DNA from: Suillus spraguei
Lineage: Eukaryota > Basidiomycota > Agaricomycetes > Boletales > Suillaceae
Assembly: GCA_016800925.1 (NCBI GenBank)
Contig: JABCPU010000071.1
Span: forward strand, 62,001-126,000
Direction: 5' to 3'
DNA length: 64,000 nt
In this document: one piece after another, positions 1 through 64,000 of the stretch
How the letters are laid out: every line of letters starts with the position of its first letter
How positions within the stretch are numbered: position 1 is the first letter of the stretch
Made by a program: the position numbers and the translations under genes
The notes under the pieces: generated by a model
Seen by the model: only the letters and a program-made list of their open reading frames with translations
Databases searched by the model: none
What the model was told of the DNA's origin: nothing

Positions 1-176
1 AGGAAGTACTGTCCAGTGGATATTGACCTGAAGGAGCCTTCAAAGTTGCAAAATTGGGACATGACAGCCTTGCTCAATTTCTGGTATGCTCAGCAGGAAA
101 CAGGAAAAGGTCCAACATTCCTGTTCAAAGCATGGAAGAATAAAGATGGCGACATGGTACCATCTGTAATATCCGG
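1..176 (+). pseudogene. unrecognised coding fragment, cut by repeat R1-A
   Basis: The frame is open from base 1 to the edge of the R1-A repeat and reads as a soluble, charged protein segment (…DMTALLNFWYAQQETG…). It enters from outside the window and stops where the repeat begins, so only about 58 residues are visible. I do not recognise the family. It is either the end of a host gene or a transposon-encoded exon disrupted by the repeat. Confidence 0.35.
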
Positions 177-1155
177 TGTAAAGATACAACCTAGCTTGGG
201 CTGTAGATAAACCACTGCCTAAACTAGTATGTTAGTCTTGCGCTCCGTCTAGTCTGCTTCACTTGTAAGAACAAGAGTGTTCGACCCTAAAGGGGGATGC
301 CTATTTAGTATGCTCAAGTTCAAGTCTAATTTATTTGCGAAACAAGTGTCCGAGTCAGCGGCAAGTTGCCATGGTCAGCGATGATACTGCCGGAACTAGC
401 GTCGTGTGTTGCGGTGCTACCACTGTTGAGATAAAGTCAGTAACAGTTGTGTTTAGCGAGCGAAGTCGAGCGGTGGTCTCAGCGGTAGCGGTGAGGTTGC
501 GAGCGGTGGAAAGAAACAGTAAAGAAGTCAGCGGTACTTTCAGCAGTAAAGTAGCGGAGCATGAGAAGTTCAGTCAAAAGTAACAATCAAAAGTCCAGCG
601 GTATGCCGGCGGTAACAGAGAACGAGCGTGATGTATTAATGAGCGATAAGGGAACTTTCAAGACTATGTCCACTACTGGGTTGATCCAGAGCTAGACAAT
701 AATCCTGACCTATAGTACGTGCAATGGTGTAAAATCAGGTACTTTATCGTGTGGGGTACGTGGTGCTTATATCCTAATTTGTATGTACTCGGAATACTCT
801 AGGCGAGATCAGTAGCGCTGGAGTGTAGTAACCGCTGTAAGTAAACATAGCACGAGGCACTGCAGCACGAGGCAACATGTGATAATGTTTGCTGTGGAAT
901 CAGTGATAATGAATCAGTGATAACGAACAGGAAAGAAACTACGCACCAAATGGAGCTATCCGGACGCAGCAAGGACATGGATGGACATCAGTTCATGGAA
1001 TGAGGTGCGGTAGTCGGTACGGTGTGCAGTAAGCGTGGGATGCCACCAGTACTGCTAAAGGGGTAAGAAGGCCATGGACTAGTGGTAACTCCTGTAGACG
1101 TGAGACGAGTGTCAAAATATGGGGTTTTAAGCCCAGCGCCAATATGTTCGTTACA
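177..1155 (-). repeat. R1-A: full-length ~979-bp TG..CA repeat (solo-LTR-like)
   Basis: On the minus strand it begins TGTAACGAACATATTGG and ends GAATCTTTACA-like (here TGTAAAGATACAACC on the plus strand at 177). The same ~950-bp unit recurs at 11885-13564 (rearranged), 14231-15180, 20012-20940 and 60052-61000. It has no credible long ORF. Other copies carry 4-bp target duplications; the flanks here (CCGG / TCTC) do not match, so this copy may be rearranged or recombined. TG…CA ends suggest a solo LTR or a non-autonomous LTR-type element. Confidence 0.75.
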
Positions 1156-1420
1156 TCTCCTAGGAACTTTAGAAACTGACCGTCCCTGGTCAACTATACC
1201 GCCGGTAAGGGACTTAGCAAGAATTCGAGCAACATCAAGATCATGTGATGGGATGCATAAGCGGAATTTGCCGTGCAGACGTGGAATAGTGGACGCGCCA
1301 TGCTGTGACTGTGGACAATGCAGCGGAGTGTTGACGCGGTGTGGTCACAAAATTACCATTCCCTACAAAAGGGCCATCATTGGACTTCTCCACTTTCTCC
1401 CATCTTTACTTCATACTACG

Positions 1421-1973
1421 ATGTCAACGTCGACATTCACCTTTGACGCCTCTGCTCTTGCTGCTCCTGCTGCTGCCGCGCAATCTGCGGCATGCCACCA
1501 AGTGTGAAAACTGTGTTAAGTGGGACATAGTCTGCACTGGCCAGCCAGACAAGGTCTGTGACAACTGCCGCAAGCACAAACATAGGTGCTCGCACAACGC
1601 TGGTAAGTTCCTTCTCTCTTTTCTTGACTTAACTTTGTGCTAACTAGTTTTGTCTTTAGTTCATCGCAAGAGGGTGTGTCCTGCGGCAAAGACGCCGCCA
1701 GTGGTCACTGCCGCCGGCAGCTCTAAGGATGCCGCCACGGCTAAATGTAAGAAACCGGATGAAGTCATTGAGGTGACTGACGGTGAGCCAGCGGTGGTCG
1801 CCTCTCCCTCCCGCCCAGCAAAAATTGCTGGAAAGGCGCAGTCCATTGCAGCGGTGGAGGAAGAGTCTGAGGATGAAGCTGTCAATGTGGCACAGCAGCT
1901 TCAAGACTTGGAGGGGGAGAACTTGGACTTCCTGATTGCGGCAAGGCTAGAAGAGGCCCAGGCCCTAAGGTAA
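1421..1973 (+). pseudogene. Zn(II)2Cys6-like cysteine-cluster gene, 5' frame broken
   Basis: A cysteine cluster C-x2-C-x6-C…C-x2-C-x6-C (around 1509-1590) resembles a Zn2Cys6 binuclear cluster, a motif used in fungal DNA-binding proteins and also common in short basidiomycete hypothetical proteins. A phase-1 intron 1603-1659 (GTAAGT…TTTAG, 57 bp) joins it to an acidic, Glu-rich tail ending TAG at 1971-1973. A natural start (MSTSTFTFDAS…) at 1421 is in a different frame from the cysteine cluster, so there appears to be a 1-nt frameshift near 1490 and the copy is probably dead. DNA binding is inferred from the motif only. Confidence 0.5.
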
Positions 1974-3004
1974 ACGGTAACATATAGTAAGCACACGCTC
2001 GTGGTAAGAAAAAACTGAACTGATACTGCAAGTCTGTTGTGAGGTTCCGCTTGTCTTGTCTTCTTCGTTGCCCTGTCTTCGTCTATGCCTGTGGTATTGC
2101 TGCCGTGGTAAGCTTCGGCATGATATCTCCTGTCTTTATCAATCAATGGGCGCGGTGTGCTGCCTACGCATTAGAAGAAAAAGGTGTATAGTACTTTAGC
2201 GGTGCACGGTATCCCTTGTCCAATCGATATAGTCCTTCATACCATAATAAAAGTCTGTGCGCTCATTAGCGCTAAACATATGTACATAGATATCTTTTTT
2301 GTCTCGAATCTGTTACGGCCATGCAAAACTGGAGGCTACTCAGATGTTCCAGCTTTGCATGGGGTCTCACTGGAGTGTCATAACTAAATCATAAGGGCTT
2401 GGCCTCTGCTCGTGCGCTGTGCCCCTTATACAAGTATGTGCTCCTAATTTTGCATGAAGTCTGAGGAGGAGTTCCAGTGAAGTCCAGAGGGGAACTCCAG
2501 AGGAACTCTAGGGCTAGACTGCTCAATAGTGCGCCGATGGACTACTGGAGGATCATGGCAACCATGCAGGAACTATTTCCAGAGGACAGGAAATACAGGT
2601 AAGACTACTGGGTTAAGTCCCAAGTAGAATGGAATGGAGGACGGACTGCCAGACAAAGTCCAGGGCAAGATAGGAGGGAAGCTCCAGGGGGACAGATGAT
2701 CCACAGGATGTCAAGGGTGGGGTAGGACAGGTCCGGAGGTCCGGAGATAGGAGGTCCAGAGATAGGAGGTCTGGAAAGGGAGGAGTGGAGGAGTGTAGGA
2801 GTGGAGGACCAGAGAAGTGAAGCTCCATGGATCCAAGGGGAAGTATTTAGGACATTGATGAGGATCGGAAGTCTCAGATGTCAGAGGAGGGAAAGTCCGG
2901 ACATAGTGGTGGGTGAGCTGTGCTCAGGGTGGGCTAGGATATGCATAGGGTTAGCAAGCTAGCTGCAGAGGTCTGAAGGTCCAGTCAGATGATATGCAAC
3001 TACC
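1974..3004. other. no recognisable gene; purine-rich stretch
   Basis: I see no supported gene. Between about 2460 and 2830 the plus strand is rich in GGAGG, GTCCAGAGG and GATAGGAGGTC motifs in short imperfect tandem copies. The short frames here look like shadows of this simple sequence. Confidence 0.5.
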
Positions 3005-3398
3005 TCAGCTCCGCCATGTCTACAATTATCATACACATGGGCCCACCCGTCTATATTTTATACCACCCTCGGCCCACCCGTGTATGTGATAACAAGTACC
3101 CTTCACATACCTGTCTACCTGATACACATCTACCTTGGTACACCCATCTACATAATATCTAACTACCTCGGCCCATCCATCTACCAGATATTCATGTACA
3201 TCGGCCCACTCATCTACTCTACATATTCCTTGCATGGGCCCACCTGCCGTCATCGGGAATAATATTTCTCCTGGCCCATCCGTCATGAACGAGGATATTT
3301 CTACCATGGGCCCATGGTCCGCTGGCCCGTATCATACGGGATATTATGCATGTCCGCTCACTCGTATAATACGGAGATAGTTCACTGTAATATGTGAC
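3005..3398. repeat. degenerate ~35-45-bp minisatellite (GGCCCACCCGTCTA…)
   Basis: Eight to ten imperfect copies of a unit centred on GGCCCAYCCRTCTAYATRATA. The array abuts the point (about 3398) where Gypsy-1 homology stops. Reading on from the Gypsy-1 third ORF, the unit gives a repetitive tail (WAHGRN…, WARRN…, WAHARN), which is read-through, not a conserved domain. Confidence 0.6.
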
Positions 3399-4652
3399 GC
3401 AGTTCTTCTGTCGATGACCAAGCAGTCCACAGATGCGACATTTCAGGTTTTCATCGGGATTTGAAATGGACTTGTGTAATGGTGAGGGTGAAATGATGGG
3501 TTTAGGACTAATGGATCTGGCACGCTTCTTCCCCTTATTCCGTTTCATACATTTTAAGGCAAGGGTGTTGTCGCGCCTAAGCTGGGCCTGTTGAGCAGGG
3601 GTGAGAGTGTATGCTGACATAGGGAGATCGGGGGTGGTCCCTTGTTCAGCAACTGCAAGAAGTTTGTTAGAAGAAGAGGAAGAGGTTGGGCCAAAGTCTT
3701 TTACTGGGACTGGCGAGACAGGATCCATTGGACCAAATGAGGATGGAATAGTCATGGGAGGATGGATATGAAGGTCGCGAAGTTGAGGACCGAGCACTAC
3801 TAAATCAGCGGTAGGAACTCCTAGTATTTTCGCCGCTTCACATTGCTCTATTGTGCAAGGCTCATATAGCCATGCGGGGGGATCATGGGATATAACAGAG
3901 GGCGGTGAAGTTGGTTGTTCGATAGGGGATGGGGTTTGTGGAGAAGCGAGGTCGGCTTGTGTTTGTTGCAGATCAGTAATAACTTCCTCAACTAGGTTTC
4001 TGGCTGCTCTGGTTTCAGTGACTAATTGCTGGATAGTTTCGACAACCGCATTGGTGAGCTGTCCGATCTCTTGGACAGCAGTACATAAGCCAACAAGGGC
4101 ATCAAGACTAGAATACATGCGCAAAGAAGAGGGTGCTGGAATAGGAAGTGGCATATCTTCCTGCGGAGAGGGAGGTCGAGCAACACCTGCTCGACGTTCG
4201 GCCACGATATGAATAGCTTCTTCAACATCGCTTTTAAAAGAATTGGGAAGCAACAGCATAGCATAAGAATGAATGCGTTTTTGAAGATGAAGGAGACGAT
4301 GGCGGTATGTGATGTCTGTGGTTTCATTGGCAGTGGCTTCAATAAGGGCTGTGGTGCGGATAATGTTAATGAGAAGTAGGGCAGGGAAGGCACCTCTTTC
4401 TGTGAGGATTCTTTTGATTTCAAGAGCATGTCCTTCGCATAGAAGGGCGGCTTCAATGTAGGAGGTGTTGTCAATTTCAGTGGTAAGGGTTCTGTAGTTT
4501 TCTGCATCGGAGTTGGAGTCATCGTTGGCAACAGTGATGGGGGTGATGTATGCGGTAGGGAAAGACATTTGGAGGGGTGTTAGTTGATCAAGTACTGATG
4601 CGAATTGATTGACTGAGGGATAATCAGAGGGCGTGTTGCTTCTTATAAGCAT
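3399..4652 (-). CDS. Gypsy-1 third ORF: zinc-knuckle protein downstream of pol (3' truncated)
   Basis: Open frame that starts within the last 29 nt of pol in another frame (ATG 4652) or, avoiding overlap, at ATG 4568. The first ~230 residues are alpha-helical or coiled-coil-like, followed by a Pro/Ser-rich linker, a basic patch (…KGKKRARS…) and a CCHC knuckle C-x2-C-x4-H-x4-C near 3400-3440. The frame continues to 3219 only through a minisatellite. A close relative at 25850-26575 keeps the same C-terminal half and a second cysteine/histidine motif. A nucleic-acid-binding role is inferred from the knuckle. This is not the usual Gag, which is encoded separately upstream. Confidence 0.75.
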
Positions 4653-7600
4653 TCAGGATTCGAGCGGAGTTCTTTAAGTTCTTTTCTGGGAGCCATTCAT
4701 TATCTCCCGATGAATATCCTTTCCAGGAAACGAGATAACGTCGCTTAATGCCGGTTCCTTTGTGAGAAAGAATTGCTTCTACTTCAAATTCTTCTTCTTC
4801 TTCGATAATGTCAGGTGGTGGTTTGGGGAAGTTCGGGCCATGTACGTCTGTTTTGCCATAGGATGATAAGACGGAAGCATGGAATGTGGGATGGATTTTC
4901 GACTGCAGAGGGAGTTTGAGTGTGAATGTAATGGGTGATAAGACATCGATGATCGGAAAAGGTCCGTATCGCTTTGGCGCAAGTTTCCTCGATGGGAGTT
5001 TGAGTCTAAGATTAGTGGCAGATAGCCAAACCTTATCTCCGATCTTCCATGGAGTGTACTTATCTCCTCGTAATCGTTCAGCCATTGTCTGCATTGCAAT
5101 GTTATGGCAGGTGATTGCTTCTTCTCTTATCTTCTGCTGCGGGGACAGATGAATCAGGGATTAGGTGAGGGATAGCACGTGGTTTGTATCCCATCATCAA
5201 ATAGAGAGGTGATGTGTTCCTTGCATCATGTTTTCGATGATTATGGACGAATTCGGCGATTGGTAGATGTTCTACCCAATTTTCGGGGTTGTTGCGGCAA
5301 TAGATGCATAGGTATGTTTCAAGTTCTTGATTTAGCCTTTCAGTTTGACCATCGGTCTGCGGGTGATAAGCCGTAGATGGAGCGATGACATAATCGAGAA
5401 GGCGGGCAAGCTCCTTAGAGAAGCGAGATAGGAATTGCGGGCCTCGATCCGAAATGACTTTGTCATGGAGTCCAAATCGTCGGTAAACGTGTTTCAAGAA
5501 AAGTTTGGCAATACCTTCAGAAGTAACGGTTTTCAAACAAGGGATAATAATTACCCCCTTCATAAGGCCATGGTCTACCATGACCAAGATACTATCAAAG
5601 CCGCTAGAGACAGGGAGGTCGGTAATAAGATCGATAGAGACCTGAGAGAAAGGGCGAGTAGCAGATGATGGTATTGGGGTAAGCGGAGGTCGAACAGGAT
5701 GTGTATCAGCTTTCATTTGCTGACAAAGGGCGCAACCCTTGATGTATTTCCGAATATAAGAGCCCATAGCAGGCCACCAAGCTTCCCTTTTGACGAGTTC
5801 TTCAGTTTTGAATCTACCAGGATGTCCCGTGGTAGGATGATCATGATACCTTTTCAGGATATCGGGACGATGCGCCAGTGGAATGTAAGCACGATTCTTA
5901 TAATAGAGGACGTTCTCCTCAATCTTCCAGTCAGAGAGTGCTGATTTCATAGGGGGAAGACACACGCCATTAAGGGCATCGGACGCTGTCTTGAAGACAG
6001 GGTCGTCGAGGGGGTCAGAGGATGACAAGACATCCTTCAAATCAGTGTCAATAAGACAAATGAATAGAGCGTCAGGGAGGAGTGTCTGGTCCTCGTTATC
6101 ATCTTTGCCGGAGTCGTAATCGGGCCGGCGAGATAGTGCATCCGGTACTGCCAATTTAGTACCCGCAACGTGATGCAGTTCGATGTCGTAAATAGACAGA
6201 ATCAATTGCCAACGTGCTTGACAGCATGTAAGCTTCTGTGCACTTCTAAAGTACAGAAGATTCTTGTGGTCGGTGAATACCAGAACAGGGTGCAAATGTC
6301 CCTCAAGATAATGATGCCATTCATTCAATGCCCGGATTACAGCAAGGAGTTCTCAATCAAAGATCTGGTAATTGTGTTCCGCAGGGTTTAAAGACTGTGA
6401 GAGATATGCACATGGGTGATAAACACCATTCTCATCAGTCTGCAAGAGAACTCCACCAGTTGCTACGAGCGAAGCGTCAGTAGCAATAGCAAATTGTCGG
6501 GAAGGATCAGGGTTACGGAGTACTGGTTGGGATGTAAAGCGTCGTTTTAGTTCTTCGAAGGTGTCCATACATTCGGATGACCAATCAAAGACATTATCTT
6601 TCTTTGTTAATTCAATAAGGGGTCGGGCGATATCAGAGTAATGGGAAATGAACGTGCGGTAGAAGTTGCAAAAGCTGAGGAATGACCGAACATCTTTTAC
6701 AGATTTCGGAACTGGCCATTCGGAGATTCCCTTAGTCTTGGCGGTATCCATAGCAACTTGTCCGGGGCGAATTATCATTCTGATGTACTCCACTTCTTCT
6801 GCATCAAAGGTGCATTTCTCTGGTTTCAAGAACAGATGTTCCTTTCATATCTTCATCAAAACCCGTCTTGTCTGTTCACGATGTTCTGCCATAGTTGTAG
6901 AGAAAATCAGGATATCGTCCATGTAGATAACCATCCATCCTTCATTGATTTCCTGCTGGAAGGTACGATTCATGTATGCTTGGAAAGTTGCCGGGGAATT
7001 GCAGAGGCCAAAGAACATGACGTTCAGCTCAAAGAGGCCGAATTCCGTAATAAAAGCAGCTTTCCAGCGATCATTGGGGTGGATGCGAATATTGTTATAG
7101 CTGGACCGGATATCCATTTTCGTAAAGAACTGTGCATTATGAAGGCGTGTGACAAGGGAGATAGGGAGTGGGAGCGGATAAGTGTTCTTGACTGTCCAAT
7201 CATTGATGTAGCGATAATCTTGATAGGGACGCAATTCTCCACTCTTCTTTCCCACAAAGAAGAAACCACTGGCTTGGGGTGACTTCGATTCTGAGATGAA
7301 TCCTTTCACAACGTTTTCATTGATAAATTTTTTGACGGCAGCGCGTTCTTTTTCCGATAGCAGGTAAACCTTAGATGTGTGAGGGATAAAACCGGGTTTA
7401 GTATTGATCCAATGATCAATACCGGGGCATTCAGGGGGTAGTTTGTTTAATCTGTCTTTAGCAAAGACGTCTGCAAAGTCATGCAAATAGTCCGGGACCA
7501 ATTCTTTGACAGATTTCTTTTTCTTTTCCTTCTCATCCGTGGCGATTCCTGAGCTTTGTTACTGTATTTCAGAGGAAGAAGGGAGATTGTGGAGTAGTTG

Positions 7601-8715
7601 GGGAGTTGTTCGAGTTGGGAAGTTCCATCATGTGTAAGAGGTGTATCCATGGATACTTCTTCTATGATTCTCATGCTAACTCCATCGGTATCGTATTCCA
7701 CAAGAAATTCTCTGTCCCCAAGTTCATAAGAGGAAATTTCACGTACTTCTGGCATGTGCCAGACATCTTGCATTGTGTTGAATTGGTCATCATCCTCTGT
7801 TGGGATCAATGAGGGTACGGGTTCTTCTTCATCGGGGATTTCTTCAATTGAAGTTGAAGGAGTATGTTGAAGAGTTTTCGGAGGGACGTAGAACTCAGAT
7901 AGTTTCGGTATGTTTGTATCTCGTCCAGGGATGTCTTCTTCCGCTTTTCTTTTCCCATACTTCTGTTCTTCTACTGGCTGTTGCTTAATAGGTTCTGATC
8001 CAGTCCGATATTCGGGCTCGGATTCGTTCTTTCGCTTTTCTGTGTGGGGAATCGGTGATACTGCTCGTGGCAGTTGTACACGGGGAGTAGGGTCTGTAGT
8101 ACATGGTGTTTGTACTTCCAGTTCGGGATCTTTAGAAATAGAAGGGATTACAAGGGATCTCGGAAGTTGGGAGTATTGCCATTTCTTAGAATGACAATTG
8201 AAGGCCGGGGGTAATCCATTCTTCTTCCGATCTGTATCCATATCAATTTCGATTTCATTTGATTTTGTTGTTTGAGGGAGGGTTAATGTTTCAGCAGCCC
8301 AATCTATACTTGGGTTCATTGTGCGTAACCATGGAATTCCCAGAAGGATTTGATCTCTTCTTCCTAGTTTGGTGATATTGAATTTTCCATACATGGTTCG
8401 TTCATCAATTTTGACCACTAGGAGACAGTAGTGCGTGATTGGTCCTCCTTTGATAAGAGTTCCATCTGCCATAGTAACTCGAAATGGTGTTCTGAGTTTT
8501 CGTCGTGTGATTTGATGGAGTTTCACAAACTCCTCAGAAATAAATGTTCCAGCTGCTCCTGAATCTATAATGGCGGTGGTGTCGACGGATTTTAAGTGAG
8601 TACGCGAGTGGAGGGTGATAGGGACACGAAGTTCTTTTCTTTCACCTACAGCACGTACAAGTCTTAGTAATACATTGGGAGAAACATACCTCGAATCTTT
8701 GTTTCTCCAGTTCAA
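4624..8715 (-). pseudogene. pol: Gypsy-1 pol: protease-RT-RNaseH-integrase-chromodomain, disrupted
   Basis: The protease shows the IIDSGAAG active site and LLGIPWL flap-side motif (about 8540 and 8350). RT spans 7501-6845 and keeps YMDDIL at about 6920. RNase H starts near 6560; its TDHKNL motif is near 6270. Integrase follows, with the HHCC-type region (CALCQQMK) and core at 5830-5300. The chromodomain (YLVSWKGY…NEWLPEKNL) lies at 4640-4790. Breaks: frameshift near 7545, TGA at 6845-6847, TGA at 6353-6355 (normally Arg), frameshift near 5140. pol begins in the -1 frame relative to gag, over the T5 run at 8714-8718. Confidence 0.92.
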
Positions 8716-9545
8716 AAATCCTCAACAATTCGCCTCACAGTTTCTTTGTCTTCTTCTTCTTTGACTTTGGTTTGTCGGAGCGGGGTTTTCTTCTTTCTGT
8801 CAGGACAGTTGTGAATGCGATGTCCTGTCTTCTTGCATCCGAAGCATTGTCCCATCTTCATGCATTTGGATCTCTCCGTGTCGGAGATTCGATCTACGAC
8901 CATTGCATTGGAATCACGATTAGGTGTGTAACGTGCATTTCCATAGTTCTTCTTCTTCTGTTGTGGAGCATGACGTGTCCTCATGGCTTGAAGACGATGA
9001 TGGGAATTGTCAATGGAAACACATTGCAGCACAACATCTCGGAACACTTCTGAGACATCTCCTAGTGCAAAAAGCTTTGTAAGAATGCCCCAATTTAAGC
9101 CATCTTGGAAGAATTGGATCTTTGTTGCATCATCAGTGATATGAGCCTTGGCTGCAAGTGCTTCAAAGTCAGCGATGTAGGTATGGAGATCTCCGCTTCC
9201 TTGTTTGAGGTCCCTGAGTTTCGTGAGTGCGGTTCCTTTGGTATCCACTGGGTCGAAGGCTTCTTTGAAGCTTTTCATAAAATCCACCATTGTCCCATAA
9301 CCAACTTTTTGTCCAGAGGTGTTGGTTGATTGAGCATGGTCAAGGAATTGCTCTTTCCAGGATTTAGCATTCTTCTCTGTCATGAAAGATGTTATGAAAA
9401 TGATCTTCTGCTTGTCGGTGGTATAAAGCTTTTCGTTGATGTCGAAGCATAGATTGCATGACTGGATAAATTCACGAGAGTTGTCGCGATCTCCATCAAA
9501 ACCGGTTGGCTGACCGATTTTGTATTCAAATTCTTTGGTCGTCAT
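8712..9545 (-). CDS. gag: Gypsy-1 Gag polyprotein
   Basis: 277 residues. The N-terminal two thirds is a retrotransposon Gag-type helical region (…SFMTEKNAKSWKEQF…FKEAFD…LRDLKQGSGDLHTYIADFE…), followed by a basic linker and one CCHC knuckle (C-F-G-C-K-K-T-G-H-R-I-H-N-C) near 8830. Gag packages the element RNA into cytoplasmic particles. The frame is intact, unlike pol. It ends TGA at 8712-8714 just as the pol frame opens, which fits -1 frameshifting on ATTTTTG, though this is inferred from position only. Confidence 0.88.
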   Translation of the reverse strand: MTTKEFEYKIGQPTGFDGDRDNSREFIQSCNLCFDINEKLYTTDKQKIIFITSFMTEKNAKSWKEQFLDHAQSTNTSGQKVGYGTMVDFMKSFKEAFDPVDTKGTALTKLRDLKQGSGDLHTYIADFEALAAKAHITDDATKIQFFQDGLNWGILTKLFALGDVSEVFRDVVLQCVSIDNSHHRLQAMRTRHAPQQKKKNYGNARYTPNRDSNAMVVDRISDTERSKCMKMGQCFGCKKTGHRIHNCPDRKKKTPLRQTKVKEEEDKETVRRIVEDF

Positions 9546-9673
9546 ATTTGGTGATTCATCTGTGAGTTATACTTTCTCGGTGCCTACACGCGCTGTCTTG
9601 CTGTCCGTTAGGGCTTATCAGGGTTCAGGGTCAAAGACTGGATAGTCAACGATCAGGTGGGACTTTAATCTTT

Positions 9674-10146
9674 TGTTACGAACTGGGGTGGCATCACCAG
9701 CGACAGTGAAAAGACACAGTCGGTCTGCTGGGAAGTTCTACAATGTCCAGTAGAGGACAAGGTGAAAGTACAAGGAACGCATTCCAAGTACTATCAAGGG
9801 TTCGGCCTCAAAGACAAGTCTAAGAGGTTCTACGAGAAAAGTGACTAAAACTAAGGAGTGCTTAGACTTAGAGACAATTCAAGACGACTTAGGTTGGAGA
9901 CCTAAGCGAAGGATGTTCCAGGTAAAAGCCAGTAAGATTAAAGTAAAGTATACAAGCATAGTACAACGTGCTTAAATAGGTCAATATGTGTGCACGGACC
10001 AAGAGAGACGTGAGAACGTAAGTGCGTATCCAAAGAAGGAAGGCAACTATAGTACAGATGCATTGAGCATATGAGTCAGAGTCTTGTTATGTAATATACA
10101 AAGTAAAGAAGGCAGAAAATGAATAAGGGTACATACAATTGTAACA
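9674..10146 (-). repeat. Gypsy-1 5' LTR (473 bp)
   Basis: On the minus strand it starts TGTTACAATTGTATGTACCC and ends CCCCAGTTCGTAACA. It aligns end to end with 26759-27233 and with the solo LTR at 44899-45372. The 128 bp between it and the gag start is leader sequence; I could not assign a tRNA primer site with confidence. Confidence 0.9.
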
Positions 10147-10943
10147 GGAGCATTACCCCTTTTCGCTTTGCCAGTACCGTTTTTGCTCCATGGATCCTTG
10201 CCCCTTACCGAATCTCACTACCGATGTCCTCCTGTCCATTCCATTTCCATTTAAGATCCATTGGTGCGTAGCATATTCATTTCCGCCGTTACTAAAGCTA
10301 CGGCAGGACTTACTTTACCTTCTGTGACACTGCTTGCTCGCTGCGTGCCTCATAGCTAAATATCTCTATCTCGCTACCATTCCCCCTATGTATTCCAGCC
10401 ATTCATGGTACATGTTAAAAGGGACTCTTCGCACATTCCGGTACTTTTACTTTTCCCTCTATGGTACACACGGTACTTAGGAATTGTCTTCACTACTGTC
10501 TCTCAAGAATTGTTTTACTGCTGCATGCACCACTGCTCTCTACCGCTTTCCCGTGCTTCACCGCTTGCGCTATGCTTTCCCACGCTTCATCGCTATGCTT
10601 CACCGCTTGTTTTACCATCAGTTTCCCACGCCTTATCACAGTTTTACCGCACGCACTACCGCAGTTTTACCACTTTCACTATCGCGTGTCTACCGCTTTC
10701 CCATGCTTACCGCTAGTATTATCGCTAGTTTCCCATGGACCAGAGGTCACCGCTAGCATCTCGCTACCTCCGATGGCAGTCTTGCACCACAGGTTGGGCA
10801 TTATTAGACTATACTAACTTAGCATTCCCTTTGGGTTGAACGTTCTTGCCTTCACAAGTGAAGCAGACTAGGTAGAGCGCAAGACTTGCATACTAGTTTA
10901 GGCTGTGGTTTATCCACAGCCCAGGCTAGATTGTATCTTTACA
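10147..10943 (+). repeat. R3-a: R3 repeat, 5' end removed at the Gypsy-1 LTR
   Basis: Matches the reverse complement of R3-b (31107-32052) from GGAGCATTACCCCTTTTCGC to the terminal ATTGTATCTTTACA. The missing ~100 bp would lie on the far side of Gypsy-1, but Gypsy-1 is itself truncated there. The middle is rich in short TACCGC/CACCGC words (10530-10740). Confidence 0.8.
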
Positions 10944-11021
10944 GTGCTTCAAGTCAAAATTGATCCTGTAGCACATGATTGTATTATGTAGTACTGTAGC
11001 TTATAGTAGTATTAATTTTAA

Positions 11022-11879
11022 TCAATCATGGCAGCCACACAAAACATATCAAGGTCAATATAGGGATTTAAGTAGAAGTCACTTGCCAACTCATAGGCAT
11101 TTGCACTCATCCACCCGCGGTCAACAAACTGTCCCATCCTTGGAATAAGATGACATGGACGAACAATTTCATCAACGTGTATAATAGCTGCATTTCATTG
11201 TAGTTGATGAGTCAACCATGATACCTGACGAAGGCCAGAAAAGGGGTCTGGCTCTCTAAGTGGAGTGAGCCACTCAATGTAGGCCAAAGCTCGGGTGTAA
11301 GCCCCAAACTGACGAGGCAATATGAATATGATATGAACTTGAGCCACTTGCAAGTCTATGGTATCAAGGTAAGACCTTGAGCTTGGAAGAATAACTGAGT
11401 TACTTACCATTTAATGTGTGCAAACTTGATATCCGAATGCCATCACTTATCAATGCCATATCAAACCGAGCTGAAGCTTCAGGTTTCCAACCAGGACTGG
11501 AGCGCACTTCAGGCGATGCTCGAATGCGCCACCGCTTTCAAGAATCATTGACCTGCGGATTAGATGGAACAACAATTACAACTTGATGAAAGACGTCAAA
11601 ACGGTCTTGTGGACCAGGGACAATTTTGTTGTGTGGGATGTGAGTTTGTAGAAAAGATTTGAATGCCTGGAGAAACATGGTTGTGCCATGCGCAGTGACA
11701 AGTTGCTGAACAGATTGCCGAGGGTATGCAGGGTTCTTCGCAAGAGAGTGGACTGAAAGAATCATTGGTGTCATATTGGCAGGGACAGCACTGCATGGCT
11801 GAGTTTGTGAGTCCTGGATCTCGGAGTCTGAGTCTGAGTCAGACCCATATCTGTGTTCATCATCAACACAATGAGTCAC
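11022..11879 (-). pseudogene. C-terminal part of a Plavaka-type transposase gene
   Basis: Minus-strand exons read …DRFDVFHQVVIVVP (about 11600), …LDTIDLQVAQVHIIF… and FGAYTRALAYIEWLTP (11350-11250), then, after a frame change near 11200, HVDEIVRPCHLIPRM and ASDFYLNPYIDLDMF before TGA at 11022-11024. This series is the conserved C-terminal region of a large transposase family common in Agaricomycetes (Plavaka, CACTA-related); I assign it from memory of the family. A possible N-terminal exon of the same gene is at 13582-13700. The middle, with the catalytic core, is absent. Confidence 0.6.
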
Positions 11880-11884
11880 TGCGG

Positions 11885-13564
11885 TGTAACAAACATATTG
11901 GCGCTGGGCTTAAAACCCCATCTTTTGACACTCGTCTCACATCTATAGGAGTTACCACTTGTCCATGGCTGTCTTACCCCTTTAGCATTACCGGCGGCAT
12001 CCCACATTTACCACTGAAATGAAGAAACTAGCGCTGGCCTAAGTATAAGCACAGCGTTAATCCTACTAAAGGCGCGAGTGAGATGTTCGACCCAAGAGGA
12101 CTGCAAATAGAAGCAATTCCTTCTAAGTTAGTGCGAAGGAAACAACAAAGTACTAATATGGCAATGGGAATTCTGACTTCCGAGGTTAGCAACGGTAGCG
12201 GTATATCGGCGGGACTAGCGTGGTGTCAGTGGTACACACGTGGTAAGGATAGCTGTAACGGTTAGCTAGCGAGAGCAAGAACAAGGTTACTTGGGCGAGA
12301 CAAAAATGTTATTACCACCGGCAGTGCGGTAGTGGTAGCGGCAACTCCATATGTGCAAGAACACAGAAGAGAGAGAAAACGACCCAGCGAGATCACTGGC
12401 TGTGGTCCGGTTACGAGTAGTGAAGTCGAAAGTCGTAGCTATGTGAGTCCGGTAGCAAGAAAGAAAATAAACAGGGTACTTAATTATGAGGCGCACAGCA
12501 TGCAGCGGCCCCTTGAGATTTGAGGTAAATTCTGCCGTAGGTTTAGTAACGGCGGAAGCGAGGTAACTACGCACCAATGGATTCTAGATGGAATAGGATG
12601 GGACATGAGGGCATTGGCACGAGGATCCGGTAAGGGCTCACGGGAGAAGAACAGTTCCACCTTAGCGGAGCAAAAAGGCTGTTTCGTCGCTATAAGGAAA
12701 TTCATCAGTTGCCGCCGCAGACATTAATGAGACGCTTGTCGAAAACGGGGTTTTGATGGTCAGCATGACTTTTCTCGCTACACCGCACACTGTACCGACT
12801 ACCGCACCACGTTCCATGTACCGATGTCCTTCCATGTCCTTGCCGCATCCGCATAGCTCCATTTGGTGTGTCGTTTGTTTTATGTTCATTATCACTGATT
12901 CCATGGCAAGCCTTATTACATGTTGCCTCGTGCTGCAGCACCTCATGCTATGTTTACTTATGGCGGTTACTATACTCCAGCGCTACTGATCTCACCTAGA
13001 GTATTCTGAGTACATATGATTTAGGATATAAGCACCGCACACACCGCACGATACAAGAACGAGTGTGATGTATTAATGAGCGATAAGGAAACTTTAAAGA
13101 CTAAGTCCACTACTGGGTTGATCCAGAGCTAGACAATAATCCTGACCTATAGTATGTGCAATGGTGTAAAATCAGGGACTTCTATCATGCGGGGTATGCC
13201 GTGCTTATATCCTAAATTGTATGTACTTGGAATACTTTAGGCGAGATCAGTAGCGCTGGAGTGTTGTAACCGCCGTAAGTAAACATAGTGCGAGGCAACA
13301 TGTAATAAGGCTTGCTGTGGAATCAGTGATAATGAACAGAAAACAAACTATGCACCAAATGGATCTATGCGGATGCAGCAAGGACATGGAAGGACACCGG
13401 TTCATGGAATGAGGTGCGGCAGTTGGTACGGTGTGCGGTAAGCGTGGGATGCTGCCGGTACTGCTAAAGGGGTAAGATGGCCATGGACAAGTGGTAACTC
13501 CTGTAGATGTGAGATGAGTGTCAAAATATGGGGTTTTAAGCCCAGTGCCAATATGTTCGTTACA
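11885..13564. repeat. R1-F and R1-E: two R1 pieces in head-to-head inversion, with R2-a inside
   Basis: R1-F runs on the plus strand from TGTAACAAACATATTGG at 11885 to 12014, is split by R2-a, and resumes at 12783 to about 13043. R1-E then runs on the minus strand from about 13044 to …GTTCGTTACA at 13564. The outer ends are therefore inverted copies of each other, with even the 4 bp outside mirrored (GCGG / CCGC). The structure could fold back over several hundred bases. Confidence 0.75.
12015..12782 (-). repeat. R2-a: R2 repeat with internal deletion, inserted in R1-F
   Basis: Minus-strand copy from TGTAGCGAGAAAAGTCATGC (12782) to CTTCATTTCA (12015). It is ~195 bp shorter than R2-c. The flanks are CCAC (12011-12014) and CCGC (12783-12786), a 4-bp target duplication with one G-to-A change at a CpG. 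R1 sequence is continuous across the insertion when R2-a is removed. Confidence 0.82.
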
Positions 13565-13581
13565 CCGCACAAAATATTGCC

Positions 13582-13700
13582 CTACCTTGTCCTTAGCACC
13601 GACTCCCATTTTCTTCTATATTCCAGGCGGGTAGCCATGTGTTTCTTGACACCTCCCTTTGAAGCAAAATCCTTGCCGCAGAAACCACAACTGTCAGGCA
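13582..13700 (-). pseudogene. C2H2-like N-terminal zinc-finger exon, probably of a Plavaka-type gene
   Basis: A short frame begins MPDSCGFCGKDFASKGGVKK and ends TAG at 13582-13584. It shows C-x2-C-x12-H, but no second His 3-5 residues on, so the finger is incomplete. Plavaka-type proteins typically start with such a finger, and the C-terminal part of that family lies at 11022-11879 on the same strand, across the R1/R2 insertion. Together they look like one internally deleted element. Confidence 0.4.
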
Positions 13701-13858
13701 TTTTTTGGTTAGTTATTCAAGGTCATTCTGGCTCAGTTTGGAGACTCACTTGCAGCGCTGGTTACTACCAGGTGCCACCTTGTACTTTATTTTTAGGTTT
13801 ATTCGGGTCAGAGTTGACCGCAGTGGTTATTTTTTAGGTCCTGACACATGCCCTGACA

Positions 13859-13952
13859 TGCCCTCACAAAATGCAAAAGTGAAAGTAACATCAATGGTGA
13901 GTACTACTAGACACACCCTCACAAAATGCAAAGTAACTGCCTCCAGACACGC
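13859..13952 (+). repeat. 57-bp tandem unit (CCCTCACAAAATGCAAAAGTG), left half
   Basis: About 1.6 copies of a ~57-bp unit containing CCCTCACAAAATGCAAAAG, AAGTAACATCAATGGTGAG and TACTAGACAC. The array continues at 15868-15962, on the other side of R2-b, so R2-b inserted into the array. Confidence 0.65.
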
Positions 13953-15867
13953 CATAGCAAGAAAAGTCACGCTGACCATCAAAACCCCGTTTTCAACAAG
14001 CGTCTCATTAGTGTCTGCAGAGGCAACCAAAGAATTCCCTTATAGCGAGGACATAGCCTTTTCACTCCGCTAAGGCAGAACCATTCTTCTTCCATGAACC
14101 CTTACCAGATCCTCGTGCCAATGCCCTCATGTCCTGTCCAATTCCATCTAGAATCCATTGGTGCATAGTTACTTCGCTTCCACCATTACTAAACCTACAG
14201 CAGGATTTACCTTACATCTCAAGGGGCCGCTGTAACGAACATATTGGCACTCGGCTTAAAACCCCATATTTTGACACTCGTCTCACATCTACAGGAGGTA
14301 CCACTCATCCATGGCCATCTTACCCCTTTAGCAGTACCAGCAGCATCCCATGCTTACCGCACAGCATACCAACTGCTGCACCTCATTCCACGAACCGATG
14401 TCCTTCCATGTCCTTGTCGCATCCGCATAGCTCCATTTGGTGCGTAGTTTGTTTCCTGTTTGTTATCACTGATTCCACGGCAAGTGTTATTACATGTTGC
14501 CTTGCGCTATGTTTACTTACAGCGGTTACTACACTCCAGTGCTACTGATCTCACCTAGAGTATTCCGAGTACATACAATTTAGGATATAAGCACCACATA
14601 CCCCGCACGATACAGTACCTGATTCTACCCCATTGCATGTACTATAGGTCAGGATTATTGTCTAGCTCTGGATCTACCCAGTAGTGGACATAGTCTTTAA
14701 AGTTTCCTTACCACTCGTTAATACATCACACTCGTTCTCCGTTCCCGCTGGCATACCACCAGACTTTCGACTGTTACTTTGACTGAACTTCCCACGAACT
14801 GCTACTTTACCGCTGAAAGTACCGTGGACTTTCTTTACTGTTTCATTGCACCGCTTGCAACCTTACCGCTACCGCTGAGACCACCACTCGACATCGCTCG
14901 CTAGACGCAACTGTTACTGACTTTATCTCGACGATGGTAGCACCGCAACGCACGACACTAGTTCCGGCGGTATCATTGCTGACTGCGGCAACTTACCGCT
15001 GACTTGGATGCTTGTTTTGCAAATAAGTTAGACTCGAACTTGACCATACTAAATAGGCATCCCCCTTTAGGGTCGAACGCTCTTGTTCTTACAAGTGAAG
15101 CAGACTAGACGGAGCGCAAGACTCACATACTAGTTTAGGCAGTGGTTTATCTACAGCCCAAGCTAGGTTGAATCTTTACACCGCTGCACGCTGTGCGCCT
15201 CTTTACTAAATACCCTGTTTATTTTCCTTCTTGCTACTGGACTTGCATAATTATCTTGTATGCACTCGCATATGTTAAAAAGGACTCAACATACATACCA
15301 TGACCATTACTTCCCGTTACATCCCTTCACTTGGACTTAGTATCAGAAATGCTCGCTAGTCACAATCCATTTGCTTTTGAACTTTTCTCCATTTGAACTT
15401 TGCTCATTGATTTAACCACCGGTAACTTTACCGCTTGAAGTACCATGTGACTTTCGACCTCATTACTTGTAACCGGACCGTGGCCAGTGATCTTGCTGGG
15501 TCGCTACCTCTCTCACCAATGTTCTTGCTCATATGGAGTTGCCGCTACTGCTACCACACCACTGGTAATAATAACATATTCGTCTTGTTCAAGTAACTTT
15601 GTTCTTGCTCTCGCTAGCTAACCATTGCAGCTATCCTTACTACGCGAGTACCGCTGACATTGCATGAGAACCACCGATATACCGCTACCGCCGCTAACCT
15701 CAGAAGTTGGAATCCTCGTTGCCTTATTAGTACTTCCTTGTTTCCTTCGCACTAACTTAGAAGGAATTGCTTCTATTGCAGTCCTCTTGGGTCGAATATC
15801 TCACTTGCACCTTCAGTAGGATTATCGTTGCACTTATACTTAGGCCAGCGGTAGTTTCTTCATTTCA
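13953..15867 (+). repeat. R2-b: R2 repeat split by R1-D
   Basis: R2 sequence at 13953-14230 and 15185-15867 on the plus strand, interrupted by R1-D. Start (CATAGCAAGAAAAG) has mutated from TGTAGCGAG. Flanks ACGC / GTGC give only a weak 4-bp duplication. It sits inside the 57-bp tandem array. Confidence 0.8.
14231..15180 (+). repeat. R1-D: full-length 950-bp R1 with perfect 4-bp target duplication
   Basis: Starts TGTAACGAACATATTGG, ends GTTGAATCTTTACA. It is flanked by CCGC on both sides (14227-14230 and 15181-15184). R2-a (12505-12508, minus) and R2-c (18831-18834) each show a single CCGC/CCAC at the same place, so they are empty-site controls and the duplication is real. Confidence 0.92.
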
Positions 15868-16400
15868 GTGCCCTCACAAAATGCAAAAGTAAAAGTAACA
15901 TTGCTGGTGAGTACTACCAGACACGCCCTCACAAAATGCAAAAGTGAAAGTAACATCACTGATTACGTCCACTTTATTTTTCGGGTCTTGGCGCTGACTT
16001 CATATACTGAAAAAATGCTAAAGCCTGTCATGCAGCCACCACTGACGCCTTCCCCATCACCCATTAGATAGGGTGGGGGAGGAATAGAGGAGAGCAGTTG
16101 GGCCAAATGGAAGTTCCTCGTAAGAGGCAACGAACTTTTCGTAAGATGAGTCATTGCTAGCAGAAGAGGAAACACCATTCTGGTTGGATGTGGGGTCGGA
16201 AGAGGCATGGTTAGAAATGGAAGTTTCTCATAAGATGTTGGTAGCAGAAGAGGAAACACCATTCTGGTTGGATGCGGGGTCGGAAGAGGCATGGTTAGTA
16301 CCAGGGGTTCCATCACCTCTCCTGCACCTGCCATCCTCTCTGAACTCAAGTAACCATCACTGATTATATCCACTTTATTTTTCAGGTCCTGGCACTGATG
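15868..16400 (+). repeat. tandem units: 57-bp array (right half) and a ~105-bp duplication
   Basis: 15868-15962 continues the CCCTCACAAAATGC array. From 16106 to 16305 a ~105-bp block (GGAAGTT…AGCAGAAGAGGAAACACCA…GGGTCGGAAGAGGCATGG) is present twice. TGATTAYRTCCACTTTATTT occurs at both 15958 and 16360. Confidence 0.6.
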
Positions 16401-16415
16401 CAACAGATAACGGCA

Positions 16416-16829
16416 CTATACTAGTCTGGAAATGCCATGGGCAGCAAGAAGTATCTCTAGCAGTTGTAATGGCTTGGCCTCTTCACAATGCCTCACTTCT
16501 GCATCCCAGCAGTCAGTGACAAGTCTTCTCAAGCTCGCTTGAATGAGCATAAGAGCATGGCCGGGCACACCAGGTGCTACTTCTAACAGTTGCAATTGTT
16601 TTGCTTTCTCACAATCCTTCAGTTCTGCCTCCCAACACTCCAAGATGATTCTTCGTAAGTATGTCTGAGAAACCATGATAGGGCCAGGTGTTTGACGAAA
16701 TGGAGGGAGCAGCAAGATAGGCTCTGCATCGGCCACTTCATGCTTTGGTATACCAGGCTCTGCATCTTCAAGCTTCGGCCTGCAAGCTAGTGAGTATTTT
16801 GAAGTGATGAGGAGTTGTACTTGATTCAC
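16416..16829 (-). CDS. unrecognised 137-aa frame with internal duplication
   Basis: The protein contains two related blocks: LRRIILECWEAELKDCEKAKQ and LRRLVTDCWDAEVRHCEEAKP, each followed by LQLLE. The repeated block suggests a helical repeat. I do not recognise the family, and it may be one exon of a decayed gene. It lies on the opposite strand from the DUF6532 gene. Confidence 0.3.
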   Translation of the reverse strand: MNQVQLLITSKYSLACRPKLEDAEPGIPKHEVADAEPILLLPPFRQTPGPIMVSQTYLRRIILECWEAELKDCEKAKQLQLLEVAPGVPGHALMLIQASLRRLVTDCWDAEVRHCEEAKPLQLLEILLAAHGISRLV

Positions 16830-17289
16830 CTTTTGACACCAATTTTCCTGTCTTGACAGGTAGCCTTAGCGGATGGTGACATTGCACTGTCATATTTGTC
16901 AGAACATGGTGAGTTTTTGACTTGAGCTCTGTACCATTTTCTGGCTGAGTTGGAAGTATCCATGACAATGAAAATAATTTGTGATGGTACATTCATTCCT
17001 TTTATCATTCTCTGTCTAATATAGCTTTCAGCCCTGCACTCCACAAATCAGCAAGCCCTGGAATCAATGAAGAAAAATCCCTGAAATCAATGAAGAAACA
17101 AGGTTTAAATTGTGAGTGTTTGCGTCCGGCATGGCACCATAAAAACAGCTGAACCACAAGTCTTCCGCACCTTGAGTTTCTCATGCCTCCTTATAAGGCG
17201 ACCTTTAAGCAGCTAAAATCAAGTGTTGTGTCATCACCACTTGAATCATGGATGCTTTCATGCACCACAAGTGGTCGACTACAATGACC

Positions 17290-20011
17290 GACCGAAAAAG
17301 AAAACTATCAAGGTATGTCACTGCCATATGTTATTATAATGACATGTTTCACTCACTCACAACCTCACTCTACAGTATCTGAATCACAGCATATCCTCCG
17401 TTGACAAGCAGGCAAGGAAAAGAAGTCAGAAAATCAGAAAAAAAGGGCTCTGAAGACCGCCTATCAAGACAGCCCTGAAGTCTTTGGTGTCGAGCCCTCG
17501 GAGCTGCATAGTTACTCAGACAGGGAAGAAGACAATATGGTTTGATCACTTGTCTTTTTTTCAACTAGAATGACAACTAATTATTTTTATTCAGTTCTCA
17601 GATCACAGTGTGCAAACAAAGCTGTCCAATGCCAAAGTCCTGATGTTCAATGCAGGGAAGATTCCATGCATCATCAGTGGCAGTGCACACAGGCCGTCTG
17701 CTTACCAAAAGGCTCGAAAATGTATGTATTAGTGACAGCTTTGTTAACTATAGAGAAACTAACACACATTTATGTGTGCAGCTCTAGCAGATGGCACTAG
17801 CAATGAGTCTAGTGACGACCCTGATGGCTTGGAGTCACCTGGCAACTCTTATCTCAAGGCTGGGGTAGACCACACCAATAATGAGGATGATGACAGTGTC
17901 AAAGAACTGCTATGTGCTACTCAAAGTTCCAAGCGACCACTCGACAATGAATTAGAAGAATCCATGGTATTGCCAAAGATGAAGAAAAATTCAAACAGTA
18001 CACGTCAACATGCGAAAGCTAGTGATTTTGACGAAATCTCAAAGGAGATTCTCGCACCTGCAACCTCTATTTTCCGGTGCCTAATTGTCACACAGGCGCC
18101 ATTTCCTGATGGCACTGCTGAGACGAAGCTAGCAAAAGAGGCCTGGCATGAGGCATGTGAGATCAAAGGTGTCCATGTCAAACTAACACCTCCAGTGGTC
18201 AGAATGGTAAGCCCTCCATTCTTAGTACATGGCTGGTCTGATTGATATTATATATTATGAAGCTCTTACTGTGCACATCACATGTGTATGTTGAACTCAA
18301 AACAAAGATGCAATCACTTACTAGTTCATTTTTTGGGTTCTGGTCAAGCAATTCGAGGGACATGATGAGGCAAAACCAAGATCTGGCAGAATCTTTGAAA
18401 GACAGTTCAGCATTTGCCTTCAAGGTATGTAGCGCAATGGCCTACATGAGCTTTTGAGTCCTGACTGTTGGATAATAGGACTGGACATCAAAGACAGGGC
18501 TCTACAAGTCTGAATTATTGCAAGATGGTATCAACATCATGTGGTTTGCAAACCGATGTAGCGAGAAAAGTCATGCTGACCGTCAAAACCCCATTTTCGA
18601 CAAGTGTCTCATTAATGTCTGCGGCGGCAGCCGATAAATTTCCTTATAGCGACAAAATAGCCTTTTTACTCTGCTAAGGCAGAACCGTTCTTCTCCCATG
18701 AACCCTTACCAGATCCTCACGCCGATGCCCTCATGTCCCGTCCTATTCTATCTAGAATCCATTGGTGCATAGTTACCTCGCTTCCACCATTACTAAACCT
18801 ATGGCAGAATTTACCTTACATCTCAAGGAGCCACTGCACACTGTGCGCCTCATAATTAAGTACCCCATTTATTTTCTTTCTTGCTACCGGACTCGCATAG
18901 CTATCTCGTACGCGCTCGCATATGTTAAAAAGGACTGAACATACATACCATTACTTTTACTTCCCGTTACATCCCTTCACTAGGACTTAGTATCTGAAAT
19001 GCTCACTAGTCGCAATCCATTTGCTTTTGAACTCTCCTCTGTTTGAACATTGCTCATAGATTTAACCGCTGGTGACTTTACCGCTCGAAGTACCGTGCGA
19101 CTTTCGACTTCGCTACTCGTAACTGGATCACAGCCATTTATCTCGCTGGGTCGTTTTCTCTCTCATCTGCATTTCCGCTCATACAGAAGCTGCTGCTACC
19201 GCTACTGCACCGCTGGTAAATATAACATTTTCGTCTCGCCCAAGTAACTTTGTTCTTGCTCTCGCTAGCTAACCATTGCAGCTATCCTTACTGCGTGTGT
19301 ACCGCTGACACCGCGCTAGTACCGCCGATATACCGCTACCGCCGCTAACCTCGGAAGTCAGAATCCTCGTTGCCATATTAGTACTTCATTGTTTCCTTCG
19401 CACTAACTTAGAAGGAATTGCTTCTATTTGCAGTCCTCTTGGGTCGAACATCTCACTCGTGCCTTTAGTAGGATTAACGCTGTGCTTATACTTAGGCCAG
19501 CGCTAGTTTCTTTGTTTCACTGAATTGACGAAGGTGTTGTCTACCACAAGTATTTCAGCCCAATGCCTGTCCAGGTTGTCGCACTCATACTTACAGCTGT
19601 GAGTGATGTGTCATATTCTTATGTTAAAGTCAATGGCACTGAATAGTGATAGATTGAATGTTGTATTGATGAGTGGTTGCAAGGCCTGAAGGAAAACATC
19701 AAATTCACTTCGGCTAGTCATGCATCTGTTTACCAAGATCATTTTGGCTTGTTGTAGCACTTCCATGAGCGTACAGCTCCTTACAAACTCCTTGAAAAAC
19801 TTTGCAACAGTCTAGGGCTTGGTATGTTGCACCTTATTTTCGCAATTTCCATCCTAACATTTGTGCTTTTAAGGTTCCATGCAGGCGTCGAAGCACTCAC
19901 TATGTTGTCAGCTGCATCCTGTATCGGTGACAATGCATTTGAGGATGTGATCCGAGAATACCAGCTTGAGGAGCAGGGTGATGCAGAGGCTCGCAGATGT
20001 GAAGAGGACAC
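17290..20011 (+). pseudogene. DUF6532-type gene interrupted by R2-c
   Basis: Exons at 17772-18210, 18290-18423 and 18477-18556 read ASDFDEISKEILAPATSIFR, SLTSSFFGFWSSNSRDMM and TGLYKSELLQDGINIMWFAN, then after the repeat YHKYFSPMPVQVVALILTA (19530-19600) and IDEWLQGLKENIKFTSASHA (19660-19730). This is the series seen in DUF6532, an Agaricomycete domain of unknown function. R2-c is inserted in the middle of an exon, the frame resuming after it, and TAG at 19757-19759 stands where Gln is expected. The C-terminal exon (19880-20011) runs into R1-B. 17290-17770 is a weak N-terminal part. Confidence 0.7.
18557..19519 (+). repeat. R2-c: full-length 963-bp R2 repeat in a coding exon
   Basis: Starts TGTAGCGAGAAAAGTCATGC, ends TTTCTTTGTTTCA. 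The flanks are CCGA (18553-18556) and CTGA (19520-19523), a 4-bp target duplication with one CpG-to-TpG change. The target is an exon of the DUF6532 gene. Confidence 0.88.
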
Positions 20012-20940
20012 TGTAAAGATACAACCTAACCTGGGCTGTAGATAAACTACCTCCTAAGTTAGTATGTGAGTCTTGCGCTCCATCTAGTCTGCTTCACTTG
20101 TGAGAACAAGAGTGTTCGACCCTAAAGGAGGATGCCTATTAGTATGGTCAAGTTCGAGTCTAACTTATGTGCAAATGAAGCGTCATGGTCAGCGATGATG
20201 CCACCAGAACTAGCATTGTGAGTAGTGGTACTACCGTGGTCAAGATATAGTCAGAAACAGTTGCATTGAGTGAGCGATGTCGGGCGATGATATCAGCAGT
20301 AGCGGTAAGGTTGTGAGCAGTGCAAGGAAACAGTAAAGAAGTCTGCGGTACTTTCAGCGGTAAAGTAGCAGTGCATGAGAAGTTCAGTCACAATGACAGT
20401 CAAAAGTCCAGCGGTATGCCAGTGGTAATGGAGAACAAGCATGATAGATTAACGAGCGATAAGTAAACTTTAAAGACTATGTCCACTACTGGGTAGATCC
20501 AGAGCTAGACAATAATCCTGACCTATAGTACATGCAATGGTGTAAAATCAGGTACTGTATCGTGCGGGGTATGCGGTGCTTATATCCTAAATTGTCTGTA
20601 CTTGGAATACTCTAGGCAAGATCAGTAGCGCTGGAGTATAGTAATCGCTGTAAGTAAACATAGCGCGAGGCAACATGTAATAAGGCTTGCCATGGAATCA
20701 GTGATATCAAACATAAAACAAACGACACACCAAATAGAGCTATGCAGACGCAGCAAGGACATGGGAGGACATCGGTACGTGGAACGTGGTGTGGTAGTCG
20801 GTATGGTGTGCAGTAAACATGGGATGCCGCTGGTAATGCTTAAAGGGGTAAGATGGCCATGCACAAGTGGTAACTCCTGTAGACGTCAGGCGAGTGTCAA
20901 AAGGTGGGGTTTTAAGCCCAGCGCCAATATGTTCGTTACA
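20012..20940 (-). repeat. R1-B: ~929-bp R1 repeat
   Basis: Minus-strand R1, TGTAACGAAC end at 20940 and CTTTACA end at 20012. It terminates the last exon of the DUF6532 gene. The flanks (ACAC / ATGT) do not form a clear duplication. Confidence 0.8.
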
Positions 20941-21197
20941 ATGTGCAGGATCATGCAAGGCATTAATAGAATCTTTCAATAGCTCTGTGTTATGCATTTG
21001 AATTCATTTTTGGCATGCTATTTTGTGTGCGATCATCTCTACAGTGTGCTATATAGCTGCTGGTAGCTCCCTGTAGTCGGTGAACTACAGGCTACTACAG
21101 TAGTTCTGGTAGTGCTACATAGCACTATATAGCACTATATAACACTACATAGTCACCTCACTTGAGGGCAGGTGACGACAGGGCTACACAGTCTACC

Positions 21198-21223
21198 CTG
21201 ACTATATAGTACTATATAGTCAG
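21198..21223. other. 26-bp perfect palindrome
   Basis: CTGACTATATAGT followed directly by its own reverse complement, in a tract of CTATATAG/CTACATAG words (21110-21223). No function can be assigned. Confidence 0.7.
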
Positions 21224-21375
21224 CTATTTTTTTCCTGATGTACTTCCCACAGCAAGACCTGAGCAATAGCACCTTTATGTTATGCTTACGCACCATAGTA
21301 GCTTCAAACCCCCAATCTTACACTTGAAGATACTACATCGACAAAAGTAGCAGTGGCATGTAAGGCTGGTTACTA

Positions 21376-22098
21376 TGGTGTACAGTCTTTCGTCCGCACC
21401 CCTGTAGTCATCCTAGTATGACATAGGTTGACCCCAGAGGAACACTGCCACAGTGGGTTTGGAACCAGTACCAAATTTATCTTCAGTCCTGGAGAGTCCA
21501 CAGTCTATCCTTCATCGTTACAAGATTTATTCCCTCCTATATATCATTGCACATGTAAGATGGAATTCTTCGACCTACCAACTCTTGATGGACTCCATCT
21601 CATCCCTGGACTATGCGAAGGTGTATGCCTCAGCGCAAAAGCCCTCGCTGGATTCCCTTTGTGGGTACATTACCCCACACAGCACAACTAGGCTTTCATG
21701 GTGTCAATGTACACGGTTCCGAAAGCCGCAACAAGTCAATGGCAGTTCACATACAAAATCCTCACAAAAACCGCAAGGTAGAGGATATTGCCCAGGAAAT
21801 GGTTGGCAAACACACATTCATTGGTTGGCCTTTCTTGCAAGAAGGACTGGTCACAGCCGTGTCCGATTCATTGTTCAAGTACGAGAAGTTGGTACTTGTG
21901 CCTGGTACTCTGGCGAAGGTTGTTTCCAATGTGCATTCCCACCCGAGCTTGAGCCATTGGAATGGCAAGCTGAGCAGATTGAGACACTATATTCAAAGAG
22001 ATGTGGAGTGATCACTGATGACGTTGATGTCCTGGTGCACATCCATCCGCTTTATGGATGTTCACTCTTTACACATTTGTGCAGGTTTGAAATGCTTA
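21376..22098 (+). pseudogene. XRN1: XRN1 fragment, copy a (5'-3' exoribonuclease 1)
   Basis: From 21427 the frames read GFGTSTKFIFSPGES, CKMEFFDLPTLDGLHLIPGL, LPHTAQLGFHGVNVHGSESR, EMVGKHTFIGWPFLQEGLV and CGVITDDVDVLVHIHPLYG, the post-catalytic domains of the cytoplasmic mRNA exonuclease XRN1. A frameshift near 21660 is shared with copy b. Part of the intron starting after residue VLVHI…, including its donor, is deleted; the 3' splice site survives. The fragment lacks both nuclease domain and C-terminus. The first 50 bp (21376-21425) instead match the C-terminal coding end of the zinc-finger gene at 55786-56385, so the unit is chimeric. Confidence 0.8.
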
Positions 22099-22117
22099 TG
22101 AGACCCCCTAGGGTCCA

Positions 22118-22173
22118 CTATCTATTGGAGTCAAACATCTATGGGGGCATAGATGTTTGACTCCGATAGATAG
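22118..22173. repeat. hairpin: 26-bp arms, 4-nt loop (MITE tip?)
   Basis: Left arm 22118-22143 and right arm 22148-22173 match at 25 of 26 positions around a GGGG loop. Half of the motif (CCCCCATAGATATTTGACTCC) recurs at 30353-30377 beside CCCTAGGG, as also seen at 22107-22113. It looks like two transposon tips joined head to head. XRN1 homology stops about 20 bp before it. Confidence 0.6.
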
Positions 22174-22404
22174 GCATTGCAAATGATATCAATTCCTCCA
22201 ACAAGCACCGTGTGCACCAATTCCTCTATCGACCAGAGCCACACATTAGGGTGCCACATGTCGAAGAACTCCAGATCTCCTGGAAGAACATGTGTAAACT
22301 TTCCGATGATGAAGTGAATTTCACTCAACCTGCACAGACTGACATGGTTTGTGGCTACTTTATTGTCGAATTTCATAGAAGAGGACTAAATGACACCCTT
22401 TACT
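22174..22404 (+). other. unrecognised ~230-bp open stretch
   Basis: The plus strand is open and reads as plausible protein (VHQFLYRPEPHIRVPHVEE…), but I recognise no family. It is bounded by the hairpin on the left and truncated Gypsy-2 on the right. Confidence 0.25.
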
Positions 22405-23607
22405 CGTCTCCTTCTTTCATCTGAATATTATTGTATCCCCATCGTACATCCATTTTGGAGTACATTGTGGCACCAGTTAAAGCATCAATTAAATCTTGAG
22501 ATCTCGGTAAAGGATACGCATTTTTAACTGTTTTCTCATTGAGCTTTCTATAATCCATTACTGGTCGTAATTTGCCATCTTTTTTGGCCACAAAGAAGAA
22601 AGGTGCTGCAACAGGAGATTGTGAATCTCTAATATGTCCTAATGCAGTTTCGGCTTTTAACCAATCTTTCAGTGTGTCCATTTCTTTGGGTGATAAAGGA
22701 TACGGTTTTGCATTCGGTGGAAGATCATTCTCATCTTTGAGATCTATCACATGATCCCATTTCTTTCTTTCAGGAAATCTCTTTGATTCCTTTTCTGAGA
22801 ATACACCCAGGTAATCGTGAAGCCAGTCTGGAACCATTTCTTCTACAGACTTTTTCTTCTTAGTAGCTTCCTCTGCTACTTTTTGTTCTGTGGCGATAGA
22901 AGCTTTATATCTAATCCATTCATTCTTTGGGCTATCTTCATCTTCTATTTCTTCAACCATCGCCCTCTTCTTCGCCATGCCTTCATCGTCATCTTCCTCT
23001 TCTGTGGGAATCAGATCTGGCAAGTCACCCTGTTTTTGGGTTTTTCGTTTTTCTCTATTTTTTGTCTTTTTTCTTTTTTAGTCTCACACTTGATTGGGCA
23101 TCGTGTAAGAGCAAATCGTCCTGCGTTCCAATCAATCTCTGGATTATGATACCTTAGCCAATCTATACCGATAATAACATCATCGCTTCCTAGATCTGTA
23201 ACCATGAAGGCTGCTTTATCTTCTTCATGATCCCCAATCTTTAATCCTATTTCAGCGAATCTTGTCATAGCTCCGGCAGCATTTAAGGAACCATCAATGT
23301 TCTTGACTGGTATGGGATGCAATAATTTACGACACCGGACATCATTGTTCTTCACAAATCTGTCGCTTATAAATAATGTTGATGCACTGCAATCCACAAG
23401 TGCTTTTATGTCTGCTTGTCTGTTCTTTCCTTTCAGTGTAATCAGAATATAAAAATGCTCTGATTTGGATCGTATATACACTTCCGTTACATCTGAAAAA
23501 CTAGAAAGAATAGAGAATCGATTGTTCGGGTCTAGGTCTGCAGACTCTGACTTCAACCCTTCTAAAAACCCTTGCCTTCTTTGGAGGATAACCAGTCCTT
23601 GAACCAT
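22405..23607 (-). pseudogene. pol: Gypsy-2 pol fragment: protease and N-terminal RT
   Basis: The protease has a changed active site, LVDCSASTLFI, where the family has D-S/T-G; loss of the glycine makes it very likely inactive. IGIDWLRYHNPEIDW follows as expected. RT begins VIDLKDENDLPPNAKPYPLS and contains FFFVAKKDGKLRPVMDYRKL and NAYPLPRSQDLI before the truncation at 22405. A frame change separates protease (23607-23011) from RT (23023-22405). Confidence 0.85.
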
Positions 23608-24599
23608 TTAGGCGCGGTTTCTTCTTTGGCAGACGATGCCTTCACTTGCGCTGGTTTTGGCGCTTCTTTACAGTTCCTAGCCATATGGCCTTCTCCACTG
23701 CATCTGTAACATTTGAAAGCACCAGGCTTTCCTTGCGGTTTGGGGGCAGTCTTTTGCCTTCCAGAGTCGACATCCATAGCGTCACTGTTACTAGGTCCAG
23801 CCCTTGATGAAGAAGGAACTCCACTGTTAGACTTAGGAGTCCACCAAGTGTTTCACTTCTTCTCTGCATCCAACTCTTCAAAGTTTTGCCCAATTTCCAC
23901 TGCTCTTTCAACCAATTTATTGAAAGTGTTCTTGTCCTTGAGTGCAACATGAGCGAGTTGTTCTTTGATCCGGGTTTGTAGACCAGATCGGAGTTTGAGG
24001 CGGAGGTCGTAGTCGGAGAAATTTGTGAATACCGACTTTTGTTTGAAGGATGCAACATATTCTGGAACAGAACTAGATCCTTGCTTAAGGGTCTCTAATT
24101 CTCTAATGGCCTTTGCTTCTTTGTTCTCATCTTTAAACATGCGTGAGAACTCCTCTAAGAAGTCTTGGAAGTCCAATTCTCCTGCAGCTTTTTTCTTAAC
24201 GTAAGGTTCTGCCCATTTTCCAGCATTTCCCTTAAGATATGACAACATTAAGCTGAGATGTTGTTGTTGCGTTGCATTAGGATATTGTGTGAGGTAAAGG
24301 GATACTTGTGCCAAGAATGTTTCGACGTTGATGGAATCTTTTCCTCCAATGAACTTTGTTGGCTTCGCAATTTTGGGAGCTCCTCCTGTTGATGTAGGTT
24401 TTGCTTCTAGTTCGTCAATTCTTTCCCTATATTGAAGAAGTTCTTCATGGAGTTTTTCGTTCTGGTCTTGTAGGACATCATTCATATTCTTGAGTCTTTG
24501 AACTTGCTCTTGGACTGGAGCAATCGCAACATTGATAGCATTTGCGATATACTCAGCCAAAGCTTGTTCATTGTGAATGGTAGTGGCGGGAGCAGACAT
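23562..24599 (-). pseudogene. gag: Gypsy-2 Gag with in-frame TGA
   Basis: The N-terminal coiled-coil (…VQRLKNMNDVLQDQNEKLHE…) and capsid-like region (KFIGGKDSINVETFLAQVSL, NATQQQHLSLML) run from 24599; a CCHC knuckle (C-Y-R-C-S-G-E-G-H-M-A-R-N-C) lies near 23690. TGA at 23853-23855 interrupts the two parts in the same frame; CGA would be the simplest ancestor. It ends at 23562 where pol opens in another frame. Confidence 0.85.
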
Positions 24600-25371
24600 A
24601 GTACCAGTTGTATTCTGGAACCTGATTTACTGATGTCTGTGGTTGACTAGTCATAACAGTCAACCCGAATAGGAAAGATGATAAAAAAGGAGATGGGAAA
24701 AGAAGTATGTAAATGGAAAACTGAGCAGTCCCCAATATCTGATCGGATCTAGCACATACTCAGGTCCTAAAGGGTTCTTTAATTAACCCAACTAGGCGCT
24801 TCCCTATTAACTAACTAAGAAAACTATTGTAAAGGTTTTTGTGATCTTCCAAGTGGGAAAAACTCGAGGGACACGGTGCTCTTCCAGCCGAAGCTTACAA
24901 GCGACCAGTCTATCTTGAACAACGAGGCAATTCCACTAAATACTTTGAAGAAGACTAGACCTTCTATCGTATGAAGAGAAAACTATCGTAGAAAAGAAAC
25001 TATTGTAGAGCTCAGCAGGCAGGGTCTTGGGCCAGCACTGAGGTCATGGATCGAACACCTAATGTTGCTCATCCACCGTCTACTAGCAGCAATGTAAGGC
25101 TGGGCCTGGTAGAGGTCTACTAACTACAAAAGACTATTGGTAGAAATGCGCTCAAGTGAGCAAAGGGGAGAAGAAAGATCGCGACTTTTTAGGGTCGGGC
25201 AAGACAAAATGTTTTGTACTGGCCTGCAAGTGCGAGTGCCTTTACAGACGCATACAGAAGATGATAAGAGACTTCTGAGAGTCGTCTACAACGGTACTAT
25301 CATTGAAGAGGAATCCAGAAGAAAAGTATGCAGCGGTATGCGAGTCGGAGTCCCCTAAAGTTCAAACCTAA
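24600..25371 (-). other. Gypsy-2 leader region, no gene
   Basis: About 770 bp between the candidate LTR and gag. I see no ORF with family resemblance and cannot identify a primer-binding site. The length is large for a Gypsy leader, so the LTR assignment needs checking. Confidence 0.45.
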
Positions 25372-25625
25372 TGTCACAACCCACAAACGAATTAACGCTA
25401 GGGCAGAGACTAGGACTCAAACTAGGATTGTCACAGAGAAAGAGAGAGGAGCAAGGACGTCTTGGATTGCTACAATTGTAGATACAAGAGGTTTGAACTA
25501 AAGAACTACTACAGCAAAACTAGCTAACTATATACACATATTGAAACTGAGATATAAACTGAGTTTGAAACTACTAGCCAATCATAAAATAGAAACAAGA
25601 ATTGTACGATGTGATAGTTGTGACA
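25372..25625 (-). repeat. candidate Gypsy-2 LTR (254 bp)
   Basis: Bounded by TGTCACAAC at 25372 and GTTGTGACA at 25625, a perfect 9-bp terminal inversion of the TG…CA type. On the minus strand it holds a TATATAG box. No second copy lies in the window, so identity rests on termini and position. Confidence 0.5.
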
Positions 25626-25849
25626 TTGTTATGACATCATATTCTAGAAGGTTCTAAGATCACGTGATACTATCTTATCTTATCTTATCCGATAGCATCA
25701 TAAAAGATCTCTTCATCTTCATCAGGAAGTTCGGTTATAGAAGCGGTTATAGGGATTTCGATGGAGTTTGTGTTTGTCTTAGCACTGGATTTAGACACTT
25801 TAGGGAAATTAAGAAAAGAGTAATGATTTGTATTTGGAATTCATGACAA

Positions 25850-26575
25850 CTGATCTGCAACAAATGCGAGCTAACCTCGCCTCTCCACGAACCCCATCCC
25901 CTATCAAACAACCAACTTCACCACCCCCCGTTATAGTCTCCCACGTTCACCCCACATGGCTATATGAACCTTGCACAGAAGAGCAGTGTGAAGCTGCGAA
26001 AATATTAGGAGTTCCTGTCACTGAGTTGGTGGCACTCGGTCCTCGACTTCGTGACCTCCACATTCATCCCCCTATGTCCATCCCAGCATCATTTGGTCCA
26101 ATGGACCCTATTTTGCAAGTCCTAGTAAAGGACTTCGGTATAACGTCCCCCTCTTCCTCTAACGAACTCCTCGCAGTTGCTGAACAAGCAACTATTCCTG
26201 ATCTCCCAATGTCGGCATACACTCTTACCACTAAACAACAGGCACAGCTCAGATGCGACAATGCCTTCGCTTTAAGTCGTATGGCGCGACGAAAGGGGAA
26301 GAAGCGCGCCAGATCCACTAGTCCCAAACCCATTATTTTGCCATCACCCTTACACATGTCTACCTCTAACACTGATGAGAATATGAAGTGCCGAGTCTGT
26401 GGTATCACCGGACATCGGCAAAAGAATTGCCCCGACTACCAGTGCCAAATTTGTCTGCGACACACTCCTACCCATCTTTCCATATACTGTCCCCAAAGAG
26501 TCGGGACCCCTCCGATTGCGTTAACCTGGAAGGATGATGGGTTCTATGAAGTGTTTCATTCTTAGGAGCGACAGC
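25850..26575 (+). pseudogene. second copy of the Gypsy-1-type third ORF (C-terminal half)
   Basis: Aligns along most of its length with the third ORF of Gypsy-1 (…LYEPCT…CEAAKILGVP…LRDLHIHPPM…). It retains a CCHC knuckle (C-R-V-C-G-I-T-G-H-R-Q-K-N-C) followed by a second motif C-x2-C-x6-H-x4-C, then ends at TAG near 26564. The N-terminal half, pol and gag are gone. It sits 180 bp before an LTR in the same orientation, as expected for the 3' end of an element, which supports the extra ORF as a real part of this family. Confidence 0.75.
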
Positions 26576-26746
26576 TTAGCAATGAGCGAACTCAAGCAGC
26601 AAAAGGCAGGATTCTAAATGATGTGCTGGTGCTGAAGAAGCCGCATACATGAGGAGTGGGTCATTTATTGATGAGGACTACGAGTATAGCGACGATCCCG
26701 TTTATTATGCTAATCAGGACGAGTAAAGTCGGTGACTTTACATGTA

Positions 26747-26758
26747 AAATGGGGGTAA
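26747..26758 (+). other. polypurine tract at the 3' LTR
   Basis: AAAATGGGGGTAA immediately precedes the LTR and is the likely plus-strand primer of the element. Confidence 0.55.
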
Positions 26759-27233
26759 CGTTACAGTCGTACGTGCCCCTATTCATTTTTCCGTATCTCC
26801 GTTACTTGTATATTACATAACGTGATTCTGACTCATATGCTCAACGCATCTGTACTATAGTTGCCTTCCCTCTTTGGATATGCACATACATTCTCGCGTA
26901 TCTTTTGGTCCGTGCGCACATATTGACCTATTTAAGCATGTTGTACTATGCTTGTGTACTTTACTTTAATCTTACTGGGTTTTACCTGGAATATCTTTCG
27001 CTGAGGCCTCCAACCTGAGTCGTCTTGAATCGTCTCTAAGTCTAAGCACTCCTTAGCCTTAGTCTCTATTCTCGTAGAACCTCTTAGATTCATCTTTGAG
27101 GCTGAACCCTTGATCGTACTTGGAACGCGTTCCTTGTACTCTTACCTTGTCCTCTTCTGGACATTGTAGAACTTCCCAGCAGACCGTCTGTGTCTTTTCA
27201 CTGTCGCTGGTGATGCTATCCCAGTTTGTAACA
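26759..27233 (+). repeat. Gypsy-1-family 3' LTR (475 bp)
   Basis: End-to-end match to 9674-10146 (reverse) and 44899-45372. The first base has mutated (CGTTAC instead of TGTTAC). It ends TTTGTAACA. It is preceded by the third-ORF remnant and followed directly by a minisatellite. Confidence 0.88.
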
Positions 27234-28530
27234 TGCTGAGTATCTGCATAAAAACATGGCTCCCATTGGAGACCACACCTGGACTGAGTATCTGCTTGTC
27301 AAGAGGGCTCCCATTTGGGACCATGCCTGTGCTAAGTATCTGCCTCTCGAGAGGGCTCCCATTGGGGACCATGCCTGTAGTGAGTATCTGCATAGCTCCC
27401 ATAGGGGACCGCACCTGTGCTGAGTATATCTGCTTGTCAAGAGGGCTACCAAATGGGACTGCGCCTGTGCTGAGTATCTACCTCTCGAGAGGGCTCCCAT
27501 TGGGGACCATGCCTGTAGTGAGTATGGCTCCCATAGGGGACCGCACCTGTGCTGAGTATCTGCATAAGAACATGGCTCCCATTGGGGACCGCACCTATGC
27601 TGAGTATCTGCCTCTCAAGAGGGCTCCCATTGGAGACCATGTCTGTAGTGAGTATCTGCATGGCTCCCATAGGGGACCACGCCTATAGTGAGCATCTGTG
27701 TGTGAATGGGGACCACACCTGTGCTGAGTGTCTGCCTGTTGAGAGGGCTCCCATAGGGGACTGTGCCTGTAGTGAGTATCTGTGTGTGAATGGGGACCGC
27801 ACCTGTGCTGAGTATCTGCATGAAGACATGGCTCCCATAGGGGACTGCACCTGTGCTGAGTATCTGCTTGTCAAGAGGGCTCCCATTGGGGACCGTGCCT
27901 GTGCTGAGTATCCATGTGCAATTTTGAGCATCTGCTCAACAGGCAGACACTCAGAACAGGTGTGGTCCCCAATGGGAGCCCTCTCGACAGGCAGACACTC
28001 AGCACAGGTGTGGTCCCCGTTCACACACAGATACTCACTACAGGCGTGGTCCCCAATGGGAGCCCTCTTGACAAGCAGATACTCATCCATCTGCACAGGC
28101 ACAGTCCCCAATGGGACCCTCTCGACAGGCAGATACTCACTACAGGCATGGTCCCCAATGGGAGCCCTCTCGGCAAGCAGATACTCAGCACAGGTGCGGT
28201 TCCCAATGGGAGCCCTCTCGACAGGCAGACACTCAGCACAGGTGTAGTCCCCATTGACACACATATACTCACTACAGGCACAGTCCCCAATGGGAGCCCT
28301 CTCGGCAGGCAGATATACTCAGCACAGGCATGGTCCCCAATGGGAGCCCTCTTGACAGGCAGACACTCAGCATAGGTGCGGTCCCCATTCACACACAGAT
28401 ACTCACTAACAGGTACGGTCCCCAATGGGAGCCTGCTTACACGCAAAGACTCGCCACAGGCATGGTCCCCATTGGAAGTTATTTGTACAAGGAGATCCTC
28501 AAATATACTCACCGCAGAGCGGTCCCCCTC
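27234..28530. repeat. ~50-bp minisatellite that flips orientation at ~27920
   Basis: Units contain GGGCTCCCATTGGGGACC and GCACCTGTGCTGAGTATCTG. From 27234 to about 27915 they run one way; from 27916 to about 28500 they run the other way, giving a ~1.25-kb imperfect palindrome. The long frames on both strands are artefacts of the repeat period. Confidence 0.85.
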
Positions 28531-28697
28531 TAGACAATTCAGTTGTTTGGATGTAGAACCAGTACCCTGGACATTGCCAATTGCCATAGATTGTGTCCGG
28601 CCAGGCGCCAGCCAATGGTAGTACATATATGTATATATGGTGCTGGCCGGTGCATAGATGCCATGCCCAGAAATGAAGCCGGCCGGCATGTCAGTGC

Positions 28698-28888
28698 ATC
28701 CAGCAGATCATATTTCCCTCTGTGGCAGAACTCTCAACATGGCTGGGCGCACTAGCCCCTGAGCAGCCCAAGGAAAGCAATCTACATTTTCTTTGTTAAC
28801 GCGATTGCTTTCCTTGGGCCACTCAGGAGCCAGCATGCCCAGCCATGTTGAGAGTTCTGCCACAGAGGGAAATATGATCTGCTGGATG
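28698..28888. repeat. 191-bp hairpin, ~85-bp arms
   Basis: Left arm 28698-28782 (CATCCAGCAGATCATATTTC…) and right arm 28803-28888 (…GAAATATGATCTGCTGGATG) are near-perfect reverse complements with a 20-nt loop (28783-28802). It could be a foldback transposon or, if transcribed, a source of small RNAs. No expression evidence is available. Confidence 0.8.
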
Positions 28889-28984
28889 TTAGCTAATGCC
28901 TGGCACATCCAGCTCTATATAGAGCATTATCTATCCAGGCATAGCAGCATGGATTTCCCTTTCTTCATCCAGGTGCACTAAGGC

Positions 28985-29330
28985 TCGCAAGGAATTGGCA
29001 TCCTTTCTTTCCAAGTACACTGATACCCGGCACATCAAGCTCTGTATAGAGCATTATCTATCCAACATATGCCAAGTGTCATGCCTGCACTCAAAACCGT
29101 TCACATCAAGAGTCCTGCCTCAGAGGTCAATCACTTGGTCTTTATCCCTGGCTCACAAGGAATCGGCATCCTTTCTTTCCAGGTACACTGATACCTGGCG
29201 CATGAAGCTGTGTATAGAGCATTATCTATCCAACATATGCCAAGCATCATGCCCGCACTCAAAACTGTTCACGTCAAGAGTTCTGCCTCAGAGGTAAATC
29301 ACTTGGTCTTTATCCTGGGCTCATGAGGAA
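28985..29330 (+). repeat. two tandem copies of a ~175-bp unit
   Basis: Each copy includes TATAGAGCATTATCTATCCA, CATATGCCAAG, CTCAAAACYGTTCAC, CTGCCTCAGAGGT and CACTTGGTCTTTATCC. A third, partial copy starts near 28910. No gene is visible here or in 29331-29690. Confidence 0.7.
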
Positions 29331-29689
29331 TTGGCATAATTGCTTTCCTTCTCCATTTACAGCAACCCCTGCAGTTCTCGCCATCAATGGCTAAGTTTTC
29401 TTTGAAGAACCCCCAGAATTGATTCTTCCTTCTCTGCAGGCACACACTCACGACAGCTGTGGTCCCAAATGGGAGCCCAGATCTCTAGCCCATGCCAGCT
29501 CTAAACTGCAGGCCGGCACCAGCACCAAATCCCATGGTCTCACTTGAGCCTTACAATGTGTCTGGCCTTCCAACAACTACCCACCCTGTCATGTATATCG
29601 AAAACACAAGCCAGAAGGGAGAAATGGAGAGAAGGATGCCTATAGGGTAGGGATAATGAATGCGCTGCCCTGTTTTATTACCATGGTCA

Positions 29690-30020
29690 GTTGGTTGCAT
29701 GAAAATACAGCTCCCAATGGGGACTGCACCTGTGCCGAGATCTGCATGAAAACATGGCTCCCATTTGGGACCGCACCTGTGGTGATCATTTACCTGTTTA
29801 CCCGTTGAGAAGGCTTCCATAGGGGACTGCATTGCTGTGAGTATCTGCATAAAAATGTGGCTCCCAATGGGGACTGCGCCTGTGCTGAGATCTGCATGAC
29901 AGCATGACTCCCATTGGAGACCGTGTCTGCAGTGAGTAACTATGTGCAAAGAGGGCTCCCATAGGGGACTGCGTTTGCAGTGAGTCACTATGTGCAAAGA
30001 AGGCTCTCATTGGGGACCGC
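29690..30020. repeat. second array of the ~50-bp minisatellite
   Basis: Same unit type as 27234-28530 (CTCCCAATGGGGACTGCACC…GAGATCTGCATGA), six to seven copies, 1.2 kb downstream of the first array. Confidence 0.75.
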
Positions 30021-30035
30021 ACCTGTGCTAAGTGT

Positions 30036-30335
30036 ATACCCAAAAATAGAGAAGTGTTCCCTATTTCCCACACATGATGTTCCTCTGTTCCCCTCAGCCC
30101 GGTGTTCCCTCGTACCTTTGTATAACCATAAATAGAGAAGTGTTCCCTATTTCCCACACATGATGTTCCTCTGTTCCCCTTGGCCCAGTGTTCCTTCATA
30201 CCTTGTATAACCATAAATAGAAATGTGTTCCCTGTTTCCCACAGAGGATGTTCCTCTGTTCCCCTTGGCTTAGTGTTCCCTCTAACCTCATATAACCGAA
30301 AATAGACATGTGTTCCCTTTACTAACCAAATCAAG
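30036..30335. repeat. ~84-bp tandem repeat, three to four copies
   Basis: Units hold CCATAAATAGAGAAGTGTTC, CCCTATTTCCCACACATG, ATGTTCCTCTGTTCCCCT and TATAACC. The minus strand is open across the array only because the period is a multiple of three. Confidence 0.75.
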
Positions 30336-30382
30336 CTGTTCCCCTAGGGAACATCTATGCCCCCATAGATATTTGACTCCAA

Positions 30383-30975
30383 TAGGTAAGTGGTTTCATA
30401 GTAGTTTCGTAGTGGTTTCATAGTGGTTTCGTAGTAGTTTCATAGTGGTTTCATAGTAGTTTCATAGTAGCAGTTTCATAGTAGTTTCATAGTAGTAGTT
30501 TCATAGTAGTTTTGTAGTGGTTTCATAGTAGTAGTTTCATAGTAGTTTCATAGTGGTTTCGTAGTAGTAGTTTCATAGTAGTTTCATAGTGGTTTCGTAG
30601 TAGTAGTTTCATAGTAGTTTCATAGTGGTTTCATAGTGGTTTCATAGTAGTTTCATAGTGGTTTCGTAGTAGTAGTTTCATAGTAGTTTCATAGTGGTTT
30701 CATAGTGGTTTCATAGTGGTTTCATAGTGGTTTCATAGTAGTTTCATGGTGGTTTCATAGTAGTAGTTTCATAGTAGTAGTTTCATAGTAGTAGTTTCAT
30801 AGTAGTTTCATGGTGGTTTCATAGTAGTAGTTTCATAGTGGTTTCATAGTGGTTTCATAGTGGTTTCATGGTGGTTTTATGGTAGCTTTATAGTAGTCTC
30901 ATAGTAGTAGTTTCATAGTAGTAGTTTCATAGTGGTTTCATAATAGTTCCATAGTAGTTCCATAGTGGTCTCATA
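30383..30975 (+). repeat. TTTCATAGTRG microsatellite array (~590 bp)
   Basis: Roughly fifty copies of GTTTCATAGTGG / AGTTTCATAGTAGT (11-14 bp). Copies of the reverse complement are scattered at 32560-33065. Confidence 0.85.
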
Positions 30976-31106
30976 GAACAGCCTCCAGGCTGCCCACCAC
31001 TGCCTTCACAAACTTATGTTGTGCAGTTTTCTGCTTTGTCCAACACTGGGTGAGTCATTTGGTCATGTACTAATAAGATAAATATTTTAAAATAACCTTC
31101 TGCAGT

Positions 31107-32052
31107 GTAAAGATACAATCTAGCCTGGGCTGTAGATAAACCACAGCCTAAGCTAGTATGCGAGTCTTGTGCTCTACCTAGTCTGCTTCACTTGCGAAGG
31201 CAAGAACATTCGACCCTAAAGGGAAAGCTAAGTTAGTATAGTCTAATAATGCCCAACCTGTGGTGCAAGACTGTCGTCGGAGGTAGCAAGATGCTAGTGG
31301 TGACCTCCGGTCCATGGGAAACTAGCAGTAATACTAGTGGTAAGCGTGGGAAAGCGGTAGACAAGCAGTAGCAAAAGTGGTAAAACTGCGGTAGTGCATG
31401 CGGTAGTGCGTGCGGTAGTGCGTGCGGTAGTGCGTGCGGTAGTGCGTGTGGTAGTGCGTGCGGTAAAACTGCAGTAAGGCGTGGGAAACTGGCAGTAAAA
31501 CAAGTGGGAAAGCGTAGCGATGAAGCGCGGGAAAGCGGTGGTGCGTGCAGCAGTAAAACAATTCTTAAGAGACAGTGACTTCGGTGAAAGACTTTATTCT
31601 GTTAGAGACAGTAGTGGTGACAATTCCTAAGTACCGTGTGTACCATAGAGGGAAAAGTAAAAGTACCGGAATGTGCGAAGAGTCCTTTTTAACATGTGCC
31701 GTGAACGGCCGGAATACATAGCGAGAATGGTAGCGAGATAGAGATATTTAGCTAAGAGGCACGCAGCGAGCAAGCGGCGTCACAGAAGGTAAGGTAAGTC
31801 TTGCTGTAGCTTTAGTAACAGCGGAAACGAATATGCTACGCACCAATGGATCTTAGATGGAAATGGAATGGACAGGAGGACATCGGTAGTGAGATTCGGT
31901 AAGGGGCAAGGATCCACGGAGTGAAAACAGTACCAGCAAAGCGAAAAGGGGTAATGCTCGCTATAGGGGTTTTCTTGGTAGCTGCTGTAGACGGTAACGA
32001 GACACTTGTCTAAAATGGCACTTTCATGGTCAGTGTGACTTTGTTCACTACA
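31107..32052 (-). repeat. R3-b: full-length 946-bp R3 repeat
   Basis: On the minus strand it starts TGTAGTGAACAAAGTCACAC, like R2, and ends GATTGTATCTTTACA, like R1. The flanks GCAG (31103-31106) and GCGG (32053-32056) form a 4-bp duplication with one change. It inserted at what looks like a 3' splice site (CTTCTGCAG) before the coding stretch at 32053. Confidence 0.82.
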
Positions 32053-32402
32053 GCGGTTCCCCCTGCACCCAGTCCCTGTGTGCTCCCCTCCCACCATCCT
32101 TGCCTTCTTCTCACTCTCTTGACTGGGAGGCTTGCATGCACCACAACTACCACAACCAGTTTCATGCTTGGCTTGAGCACTGGAAGCTCAATGATCCTTA
32201 CAGTATGACAGCCTGTCAACAATGTACTCATGCATTTGAGCAGAGGATGCATAATCTCTCCAAGGACACTGCAAGGATCCAAAAAACATTGGAGAGGAGC
32301 AAAGAGGAGCATGAGCATAGGATAAGTAAGGAGCAGAAGAAGTTGCAGAAGATAGCTGATAGGGAAACACAAAAGGAATCTGAGGAGGAGGGAAGGAAGT
32401 GA
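32053..32402 (+). CDS. unrecognised coiled-coil coding stretch
   Basis: Reads CACC-rich leader, then …HNQFHAWLEHWKLNDPYSM… and a long charged helix (RIQKTLERSKEEHEHRISKE…) ending TGA at 32400-32402. Coiled coil is likely; no family recognised. A possible upstream exon ends near 31049 (…GTGAGTC donor), separated by an intron now holding R3-b. Confidence 0.4.
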
Positions 32403-32559
32403 AAAGAAGTGAAAAGGTGGGAAAAGACTGGTGATTGACTGCACTTTTGCTTATATAAGCTGTGTCAAACAAAGCCATATCATAAGACTTGTGAATTTTG
32501 ACTTGGGGAATTTTCGCATTTTTGCTTACTTAACCGTGGGAACTTTTTCTGATGAAAAT

Positions 32560-33065
32560 CAAAGTTGTAGTAGTTTCATAGGGATGCATGTGGTAGGAGA
32601 TATCATTAGAACAGTGGGACTCTTTGGAAGGGACTCTTAAGGTGCACTCCTTGAAAGCTATAGGGGGAGGGTAGGAGGGCAAGTACAGGAGTGAAACTAC
32701 TATGAAACTTATCATGAAACCTATGGATTTGATATGACCAACACTGATTATCATCATTTCATAAGTGAAAATACCATGAAACTACCATGAAACTTATCAA
32801 TCAAACATATATCCAACACTAATTATCATCATTACATATGAAACTACTGTGAAACTTATCATGAAACCTATGACCAACATTGATAAGAAATGTAGTGAAA
32901 CTCAGTCAATGACATGAAACTGATAAGTTTCATAGTGGTTTCACTGATATAATGAGGATGATCAGTGTTGGGGATACACAAGAATCATATAAATGAAACC
33001 ACTGTGAAACCACTGTGAAACCACTATGAAACCACTATTAAGCCACTATGAATCATGAAGCCTAT
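32560..33065 (-). repeat. scattered CCACTATGAAAC / TTTCATAGTGG copies
   Basis: Words GAAACTACTATGAAAC, ATGAAACTTATCATGAAAC and, at 32995-33050, tandem GAAACCACTGT. They are the reverse complement of the 30383-30975 array. Confidence 0.6.
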
Positions 33066-33138
33066 AAACTACCCCCCCTGGGGTGGGCATGGATTCGGGT
33101 AAGATGGCCTGTGTCATGCATTATACTAATCAACCATA

Positions 33139-34533
33139 GGACCTAATGCACGATCCAAATTCACCGATATTGGACTTTTACCCTCTTGAATTTGAGCAAG
33201 ACTTCAATGGAAAGAAGCAAGACTGGGAAGCAATCATTAAGATTCCCTTTATTGATGAGCAGCGGCTGTTACAAGCAATGAAATGTGGGTAGTAAATTCT
33301 GCCTTTTGGTTGTAGTTCGTCATTGTCCCATGTGTGCAGCTCGAGAACATAGGTTGACCCCAGAGGAATGCTGCCGCAATGGGTTTGGAACCAGTACCAA
33401 ATTCATCTTCAGTCCTGGAGAGTCCACAGTCTATCCTTCATTGTTACCAGATTTCTTCCTTCCTATATATTGTTGCACATGTAAGATGGAATTCTTCGAC
33501 CTTCCAACTCTTGATGGACTCCATCTCGTCCCTGGACTATGCCTCGGTGTATGCCTCGGTGTATGCCTCAGTGCAAAAGCCCTCGCTGGATTCCCTTTGT
33601 GGGTACATTACCCCACACAGCACAGCTAGGCTTTCACGGTGTCAATGTACACGGTCCCGAAAGCTGCAACAAGTCAATGGCAGTTCACTTACAAAATCCT
33701 CACAAAAACCGCAAGGTAGAGGATATCGCCCAAGAAATGGTTGGCAAACGCACTTTCATTGGTTGGCCTTTCTTGCAAGAAGGGCTGGTCACGGCTGTGT
33801 CCGATTCATTGTTCAAGTATGAGAAGTTGGTACTCGTGCCTGGTACTCTGGCAAAGGTTGTTTCCAATGCATATTCCCATCAGAGCTTGAGCCATTGGAA
33901 GGGCAAAGCTGAGTGGATTGAGATACTATATTCGAAGAGATGTGGAGTGATCACTGATGACCTCGATGTCCTGGTGCACGTCCGTCCGCTACAAGGTGTG
34001 TGCTGGTACTTTATGGATGTTCGCTCTTTACACATTCGTGCAGGTTTGAAACGCTTAGAATCAGGCGCATTGGTTAAAAACTACAAAGGACCCGAAAAAG
34101 AACTTGAACCAGCCATCCAGATGGTCATTTCAGAAGTCGCATCCAAAGATCCCAGGTTCTGGATGCTCCACCTCTGTCGGAGGAATTTCCTGATGGAACA
34201 AACATTTTCTTCCTTGGCAAACATGCGTATGGTGTGGCTGCCCAGGTGTCTTCAACTACTGACAGTGCTTTGTCTGTTGTTCTGGCAGTATGTCACAATG
34301 CCCTACCACAATTTATCTTTCTAAATGATCTCATAGTTCTTTGTTTCAGATAAAATGGAGAATAACAAGTTCAAGATTATTGTTGATAGTCGTGTTTCAC
34401 AGCACTACTTGCCATCGTTCAAAGCAGCTTCCACAATCGGAATGTCACCCAGAGCACTCTCCAAAATCATGTCAAGCTTCATGGTTCCCTCTGATCATCA
34501 AAAGAACAATCTCGGACTCTCAGTGTCCTTGTA
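33139..34533 (+). pseudogene. XRN1: XRN1 fragment, copy b (5'-3' exoribonuclease 1)
   Basis: Exons read DFYPLEFEQDFNGKKQDWEA and IPFIDEQRLLQAMK (33150-33284), intron 33285-33339, REHRLTPEE…GFGTSTKFIFSP, LPHTAQLGFHGVNVHG, KRTFIGWPFLQEGLV, CGVITDDLDVLVHVRPL, ALVKNYKGPEKELEPAIQ, FPDGTNIFFLGKHAYGVAAQ and, after another intron, SRALSKIMSSFMV-like residues near 34460. This covers the regions following the XRN1 catalytic domain. It carries the same frameshift as copy a (near 33590), so both come from one already broken source. The conserved introns show it was copied as DNA, not from mRNA. Confidence 0.82.
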
Positions 34534-34539
34534 ATGGAC

Positions 34540-34880
34540 AATGCGAAAATAAGGTCACTGTCATGCTCTAGCAGGCTCTTGTGTTTTTTTAGAGGCAGGA
34601 ATAATAGTTATAAATGGCATAATGTTACAGGGAATGTGAGCGTATATGTACAACGAGCTAAATTTCACTAAGTCCAACATTTCCTAATTGAACGAAAATT
34701 TCACGCCACTGCCATCCTTTATGCAAAGAGCTGTAATATCCACGCAGTCAGAAAGCAGTCAATGATCAGTGCGACACTTGAACTGACCAAAACAATTTGA
34801 AATTTGCAGGTGTTGCTTGCTCTGGGAGATCCACAAACCCAAAGAGGTTCTTCCGTTGTTGTGGAGTATCGGTCAAGTGG
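34540..34880 (-). repeat. duplicated segment with hAT C-terminal piece
   Basis: 34545-34720 matches, in reverse, 59930-60051 plus 61001-61060 (CTAATTGAACGAAAATT, CATCCTTTATGCAAAGAGCTG, GACAGTGACCTT-side TCATGCTCTAGCAGGCTC). 34795-34870 matches the hAT C-terminal coding region at 62990-63075 (GTGTTGCTTGCTCTGG…GGGAGATCCACAAACCCAA). It is a mosaic of transposon debris and is the empty-site relative of the R1-C insertion. Confidence 0.6.
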
Positions 34881-35259
34881 CAGTGGAAAGGCTTAGAGCA
34901 CGTGCAAGTAATTTACGAGAGGACAGCGGGCCGACAGCTGTAAGGTCAAGTCGACATTGATAACGACATTTTAGAATTGAGCATCCCTATGACATATGAC
35001 ATCCTTCACATGCTACATGCTATGCAACTCTCGTTATTCATACTGTCACTCATTCAATTTTCGTACCCCTTTTTCTCTCCATTCTACTTTATCTTGTCAG
35101 TTGCAACGCCACTTCCTTGTGCCTCCGTTTTCACATAATCATTCGGCCTATCCATACCCGAGGACCCTTACCGTTTCGCAGTATAAGTAACTCATGTGCA
35201 GTCCCTGGGAGCAGCACCCAAGTGAATTCTATCCGATTCACTTTCCTCTTCAAACTCAT
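34881..35259. other. no recognisable gene
   Basis: Mixed-composition sequence without a supported frame. A C/T-rich, promoter-like stretch precedes the coding stretch that starts at 35263. Confidence 0.4.
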
Positions 35260-35262
35260 CCA

Positions 35263-35590
35263 TGGCAGCCCCTATGGTAAGTCGTCCTTCGATATTGTTG
35301 CACAGCAATCAATCAAACAAAAATTAAATTTGACGCTAAAGCAGCCTTCTGAGCTTCTACACATAGCCGGTATCAATGAAGACATTACCAGACATCAGAC
35401 GCTCCAAGCAGTTTATTTGGAACTTCGAAGGGAAAAAGAAGAAAATGCAGCACTGAAACAATTGATGTGGCAGCTCATAACGGAGCATAATAAGTTAGTT
35501 GCAGCCCTTGCTGGACTGGCTCAGTCTTGCCGTCCTGTATGTTTTATTTTTTCTACTTCAAGTTACATATCGTTCATTAAATGCCAACAT
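35263..35590 (+). CDS. unrecognised short coiled-coil protein
   Basis: A start MAAPM at 35263 is followed by a GTAAGT donor at 35278; in an alternative frame without splicing the protein reads …SFDIVAQQSIKQKLNLTLKQ… and a Leu/Glu-rich helix (LELRREKEENAALKQLMWQL). Family unknown. It abuts the aspartic protease gene in tail-to-tail orientation. Confidence 0.35.
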
Positions 35591-35799
35591 TAGTGGGTCT
35601 AGTAGTGCTTCGTTTCCTGCCCAACGGAACCAACCGGCAGTCAGTCTTTGTGTAAGTAGTGTAGGAGAAAAAATATGTGCACATACCATTGTACCAAATG
35701 TAATGAGACCAACTAATGCATATGGTACAAGGGCATCACGGAGTGCTTTGAGGGGGGCGTCACAAGGAGAACTCATCATAGTAACTTTGTGCGATCGAA

Positions 35800-36976
35800 T
35801 ACGACGTGATGACGAGAGTAGTGCCTGTATCAACGATGGCAGATGCGGCTTGCGACTTGATGACCACTTGTCCCAACCTCGAGATGCTATCCACCTCTAC
35901 CTGCCAATAGCCTCTCCGTCACAGGAACATAAGTGAGTGTGTCAGAGTGGTAAAGATACGTATTTGTTCCTCCGATGACCATTTCGCTATCTCCTGGAGT
36001 AGTAGATAGCTTGAACCCAAAGACGCTTTGCGGTAGTTCGCTACTGTCATTCAGTGTTTGGAAAAGTGGAGTTCCTTCAAACTCTGATATTTCGGGGAAT
36101 GCCAGACCGGAGAGACTGTCAGGAGGAAAAGATCTGTTCTTACTGAACTCTGGCGAATATAACCATGCTGCACCGACAGTCTGATCCTGAGCCTTGTAAA
36201 CCATATGAGTAAAGTGAACGTGAACGCCTGGGACAACTAACTTCGTAACCCCCAACAAAAACATCGTCGACGTACTCCTCGCCCGCTGTTTCCCCAGCGC
36301 CGTACATGAGTATGAACGGCTGGCCAGAATCTTGGGCAGAAGAAGATGCAGTAGGGTCGTATCATGTATGCCCATCACAAGTGACTTCGCATTGCGTAGA
36401 TGGAAGGACTACGTGAATATTACTATCAGCGCAGGAATAAAGGAATATACTTCTGGTGCTCACACAGGTCTGAGCTGCCAGTGTCGAACACCACTTCAGA
36501 ATATCGGGGTTAGACCTATCACAGCGTAGAATCGATCAAACCAACCTGTAAACGTTTTAGGGGGCGTGCCCACGCCGATCTCGCCGTACCAGAGGTCTGC
36601 GTCGTAGTTTACAAGGGCAAGGGGCACGTTTCCATTCCGTTTTGCGACCGAGCGAATGTGGAAGCGACTACTCAGGGGATGGGGAGACCCAGTATTCCGT
36701 TGGTAAGCCACCATGGTGGCACTGTACTTACTAGTTCACGTCAGGTTGATGAATGTGATGTAAGAAAGAATCTCAGATATACCGATGTACAAAATCCAAC
36801 TGTTGCCACACAGTCATCGGATCAAACACTTTGGAGCTGTTGGCGGCGTTTGATCTGGAGTTGAGGGGAATACGTTGTGTGCGACGCATGTTAGAAGGAA
36901 CATTTGGCGGAGGATTCGGAGTAGGTGACCCGACAACTGCCGCAACAAGAAGTGCACAGATTGTAGTAAACTTCAT
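35800..36976 (-). pseudogene. secreted A1 aspartic protease, broken and C-terminally truncated
   Basis: MKFTTICALLVAAVVGSPTP at 36976 is a good signal peptide. A short propeptide follows, then GEIGVGTPPKTFT, an intron, and the first catalytic motif VVFDTGSSDL near 36490. YGAGETAGEEYVDDVFVGGY, GAAWLYSPEF, PPDSLSGLAFPEISEF, VFGFKLSTTPG and YVPVTE follow in order, and the second catalytic motif AIVDTGTTLV near 35830. This is the pepsin-family layout of basidiomycete extracellular proteases. Breaks: TGA near 36365 where Arg (CGA) is expected, a frameshift near 36240, and no C-terminal lobe after about 35800. Confidence 0.8.
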
Positions 36977-37342
36977 CTTGTAGGTGTGTCACTTTGGTGG
37001 TGTAAAGTAAGAAGGGTGGCAACGACCATGTATGTCGAGAAAGCCACCAGTATTGTCATCGCGTCTAAGCATGAATGCAAGCTTTCAGTTTGGACTGACG
37101 GGCGGCCCCCGCGGTAGTGACTTGAGCTCTGCCAGTAACCTGATCTCGTTCGATTGGGCCTTTACTGACCTTATGACTTAAGCTTATCTTTCGGAGCCAT
37201 CTCTGGTCACTCACTCCCTCGGCCTTGGTCGTTGACAATGAGCGATGCAAGCGTCGGCAGTAAGAGTGCCGAAAGTAGGTATCATTCTGTCCCAATCTAT
37301 TTACAAACATAGTGTACATTCGCTTCTTGTTGAGTGGTATGA

Positions 37343-39621
37343 CTACTCGGCCCTCATTTGAATGATGAAATCGAGCATCTCATCATCATGAGCCGCCTTA
37401 ACGGGTAGTCCATCTCTCACATCACCTGGTCTCCTTATCTGGGTGTAATTCACGTATGGTGGATATAGCACGACGTTTGCTGCCCCTGCCCAGTCGAAAT
37501 CGATGATCATGAACTTTGTCCTATCGTCCTTCTTCACCAAGATGTTGGTATCGCGTATATCGCCATGGACAAAGTTTTCAGCATGGAGTTTTTTCAACTG
37601 CTCCCGGATAGGCTCGAACGCCGATCGGGGGAGGTGCTCGGTGTTGGGCAAGTCGGCCAATACATCGTAGCCGACAAGCTTATCCATGACCACCATGTAC
37701 CAACCTCCAGGAAGCTTTTCAAATCCTCGTAATCTGGGGGCAAGTCCTGACGATGCACAACGCAAATGAACCTCCTGACAATAATACCGGACAAACTTGA
37801 TGCAGATCGCATCTTCGGCAGGTCTGTCAGTGAGAGTCCCAAAGAATACGAGTCTCTTCGACGCTCCCTCATCTTCATCGAGCTGTCCAGTATATTTGAA
37901 ACATGTTTTGCCGCCGTCGTCGAGAGATATGAAGCTTGTCTGATACGGGAACAGTATAGGGTGAGATAGCGTGTTAGTAAGTTCAGATTCAGGAGGGAGC
38001 GTTTCGTAATATCCCTTGAGCGATCTGATAGCTTTGCAGAATGCGGCCATGTGACGTGCGGCGGCGATCTGATTATAGGTATCGGTGGAATGATAATTGA
38101 ATACAAGAGGGCTCGAAAGGATCTGTGCAGCAGGGCGCGAAGTCCAAACAGCACCGGCAAAGACAATGTTGGTCCTGGAAAAAAGAGTAGTTCATATGTC
38201 ATATTCCAAGCCTGAGAAATCTCGGCACTGACCAAAAACTATGAAGAGGAAACACGGCAGAGAAAACCCCGACATCTGAGGCGCCAACGTTCTCGTTGAC
38301 TCGATGTAATACGCGACAGCCTGCATATATGGTTCCGAAATGGAGGATCCTACCTCGTTCTTGAACTCGGCAATCACAAAAGGATGTTGATTGTTACGGA
38401 CGGCGACAGACATAAGTGCATCCGTCGTGTATGCAGTTCCTGGCACCTTGCGGTAGAGTTGAAAGTCAAGGTGGTACCTTGCGAGCACATTTTTAATCGC
38501 TTGTACTCGCATCTCTTCAGATTGATACAGGGCTGACATGGCATTCGCCAGTTCATTGACAAGGTTGTTATCTTCTTCTGTTATCGTGTGAGTCTGGCAG
38601 TCATCGATGAATTGGCCGAAGACTGGATGTAGTAGAGTGGCAGGAATCGTTTCCTCGAGATCGCGAGGACGACCACAGGTTATCTGTAGCTTTTTGTCAT
38701 TCTGTCGTTCACGGAACGAGGAAGGATGTGAATTATTGGAGGGCGATTGTGATCTTTTTGATTTCGACTGTAATTTCTTTTTTTTGAAATGTTCGTCGAG
38801 ATTTGCGAGGAAGGTATCCCGTGCCACTTTAATCGGGTCCTCTCCTTCGATGACGTAGTTAACCCGCCGAGGAGGATTCGTTGACCCTGCGAGCCGGAAA
38901 ATCAGTATAGTCCAATGAGACCATACAGTCACTCACTATTATCAGAGGAAACTTGGACGATGACCCGGAGAGGCTCGAGAACTGGTATGCTCAGGAAATA
39001 ATCGAATAGTGGTATGACTTGGGCCACGTCGAGCAAGTGACCCGCATCGAGGGTATCAAGGCTCTCCCGAAGTTCATCTTGGGATTCGGATATGCTGTAT
39101 AAGCATATGTGGTTGTGGTCTATGTTGTTAAGTTGTGATGCTTTCTCCTGCATCCGATCTTTAAGCATTCCCATTGGTGCATCCGGGCTGATCGAAATGT
39201 CGAAGCGGTCATAGACAGTGCTACCTCGCAACCACCAATGAATTATCAGGAGTGGGGTATCTGGAGAACGGGAATCAATTGCAAAGACAAGCTTAGGTCA
39301 CCACCATTACATACCTATAATGATATGGATGCGCTCTTCGGGCGGTGCTGCTGCGAACAGGCTTGATAACTTACGCAATGGTGGCAATGGTTTCCCAAGC
39401 TCAGATAGGAGAACACTGCGAAGATTCTCATCATAGGGTTCGGCCACAGGATCTCTGGGCTTGTAGAGTCGAAGACTTGAAGCAGGCACATCGATAACTT
39501 GAGCTTCCTTCAACAACGTTTTCAGGGTATCGACAGTTTCAAAGCGTGAAATTTTGACACCGAATACTCGGTCGATGTCGGTACCTCGTACCCAACAGTT
39601 CAGCGTGAAAACGTCAGACAT
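37343..39621 (-). CDS. Crinkler-type effector: two ubiquitin-like headers, PD-(D/E)XK-like nuclease and kinase domains
   Basis: Four exons (39621-39315, 39260-38937, 38886-38229, 38174-37343; introns 54, 50 and 54 bp) join into one 706-aa frame; exon lengths sum to 2121 nt. Residues ~3-105 are a Crinkler-type ubiquitin-like header (FTLNCWVRGTDIDRVFGVKI) and ~112-205 a second, related one (WWLRGSTVYDRFDISIS). Residues ~300-430 resemble a restriction-enzyme-like nuclease, with FVIAEFKNEVG carrying E-x-K near 383. Residues ~530-700 are kinase-like: CIKF near 554, HGDIRDTNILV near 631, IDFDWAG near 652. Such CR proteins are known as intracellular effectors or genome-conflict toxins. No signal peptide. 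The third donor (GTGCCG) is non-consensus; the alternative is a 1-nt frameshift there. Confidence 0.78.
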
Positions 39622-39887
39622 GGTGATTGAAAGTCGAGACCGTTTATCGAGGACGCCACAATTTATAACGATTTGGTCCCATTGTGTACATGTAAGCAAC
39701 CCTGTGGTCAGAGCTGACCTAATTTTCTAAACTGGAGAGCGTGGGTCATACCCAGATGGCACACAGCAGCACGCCATGAGTCAGACGTCCACAGATTTTA
39801 GGACCCTGCGCGGATGGGACTTCCGCGTGAAGAACTAGTTGATAGAGGACCATAGCTAACAACTCAGGTTAACAACTCAGATAGATA

Positions 39888-41510
39888 GGTTGTGAGTATA
39901 TCGATCCTCCTCCAAGCTCGAGCCACGCTGATCCAAGTCATTGCCAACTATTCACAGTTTGTGAGTATGTTGATCCTCCTTCGAGCCGGAGCCATGCTGA
40001 TCGAAGTCCTTGCCCACCGTTGGCAGGATGTGAGCGTGTTGATCCTCCTCCGAGCTCGAGCTATGCCGATAGAAGTCCTTGGTCACTGTTCGCAGGGTGA
40101 GTGTGTTGATCCTCCTTCGAGCTCGAGCCGTGCTGATTGAAGTCGTTGCATACTGTTCGCAGGGTGTGAGTGTGTCAATCTTCCTCTGAGCCCAAGTCAT
40201 GCTGATCAAAGTCCTTTCCCACTGTCCGTAGCCTGTGAGTGTGTCAATCTTTTTTCGAGCTCAGGCCATGCTGATCGAAGTACTTGTCCACTGTTCGCAG
40301 GGTGAGTGTGCTGATCCTCCTTTGAACCCTATCTACGTTGATTGCCGTCCTCTCGTGTTGTTCGTAGTATGTGAGTGTGTCGATCCTGCTTGAGCTCGAG
40401 CCGTGCTGATACAATTCATTGCCTACCTATTGACAGTGGGTGAATATATCGATCCTCCTTCGAGCTCGAGCCATACTGATCCAAGTCGTTTCCCACTGTT
40501 TGCAGGATGTGAGTGTGTTGATCCCCCTTCGATCTTGTGCCATGCTGATCAAAGTCATTGCACACTGTTCGCAGGGTGAGTGTGTCGATCTTCCTTCGAG
40601 CTCGAGCCATATTGATAGAACTCCTTGTCCACTGTTCACAGGGTGCGAGTGTGTTGATCCTCCTTCAAGCTCGAGTCATGCTGATCGAAGTCCTTGCCCA
40701 CTGTTTGCAGTTTGTGAGTGTGTCGATCCTCCTTCGAACTAGAGCCATCCTGATCGAAGTCCTTGCCCACTATTCGCAGGTTGTAAGTGTCCCAATTCTC
40801 CTTTGAGCTCTAGCCATGCTCATCGAGTCGTTGCCTATCTTTCGCAACATGTGAGTCTGTGTGTCGATCCTCCTTCGAGCGCGAGCAATGCTGAAAGAAC
40901 TCCTTGTCTACTGTTCCCAGTATGTGAGTGTGTCGATCCTCCGAGTCCGAGTCATGCTCATCGAGGTCCTTACCCATATTTCACAGGATGTGGGTGCGTT
41001 GATGCTCCTTCGAGCTCAAGCCATGCTCCTCGACGTCCTTGCCCACTACTTATTCGCAGTTCGTGAGTGTGTCGATCCTCCTTCGAGCTCGGGCCATGTT
41101 CATCGAAGTCCTTGCACACTGTTTGCAGTATGTGAGTTTCGATCTTCCTCCGAGCTCGACCCATGCTGATCGAAGTCCTTGTCCACTATTCCCAGGGTGT
41201 AAGTGTGTCGATGTTCCTTCGAGCTTGAGCCATTCTGATAGAAGTCCTTGCCCACCATTCATAGTATGTCGATCCTCCTTCAAGCTCGAGCCATGCTGAT
41301 TCAATTATGCGCAGGTTGTGAGTGTGTCAACCCTCCTTCCAGCTTGATCCATGCTAATCGAAGGCCTTGCCCACTGTTTGCAGGTTGTAAGTGTGTTGAT
41401 TCTTCTTCAAGCTCGAGCCCGTACTGATCAAAGTTATCGCCCCCTGTTTGCAGGATGTGAGTGTCTCGATCCTCCTTCAAGCTCGAGCATTTCTGATATC
41501 CCTTCCTTCG
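39888..41510 (+). repeat. ~24-copy, 66-70-bp tandem array of intron-like units
   Basis: Consensus unit starts GTGAGTGTGTCGATCCTCC, contains CGAGCTCGAGCCATGCTGAT and ends TGCCCACTGTTCGCAG, joined to the next by one to three bases. Every unit has a 5' splice-site-like GTGAGT (or close variant), a CTGAT branch-site-like motif ~25 nt before the end, and a terminal CAG. It lies ~270 bp upstream of the Crinkler start. ORFs across it are periodicity artefacts. Confidence 0.88.
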
Positions 41511-42198
41511 CCTGTTCAGTACCTTCACGGCTCTCAAGTTCCAGTAAAAAATAGTGTGATCAATGGAGACGTGTCAAGCACATTTGAATCTTCTGCAATG
41601 CTCATGCGTCACATAGAACATCTCTTAAACGCGTCTCCCAAGGGTCTCTTTGCTCTCTCGCGATCAGGTAACAACCCTGATGCGCCTCATGATCTTGGCT
41701 TCATCGAGGCTGTAATGGCAGAGCTCGTCGACGAAGTTGAGACGCTGCGGTAGGCCAATGTAGAGATTGACGTGGCAAACGAATCAGATAGGATGATGAC
41801 ACCGTTCGTCCAGTGACAGGGAACATCAGTCAGAACGAGCATACAGATGTTCACGCGGGAGTCACTTCCGCGCACCTAACCTCATGAGCGCTAAGATGTC
41901 GACAACATCCTATGCAAGTTTTTATTTTCTAAAAATAAAAGGAACAAAGCTTGGAAGATGCCAATGAGTCAGAAACCGAGTGACTGCAGCGATAATCAAG
42001 AACACAGCCAGCGACGAAACTTTATCTTCCTAATCTCCAAATTATCCTTCTCTATGTCAAAATCATCATTGTAGAAGATGATGAGGGAGTTGATGGTTCC
42101 TAAAGTATATGTATCTGTATTGCGGTCAAAAAAGGGAGGGACGGTCGATGCCGAAATTGAGCAACTTCGTGCGAGGCTTGCAGCCTTAGAGGGCTGAT
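41466..42198 (+). pseudogene. unrecognised coding remnants after the tandem array
   Basis: From the last array unit the frame continues (…FESSAMLMRHIEHLLNAS…, DLGFIEAVMAELVDEVETL) to TAG at 41751-41753. Another short plus-strand stretch at 42130-42198 ends in a leucine-heptad helix (EIEQLRARLAALEG) and TGA. They may be exons of one gene; the family is not recognised. Confidence 0.35.
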
Positions 42199-42565
42199 AT
42201 TTCATATCATCATATCGTCAATTAACTATGCCCTACAGTCGTTCTAGTGTTGGATTATCAGGGGTCGAGGTACGAGCTCGACACTTATCAGGAATCTTCG
42301 GGATCAATGGCGCATCAATGGCGCAATATTACCGGGTGTCGGCAGCATGGTTTTAGCGTTGGCTGGCATATATAAGTAGGAATTTAGAAAATTGTCAAGT
42401 CTCTATTTGCGGTCAAGATCGTCATGCATACAAATACACTATGAGTGAAGTTTTCCCCAAACCTGAGAAAGTAGTAGTGCGTAGTGATAACATGTCTTGG
42501 CAAGTTGTCTGAAGAAATGTACACCTTAGTTGACTTCAGTCGCAGTGGTTATATTCCTACTATCG

Positions 42566-44508
42566 TTAAGTTTTTCGCCACAGCCCGTTGTACTGTGTGG
42601 CATAGAATGCTGCATAGGCCTGGGGTCGGGGTTTGTGGTCCGTACTGCGGTCGTAAAATATTGATATCAAAATGGATTGAAGAGTAACAATCCCAAGGAT
42701 GAACCAAAACAACGCAGCTCTTCCCATGTACTCATGTGAACCTCCATGAGTAGCCTCCACGGAGGTCTCTATTGTTATAGCAGCAAGACCAATTGCGGAT
42801 CCAAATTGAAGCGCGCCGTTAAACATAGCACCAACTGTGCCGGACATGGATGAAGGCGCAGCTTGGAAAATAGCGATACTATGAAGCAAGTAAACCGTGC
42901 TCGGAAAACTGCTATTATTTGAAACTTACTTCATATGTGAGAAAGCAACCATGACTCCGGTGCTGCCAAGTACAAATGCTGGGAATACAAATGGCCAATA
43001 GTTTTCGGGCTTTCCCCCACCGAGCGCCAGCAGTAAGGTGGCGACCATGCACAATGGTAGACCAGTAAGGATAATCCACTTCGGACTGTAGATACGAGAG
43101 AGTGATCCAGTGCAGCTCGCAGTAAAGGCTACGATACCGAGTGGCAACCTAGAGAACAAAGAATCTTGATGGTTGGCGATATGAAGTGACAGTGAATACC
43201 TTACATGTGAATGGCTGTCGACATCACTGACCAATGAAACACAGTTTTCCACATGATACTAAAAATAAATAAACATAACCCCACTCCACCAAAAGGATGG
43301 CAAAAGTGCAGTGGCCAACAGAACAGAGAAGTTGTTGTAGAACCATGTCCGTGGTGGTCTAATACAAGATCAGCTGGTGATTGATGCTAAGATTTCCGTT
43401 GACATACATGGCAGCTCGGTCCGCAGGCAAAAGTGTTTTCCAGTAGAAAAACCCAGCTATCATTATAATTGAAATGATCAGGAGAATCAATACAACCGGG
43501 GATTTCCAACCATCAGTGGAACCAGATGTCACGGCAAAAATCAACAAGATGAAGGAAACTATCAAAGTTCGTAAGCGACACAAAGAAAAGTATGCTGAAA
43601 GATTTATACCAGTCAAGACGCCTATGCTGACCAAATCAAGGGACTTCCATTTTGCCCCTTTAGGCTTACGACTGCCTGCAGTCTCTCCGATTTGTGACGG
43701 GATCATGAAAATACAAATCAGGGCCACTGGAAAGCCGTGCATGCCACAAACCAGAAGACCCAATGGTAAGACACCCATTGAATGAACATTGCACCGACCA
43801 CAAGACCGCCCACTATGTAAAGGAACTATGAGGGTTGTCTTACGATATGTGGGATGCTCACTGTTGGCCACCGCACCACAGCCTGCAAAGAACCATACTG
43901 CCTGAGCCTGTTCGAGTGGATCTGGAAATACCTTGACCAATAGTTTTAGAGCAGAGGGAATCGTCATTGCAGAAGCTAAGAAGTAACCTTCATCAGTCAG
44001 AACCAACACACCAGCAAGAATGATCACCTATTCCAGTGATTGCTCTCAGAACAAGGATAGGAACTGTGGTGTAAACGAATCCTGCGCACAATGAGAGGAT
44101 ACCAAGAGTGGACACTCCTCCAATGAATACAGTTTCTATGAACCATTAGATTAGCATGTACGTCAGGTATGCTAGGCAGCACAGTACTAACTTGGGTTGT
44201 ATACGTCACTGAGACGGCCACTCTAAAACTATGCATTGAAGTGCAAATCAGGACTTTACGGGATGGACACGCACGATAAGTAGGAATGATGAAAAAGTTA
44301 ATCGGAACCCACTAAACACCCAAGTGGATTGAATTTCAGTCATACCCATGGATGCCCCAAGTGCAGGAATTGCAGATAAGAGAGCTGACATACTCAAGGT
44401 ATCTATAAATTGAGTAAGACAGAACATGACTAACAAAATGAGTTTGCGGGCAAGAGAAAGCCTTTGAGGTTCATGAATATTTGTGGAGAGGGGCAGAAGT
44501 GGTGACAT
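42566..44508 (-). pseudogene. major facilitator superfamily (MFS) transporter, decayed
   Basis: Starts MSPLLPLSTNIHEP at 44508, followed by hydrophobic helices (LILLVMFCLTQFIDTLSMSA, STWVFSGFRLTFSSFLLI), GRLSDVYN-like loop, VFIGGVSTLGILSLCAGFVY, ALKLLVKVFPDPLEQAQAVW, GGLVVGAMFIQWVSYHWVFW, later VSFILLIFAVTSGSTDGW, SCTGSLSRIYSPKWIILTGLPL and QFGSAIGLAAITIETSVEA. These are consecutive transmembrane segments of a plasma-membrane H+-coupled permease with several short introns. A 1-nt frameshift near 43735 splits the TM5-6 region, so this copy is probably inactive. Substrate unknown. Confidence 0.75.
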
Positions 44509-44893
44509 TGTCCTGAAAAAATGCAGACAACATTGAAATGTTGCAGACTATGTTGCAGTATTATAGTGAGATAGGTCAGGGACGTACTAGCTCGCGAATG
44601 GCAATTGAGCCAGACCCTGAGACATGCTGCAAAGCTCTCAACCATCGGAGGCGAATGGCTGGATGCTTATTTACTAATCGAGCCAGAATCCTGTGGGCTG
44701 AGGGCTTGAAGTACGGCGCAAAGCTCAGAACATGGGCCTCACGATTGTCAAAAGAAGCAGAATTCTTCTGGAAAGATTCCAGAGTCTGAACTCTGCTTAT
44801 GAGAGCCTTCCAGAGGCCTATATATAAATATATGATTCAATGAAATCATCGAACACTTGTATGATGGCCTGGTACTGTGACGAGCTGCAAAAG
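44509..44893. other. no recognised gene between transporter and solo LTR
   Basis: A plus-strand 83-codon frame (44538-44789; …RRRMAGCLFTNRARILWAEG…) is of unknown meaning. Nothing else is visible. Confidence 0.3.
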
Positions 44894-44898
44894 GTTTG

Positions 44899-45372
44899 TG
44901 TTACAATTGTACGTGCCCCTATTCATTCTTCCTTTATTCTTTTACTTGTATATCATGTCACATGACTTTGACTCATATGCTCAACGCATCTGTACAATAC
45001 ATGCCTTCCTTATTAGGATACGCAGTTATGTTCTCACGGTTACCTGGTCTGTGCGCACATATTGGCCTATATAAGCACAGTGTACTTGTAGTAGATTCTT
45101 TACTTTAATCTTACTGGGTTTTACCTGGAATCTCCTTCGCTTAGGTCTCCAACCTAAGTCGTCTTGAATCGTCTCTAAGTCTAAGCACTCCTTAGCCTTA
45201 GTCTCTATTCTCGCAGAACCTCTTTGACTTGTCATTGAGGCCGAACCCTTGATCGTACTCGGAACGCGTTCCTTGTACTTTCACCTTGTCCTCTTCTGGA
45301 CATTGTAAGAACTCCCAGCAGACCGGCTGTGTCTTTTCACTGTCACTGGTGACACCACCCCAGTTCGTAACA
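44899..45372 (+). repeat. Gypsy-1-family solo LTR with perfect 5-bp target duplication
   Basis: Starts TGTTACAATTGTACGTGCCC and ends CCCCAGTTCGTAACA (474 bp). GTTTG flanks both sides (44894-44898 and 45373-45377). This is the product of LTR-LTR recombination after insertion, and defines both ends of the LTR precisely. Confidence 0.95.
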
Positions 45373-45377
45373 GTTTG

Positions 45378-45940
45378 TGTAATATGAAAGTCTGAAAATG
45401 ATTTATGAGAGGCATACCAGAGTTCAACTTGATCATTCGATGGGTCTTTGCAGCGAGTCCGAGGCAGGATGTACCATTACGCCGGAGCGAGTATTGTAAG
45501 TCTGTAACTAGCACTAGTAACTGCGCTTCCAAGGCACGATGCATGAATTATTATGACGTACGTCTTTGAGGGTGATGTGGTGGTATAAGCCAGGCTGGTC
45601 CTGAGCTTATGGAAGACTCATGATGGGGGTGACCGCCTATTGCCACAGTGCCGTATATAATGCTGTGCCAACTATCCACGATGCAGCATTTTATGTAATT
45701 ATCACATCTCGACCTATTGGCAACTTGAAGAATCCCTCCAAAAAGACAAATCATGTCATTCACTGCATCATGCATCGTAGCACCACACTTCATAAGCTTC
45801 CGATGGAAAACACATTTAATTGGCCGACTATGCTACAGAATATAAGCTGACCAGAAATGCACAAGTACTACAGACATAACGGGACTGCGAAACTCGAGGG
45901 GTTGATTACAAGAATATTAATTATGACGAATCCTTCACGA
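45378..45940. other. no recognised gene
   Basis: A minus-strand 80-codon frame (45551-45793) has no family resemblance I can identify. The sequence is otherwise unremarkable. Confidence 0.3.
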
Positions 45941-45949
45941 CCGCGAGTG

Positions 45950-46878
45950 CGATCGCTTCCATAACCATTCCGTTGGTTCAGATGTGCAAAAAGCATGCGT
46001 GATCTTCACCCACTCCTCATGTCTCTTTCTGTAAGAAGCAAGATGGCTGAGTTGCACAGGCGTGGGATGGTGGGCATGGAGAATAAACATGTAGTCTGAC
46101 ATGTTGCTCTGTTGGACTACCGAAAAGGCATTTTCTCCGCTTCTGATAAATGCGGAGATATTGACACAATTGTCTAGAGTAACCTGTCAAACAGTCATTC
46201 CGGCTTCAGTGTAGTTTGCAAGTACACTATGCGATGACACTCACAAAAATAGGTGGAGCTAGTGGAATGATAAAATCCCTCCCATCCCGCTTTGTCTGCA
46301 ATGAAAGGTCTCCAGATATGGGCCACGAGCATTGCGAATGCATCATAAGTTGCTCAAACGGAATCGCTTGATCATCTTCTGGTGGATTGGGCAAAAGACT
46401 GGGGAGATGATAGCAAGCGAATGATACACAAACACTTTGTTCCAAATCTCTGTAAACCGCTGAATAAGTAGATAAAGGCAAGAAAATGACACATACATTG
46501 GTGATGATTTATGCTTAGCCCACCGAGCAATTTGGAGATAGAGTGTATGATCGAGATTGAAAGTAAGGTTGATTGTACTGGGAGATGACTCGAGTCCTTG
46601 CTGAAACATCATCACAGCCATCTCCTCTCCAAATCTCGCACAGGCGGCTTGCGAAGGGGTATTATCTACTGGAGACAACAATATTTTGTCTCCGTATTTG
46701 GTTCTGGCGTGAGCTTGGGGACAACATCTCCTGGTGTATCCAAGAGAAGTGTTTCTGAACCTTGAGGCACATGTTGCCTTTGAGAGTCGTTCATAACAAC
46801 ATCAACCATAGTGGGTACGATTTCCTCTTGGTTGAGTTCTTTAGCATCTGTAGGCACCGAAATCTCAGTAAAAGACAA
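45950..46878 (-). CDS. unrecognised multi-exon gene (uncharacterised family)
   Basis: Minus-strand exons read …VPTDAKELNQEE… (46878-46680), PSQAACARFGEEMAVMMFQQ and LDHTLYLQIARWAKHK (46640-46505), QSVCVSFACYHLPSLLPNPP and DLSLQTKRDGRDFIIPLAPP (46455-46250), then, after an intron ending TTTGACAG near 46190, NCVNISAFIRSGENAFSVVQ, MSDYMFILHAHHPTPVQLSH and a basic tail. The last exons splice cleanly without stops. The pattern reminds me of an uncharacterised Agaricomycete family, function unknown. It may be a fragment, as its neighbours are. Confidence 0.4.
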
Positions 46879-47180
46879 GGTACTCGGCAGATCAACGGCA
46901 TTTGCAGGAGCTGCAGGCTCATGAAGCCGCAGAAAGCTGTTGGACTACACGGAATTGACTATCTGTAAAATATTCAAAGGCTTAGACGCCCCATCAACCT
47001 TGTGGTCGTTATAGTTGTCATATCAAAAGAGTCCAAGTTGTGGCTCGCAGGTACAACTTGTACAGCTGCAACAAAGGCAAACAGTCTTATTGTTGGCATA
47101 CTTTCTACTTTATGTAATTATGTATACTGAACATTATATTCTATGTATTGTTTTCCGTGTTCATGCTGCATCGTCAACAA

Positions 47181-47940
47181 TCATAGCCACTCCACAGTCT
47201 AAAAAATGAAATCAACCTTAACTCGGATGAGACAAAATGACAGGACTTACAGCAGGGGGCTTCGAAGATATATCATAAGTGACATGATTGATCCCACTTA
47301 CTTCGTTAGACAATATCCGACGCAAGACTTCAGGAGGGAACGCATACCTTGAAAATCAAGTTAGCATCAAACAGGACTAAAAAGTAAAACAAAACATACC
47401 AATCGGCAGTCATGAAGTCTTCCGACGTCACCGCCCTCAGAGCAATTACCTGTGAAATATGTTAAGGCAGTAAAAGAGTGTGTGTCGTCCTCCAAACCTG
47501 CTCATATGTACGCTTGTCACCCATCATGCCTACAGCTTTCACCAGAAGCAAGATGGTCATGGCCTGGCTAATTTGATTGTAGAGGTTCGCCTTGCGGATC
47601 TCCTTGATATAAATATGAATATAATCTGCTTGTTGCAGGATCTTCAACTGTTCACATGTGACTGGACCCAACGAATGGCCAGACCAGGACCTGGGAAAGG
47701 ATGACATTGAACCAGAGGTGCTGGTATTGACAGGAGTCTCCCAAGTGCATGGACTTCATCTATGTAGAATGGTCAGTGTAATCAATAATATGGGATTCCA
47801 CTAGTCAAACCTTTGAAGAGCTCATGCAGGGGTTCAATTAACTTCAACTTCATGTCCTTGAGAAGCCCACCAACATTGTGATGTGTCTTTATGGTTGCAC
47901 TAGGGCCCTTAAAGCTGAACAGCCCCCTGCTCCTTGTAAA
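47181..47940 (-). pseudogene. GUA1: GMP synthase (glutamine-hydrolysing), C-terminal fragment
   Basis: Exons read IKTHHNVGG…[41 protein letters not shown] (then a frameshift near 47670), [59 protein letters not shown] and [13 protein letters not shown], with TVEW and a stop at 47181-47183. This is the C-terminal dimerisation/ATP-PPase end of the enzyme that makes GMP from XMP. Only the last third is present, with introns retained; both the frameshift and the truncation argue against function. Confidence 0.82.
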
Positions 47941-47999
47941 GCACTAGACAAGTGTTCACTTCACCGAGTATGACACGCTATCAATGCATCATGTGCACA

Positions 48000-48484
48000 T
48001 GCTCCTGGAAAGCAATAGAGGTCATACGGGTTGCTGCGTTGGAGCGGGCCACAAGCTTAGTGTGATATTCTTGAACATTAAAGATTCAGTGGGGTCCCAG
48101 CACAACCATCTGCATGACGTGCAAAACTGCAAGACACAGTGTGAGGACCTCAAACACGGTGCCGAGCATCCAAGTAATAGAACCCAGAAGTTGAACATCT
48201 TCCACATGAGCACTGATAGGCGTCGGAGAGAACAAGTTCTCCTAGTATTCATCAATGAGATGAATATTAACAATTATGTAGGTGTACCTCCTGAAGCACG
48301 CATCGTTAACATTATGGTTGCCACTGTCGAAAATGTTGACAGCCAGGAAAGTCTTTAAGTGACAATAAGAAATATCAGCATCTTTCTGGATCATTGATAC
48401 ATGGCATGCAACCAAGTGACGATGATGACTTGCGATGAAGTCAATATCACCGAAATCTCGCATATGACAATGGAAATGGCATAT
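48000..48484 (-). pseudogene. unrecognised minus-strand coding remnant, left side of Tc1 insertion
   Basis: Reads …MRDFGDIDFIASHHRHLVAC… and ISYCHLKTFLAVNIFDSGNH (48450-48300). I do not recognise it. Sequence on the other side of the transposon (50080-50280, …QVPTQFALHLLWYIQVSIWF…) may belong to the same disrupted gene. Confidence 0.3.
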
Positions 48485-48489
48485 ATATA

Positions 48490-50076
48490 CAGTGGCTCAA
48501 AAAACTGTCCGCATGTTTTGACATTTTTCACTATCTATGATATTGTGTGAGAATGAACAAATTCCTCAAGGACATACTTATACCACATTGTAGTATGGCT
48601 TCAGGGCTTTTATTTGAGCCCTACACCGTGGGAATCGGCGGAGATATGGTGGAGATATAAGGCTTATAAAATGATGACTCATGTGGACAGTTTTTTGAGT
48701 GTATATTAAAACTATATAAATCATTATTTGTGACACCATAAAAATCATGCCACTATTATATAAATTATAAAGTGGTGTCATTATGTTATTTTATGACTAT
48801 ATCTAACTATATAAACCAGAATATCTCATGTATCATAGTCATAATCACCATGAAAGCCATCTCCTCTACTCAAAGAGATAATATCCTCTCTCTGTCTTAT
48901 GCTGGCCTCTCCGCTCGCCAAATTTCCTCTAGAACTGGAGTATGCAAGTGCACTGTGGCCAAGTTCATCAAAGAAAGCCACCCAGACAAGGAAAACTCTT
49001 GTGGAGGACGTCCATCCAAGCTTACCTCTACTGACAAAAGGGCTATTATCCAACATATCACTACAGGAAAGGCTGATAATGCTGTCCAAGCCACCCATTA
49101 TATCAATTCCACCATCACTACCCCTGTCTCTTCACAAACTGTGAGGAACGTTCTCAAGGCAGCTCATCGCAAGGCAGTAACAAAGAAGAAAAAGCCTCTT
49201 CTCTCCATCAAACATAGGCAGAGAAGACTAGCCTTTGCCTTAGCTCATCAACACTGGACTGTAGAGGACTGGAAGCGTGTTATATGGTCAGATGGGAAGG
49301 TGTATGTATGGAAAAAGAAGGGAGATGGCCTAACAGACAGAGAGGTTAATGGGACTGTCAAGTTTGGAGGAGGTTCTTTAATGGTATGGGGCTGTATGGG
49401 ATTGAATGGTGTGGGAATGCTTGCTGAGGTTGAGGGGAAGATGAATGCTGAGCAGTATGTGGACATTTTAAATGACCACATGCTGCCTAGCTTGGCAGAA
49501 TCAGGGATTGATGAAGAAGATATCATTTTCCAACAGGATAATGATCCCAAGCACACATCCAGAAGAGCTAGGGAATGGTTTGAAGAACATAACATCAATG
49601 TTCTTGACTGGCCAGCACAGTCTCCTGATGTCAATGTTATTGAACATCTCTGGGGAACACTCAAGAAAAAGCTTCAAGCCTATGAAAACCCCCCTAAAGG
49701 AGTATGGGAGCTTTGGGAGAGAGTAGCAGTGGAATGGGGGAAGATCACAGCTGAGGATTGCCAGAAATTAATTGAGAGTATGCCTAGAAGGATAGAGGCA
49801 GTAATTAAAGCCAAGGGAGGTCATACAAAATACTAGAATACCTGGTTATTACTGTAAAATACTTGAGTCAAAAAACTGTCCGCATGAGTCACCATTTTGT
49901 GAGCCTTGTATCTCCACCATATCTCCACCGATTCCCACAGTGTAGGGCTCAAATGAAAGCCCTGAAGCCATACTACAATGTGGTATAAGCATGTCTTTGA
50001 GGCATTTGTTTGTTCTCACACAATATTATAGATAGTGAAAAATGCCAAAACATGCGGACAGTTTTTTGAGCCACTG
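48490..50076 (+). mobile_element. Tc1-type transposon with ~210-bp terminal inverted repeats and TA duplication
   Basis: Element of 1587 bp starting CAGTGGCTCAAAAAACTGTC and ending with its complement, flanked by TA (48488-48489 and 50077-50078). The two terminal repeats (48490-48706 and 49865-50076) are ~93% alike by eye. Each carries the tip motif a second time at its inner edge, in inverted orientation (GGACAGTTTTTTGAGTG at 48689; CAAAAAACTGTCCGCATGAG at 49868). One transposase gene lies between. Confidence 0.93.
48850..49836 (+). CDS. Tc1/mariner transposase (DD34E type), with a deletion at the first Asp
   Basis: 328 residues from ATG 48850, chosen because upstream in-frame codons lie in the terminal repeat. 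The N-terminal helix-turn-helix (ARQISSRTGVCKCTVAKFIK) and GRPSKL motif bind the terminal repeats. The DDE core keeps the second Asp (FQQDNDPKHTS) and the Glu (VNVIEHLW) 34 residues apart. Around the first Asp the frame reads VIWSDGKVYVWKKKG, where relatives have about ten more residues between WSD and the GKVYVW segment. So the reading frame is intact, but catalysis is doubtful. Confidence 0.88.
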   Translation: MKAISSTQRDNILSLSYAGLSARQISSRTGVCKCTVAKFIKESHPDKENSCGGRPSKLTSTDKRAIIQHITTGKADNAVQATHYINSTITTPVSSQTVRNVLKAAHRKAVTKKKKPLLSIKHRQRRLAFALAHQHWTVEDWKRVIWSDGKVYVWKKKGDGLTDREVNGTVKFGGGSLMVWGCMGLNGVGMLAEVEGKMNAEQYVDILNDHMLPSLAESGIDEEDIIFQQDNDPKHTSRRAREWFEEHNINVLDWPAQSPDVNVIEHLWGTLKKKLQAYENPPKGVWELWERVAVEWGKITAEDCQKLIESMPRRIEAVIKAKGGHTKY

Positions 50077-50079
50077 TAT

Positions 50080-50745
50080 ACCACCACTCAGTGCTTGGAT
50101 TGCCAAAATGAGGTTGAAGGATGATCGATAATGGTAGCTGGCTGTTCTTGCCTCGATCGACCAAAGGTAAAATCAATCCAAGGACTGAACGTAAATCTTG
50201 GTTGTGAAACCAGATGGAAACTTGAATATACCATAAAAGATGGAGGGCAAATTGTGTTGGGACTTGGCATGCCAAGGTCAGACTAGTAACAGGCCATCAA
50301 AAAAAGGGGAGAAAGCAAACAGATAACTCACAAGTTCTACCCATGTGCGAGCATATATCTTAATGACTATGATTTATGTTCTGAAGTGTCCTCTGCCAAT
50401 CTGTCACTTCATGAGCACATTCTCGCTCTCCGGTTCAGTTATGGAGCATTCATATCATAAGGTTGCCACTGACAATGATGAGTGCAGGATCTTCGGTCTG
50501 CATATGCAACTACTGTATATGTCACACTTTTGTGACATAATGTGACCTCCGCCAAAAGTGTGACATCAATTTCCCTGCTAATTATACAAAGAAAAATTGA
50601 TCTAGAGAGGTCTGTCTAGCATTAAGTATTTCTTCTTGTTGTAGTTGAGCGCAACATTTACAAAGTTGTGATGATAAGTTAAGTGAAAACTGTGTGATAG
50701 GCTCGCTCACCCTGGACAGCAAAATTAATTGTTCCCGGCTGTCCG
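50080..50745. other. no firm gene; right flank of Tc1 element
   Basis: The minus-strand coding-like stretch 50080-50280 is noted with 48000-48484. The rest shows nothing recognisable. Confidence 0.3.
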
Positions 50746-51196
50746 GTGAGGAGCACTCATCTAAACGGAGGAAGTCTTATGGAGGATGATATTTCTCTGC
50801 TTGCCCGCTCAACTGTCCCTGTAGTCATTCTGGAGATCATTACAAATGCAACTCCTGTGCCCTTCTTGGAAACACTGTACAAGCATGTACCTCACTTGGT
50901 CTATTTGCAAGTGATGTCAATCAAGGACATTTTCATTCCTCCCACTGTCGTAAGTTATCATGGCTTTTCACTCGTAGCGCTCAGGAACATTGATTTTTGT
51001 GATACAGGAATTCTATGAGCAGGTAGCCAGTGCTCTGACGTCTTTCACAGAACTCAATGCATTTGAACTTTTCGGGATGCACTGGGGAAAGAAAAATGAC
51101 AGCACAAAGAGGGTTTGGCAATCAGCGCCCCTTCAAACCAGGAACTATCCTGAGGGTGACCTGCTTTTTGACTTGGATATCTTCTTTGCATATTGA
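50746..51196 (+). CDS. unrecognised two-exon coding stretch
   Basis: Exon 1 (to 50950, GTAAGT donor) reads VVILEIITNATPVPFLETLY…; after a ~57-bp intron exon 2 reads QVASALTSFTELNAFELFG… to TGA at 51194-51196. Leucine spacing suggests a helical or LRR-like protein, as in many Agaricomycete F-box relatives, but no F-box is visible. It may be partial. The RPN7 fragment follows within 70 bp. Confidence 0.4.
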
Positions 51197-51260
51197 TCTG
51201 ACTTAGATGCATACTTACTCATCCGTTACTCAACATTAAGAAGAAATTATTCCAATATCA

Positions 51261-52740
51261 AATCTTAGCCTGCCACAGCATCTATTCACTCTTATCTCAC
51301 CAACACTTTGGCGACTTCATGACAATGCAAGAAAACAGTTGCTTGAAGGAATCAAGGCAGATGGTAAGTAATGAGGTTGTCTTAATGTTGTTGACTTGAT
51401 CTTTGGTCTACGCAGAAATGTCGCCATATTATAAGTTAGTAACCTCTGCAGGCGCTCTTATGTCTGATCCCACGTTGCTCAAATCGATGGAGAAAGACAA
51501 TGAAGAAGAGCTGAGGAAGCTAGACAAGAGACTGGCGGAGGCGGAGAAGCAAGAAGGGGAGTCTGAAATATCAGATGCTTTGAAAGCCAAATTGGTGACA
51601 AGGTGTGCCATCCCTATACTAAGTCATATGACTGAATAACACTAAATGTCATTATGTAGGAAGGCGCAGTCACAGCACAAAAACTTGCGCTTGAGAAAAT
51701 GCATGGCCTTGCCTCAAGGGTAGATATTGCACTCACTCTCATCCAACTGGGATTTTTCTTTGGCGACAATGGTTTCATCACTGAGAACCTTCTCAAGACA
51801 GAAAGGTGAGCTATCACAGCGCTTTACTGTGATTTTGAATTAACGCATCATCCAGATTTATCGAGGAGGGTGGTGGCTGGGGTAGGCGTAATCATCTAAA
51901 GGTCTACCGTGGGCTCCGCATGGCATCCATCTGCCAGCTTAAGGCTAGTGGCGCACTTCTCCTCAATGCACTATCGACGTTCACTGCCATTGAACTCACA
52001 ATGTATGATGGCTTTGTCGCTCTCACTATCATCATAAATGCTCTCACCCTCAAACAAGTAGACCTCAAGAAATGGGTATGTTCATTCTCCTGGGGTCTCC
52101 CACTGCTGACCTTATCTCCTGAGCTCATTACCGCACCGGAGGTTATCTCTGTTTTGCCTGAAATCCTGATCATTGGAGATATCTTAAACAATCTTTACGA
52201 CTGCCATTACGCAAAATTCTTTGTTGCCCTCGGTGCATTTCTTCACACCTACAATCCACTTCCAAAGTTCTTGTCTAGCCTCATTATACTTGTCTGATGT
52301 GATTGATCATAACTGACATGCTTTGTCCACGCCCACAGCGACCCTTGAGCAGACGTATCTCCTGCTCTTGTGACTCCTCTCGCCTCATACCTGCTACTAT
52401 GTATGAGAAATTCGGATTTTGGTACAGCCAACTTCTGGAGTCCTACCGCAGCCTCACTCTTGAGAGTCTTAGCGGTGCATTCAGCGTCAGCGTCGAGTTT
52501 GTTAACAGGTATGTACTATCTGCACCTGTACCTTGCACCTCTCTGAGCATATCTTCTAGTGAGCTTTCACAATTTATCGCCATCAGGTGTTTGCATTGCA
52601 CTATTGACAAAGTGCACAGTATTGCAGAGACAACACAGCCATCACTCAAGAATGTACAGTACGACAAGGTCATAAAGGAAGGCGATGTCTTGTTGAACTC
52701 AATACAAAGATTGAGTAAAGTGTTGTGCTGGTACTTTATG
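51261..52740 (+). pseudogene. RPN7: 26S proteasome regulatory subunit RPN7, near-complete pseudogene
   Basis: Consecutive exons read [189 protein letters not shown] and [18 protein letters not shown]7 is a lid subunit with a PCI domain. TGA codons at about 52363 and 52405 replace CGA, and ~2 nt are lost near 52425. Introns match short basidiomycete introns, so it is a DNA-level copy. Confidence 0.88.
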
Positions 52741-52907
52741 TCTTGTCCCTCTGTCTTTTCAAGTGTCGTATTTCGCTTTAAGTTGACACCTGAAGGATGC
52801 GCAGAAGTGGGCATGTCCATTATTTCTATCGTCAACGTGGACCTTCATTTCAGACTGTGAGCATGCCTTAGATCTTTGTATGTATGCCTATCATTTTATG
52901 GCGCTAG

Positions 52908-53339
52908 TCAGCGAGTAAAAAGCTGGAGAGTCATATTTGAATGCATCAACCTCAGACTTAAGATCAGAGCTCCACCAATCTGGAATACATCCCTGAATGG
53001 AGTCTGAGGCATGTCATTGGAGTCGTCTGTAGATCTAGCTAGAATGGAGGCAACTCTATCTTCCAGCTGCTGACTCAATAGGAGTTGTGCCTGAGGCTTC
53101 GTCTTTTGCAAGAACTCGCTTAGCTCATGCAAGTCCTGAACCAGGACTCTCAAGTCTTCATCCCACAAACAGGGGCTCTTGGTGGGCATTCTTGCATAGT
53201 ATCTTTGTATTTCCATCATGGGTTGTTCTAGAGTTTCATATTGACCTCTCTGTCCGGTGCACAGGCCTTGCTGCGGCAGTTGAAAGTAAATAGTTTCTTG
53301 CTCCACCTCGGGATCGACATGAAACAAGAGCGCATGCAA
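52908..53339 (-). CDS. unrecognised ~140-aa helical coding stretch
   Basis: Reads LVQDLHELSEFLQKTKPQAQ and LLLSQQLEDRVASILARSTD, Gln/Leu-rich helices. Probably an exon related to the coiled-coil pieces at 55250-55530. No family recognised. Confidence 0.3.
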   Translation of the reverse strand: MHALLFHVDPEVEQETIYFQLPQQGLCTGQRGQYETLEQPMMEIQRYYARMPTKSPCLWDEDLRVLVQDLHELSEFLQKTKPQAQLLLSQQLEDRVASILARSTDDSNDMPQTPFRDVFQIGGALILSLRLMHSNMTLQLFTR

Positions 53340-53734
53340 ACTTCACACTGATCAGAATGATATGACTCGGCTGTCACTTTTAATCCTTCCTGCCTTATCG
53401 ACAGATATTCCTTAGACTCACTCTGTCCTTAGCCTGCATGCATTGTTCTGGCCTAAGGCCCCATTCACATTTTTGTTTGGTGGATTCTGACAGTTTTGGT
53501 TGATCTGTTCATATTCTAGGCTGATATGTGCGCACCTCGAGGATATACAATCTCATGTTTCTAAGACAACCCTCGCGAGATGTGAAGGTTCATTCCATTT
53601 CATAGATAGACTATTATGAATAGATCCTTTCGATTGCCTTTTCTCATTGTGGGTGATTGACCTTGGCCTGCACTGTCTTAAGGTCATATTAGCGTGTACC
53701 AGTACCAGCCAGCAAATAGGAAATACCTTTCCAA

Positions 53735-54570
53735 TGGGGTGCAAGAGACGAGTCAACGTATCGGCAAAAGCAATCTTGAACCAAAGACCATGCGCATTTA
53801 CGAAAGACTTGGCTAATAATTCCAGAAACTCGGCTCCCTCCTCAAATGCCTCTGGCGGCCATACCTAGCTGATACATGAACACAAAAATACAGAGGACAG
53901 GATCTCACTCTCAGTTGAATGTGACAGAGCCCTTTCACTAGATGCTTGTACTTTGTATCGAGGTCTTTCGCCACTTGACCCTTCATTACAGGCTCGAGCT
54001 TGCAAAGAAAACGATCCGTGACACTCACAAAGCTGGCGGATAATTAGTTTGGATAATGGTACAGTAACGACACCATGCTCACTGAACGTTTGCTAAGTGT
54101 CCGAGCAGCATAGCATACAGTTCAGCATTAAGCCAATGATTAGCTGACCATGCAAGGAGCTTCAAGTCTGGTCTCTTAAACTGCTTGAACATTGTTTCCT
54201 CCAGGGTAAATCCCAGTGCATCTTTGGACAAAATGTACAAGATGGCAATCAGAGCGCGATGCATGATGTATATTGGCGCCAGCGACTTTCATTCAGTCAG
54301 CAAGGTAGACAGCTCTTGAACTCTTGCACCACGTGTCCATAAAGGTGATTGACTAGCATGATGCTTAAGTATGTCGGGGCTGACATTTTCATTATGACTG
54401 CATCTCCAGCGCCTAATTGAGTCTATGACAGGTTTTGGATGTTTCTGAGCTATCTTTCCCAAAGAACTCATCAGGTCATCAAACTTAGGATCCAGCGAGG
54501 GACCCATGAAGTTTGTCAACAAAGGTAAAAGGTGGAGAAAGTAGAGTCTATTAAGTAATTCTAGTGACAT
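53735..54570 (-). pseudogene. PAG1: PAG1/Furry-type cell morphogenesis protein, N-terminal fragment
   Basis: Minus-strand pieces read SLGKIAQKHPKPVIDSIRRW, PIYIMHRALIAILYILSKDA, RPDLKLLAWSANHWLNAELY, LLGHLANVQ, VTDRFLCKLEPVMKGQVAKD, KYKHLVKGLCHIQLRV and PPEAFEEGAEFLELLAKSFV, NAHGLWFKIAFADTLTRLLH in the order found in the N-terminal domain of PAG1 (Tao3/Mor2/Furry), a scaffold of the RAM polarity pathway. An in-frame TGA near 54288 interrupts it. Only a small part of this >2000-residue protein is present. Confidence 0.72.
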
Positions 54571-55249
54571 CCAAATGTTCCAGCACTAGTGCTGCTGGTC
54601 TGAGCAGATTTGAAAGATGCAGAACCTTTGCTCGGCCCAGGATTTTCAGATTCAGTCTCATTTGAAGGATGGAAACTTGGGCTAATATTAAATTCAGCCA
54701 GAGGCATAAGTGTTAGCTTTCAAACTACTTACCTTCCTTTCTGTCAAGCCATCTTATCTAAATCACCTTCGGCACCTCATACAAATACATCTTGACCTTT
54801 TTGAACTTCCGCTTCACGAATCTCCAATACTTCTTGATCATCAGACCTTATGGTCATTTCTGCTCAACAATCCTCCAGACTCTCTTAGATAATATTTTCC
54901 GTCGTATTTACATTCTCGTTGACACCTCAGTTCTGTTTCCCAACATTACTGAGGTGTGTATGTCTTAGCATCTTGCAGATAGCACCATACTGATATATCA
55001 TAGTGTCTCGTTTGTCACTAGGTACTGCTATCAAATATAGTTCTGTTTTCCAACATTACTGAGTGTCTCGTTTGTCACTAGACTTCACTAGCGCCTATCA
55101 ATAAGCATGAGGCAAAGCACTCACCATAGACATGGTTGGTTGCATTGATGTGATTCTGTGATGGGATTTGGTGAGCTGCTAATATTCAGACAAATGAGCA
55201 TGGCATAAAGCTATACAAGATATTACCCTTACCACATGCATCTGTGTTT
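54571..55249. other. unassigned, exon-like scraps
   Basis: A minus-strand stretch near 54650-54590 (Ser/Pro-rich) and one near 54860-54790 (RSDDQEVLEIREAEVQKGQD) look coding but have stops nearby. TTCTGTTTYCCAACATTACTGAG is present twice (54930, 55040), as is GTGTCTCGTTTGTCACTAG. Confidence 0.35.
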
Positions 55250-55530
55250 TTCTATAGCCCTAAGGCGCGGTGTATGCACCTCCGACACTTTGTCAACGGC
55301 AGAAGACACAGCTCTCTCCGACCAATTATCAAAATGCTGGTACATATCACCTCCGAGTCACGAGAAATTTTGCACAATGCCAAGGAATTGTGTAGAAAGG
55401 TTATCAAAGTTGTAAGCCATGCCCTCCCGCATGGAGGTCACATCTTCTCTCAAGTTAGTTACATCCCGCTGGATGGTACCCAAGATGTTAAGGAGCTCTT
55501 GGTGTTGATGATCGGCATGAGGATAAGACA
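55250..55530 (-). pseudogene. coiled-coil exon with in-frame TGA
   Basis: Starts MSYPHADHQHQELLNILGTI near 55530 and continues as a heptad helix (VTNLREDVTSMREGMAYNFD). TGA near 55361 (…NFS*LGGDM…) could derive from CGA; the frame then continues to a GT near 55250. Family not identified. Confidence 0.45.
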
Positions 55531-55785
55531 TGGTAAGTTTTTATGGTAAGCTGCAAATTACGCAGGAATGGGTGCAGTGATATGATGTGCTGAATATGAA
55601 TATGTTGTTGGACGCCAAAGAATGAGCATTGAGATAAGCTTATCAGCAATCTCGAATTGTGGGAAATTTCAATGACAAACCACATCAGCCATTTACATAA
55701 TCGAAGTGTGTTTTCGAAGCGAAGTGAAGTTACCTCAAAGTTACCTCAAAGTTGCTTTGCTTCGGTGGCAACACTAGCTACTATG

Positions 55786-56385
55786 TCATACTAGGATGAC
55801 TACAGGGGCGTGGACGAAAGACCGTACACCATAGGAGGAATGGCTTACATTTGCAGATGATTGTTTGTATTGGGTCACCAGATCAAGATTTATAAGGAGC
55901 TTCAGATAGTGGTCCTTCATGGAATCCAAGGTCATGTGAACAATGCAAGCTGGCCACGCCTTTTTCACTCTCTTGCGCATCCCATATCTGATTACTTTGT
56001 AAGGCAAGCTCCTCTCCTTTCCATCGACCTTTCTGGAACACAGTGGACACAAGAACTCCCAATCCTTTGGGACCGAGTCATGGCCAATGCATCCTGCTCC
56101 ACCTGGCCGTGTTTGGTGGCACATAACAGCACCACATTTGATGCACAAGTGAGATGTTTTTGCATCACACCCATCTGAGCAGAAATGGCAGAAGGTACCG
56201 AGAGAATCTAGTTCAATTTTTGACATGTTCGTGACCAAAGTTTTGGAGGTGTGGGAAGCTTGTTGCTGACCGACTGGGCTTGCAATTGATGAATCTCGCA
56301 ATGTCAGACTGCCAATGTCAAGGTGCCCAGGGGCAGAACGAGAGATTCCGAGCTGAAGGGCAGCGGCATTTTTTTGGGGGGGCAT
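55786..56385 (-). CDS. cysteine-rich zinc-binding (PHD/RING-like) protein of unknown function
   Basis: 199 residues from ATG 56385. A Ser-rich N-terminus is followed by a cysteine cluster: C-x2-C…C-x2-C…H-x-S-…C-x2-C (FCHFCSDGC, LCIKCGAVMCH, FLCPLCSRK) at 56200-56040, like a PHD or RING treble-clef fold. The remainder (KKAWPACIVHMTLDSMKDHY) is conserved-looking but unnamed. The last ~50 bp recur at 21376-21425 in front of XRN1 copy a. Probably the N-terminal exon of a larger Agaricomycete protein now cut short. Confidence 0.5.
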   Translation of the reverse strand: MPPQKNAAALQLGISRSAPGHLDIGSLTLRDSSIASPVGQQQASHTSKTLVTNMSKIELDSLGTFCHFCSDGCDAKTSHLCIKCGAVMCHQTRPGGAGCIGHDSVPKDWEFLCPLCSRKVDGKERSLPYKVIRYGMRKRVKKAWPACIVHMTLDSMKDHYLKLLINLDLVTQYKQSSANVSHSSYGVRSFVHAPVVILV

Positions 56386-56584
56386 GGCATTTGGGTTGTA
56401 GAATGGAACCCACACAACAAGTGTAATCTGCAAAGCAATATTGATGGTATATGCTTTGACAACTGGATATGGCAGGTCTTGGCTCAATTATTTTTGACAC
56501 TCCAATTGATCTCCAATCAAAGACTCATGATATGAAATTAACTAGGGTTCAGTACTGAATTTCACCGTGCTTGACTACATGGTA

Positions 56585-57045
56585 CACCCTCACATCAGCG
56601 ATATCCATATTTAAGACCAGTTTGAATGTTGTCTAAAATGCAAAGACAATGCTTCACAAACTTAGCTTGTAATTTAGGCTGGTCAAAAATCACATGTATT
56701 TGCAGGCACCACCTTGAATACCCAACAAATATAAAAATCACATTCAAACATAGCTTGAAAATCTAGCTAAAATTGAAGTTTAGTGTGATCACATTGGCAT
56801 TTAAATCAAGTTTTAATGTTATGCAAAATGTGATCACACTGAACTACAAGTTTAGCTAGACATTTAAGCCATGTTTGAACGTGATTTCATATTTGTTGTG
56901 TATTCAAGATGAAAATATCTATGAATACATGTTATTTTTGACCACCCCAAATTTCAAGCTAAGTTTAAAGTATTGCCTTTGCCTTTGTATTTTGTACAAC
57001 ATTTAAAGTGTTCTTAAATATTGATATCCCCAAGGTGCCCTGATT
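56585..57045. mobile_element. foldback/MITE-like element, ~455 bp, arms ~215 bp
   Basis: The left half (GATATCCATATTTAAGACC…, GGTCAAAAATCACATGTATT, AGTGTGATCACATT) is the reverse complement of the right half (AATGTGATCACACT, AATACATGTTATTTTTGACC, …CTTAAATATTGATATCC) at roughly 80% by eye. The centre is near 56820. A/T-rich, no coding capacity. Confidence 0.75.
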
Positions 57046-57479
57046 TCTAAATTCAGATTTGTTAGCCCAGTGTGGCGCAGGGACTCCACCATCTTTTATG
57101 TACTGAATAACCCATGAGTTTCTTCGGCACCATTGCCCACAACAATTCACGACTTAGCACCTGCAAACTGTGTTCACTAACCCAAGACTGCATTCCTGTG
57201 GGCAACTCAAAGTATAACTTTCAGAACTTCTTGATTTGTCTCACCTGTTGGACAGTTAATGACGTTCCAGCTTGGCTTCAAGCGGTGGGCCAGCTAAAGC
57301 CAGGCCAAGCCCCAGGTAACTGCCTGCCCAAGGCTTAGGTTTGAGCTTCAACTGTGGAAAGCCTAAGCCTGCAGCTTTAGAGGAGCCTGGTATTCAAGGC
57401 TGCTGATCGCAAAAGGTGTGTGTATTCAAATTGTATCTCGAGGTACCTTGATTGTCTTCTCAGCCTGGATACTCAAGAG
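57046..57479. other. no recognised gene
   Basis: Short frames only. A GCCTAAGCC/GGCTTAGG-rich patch at 57290-57400 has no assignable role. Confidence 0.3.
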
Positions 57480-57860
57480 GCTGCAAACCACATGAGTCCA
57501 CTTTCGAGCCCCGCAATAACCGTGGATTCCATTCTTCAAAGTCCACAAGATGATCTCGATGCTGCTGAGAGTTTCCAGGATACATATTTTAAACCTCTCA
57601 AGATATTTATCAGGAAACCCATGGCTGTATGGACCCTCTTCTCAATCAAAACCAAAATAAGACCATTCCACAAGTGCGTCCATATGCAAAGATGGCACTG
57701 GGCATGTTGTCTTCTGCAGCCAAAGTATGTCTTTATTTTCTCTCTCCAGATCTCTCACTATTACTCAGTGATCATTTATGCAGGTTATTCTAGATCAAGG
57801 GTATTGCAACAAAGTGGTATCCAAACTTCTCAAGACAATATGTTCCAGAGGCAATTTGTG
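57480..57860 (+). pseudogene. N-terminal fragment of an NLR (NACHT/STAND-type) protein
   Basis: Reads DDLDAAESFQDTYFKPLKIF, then after frame changes RPYAKMALGMLSSAAK, an intron (GTATGT at ~57726 to CAG at 57783), and VILDQGYCNKVVSKLLKTI. This is the pattern of the N-terminal helical region that precedes NACHT in many Agaricomycete NLRs. It is frameshifted and ends in a palindrome at 57857. NACHT-core pieces are found on the other strand at 61900-62400. Confidence 0.55.
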
Positions 57861-57903
57861 CTTTATATATATGTAGATGTATTATATCTACATATATAAA
57901 GCA
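57857..57903. repeat. A/T-rich palindrome, ~23-bp arms
   Basis: GTGCTTTATATATATGTAGA followed by its near-complement TCTACATATATAAAGCAC around TGTATTATA. It marks the boundary of the NLR fragment and the start of a duplicated segment. Confidence 0.65.
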
Positions 57904-58765
57904 CGAAATGCCACCGAAGCTCCACAAATTTCTGTCCACCACATCATGCTGTGTTTTTTGGTTCTCTGCCATTGCAGCTCTTTCCATTCATCATATCACA
58001 TGCTGTATGGCTTTTGTACACTACTATTATGGTGTCTTCTGCGTTGTCATTCTTTCATTCACTACCATGGTGACTTCCACTTCTAAACAATCACTCTCCT
58101 TGTGCGAATCTCATTCAAAACCTTGCAGCAATCATTTGGGACAAACTTCATGACCTTTGCTGTGCAATCTGCAATCGTCCCTATATATACCTGTGCATGT
58201 CCATGGGGACCCACAATTCATAGCTTTCATATGTTGTATCAACGAACATAGAATCAAACTAAACTGCATTCGTACTATTCAATGAAACCTGGGTGAGTGA
58301 GATTGCACTGCATCGTCAGTCCTCGATGCCTTCGAAAGTCACAGCATTCACTGCATCAACTTTTTGTTACATGAGTAAGAACACAAAGAATTTTTGTATC
58401 AATATTGCATTTCCTGTCTTGCTACTGTAGAAGTATCACAGTATGTTGTCCAAGAGTCGACCGAAGGCGTGTCCTTGTATGTAGAAAGCATGAAATGCTG
58501 CCAGAGCTCCACAAATTTCTGTCTGCCACATCATGCTGTGTTGTTTTGTTCTGTGCCATCGCGGCCCTTTCTGTTCATCATATCAGTGACCTCTGCACAC
58601 CACTATTGTAACATCTTCTGTGTTGTGTTCATCATTCTTTCTAGCTCTTATTCACTATCTTGGTGACTTCCACTTCTAAACAATCACTCTCCTCGCACAG
58701 ATCTCATTCAAAACCTCGCAGAAATCATTTGGGACAAACTCCATGACATTTGCTGGGCAATATGC
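57904..58765. repeat. ~280-bp segment present twice (57904-58185 and 58487-58765)
   Basis: Both copies contain CTCCACAAATTTCTGTC, CACATCATGCTGTGTT, GGTGACTTCCACTTCTAAAC, AATCACTCTCCT, TCTCATTCAAAACCT and AATCATTTGGGACAAACT. Similarity is ~85% by eye. No gene recognised. Confidence 0.65.
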
Positions 58766-59129
58766 AATCGTCTGTGAATACATTTCGGAGGAAATGTCTT
58801 CATAAGTTTGAGAGATTTTCGGCAGGCAGGTCCCATTGTCATCCTGCATCGTCTCACTAAAGCATTTTTCTAGGTCGCCGTGTTCTTGCGGCCTTGCTAG
58901 CTGTTGTTTGTGATCACCCCGCCATGTGTAAAATAGGCTGCTTTGCAGATCAGTCACAATGAGGCACCATGCAACAAATGTCATGTCGACCAGGCATCAA
59001 TTTTTCGGACGAATCGCTTCAAAATAGGATGACTTTCTTATCTAATCCCAATGGTTATTATAACTTCTTCTGTTCAGAGTTTCCTCCTCGAATGAGTGAG
59101 GATCACTGCCAGAATTGTTTTAAAGAACG
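58766..59129. other. unrecognised coding-like stretches
   Basis: Minus-strand 58984-58676 and plus-strand 58969-59184 (…FCSEFPPRMSEDHCQNCFKE…) are open but not assignable; the two overlap in the middle and cannot both be real. Confidence 0.25.
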
Positions 59130-59774
59130 TTACTTAGAAATAGATGAAGAGCATGATGATTTCTTCAAGAAACATGGTGCATGATGGACCGAACTCGCCC
59201 AACTTCCATACTTTGACCTTGTGCGCTGTATGATGTTCCAGCAGGGCAAATGCTGTGTCAATCTCATCAAGTGATATCGATTCAGGACCTGCAAGATCAT
59301 CATCGACATTCTGAGTCTGAGGTGCGAGTGAGGGTGCCCATGCAAAATTGGCTTCTAGATCAGTAGCACCATCAACATTAATGCCTGACTGGGCACCAGT
59401 ATGCATGTCTGCATGATGTTGACGAGTTGACTTTCCATTAGCCATGGCCTTCTGCTGAGTATGGTAATGAAGATTCACTCAGCAATGGCAGGTGCTGTTT
59501 TAACCATGAACTCAAATGGACATCCCTTTGTTGTCACGACCTTAGATGTGAAGGGCATTTGGACAGTGTTTGCAAGACCAGTAGTAGTGTCCAGATGTGT
59601 TATTGACCTTTTCACCATGATTGAAATTGTCAGATGTAAAGAGTGAGACAGGGTGTCCAGCAAGTGCAGCGGCTGGAGGCATTGTGTAGTAATTGACATT
59701 CTGCCCACAACACTAGTCCAAACGCTTATGACTACGTCGCGAGCAACCTGGTCCCGGAGGTTTTGGCCGTTCAT
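59130..59774 (-). pseudogene. internally deleted hAT transposase, copy 1
   Basis: The 5' part (about 59645-59540) reads GHYYWSCKHCPNALHI, a BED-type zinc finger start; the 3' part (59478-59190) reads QHHADMHTGAQSGINVDGAT, LEANFAWAPSLAPQTQNVDD and DLAGPESISLDEIDTAF, the extreme C-terminus of a basidiomycete hAT transposase. The catalytic RNaseH-like core between them is absent. Several stops lie between the two parts. Confidence 0.6.
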
Positions 59775-60051
59775 GGTCCAAGAACAAATTCACTTCTTTC
59801 GCAAGCTCCTTGTGAAAGACTGTGCTTAGTACATCCAAAGTCCAAAATCAAGATGAATATGATAGATGTGGGGAGATGCATTTTTTAACTCGTTCTTGCA
59901 GCCCAGGATCTTCTCTATTAAGTGCATACAACAACTTTGCATAAAGGATGGCACTGGCATGAATTTTTCGTTCAATTAGGAAATGTTAGACATGATGAAA
60001 TTTTGCTTGCTATACACTCATATCCCCTGTAATTCATTATCATCATACCGT

Positions 60052-61000
60052 TGTAACGAACATATTGGCGCTGGGCTTAAAACCCCATATTTTGACACTC
60101 GTCTCACGTCTACAGGAGTTACCACTAGTCCATGACCTTCTTACCCCTTTAGCAGTACCGGCGGCATCCCACGCTTACCGCACACCATACCGACTACCGC
60201 ACCTCATTCCACGAACTGATGTCCTTCCATGTCCTTGCCACGTCCGCATAGCTCCATTTGATGCATAGTTTGTTTCCTGTTCGTTATCACTGATTCCATG
60301 GCAAGCATTATTACATGTTGCCTCGCGCTATGTTTACTTACGGCGGTTACTACACTCCAGCGCTACTGATCTCGCTTAGAGTATTCCGAGTACATATGAA
60401 TTAGGATATAAGCACCGCGTACCCCACACGATAAAGCACCTGATTTTACACCATTGCACGTACTATAGGTCAGGATTATTGTCTAGCTCTGGATCAACCA
60501 GTAGTGGACTTAGTCTTTAAAGTTCCCTTATTGCTTGTTAATACATCATGCTCGTTCTCCGTTACCACCGGCATACCGCTGGATTTTTGATTGTTACTTT
60601 TGACTGAACTTCTCACGCTCCACTACTTTACTGCTGAAAGTACCACGGACTTCCTTACTGTTTCTTTGCACTGCTCGCAACCTTACTGCTACCGCTGAGA
60701 CCACTGCTCAACATCGCTTGCTAGACGCAACTGTTTCTGACTCTATCTCGATGGCGGTAGCACCGCAATGCACGACGCTAGTTCCAGCGGTATCATCGCT
60801 GACCGCGGCAACTTACCGCTGACTCAGACGCTTGTTTCGCAAATAAGTTAGACTCCAACTTGACCATACTAAATAGGCATCCCCCTTTAGGGTCAAACAC
60901 TCTTGTTCTTACAAGTGAAGCAGACTAGATGGAGCGCAAGACTAACATACTAGTTTAGGCAGTGGTTTATCTACAGCCCAGGCTAGGTTGAATCTTTACA
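60052..61000 (+). repeat. R1-C: full-length 949-bp R1 with perfect 4-bp target duplication
   Basis: Starts TGTAACGAACATATTGGCGC, ends GTTGAATCTTTACA. Flanks CCGT (60048-60051) and CCGT (61001-61004). The related uninterrupted sequence at 34600-34635 has a single CCAT there, confirming the duplication. Confidence 0.92.
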
Positions 61001-61059
61001 CCGTATATAACTATTCCTGCCTCCAAAAAACACAAGAGCCTGCTAGAGCATGACAGCCT

Positions 61060-61480
61060 TGACCTTGATTCCAATGGGTCTGATGAGGATGACACTCGAA
61101 TCAAAGTGTGAGGAGGGCTTCCGTGGATGTCCGCCATCCGCACACAAACACCTGCTTCTTCTCTGCACGTGTGTCTGTCCTTGATCGTCCATAGCGTCTA
61201 CCAGGTGTCCGCTCATCTTTTGATGTCTCATCAATAAATCCCAACTCTGATGGATCATACTGAGCTATGCGTGCGATAAATGCAGCACAGAGAGTCTCAT
61301 TGCATTCCATGGCAATGCGCTTGAGTTTATTGTACCTCACATCAGTATGTTCGAGCTCGCGAAAGATTGCCATGAAATGGACAGATACAAATTGGTTTGT
61401 TGCAAGGAGGCGCATGAGCTTGTCCAAAAATAGTCAGGATTCTGTCTTACAAGGCGAAGCAGGCAATCAACATCGTCATG
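61060..61480 (-). pseudogene. DDE-type (Tc1/mariner-like) transposase fragment
   Basis: Reads LMRLLATNQFVSVHFMAIFR (helix-turn-helix side) then IAQYDPSELGFIDETSKDER, with the FIDE first catalytic Asp, and YGRSRTDTRAEKKQVFVCGW, RRTSTEALLTL. This is the beginning of the DDE core of a basidiomycete transposase group. The second and third catalytic residues are missing; the frame breaks at about 61100. Unrelated in sequence to the 48.5-kb Tc1 element. Confidence 0.65.
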
Positions 61481-61499
61481 GATGATAATAAAGGTAGTG

Positions 61500-61890
61500 T
61501 GAGCCTACTACACAAGCAAAATTTCACTAAGTCTAAAATTTCCTAATTGAACGAAAAATTCATGCCAGTCCCATCCTTTATGCAAAGAGCTGTAAATCAC
61601 AGATATTCAAGCGAACACTGTCTTCCATCAGTCAAAGTGATCTGAATGCAAGGTCTGGTTGCGCCTTTGGCAGGTCAATGAGAAATTCTTTACTGGATTG
61701 TTCATCTGTTTCAATAAATCATGGAAGGATGCGTGAAGGGGTCGGATTGGGGAATCCGGACTGGTGGTGACACTGAGGAGGGAGCCCATGCTTTTGACAG
61801 CAATCCTGTATGTCTTCTTGCATTGGAAAATGGCGCCTCATGGGTGTTCAGGGAAGATAAAGGAAAGGGTTTAGCTGTGTCTCATCACTG
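61500..61890. other. no recognised gene
   Basis: 61510-61600 repeats the segment also at 34650-34735 and 59930-60000 (TCCTAATTGAACGAAAA, CCTTTATGCAAAGAGCTGTA). The rest shows nothing. Confidence 0.4.
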
Positions 61891-62400
61891 AGCGAAATCA
61901 AACTAGCGGCAGTTTCTGCAAGTATCCTCAGGTATCATATCCATTAAAATGGGTCTATACATGCTGTGCAACAGCTCAGCAGAGTTGCATGATGCCACAA
62001 TATTGTAGCATTCTGATTGGGATTGATCCGGCAGGCGAGAAGTGCCCACTCGAGAAGTGCATCAGCTTTCTCAGTGAGGACTTTAAACACTTTGTCTTAA
62101 AATTCTAACCCTTCCAACTCCTTGGATATGTAAGTGCAGACATCGCGCTCTGTGAATACTGGTGGAATATCGTTTATCGACATCTGTCGAATGCGCTGAA
62201 CACTGTCAAACACATTTTTAATGTCATCAAACAGGCAAGAGGTAACGATGAAGCGGAAATTGCCTAGGAAGTCTGTGATTTTGGGAATATCCAGGGTTTG
62301 AATACTTGCCAGATAGAATGCAGAAAGAGGCCTCTCTGTGTCTGTACAACGACAACAGTGCATCAATGTTCCAGACTGCCTCCATGCCTTGTGACCCACA
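61890..62400 (-). pseudogene. NACHT/NLR ATPase fragment
   Basis: Reads TDFLGNFRFIVTSCLFDDIK, SVQRIRQMSINDIPPVFTER and DVCTYISKELEGLEF (62330-62100), the stretch after Walker B in Agaricomycete NACHT proteins, then KVFKVLTEKADALLEWALLA and later residues to ~61900 in a shifted frame. P-loop and repeat domains are missing. NLRs of this kind mediate non-self recognition in fungi; this one cannot. Confidence 0.62.
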
Positions 62401-62510
62401 GCTAATCACGTCAATCTTTCAATAAATTCTGCAGGTGTAATTCTTTTATCAACTTTCTCCAGCTCGTTCCAGTCAATAATACCTCCTTCAAAGGGATATC
62501 TGGGACTTTG

Positions 62511-63381
62511 TCAGCACCTTCTTGCAAGCCAGTGTGATTCTAGAGCCTCATTTTCAAACCTGCTAAACTCTTCAAGCGGTTCTTCATCAGTCATCGACTC
62601 TGGACCTGCAAGAAATTCATTGTCTGAGCTGCAAGAGTCACCAGTGAGTGGATGCACCCATGCAAAAGGCCTTTCAATTTTGTTTGCTAAGGCTATGTCA
62701 AGTCCATCTTCTGGTTGAGTGTGTGCATGGGCATGTTTGCGACGTGCTGGCTTGCCAGCTTCATCATACGCTTTGTGCAAGAAATTGGTGTAGCTTGCTA
62801 AGAGACTTGAAAGTCTGAATGGATAGGTTGCAGCGTTTTACAGATTGTACCCCACCCAGACCCAAGAAATAATGCTCAACGTTGGCAGCATCAGGTACAA
62901 TTAAGTGGATTGTGATTGCGAATGCCTTCAATGGACAGTGTTCAGCACTGACTGGGAGAGTTTCCCATTGAACCCACTGAATCACTATGAAATTTGCACG
63001 TGTTGCTTGCTCTGGAGTGACTGGGAGATCCACAAACCCAATGAGGTTCTTCCATTTCTGTGGAGTATTAGTCATAGTTGATAAAGGCTCGGATGAAGCA
63101 GAATCTGCATTTGGGATAGGTGGGAGTAGCAATGCTTGATTTCCATTCTTTGAGGCAAGATAGTTACAGACTTCTGAACAAGCCTGGTCCAGGGCTGTAG
63201 GGCAAGCATTCTGGTCAAGAATATGTTTGAGGTGTCTGTCATCGCGACCTTCTATGTATGTCAAACAGTAGTTGCATTGATAAACATAGTGATTGGAGGA
63301 ATTTGGAACTTTTTGCTGTAGGATCAAGTTGTTGGCAATTATTTTTTGAACAGGACGACCCTTGGACTTTGTCGATGACAT
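62511..63381 (-). pseudogene. internally deleted hAT transposase, copy 2
   Basis: N-terminus MSSTKSKGRPVQKIIANNLI then a BED-type finger (YQCNYC…RHLKHILDQNAC) at 63280-63190, a linker, and then directly the C-terminal dimerisation part (LPVSAEHCPLKAFAITIHLI, VEHYFLGLGGVQSVKRCNLS, 62960-62800). A 1-nt frameshift near 62770 leads to the tail (RRKHAHAHTQPEDGLDIALA, FAWVHPLTG). About 400 residues of catalytic core are absent. N+C structure parallels copy 1, so these look like non-autonomous derivatives and not random decay. Confidence 0.7.
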
Positions 63382-64000
63382 TCTGGCATAGTGCTGCTGA
63401 AGTCCAGTTCAGTCCAGTTCATGGCCCTATATTTGCGAACCCCGAACCTGACCAATTGTCAGGTTCAGGCAAGGAGGCTGAACCGTGGACCGGACGCCTG
63501 CGAACACATTCAGAAGGGTTCGTTTTGAGTTCAGAACGTGTTTGAACCCTCAAACCCTTTATTTTGATTTGACACTTAACACCCTAACAAAAACGCCAGA
63601 AGAGCCAATCTGGTGCGTATCCACTAGAGTCACTGCAGAAACGAGATTCTAGTCAGACCCTAATCTGAGGAAGATGACATGTGTAACCCCACTCTAAAAT
63701 GTAGGTACCCTTGTAATCAGACGCATATCCGATGGGTCACAAAATTTGATCGTTCAGTCCAAAGCAACACACCTAAACAGACCCTTTTCCAATTTCATAG
63801 ACACATCTTTTCAGACTCCCATTCTGGCGTTGTCGAGGTCAAAAGAAACAGTGAATATTTCAACAGAAAACATAAGTTACACACTGTATGAGAATGGGCC
63901 GTCGCCTAAGCACCACCAGCATTGAAATCATGCACTTCCTCGTTGGACAGCGAGAGACTGTGACAAGCAGCCAACATTGGGCATGCGAACCAAAAGACAA
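63382..64000. other. no recognised gene
   Basis: Upstream flank of hAT copy 2. TCCAGTTCAGTCCAGTTCA is a small tandem; AACCTGACCAATTGTCAGGTTC at 63453 is a perfect inverted repeat. Otherwise featureless. Confidence 0.4.

Follow-up and report, generated by a model that had tools for sequence, protein, structure and literature searches.

Tandem-header Crinkler genes of the nuclease-kinase class form an amplified family in Suillus spraguei, with a probably disabled copy in the analyzed window

The window analyzed here is a stretch of 64,000 nucleotides, corresponding to positions 62001-126000 of contig C936 in the 86-Mb genome of Suillus spraguei. Reading of its open frames revealed, on the minus strand within 39621-37343, four coding blocks that are each open. 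Coding block 1 (39315..39621) contains the start codon and a first Crinkler header of predicted beta-grasp (ubiquitin-like) type, assigned by Pfam PF20147 and by the structural model of a relative, P0124. It is followed by intron 1 (39261..39314; GTATGT...AG, 54 nt) and by coding block 2 (38937..39260), which encodes a second, diverged Crinkler header. Beyond intron 2 (38887..38936; GTGAGT...AG, 50 nt), coding block 3 (38233..38886) comprises a basic linker and a PD-(D/E)XK nuclease-like block recognized by its conserved residues. Intron 3 (38175..38232) was delimited by comparison of genomic copies and starts at a conserved donor, GTCAGT, at 38232; coding block 4 (37343..38174) encodes the end of the nuclease-like domain and an atypical kinase with the motifs HGDIRDTN and DFDWAG. 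The first-pass annotation had described a Crinkler-type architecture of two headers, an E-x-K nuclease-like and an HGD/DFD kinase-like block in repeat-rich surroundings, all of which were recovered. It had also joined four exons across three introns. Splice-site conservation was counted over 12 copies, window included: the donor and acceptor of intron 1 are kept in all 12, and for intron 2 the donor is kept in 12 and the AG acceptor in 10. This comparison lends good support to introns 1 and 2, which stand together with the four open blocks, but not to the donor proposed for the third junction.

The gene lies within a segment common to several genomic copies (35779..39715), with breakpoints near both ends. 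This segment includes an aspartyl-protease piece (PF00026; 35887-36408, minus strand), which has been duplicated along with the Crinkler gene. Directly upstream of the gene is a tandem array (39891..41488) in which a 69-bp unit recurs about 23 times. The array also occurs beside the copies on contigs C630 and C435, and none was seen in the examined flanks of copies whose match stops at 39715. High-copy repeats occupy both gene flanks (40 of 367 and 40 of 358 candidates scored), and Ty3-type and Tc-type pieces are present within the window. Pieces of an Xrn1 D1 domain were also observed at 33515-34324 and 21432-22160, both on the plus strand. The Xrn1-like family has 161 matches in the genome (150 of 177 candidates scored), many of them with stops, which indicates that an Xrn1-like gene has turned into a high-copy repeat.

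Header 1 belongs to the Pfam Crinkler family (PF20147; 57.7 bits, cut-off 24.6), and header 2 taken alone falls just under the same cut-off (21.7 bits, E 3.4e-4). Two Pfam header stretches were recovered in each of the relatives P0124, P0127, and P0128. The Pfam search of each segment proposed in the first-pass annotation therefore bore out header 1 and the kinase-like block 4 (Kdo) but left header 2 below the threshold and block 3 without a family. In the model of P0124, a relative and not the window copy (mean pLDDT 90.1), both headers show the order strand-strand-helix-strand. A Foldseek search that was not confined to the headers listed talin FERM and USP7 chains among its matches, although their TM scores were low and their rmsd values high. 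Overall, the modeled relative supports a beta-grasp (ubiquitin-like) fold for the Crinkler headers.

To count headers, we used a model made from nine header stretches of relatives and rebuilt once from its own matches. Relatives were gathered by searches with block 4 (120 of 168 matches listed), with S. americanus P0006 (120 of 163 listed), and with the header region of P0124 (9 matches). Among the 198 proteins, 64 listed relatives have at least 480 aa; 23 of them carry two headers, six carry three, 17 carry one, and 18 carry none, some of those scored without a header being partial gene models. Two or three headers were found in 29 of the 64, or in 26 of 61 when three proteins first found via the header search are left aside. 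At the same threshold, the model matched none of the reversed (64), shuffled (192), or C-terminal (64) control sequences. Independently of this model, Pfam detected two or three headers in eight of ten hand-picked relatives, all labeled Crinkler; in P0144, Pfam reported one header and our model two. Bearers of multiple headers include Suillus, Boletus, Paxillus, Pisolithus, Scleroderma, Lactifluus, and Amanita. Judging from these sequences, the doubled header, which had been thought unusual, is ordinary in the nuclease-kinase Crinkler family of mushrooms, and double and triple headers are routine there. It follows that the role of the second header can be asked across many natural variants. 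A literature search of titles and abstract openings yielded no paper on tandem Crinkler headers. Elsewhere in the genome, three Crinkler header matches stand in a row at C636:241006-242055 (G000), and 29 header matches were found genome-wide.

Block 3 aligns with 49 database proteins, and the residues D155, E173-x-K175, Q188, and Y193 (A2 numbering) are near-invariant in it. No Pfam family was matched by this block, and a comparison with solved structures returned designed 'Pizza' proteins as the best hits and no nuclease; the 'Pizza' matches were set aside as composition artefacts. A PD-(D/E)XK nuclease fold is only weakly supported, even though the residues expected of it are conserved. For block 4, Pfam returned kinase-like families, with Kdo above and Pkinase below the cut-off. 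Comparison of the A1 profile with solved structures placed kinase-type chains among the best 60 of 438 matches, and the modeled relative supports a protein-kinase fold. Of the folds that the first-pass annotation had expected from structure prediction, the beta-grasp headers and the kinase were thus obtained on a relative, and the nuclease fold only weakly. Catalytic-type residues are conserved in both the nuclease-like and the kinase-like blocks.

Genome-wide searches gave 43 matches to block 4 and 19 to block 3, the window's own counted in, and both blocks recur at 97-100% amino-acid identity across several loci. Together with the alignment of block 3 to 49 database proteins, such recurrence is beyond chance. 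In S. spraguei the gene family has 17 or more members (72-100% alike), embedded in repeat-rich DNA; 17 loci were scored block by block, and more distant block matches were left unscored. Twelve of the 17 loci, window included, hold all four blocks (block 4 is partial in C66). Among the 11 other four-block copies, six are without a stop or net frame-changing gap in any of the blocks (C630, C1165, C729, C773, C936 at 13.8 kb, and C1024 at 205 kb), two of these having an offsetting pair of 2-base gaps in header 1. In the other five, one or more blocks are disabled (C435, C423, C1024 at 101 kb, C1024 at 140 kb, and C66). At five further loci, all or part of block 4 is what is left of the gene (C599, C515, C136, C361, and C62). 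In the C936 copy at 13.8 kb, the usual acceptor of intron 2 has been lost; its annotated protein, matched by eye, is P0128, which is shorter at that place. Truncated copies on C515, C136, C361, and C62 (L020-L024, L027, and L028) show an insertion at one shared block 4 site, with about six repeated flanking bases.

One left flank is common to the copies in C936 at 13.8 kb, C599, C62, C515, and C136 (about 97-99.7% alike), and C1024 at 101 kb has a different one. No long terminal inverted repeats were found at the shared breakpoints near 35779 and 39715. A self-contained mobile unit was rejected on these two grounds, and the copies more likely arose by larger segmental duplications. Over about 24 kb, C630 runs collinear with the window, and it may be an allelic contig.

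The state of the window copy depends on the third junction. The first-pass annotation had described an intact frame of 706 codons, which rests on splicing at GTGCCG (38228), a donor whose letters are kept in eight of the 12 copies and differ in four. By contrast, the donor position at 38232, four bases upstream, is preserved in all 12 copies, reading GTCAGT in the window and ten others and GTGAGT in C66. Since GTGCCG falls four bases into the conserved intron, the third junction as first modeled is unconfirmed. In addition, all 16 other copies aligned across this region have, close to where block 4 begins, a base position that is missing from the window; this count excludes a more diverged match on C514 (L033), different at several places. 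In the C1024 copy at 140 kb, which is disabled elsewhere, a second gap nearby offsets the extra base position. When splicing at 38232 was worked by hand, with the blocks not joined, the window copy entered the frame 37594-38238 and met a stop before HGD. Among 72 listed proteins with E-x-K, the junction motif FGPxxxFAxA is present in 43 and a looser form in 16; the 13 with neither form include partial models. One protein, P0172, has FGQC at the junction, as GTGCCG splicing would give, followed by the usual motif, which looks like a retained intron.

The conserved donor and the missing base put the window copy out of frame, and this copy is probably a pseudogene or contains a sequence error. 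A frameshift at the third junction, which the first-pass annotation had named beforehand as speaking against its own model, is indicated by this comparison with the copies, and the frame of 706 codons most likely arises artificially from the choice of donor in a copy that is disabled. The unbroken frame through four blocks expected of REase-kinase Crinklers is lost in the window copy with the conserved third-junction donor, an assembly error being possible, and other copies of the family fit this class by domain order.

An assembly error, in which case the window copy would be sound, is possible, though we doubt it. A 3.8-kb comparison with the C630 copy, in which the junction is the usual one, shows one substitution and two single gaps. 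Gaps between the two contigs are not rare elsewhere (gap openings to substitutions 4:18, 5:33, and 29:63, the last over tandem arrays), but upstream of the gene substitutions far outnumber gap openings in both alignments, at 8:1 over 5.5 kb and 14:1 over 4.4 kb.

We then compared the copies for selection, which the first-pass annotation had suggested measuring against paralogues. Four copies (window, C729, C936 at 13.8 kb, and C1024 at 205 kb) gave nonsynonymous to synonymous ratios per site of 1.96 for header 1, 0.74 for header 2, 0.60 for block 3, and 0.48 for block 4; blocks 3 and 4 depart from neutrality (p 0.008 and 0.0008), and neither header does. A set of ten copies, which takes in disabled ones but not C66, the truncated five, or C630 (almost the same sequence as the window), gave 1.18, 0.64, 0.60, and 0.43 in the same order, with p 0.0009 for block 3 and 2e-6 for block 4. 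These tests assume independent sites and unrelated copies. As read from the coding sequences, the catalytic half (blocks 3 and 4) is under purifying selection, and the headers are not clearly so. Pairwise ratios for header 1 reach 8.4 against a disabled copy and 4.6 against an open copy. Positive selection on header 1 was nevertheless rejected: the pooled counts of the four copies (30 nonsynonymous to 5 synonymous) fit neutrality (p 0.15), and the contrast with blocks 3 and 4 is weak (uncorrected p 0.017 for four copies and 0.064 for ten). Differences in both headers are clustered, so gene conversion fits as well.

Taken together, we consider it fairly likely that the window holds one copy, probably frame-shifted at the third junction, of an amplified S. 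spraguei family whose open members encode a REase-kinase Crinkler-class protein acting as follows. The two headers would serve as a docking or recognition module. A basic run seen in the translation directly after header 2 would suit nuclear entry, and this linker may take the protein into nuclei. There, the PD-(D/E)XK block would cleave DNA or RNA, with the kinase gating the nuclease. The target would most likely lie within the fungus itself or in another fungus, in conflict or defence, with delivery into pine roots as the alternative. With moderate confidence, we place the action of these proteins within the fungus or among fungi, with root delivery as the main rival. The family is spread through Agaricomycetes, including Suillus and other Boletales. 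The survival of the gene had been read as a sign of recent arrival or selection; with at least 17 copies, a family across Suillus and Boletales, and a window copy that is probably broken, this reading loses its ground. The gene family is real, and this one copy had been over-read: what appeared to be an intact effector is better described as one member, probably disabled, of an amplified family.

It is rather unlikely that the family represents a secreted symbiosis effector, whose open members would enter pine root cells and alter host nuclei. Suillus spraguei is an ectomycorrhizal fungus, and all 29 multi-header proteins come from ectomycorrhizal genera, against none of the six named proteins that belong to other genera (one-sided p 0.015). 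These counts were made by hand and exclude four unnamed proteins, and kinship, incomplete gene models, and the choice of search seed confound the association. However, no hydrophobic stretch was found at the N-terminus, the best 12-residue hydropathy mean nearby being 0.74; unconventional export is possible. Relatives of the nuclease-kinase half also occur in Serpula (P0047), a wood decayer. A mycorrhizal precedent exists in RiCRN1, for which such a role was proposed in arbuscular mycorrhiza, and according to the available text of PMC6131194 most Rhizophagus irregularis CRN proteins are without a signal peptide; its authors suggest that these may work in the cytoplasm of the fungus or leave the cell by another route. 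The same Crinkler header is found N-terminally in fungal NLR proteins (available text of PMC9815663), which, like the missing hydrophobic stretch, weakens the label 'effector'.

We regard as improbable that the gene is passenger DNA copied with transposons and that no copy is functional. High-copy repeats on both sides, the disabling of five of the 11 other four-block copies, and the truncation of five more would agree with this, but purifying selection on blocks 3 and 4, the six copies open throughout, and conserved relatives in many species argue against it. Similarly speculative is the suggestion that the tandem headers form a rapidly changing recognition module, with doubling or tripling mainly in mushrooms that form ectomycorrhiza. 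This module would direct a nuclease gated by the kinase in conflicts among fungi or between fungus and root, and amplification in transposon-rich DNA would supply new header combinations. Least of all do we expect the window copy to function as first modeled: the four blocks are open and GTGCCG splicing gives, by hand count from coordinates, one continuous frame, but this donor is unlike those of introns 1 and 2, varies among the copies, would insert intron letters within a conserved motif, and lies next to a conserved donor four bases upstream that the window copy also has.

Proteins with the same domain order occur in Suillus, Boletus, Paxillus, Pisolithus, and Amanita (such as P0124 in S. 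weaverae and P0128 in S. spraguei). The window copy differs from these annotated relatives, which carry the names 'hypothetical' or 'Crinkler effector protein N-term...', in that its third junction is out of frame by the conserved splice sites. The family is a member of the published REase-kinase Crinkler class. As reported in the available part of PMC5289972 on Zhang et al. 2016, REase plus kinase makes up about one sixth of CR C-termini, and the nuclease is proposed to be the toxic part and the kinase to regulate it. Likeness to these effectors lies in the ubiquitin-like header followed by a restriction-endonuclease-like block coupled to a kinase; here, in contrast, there are two headers, in a mutualist mushroom and in repeat-rich DNA, and that part of the paper does not mention tandem headers. 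RiCRN1 of R. irregularis shares a Crinkler header modeled as beta-grasp and likewise comes from a mycorrhizal fungus, but it is among those Crinklers for which a signal peptide is predicted, and tandem headers are not mentioned in the available text of PMC6131194. Fungal NLR proteins, as far as described in the available text of PMC9815663, have the header family PF20147 in common with the proteins studied here, but there the header leads an NLR receptor and not a nuclease-kinase.
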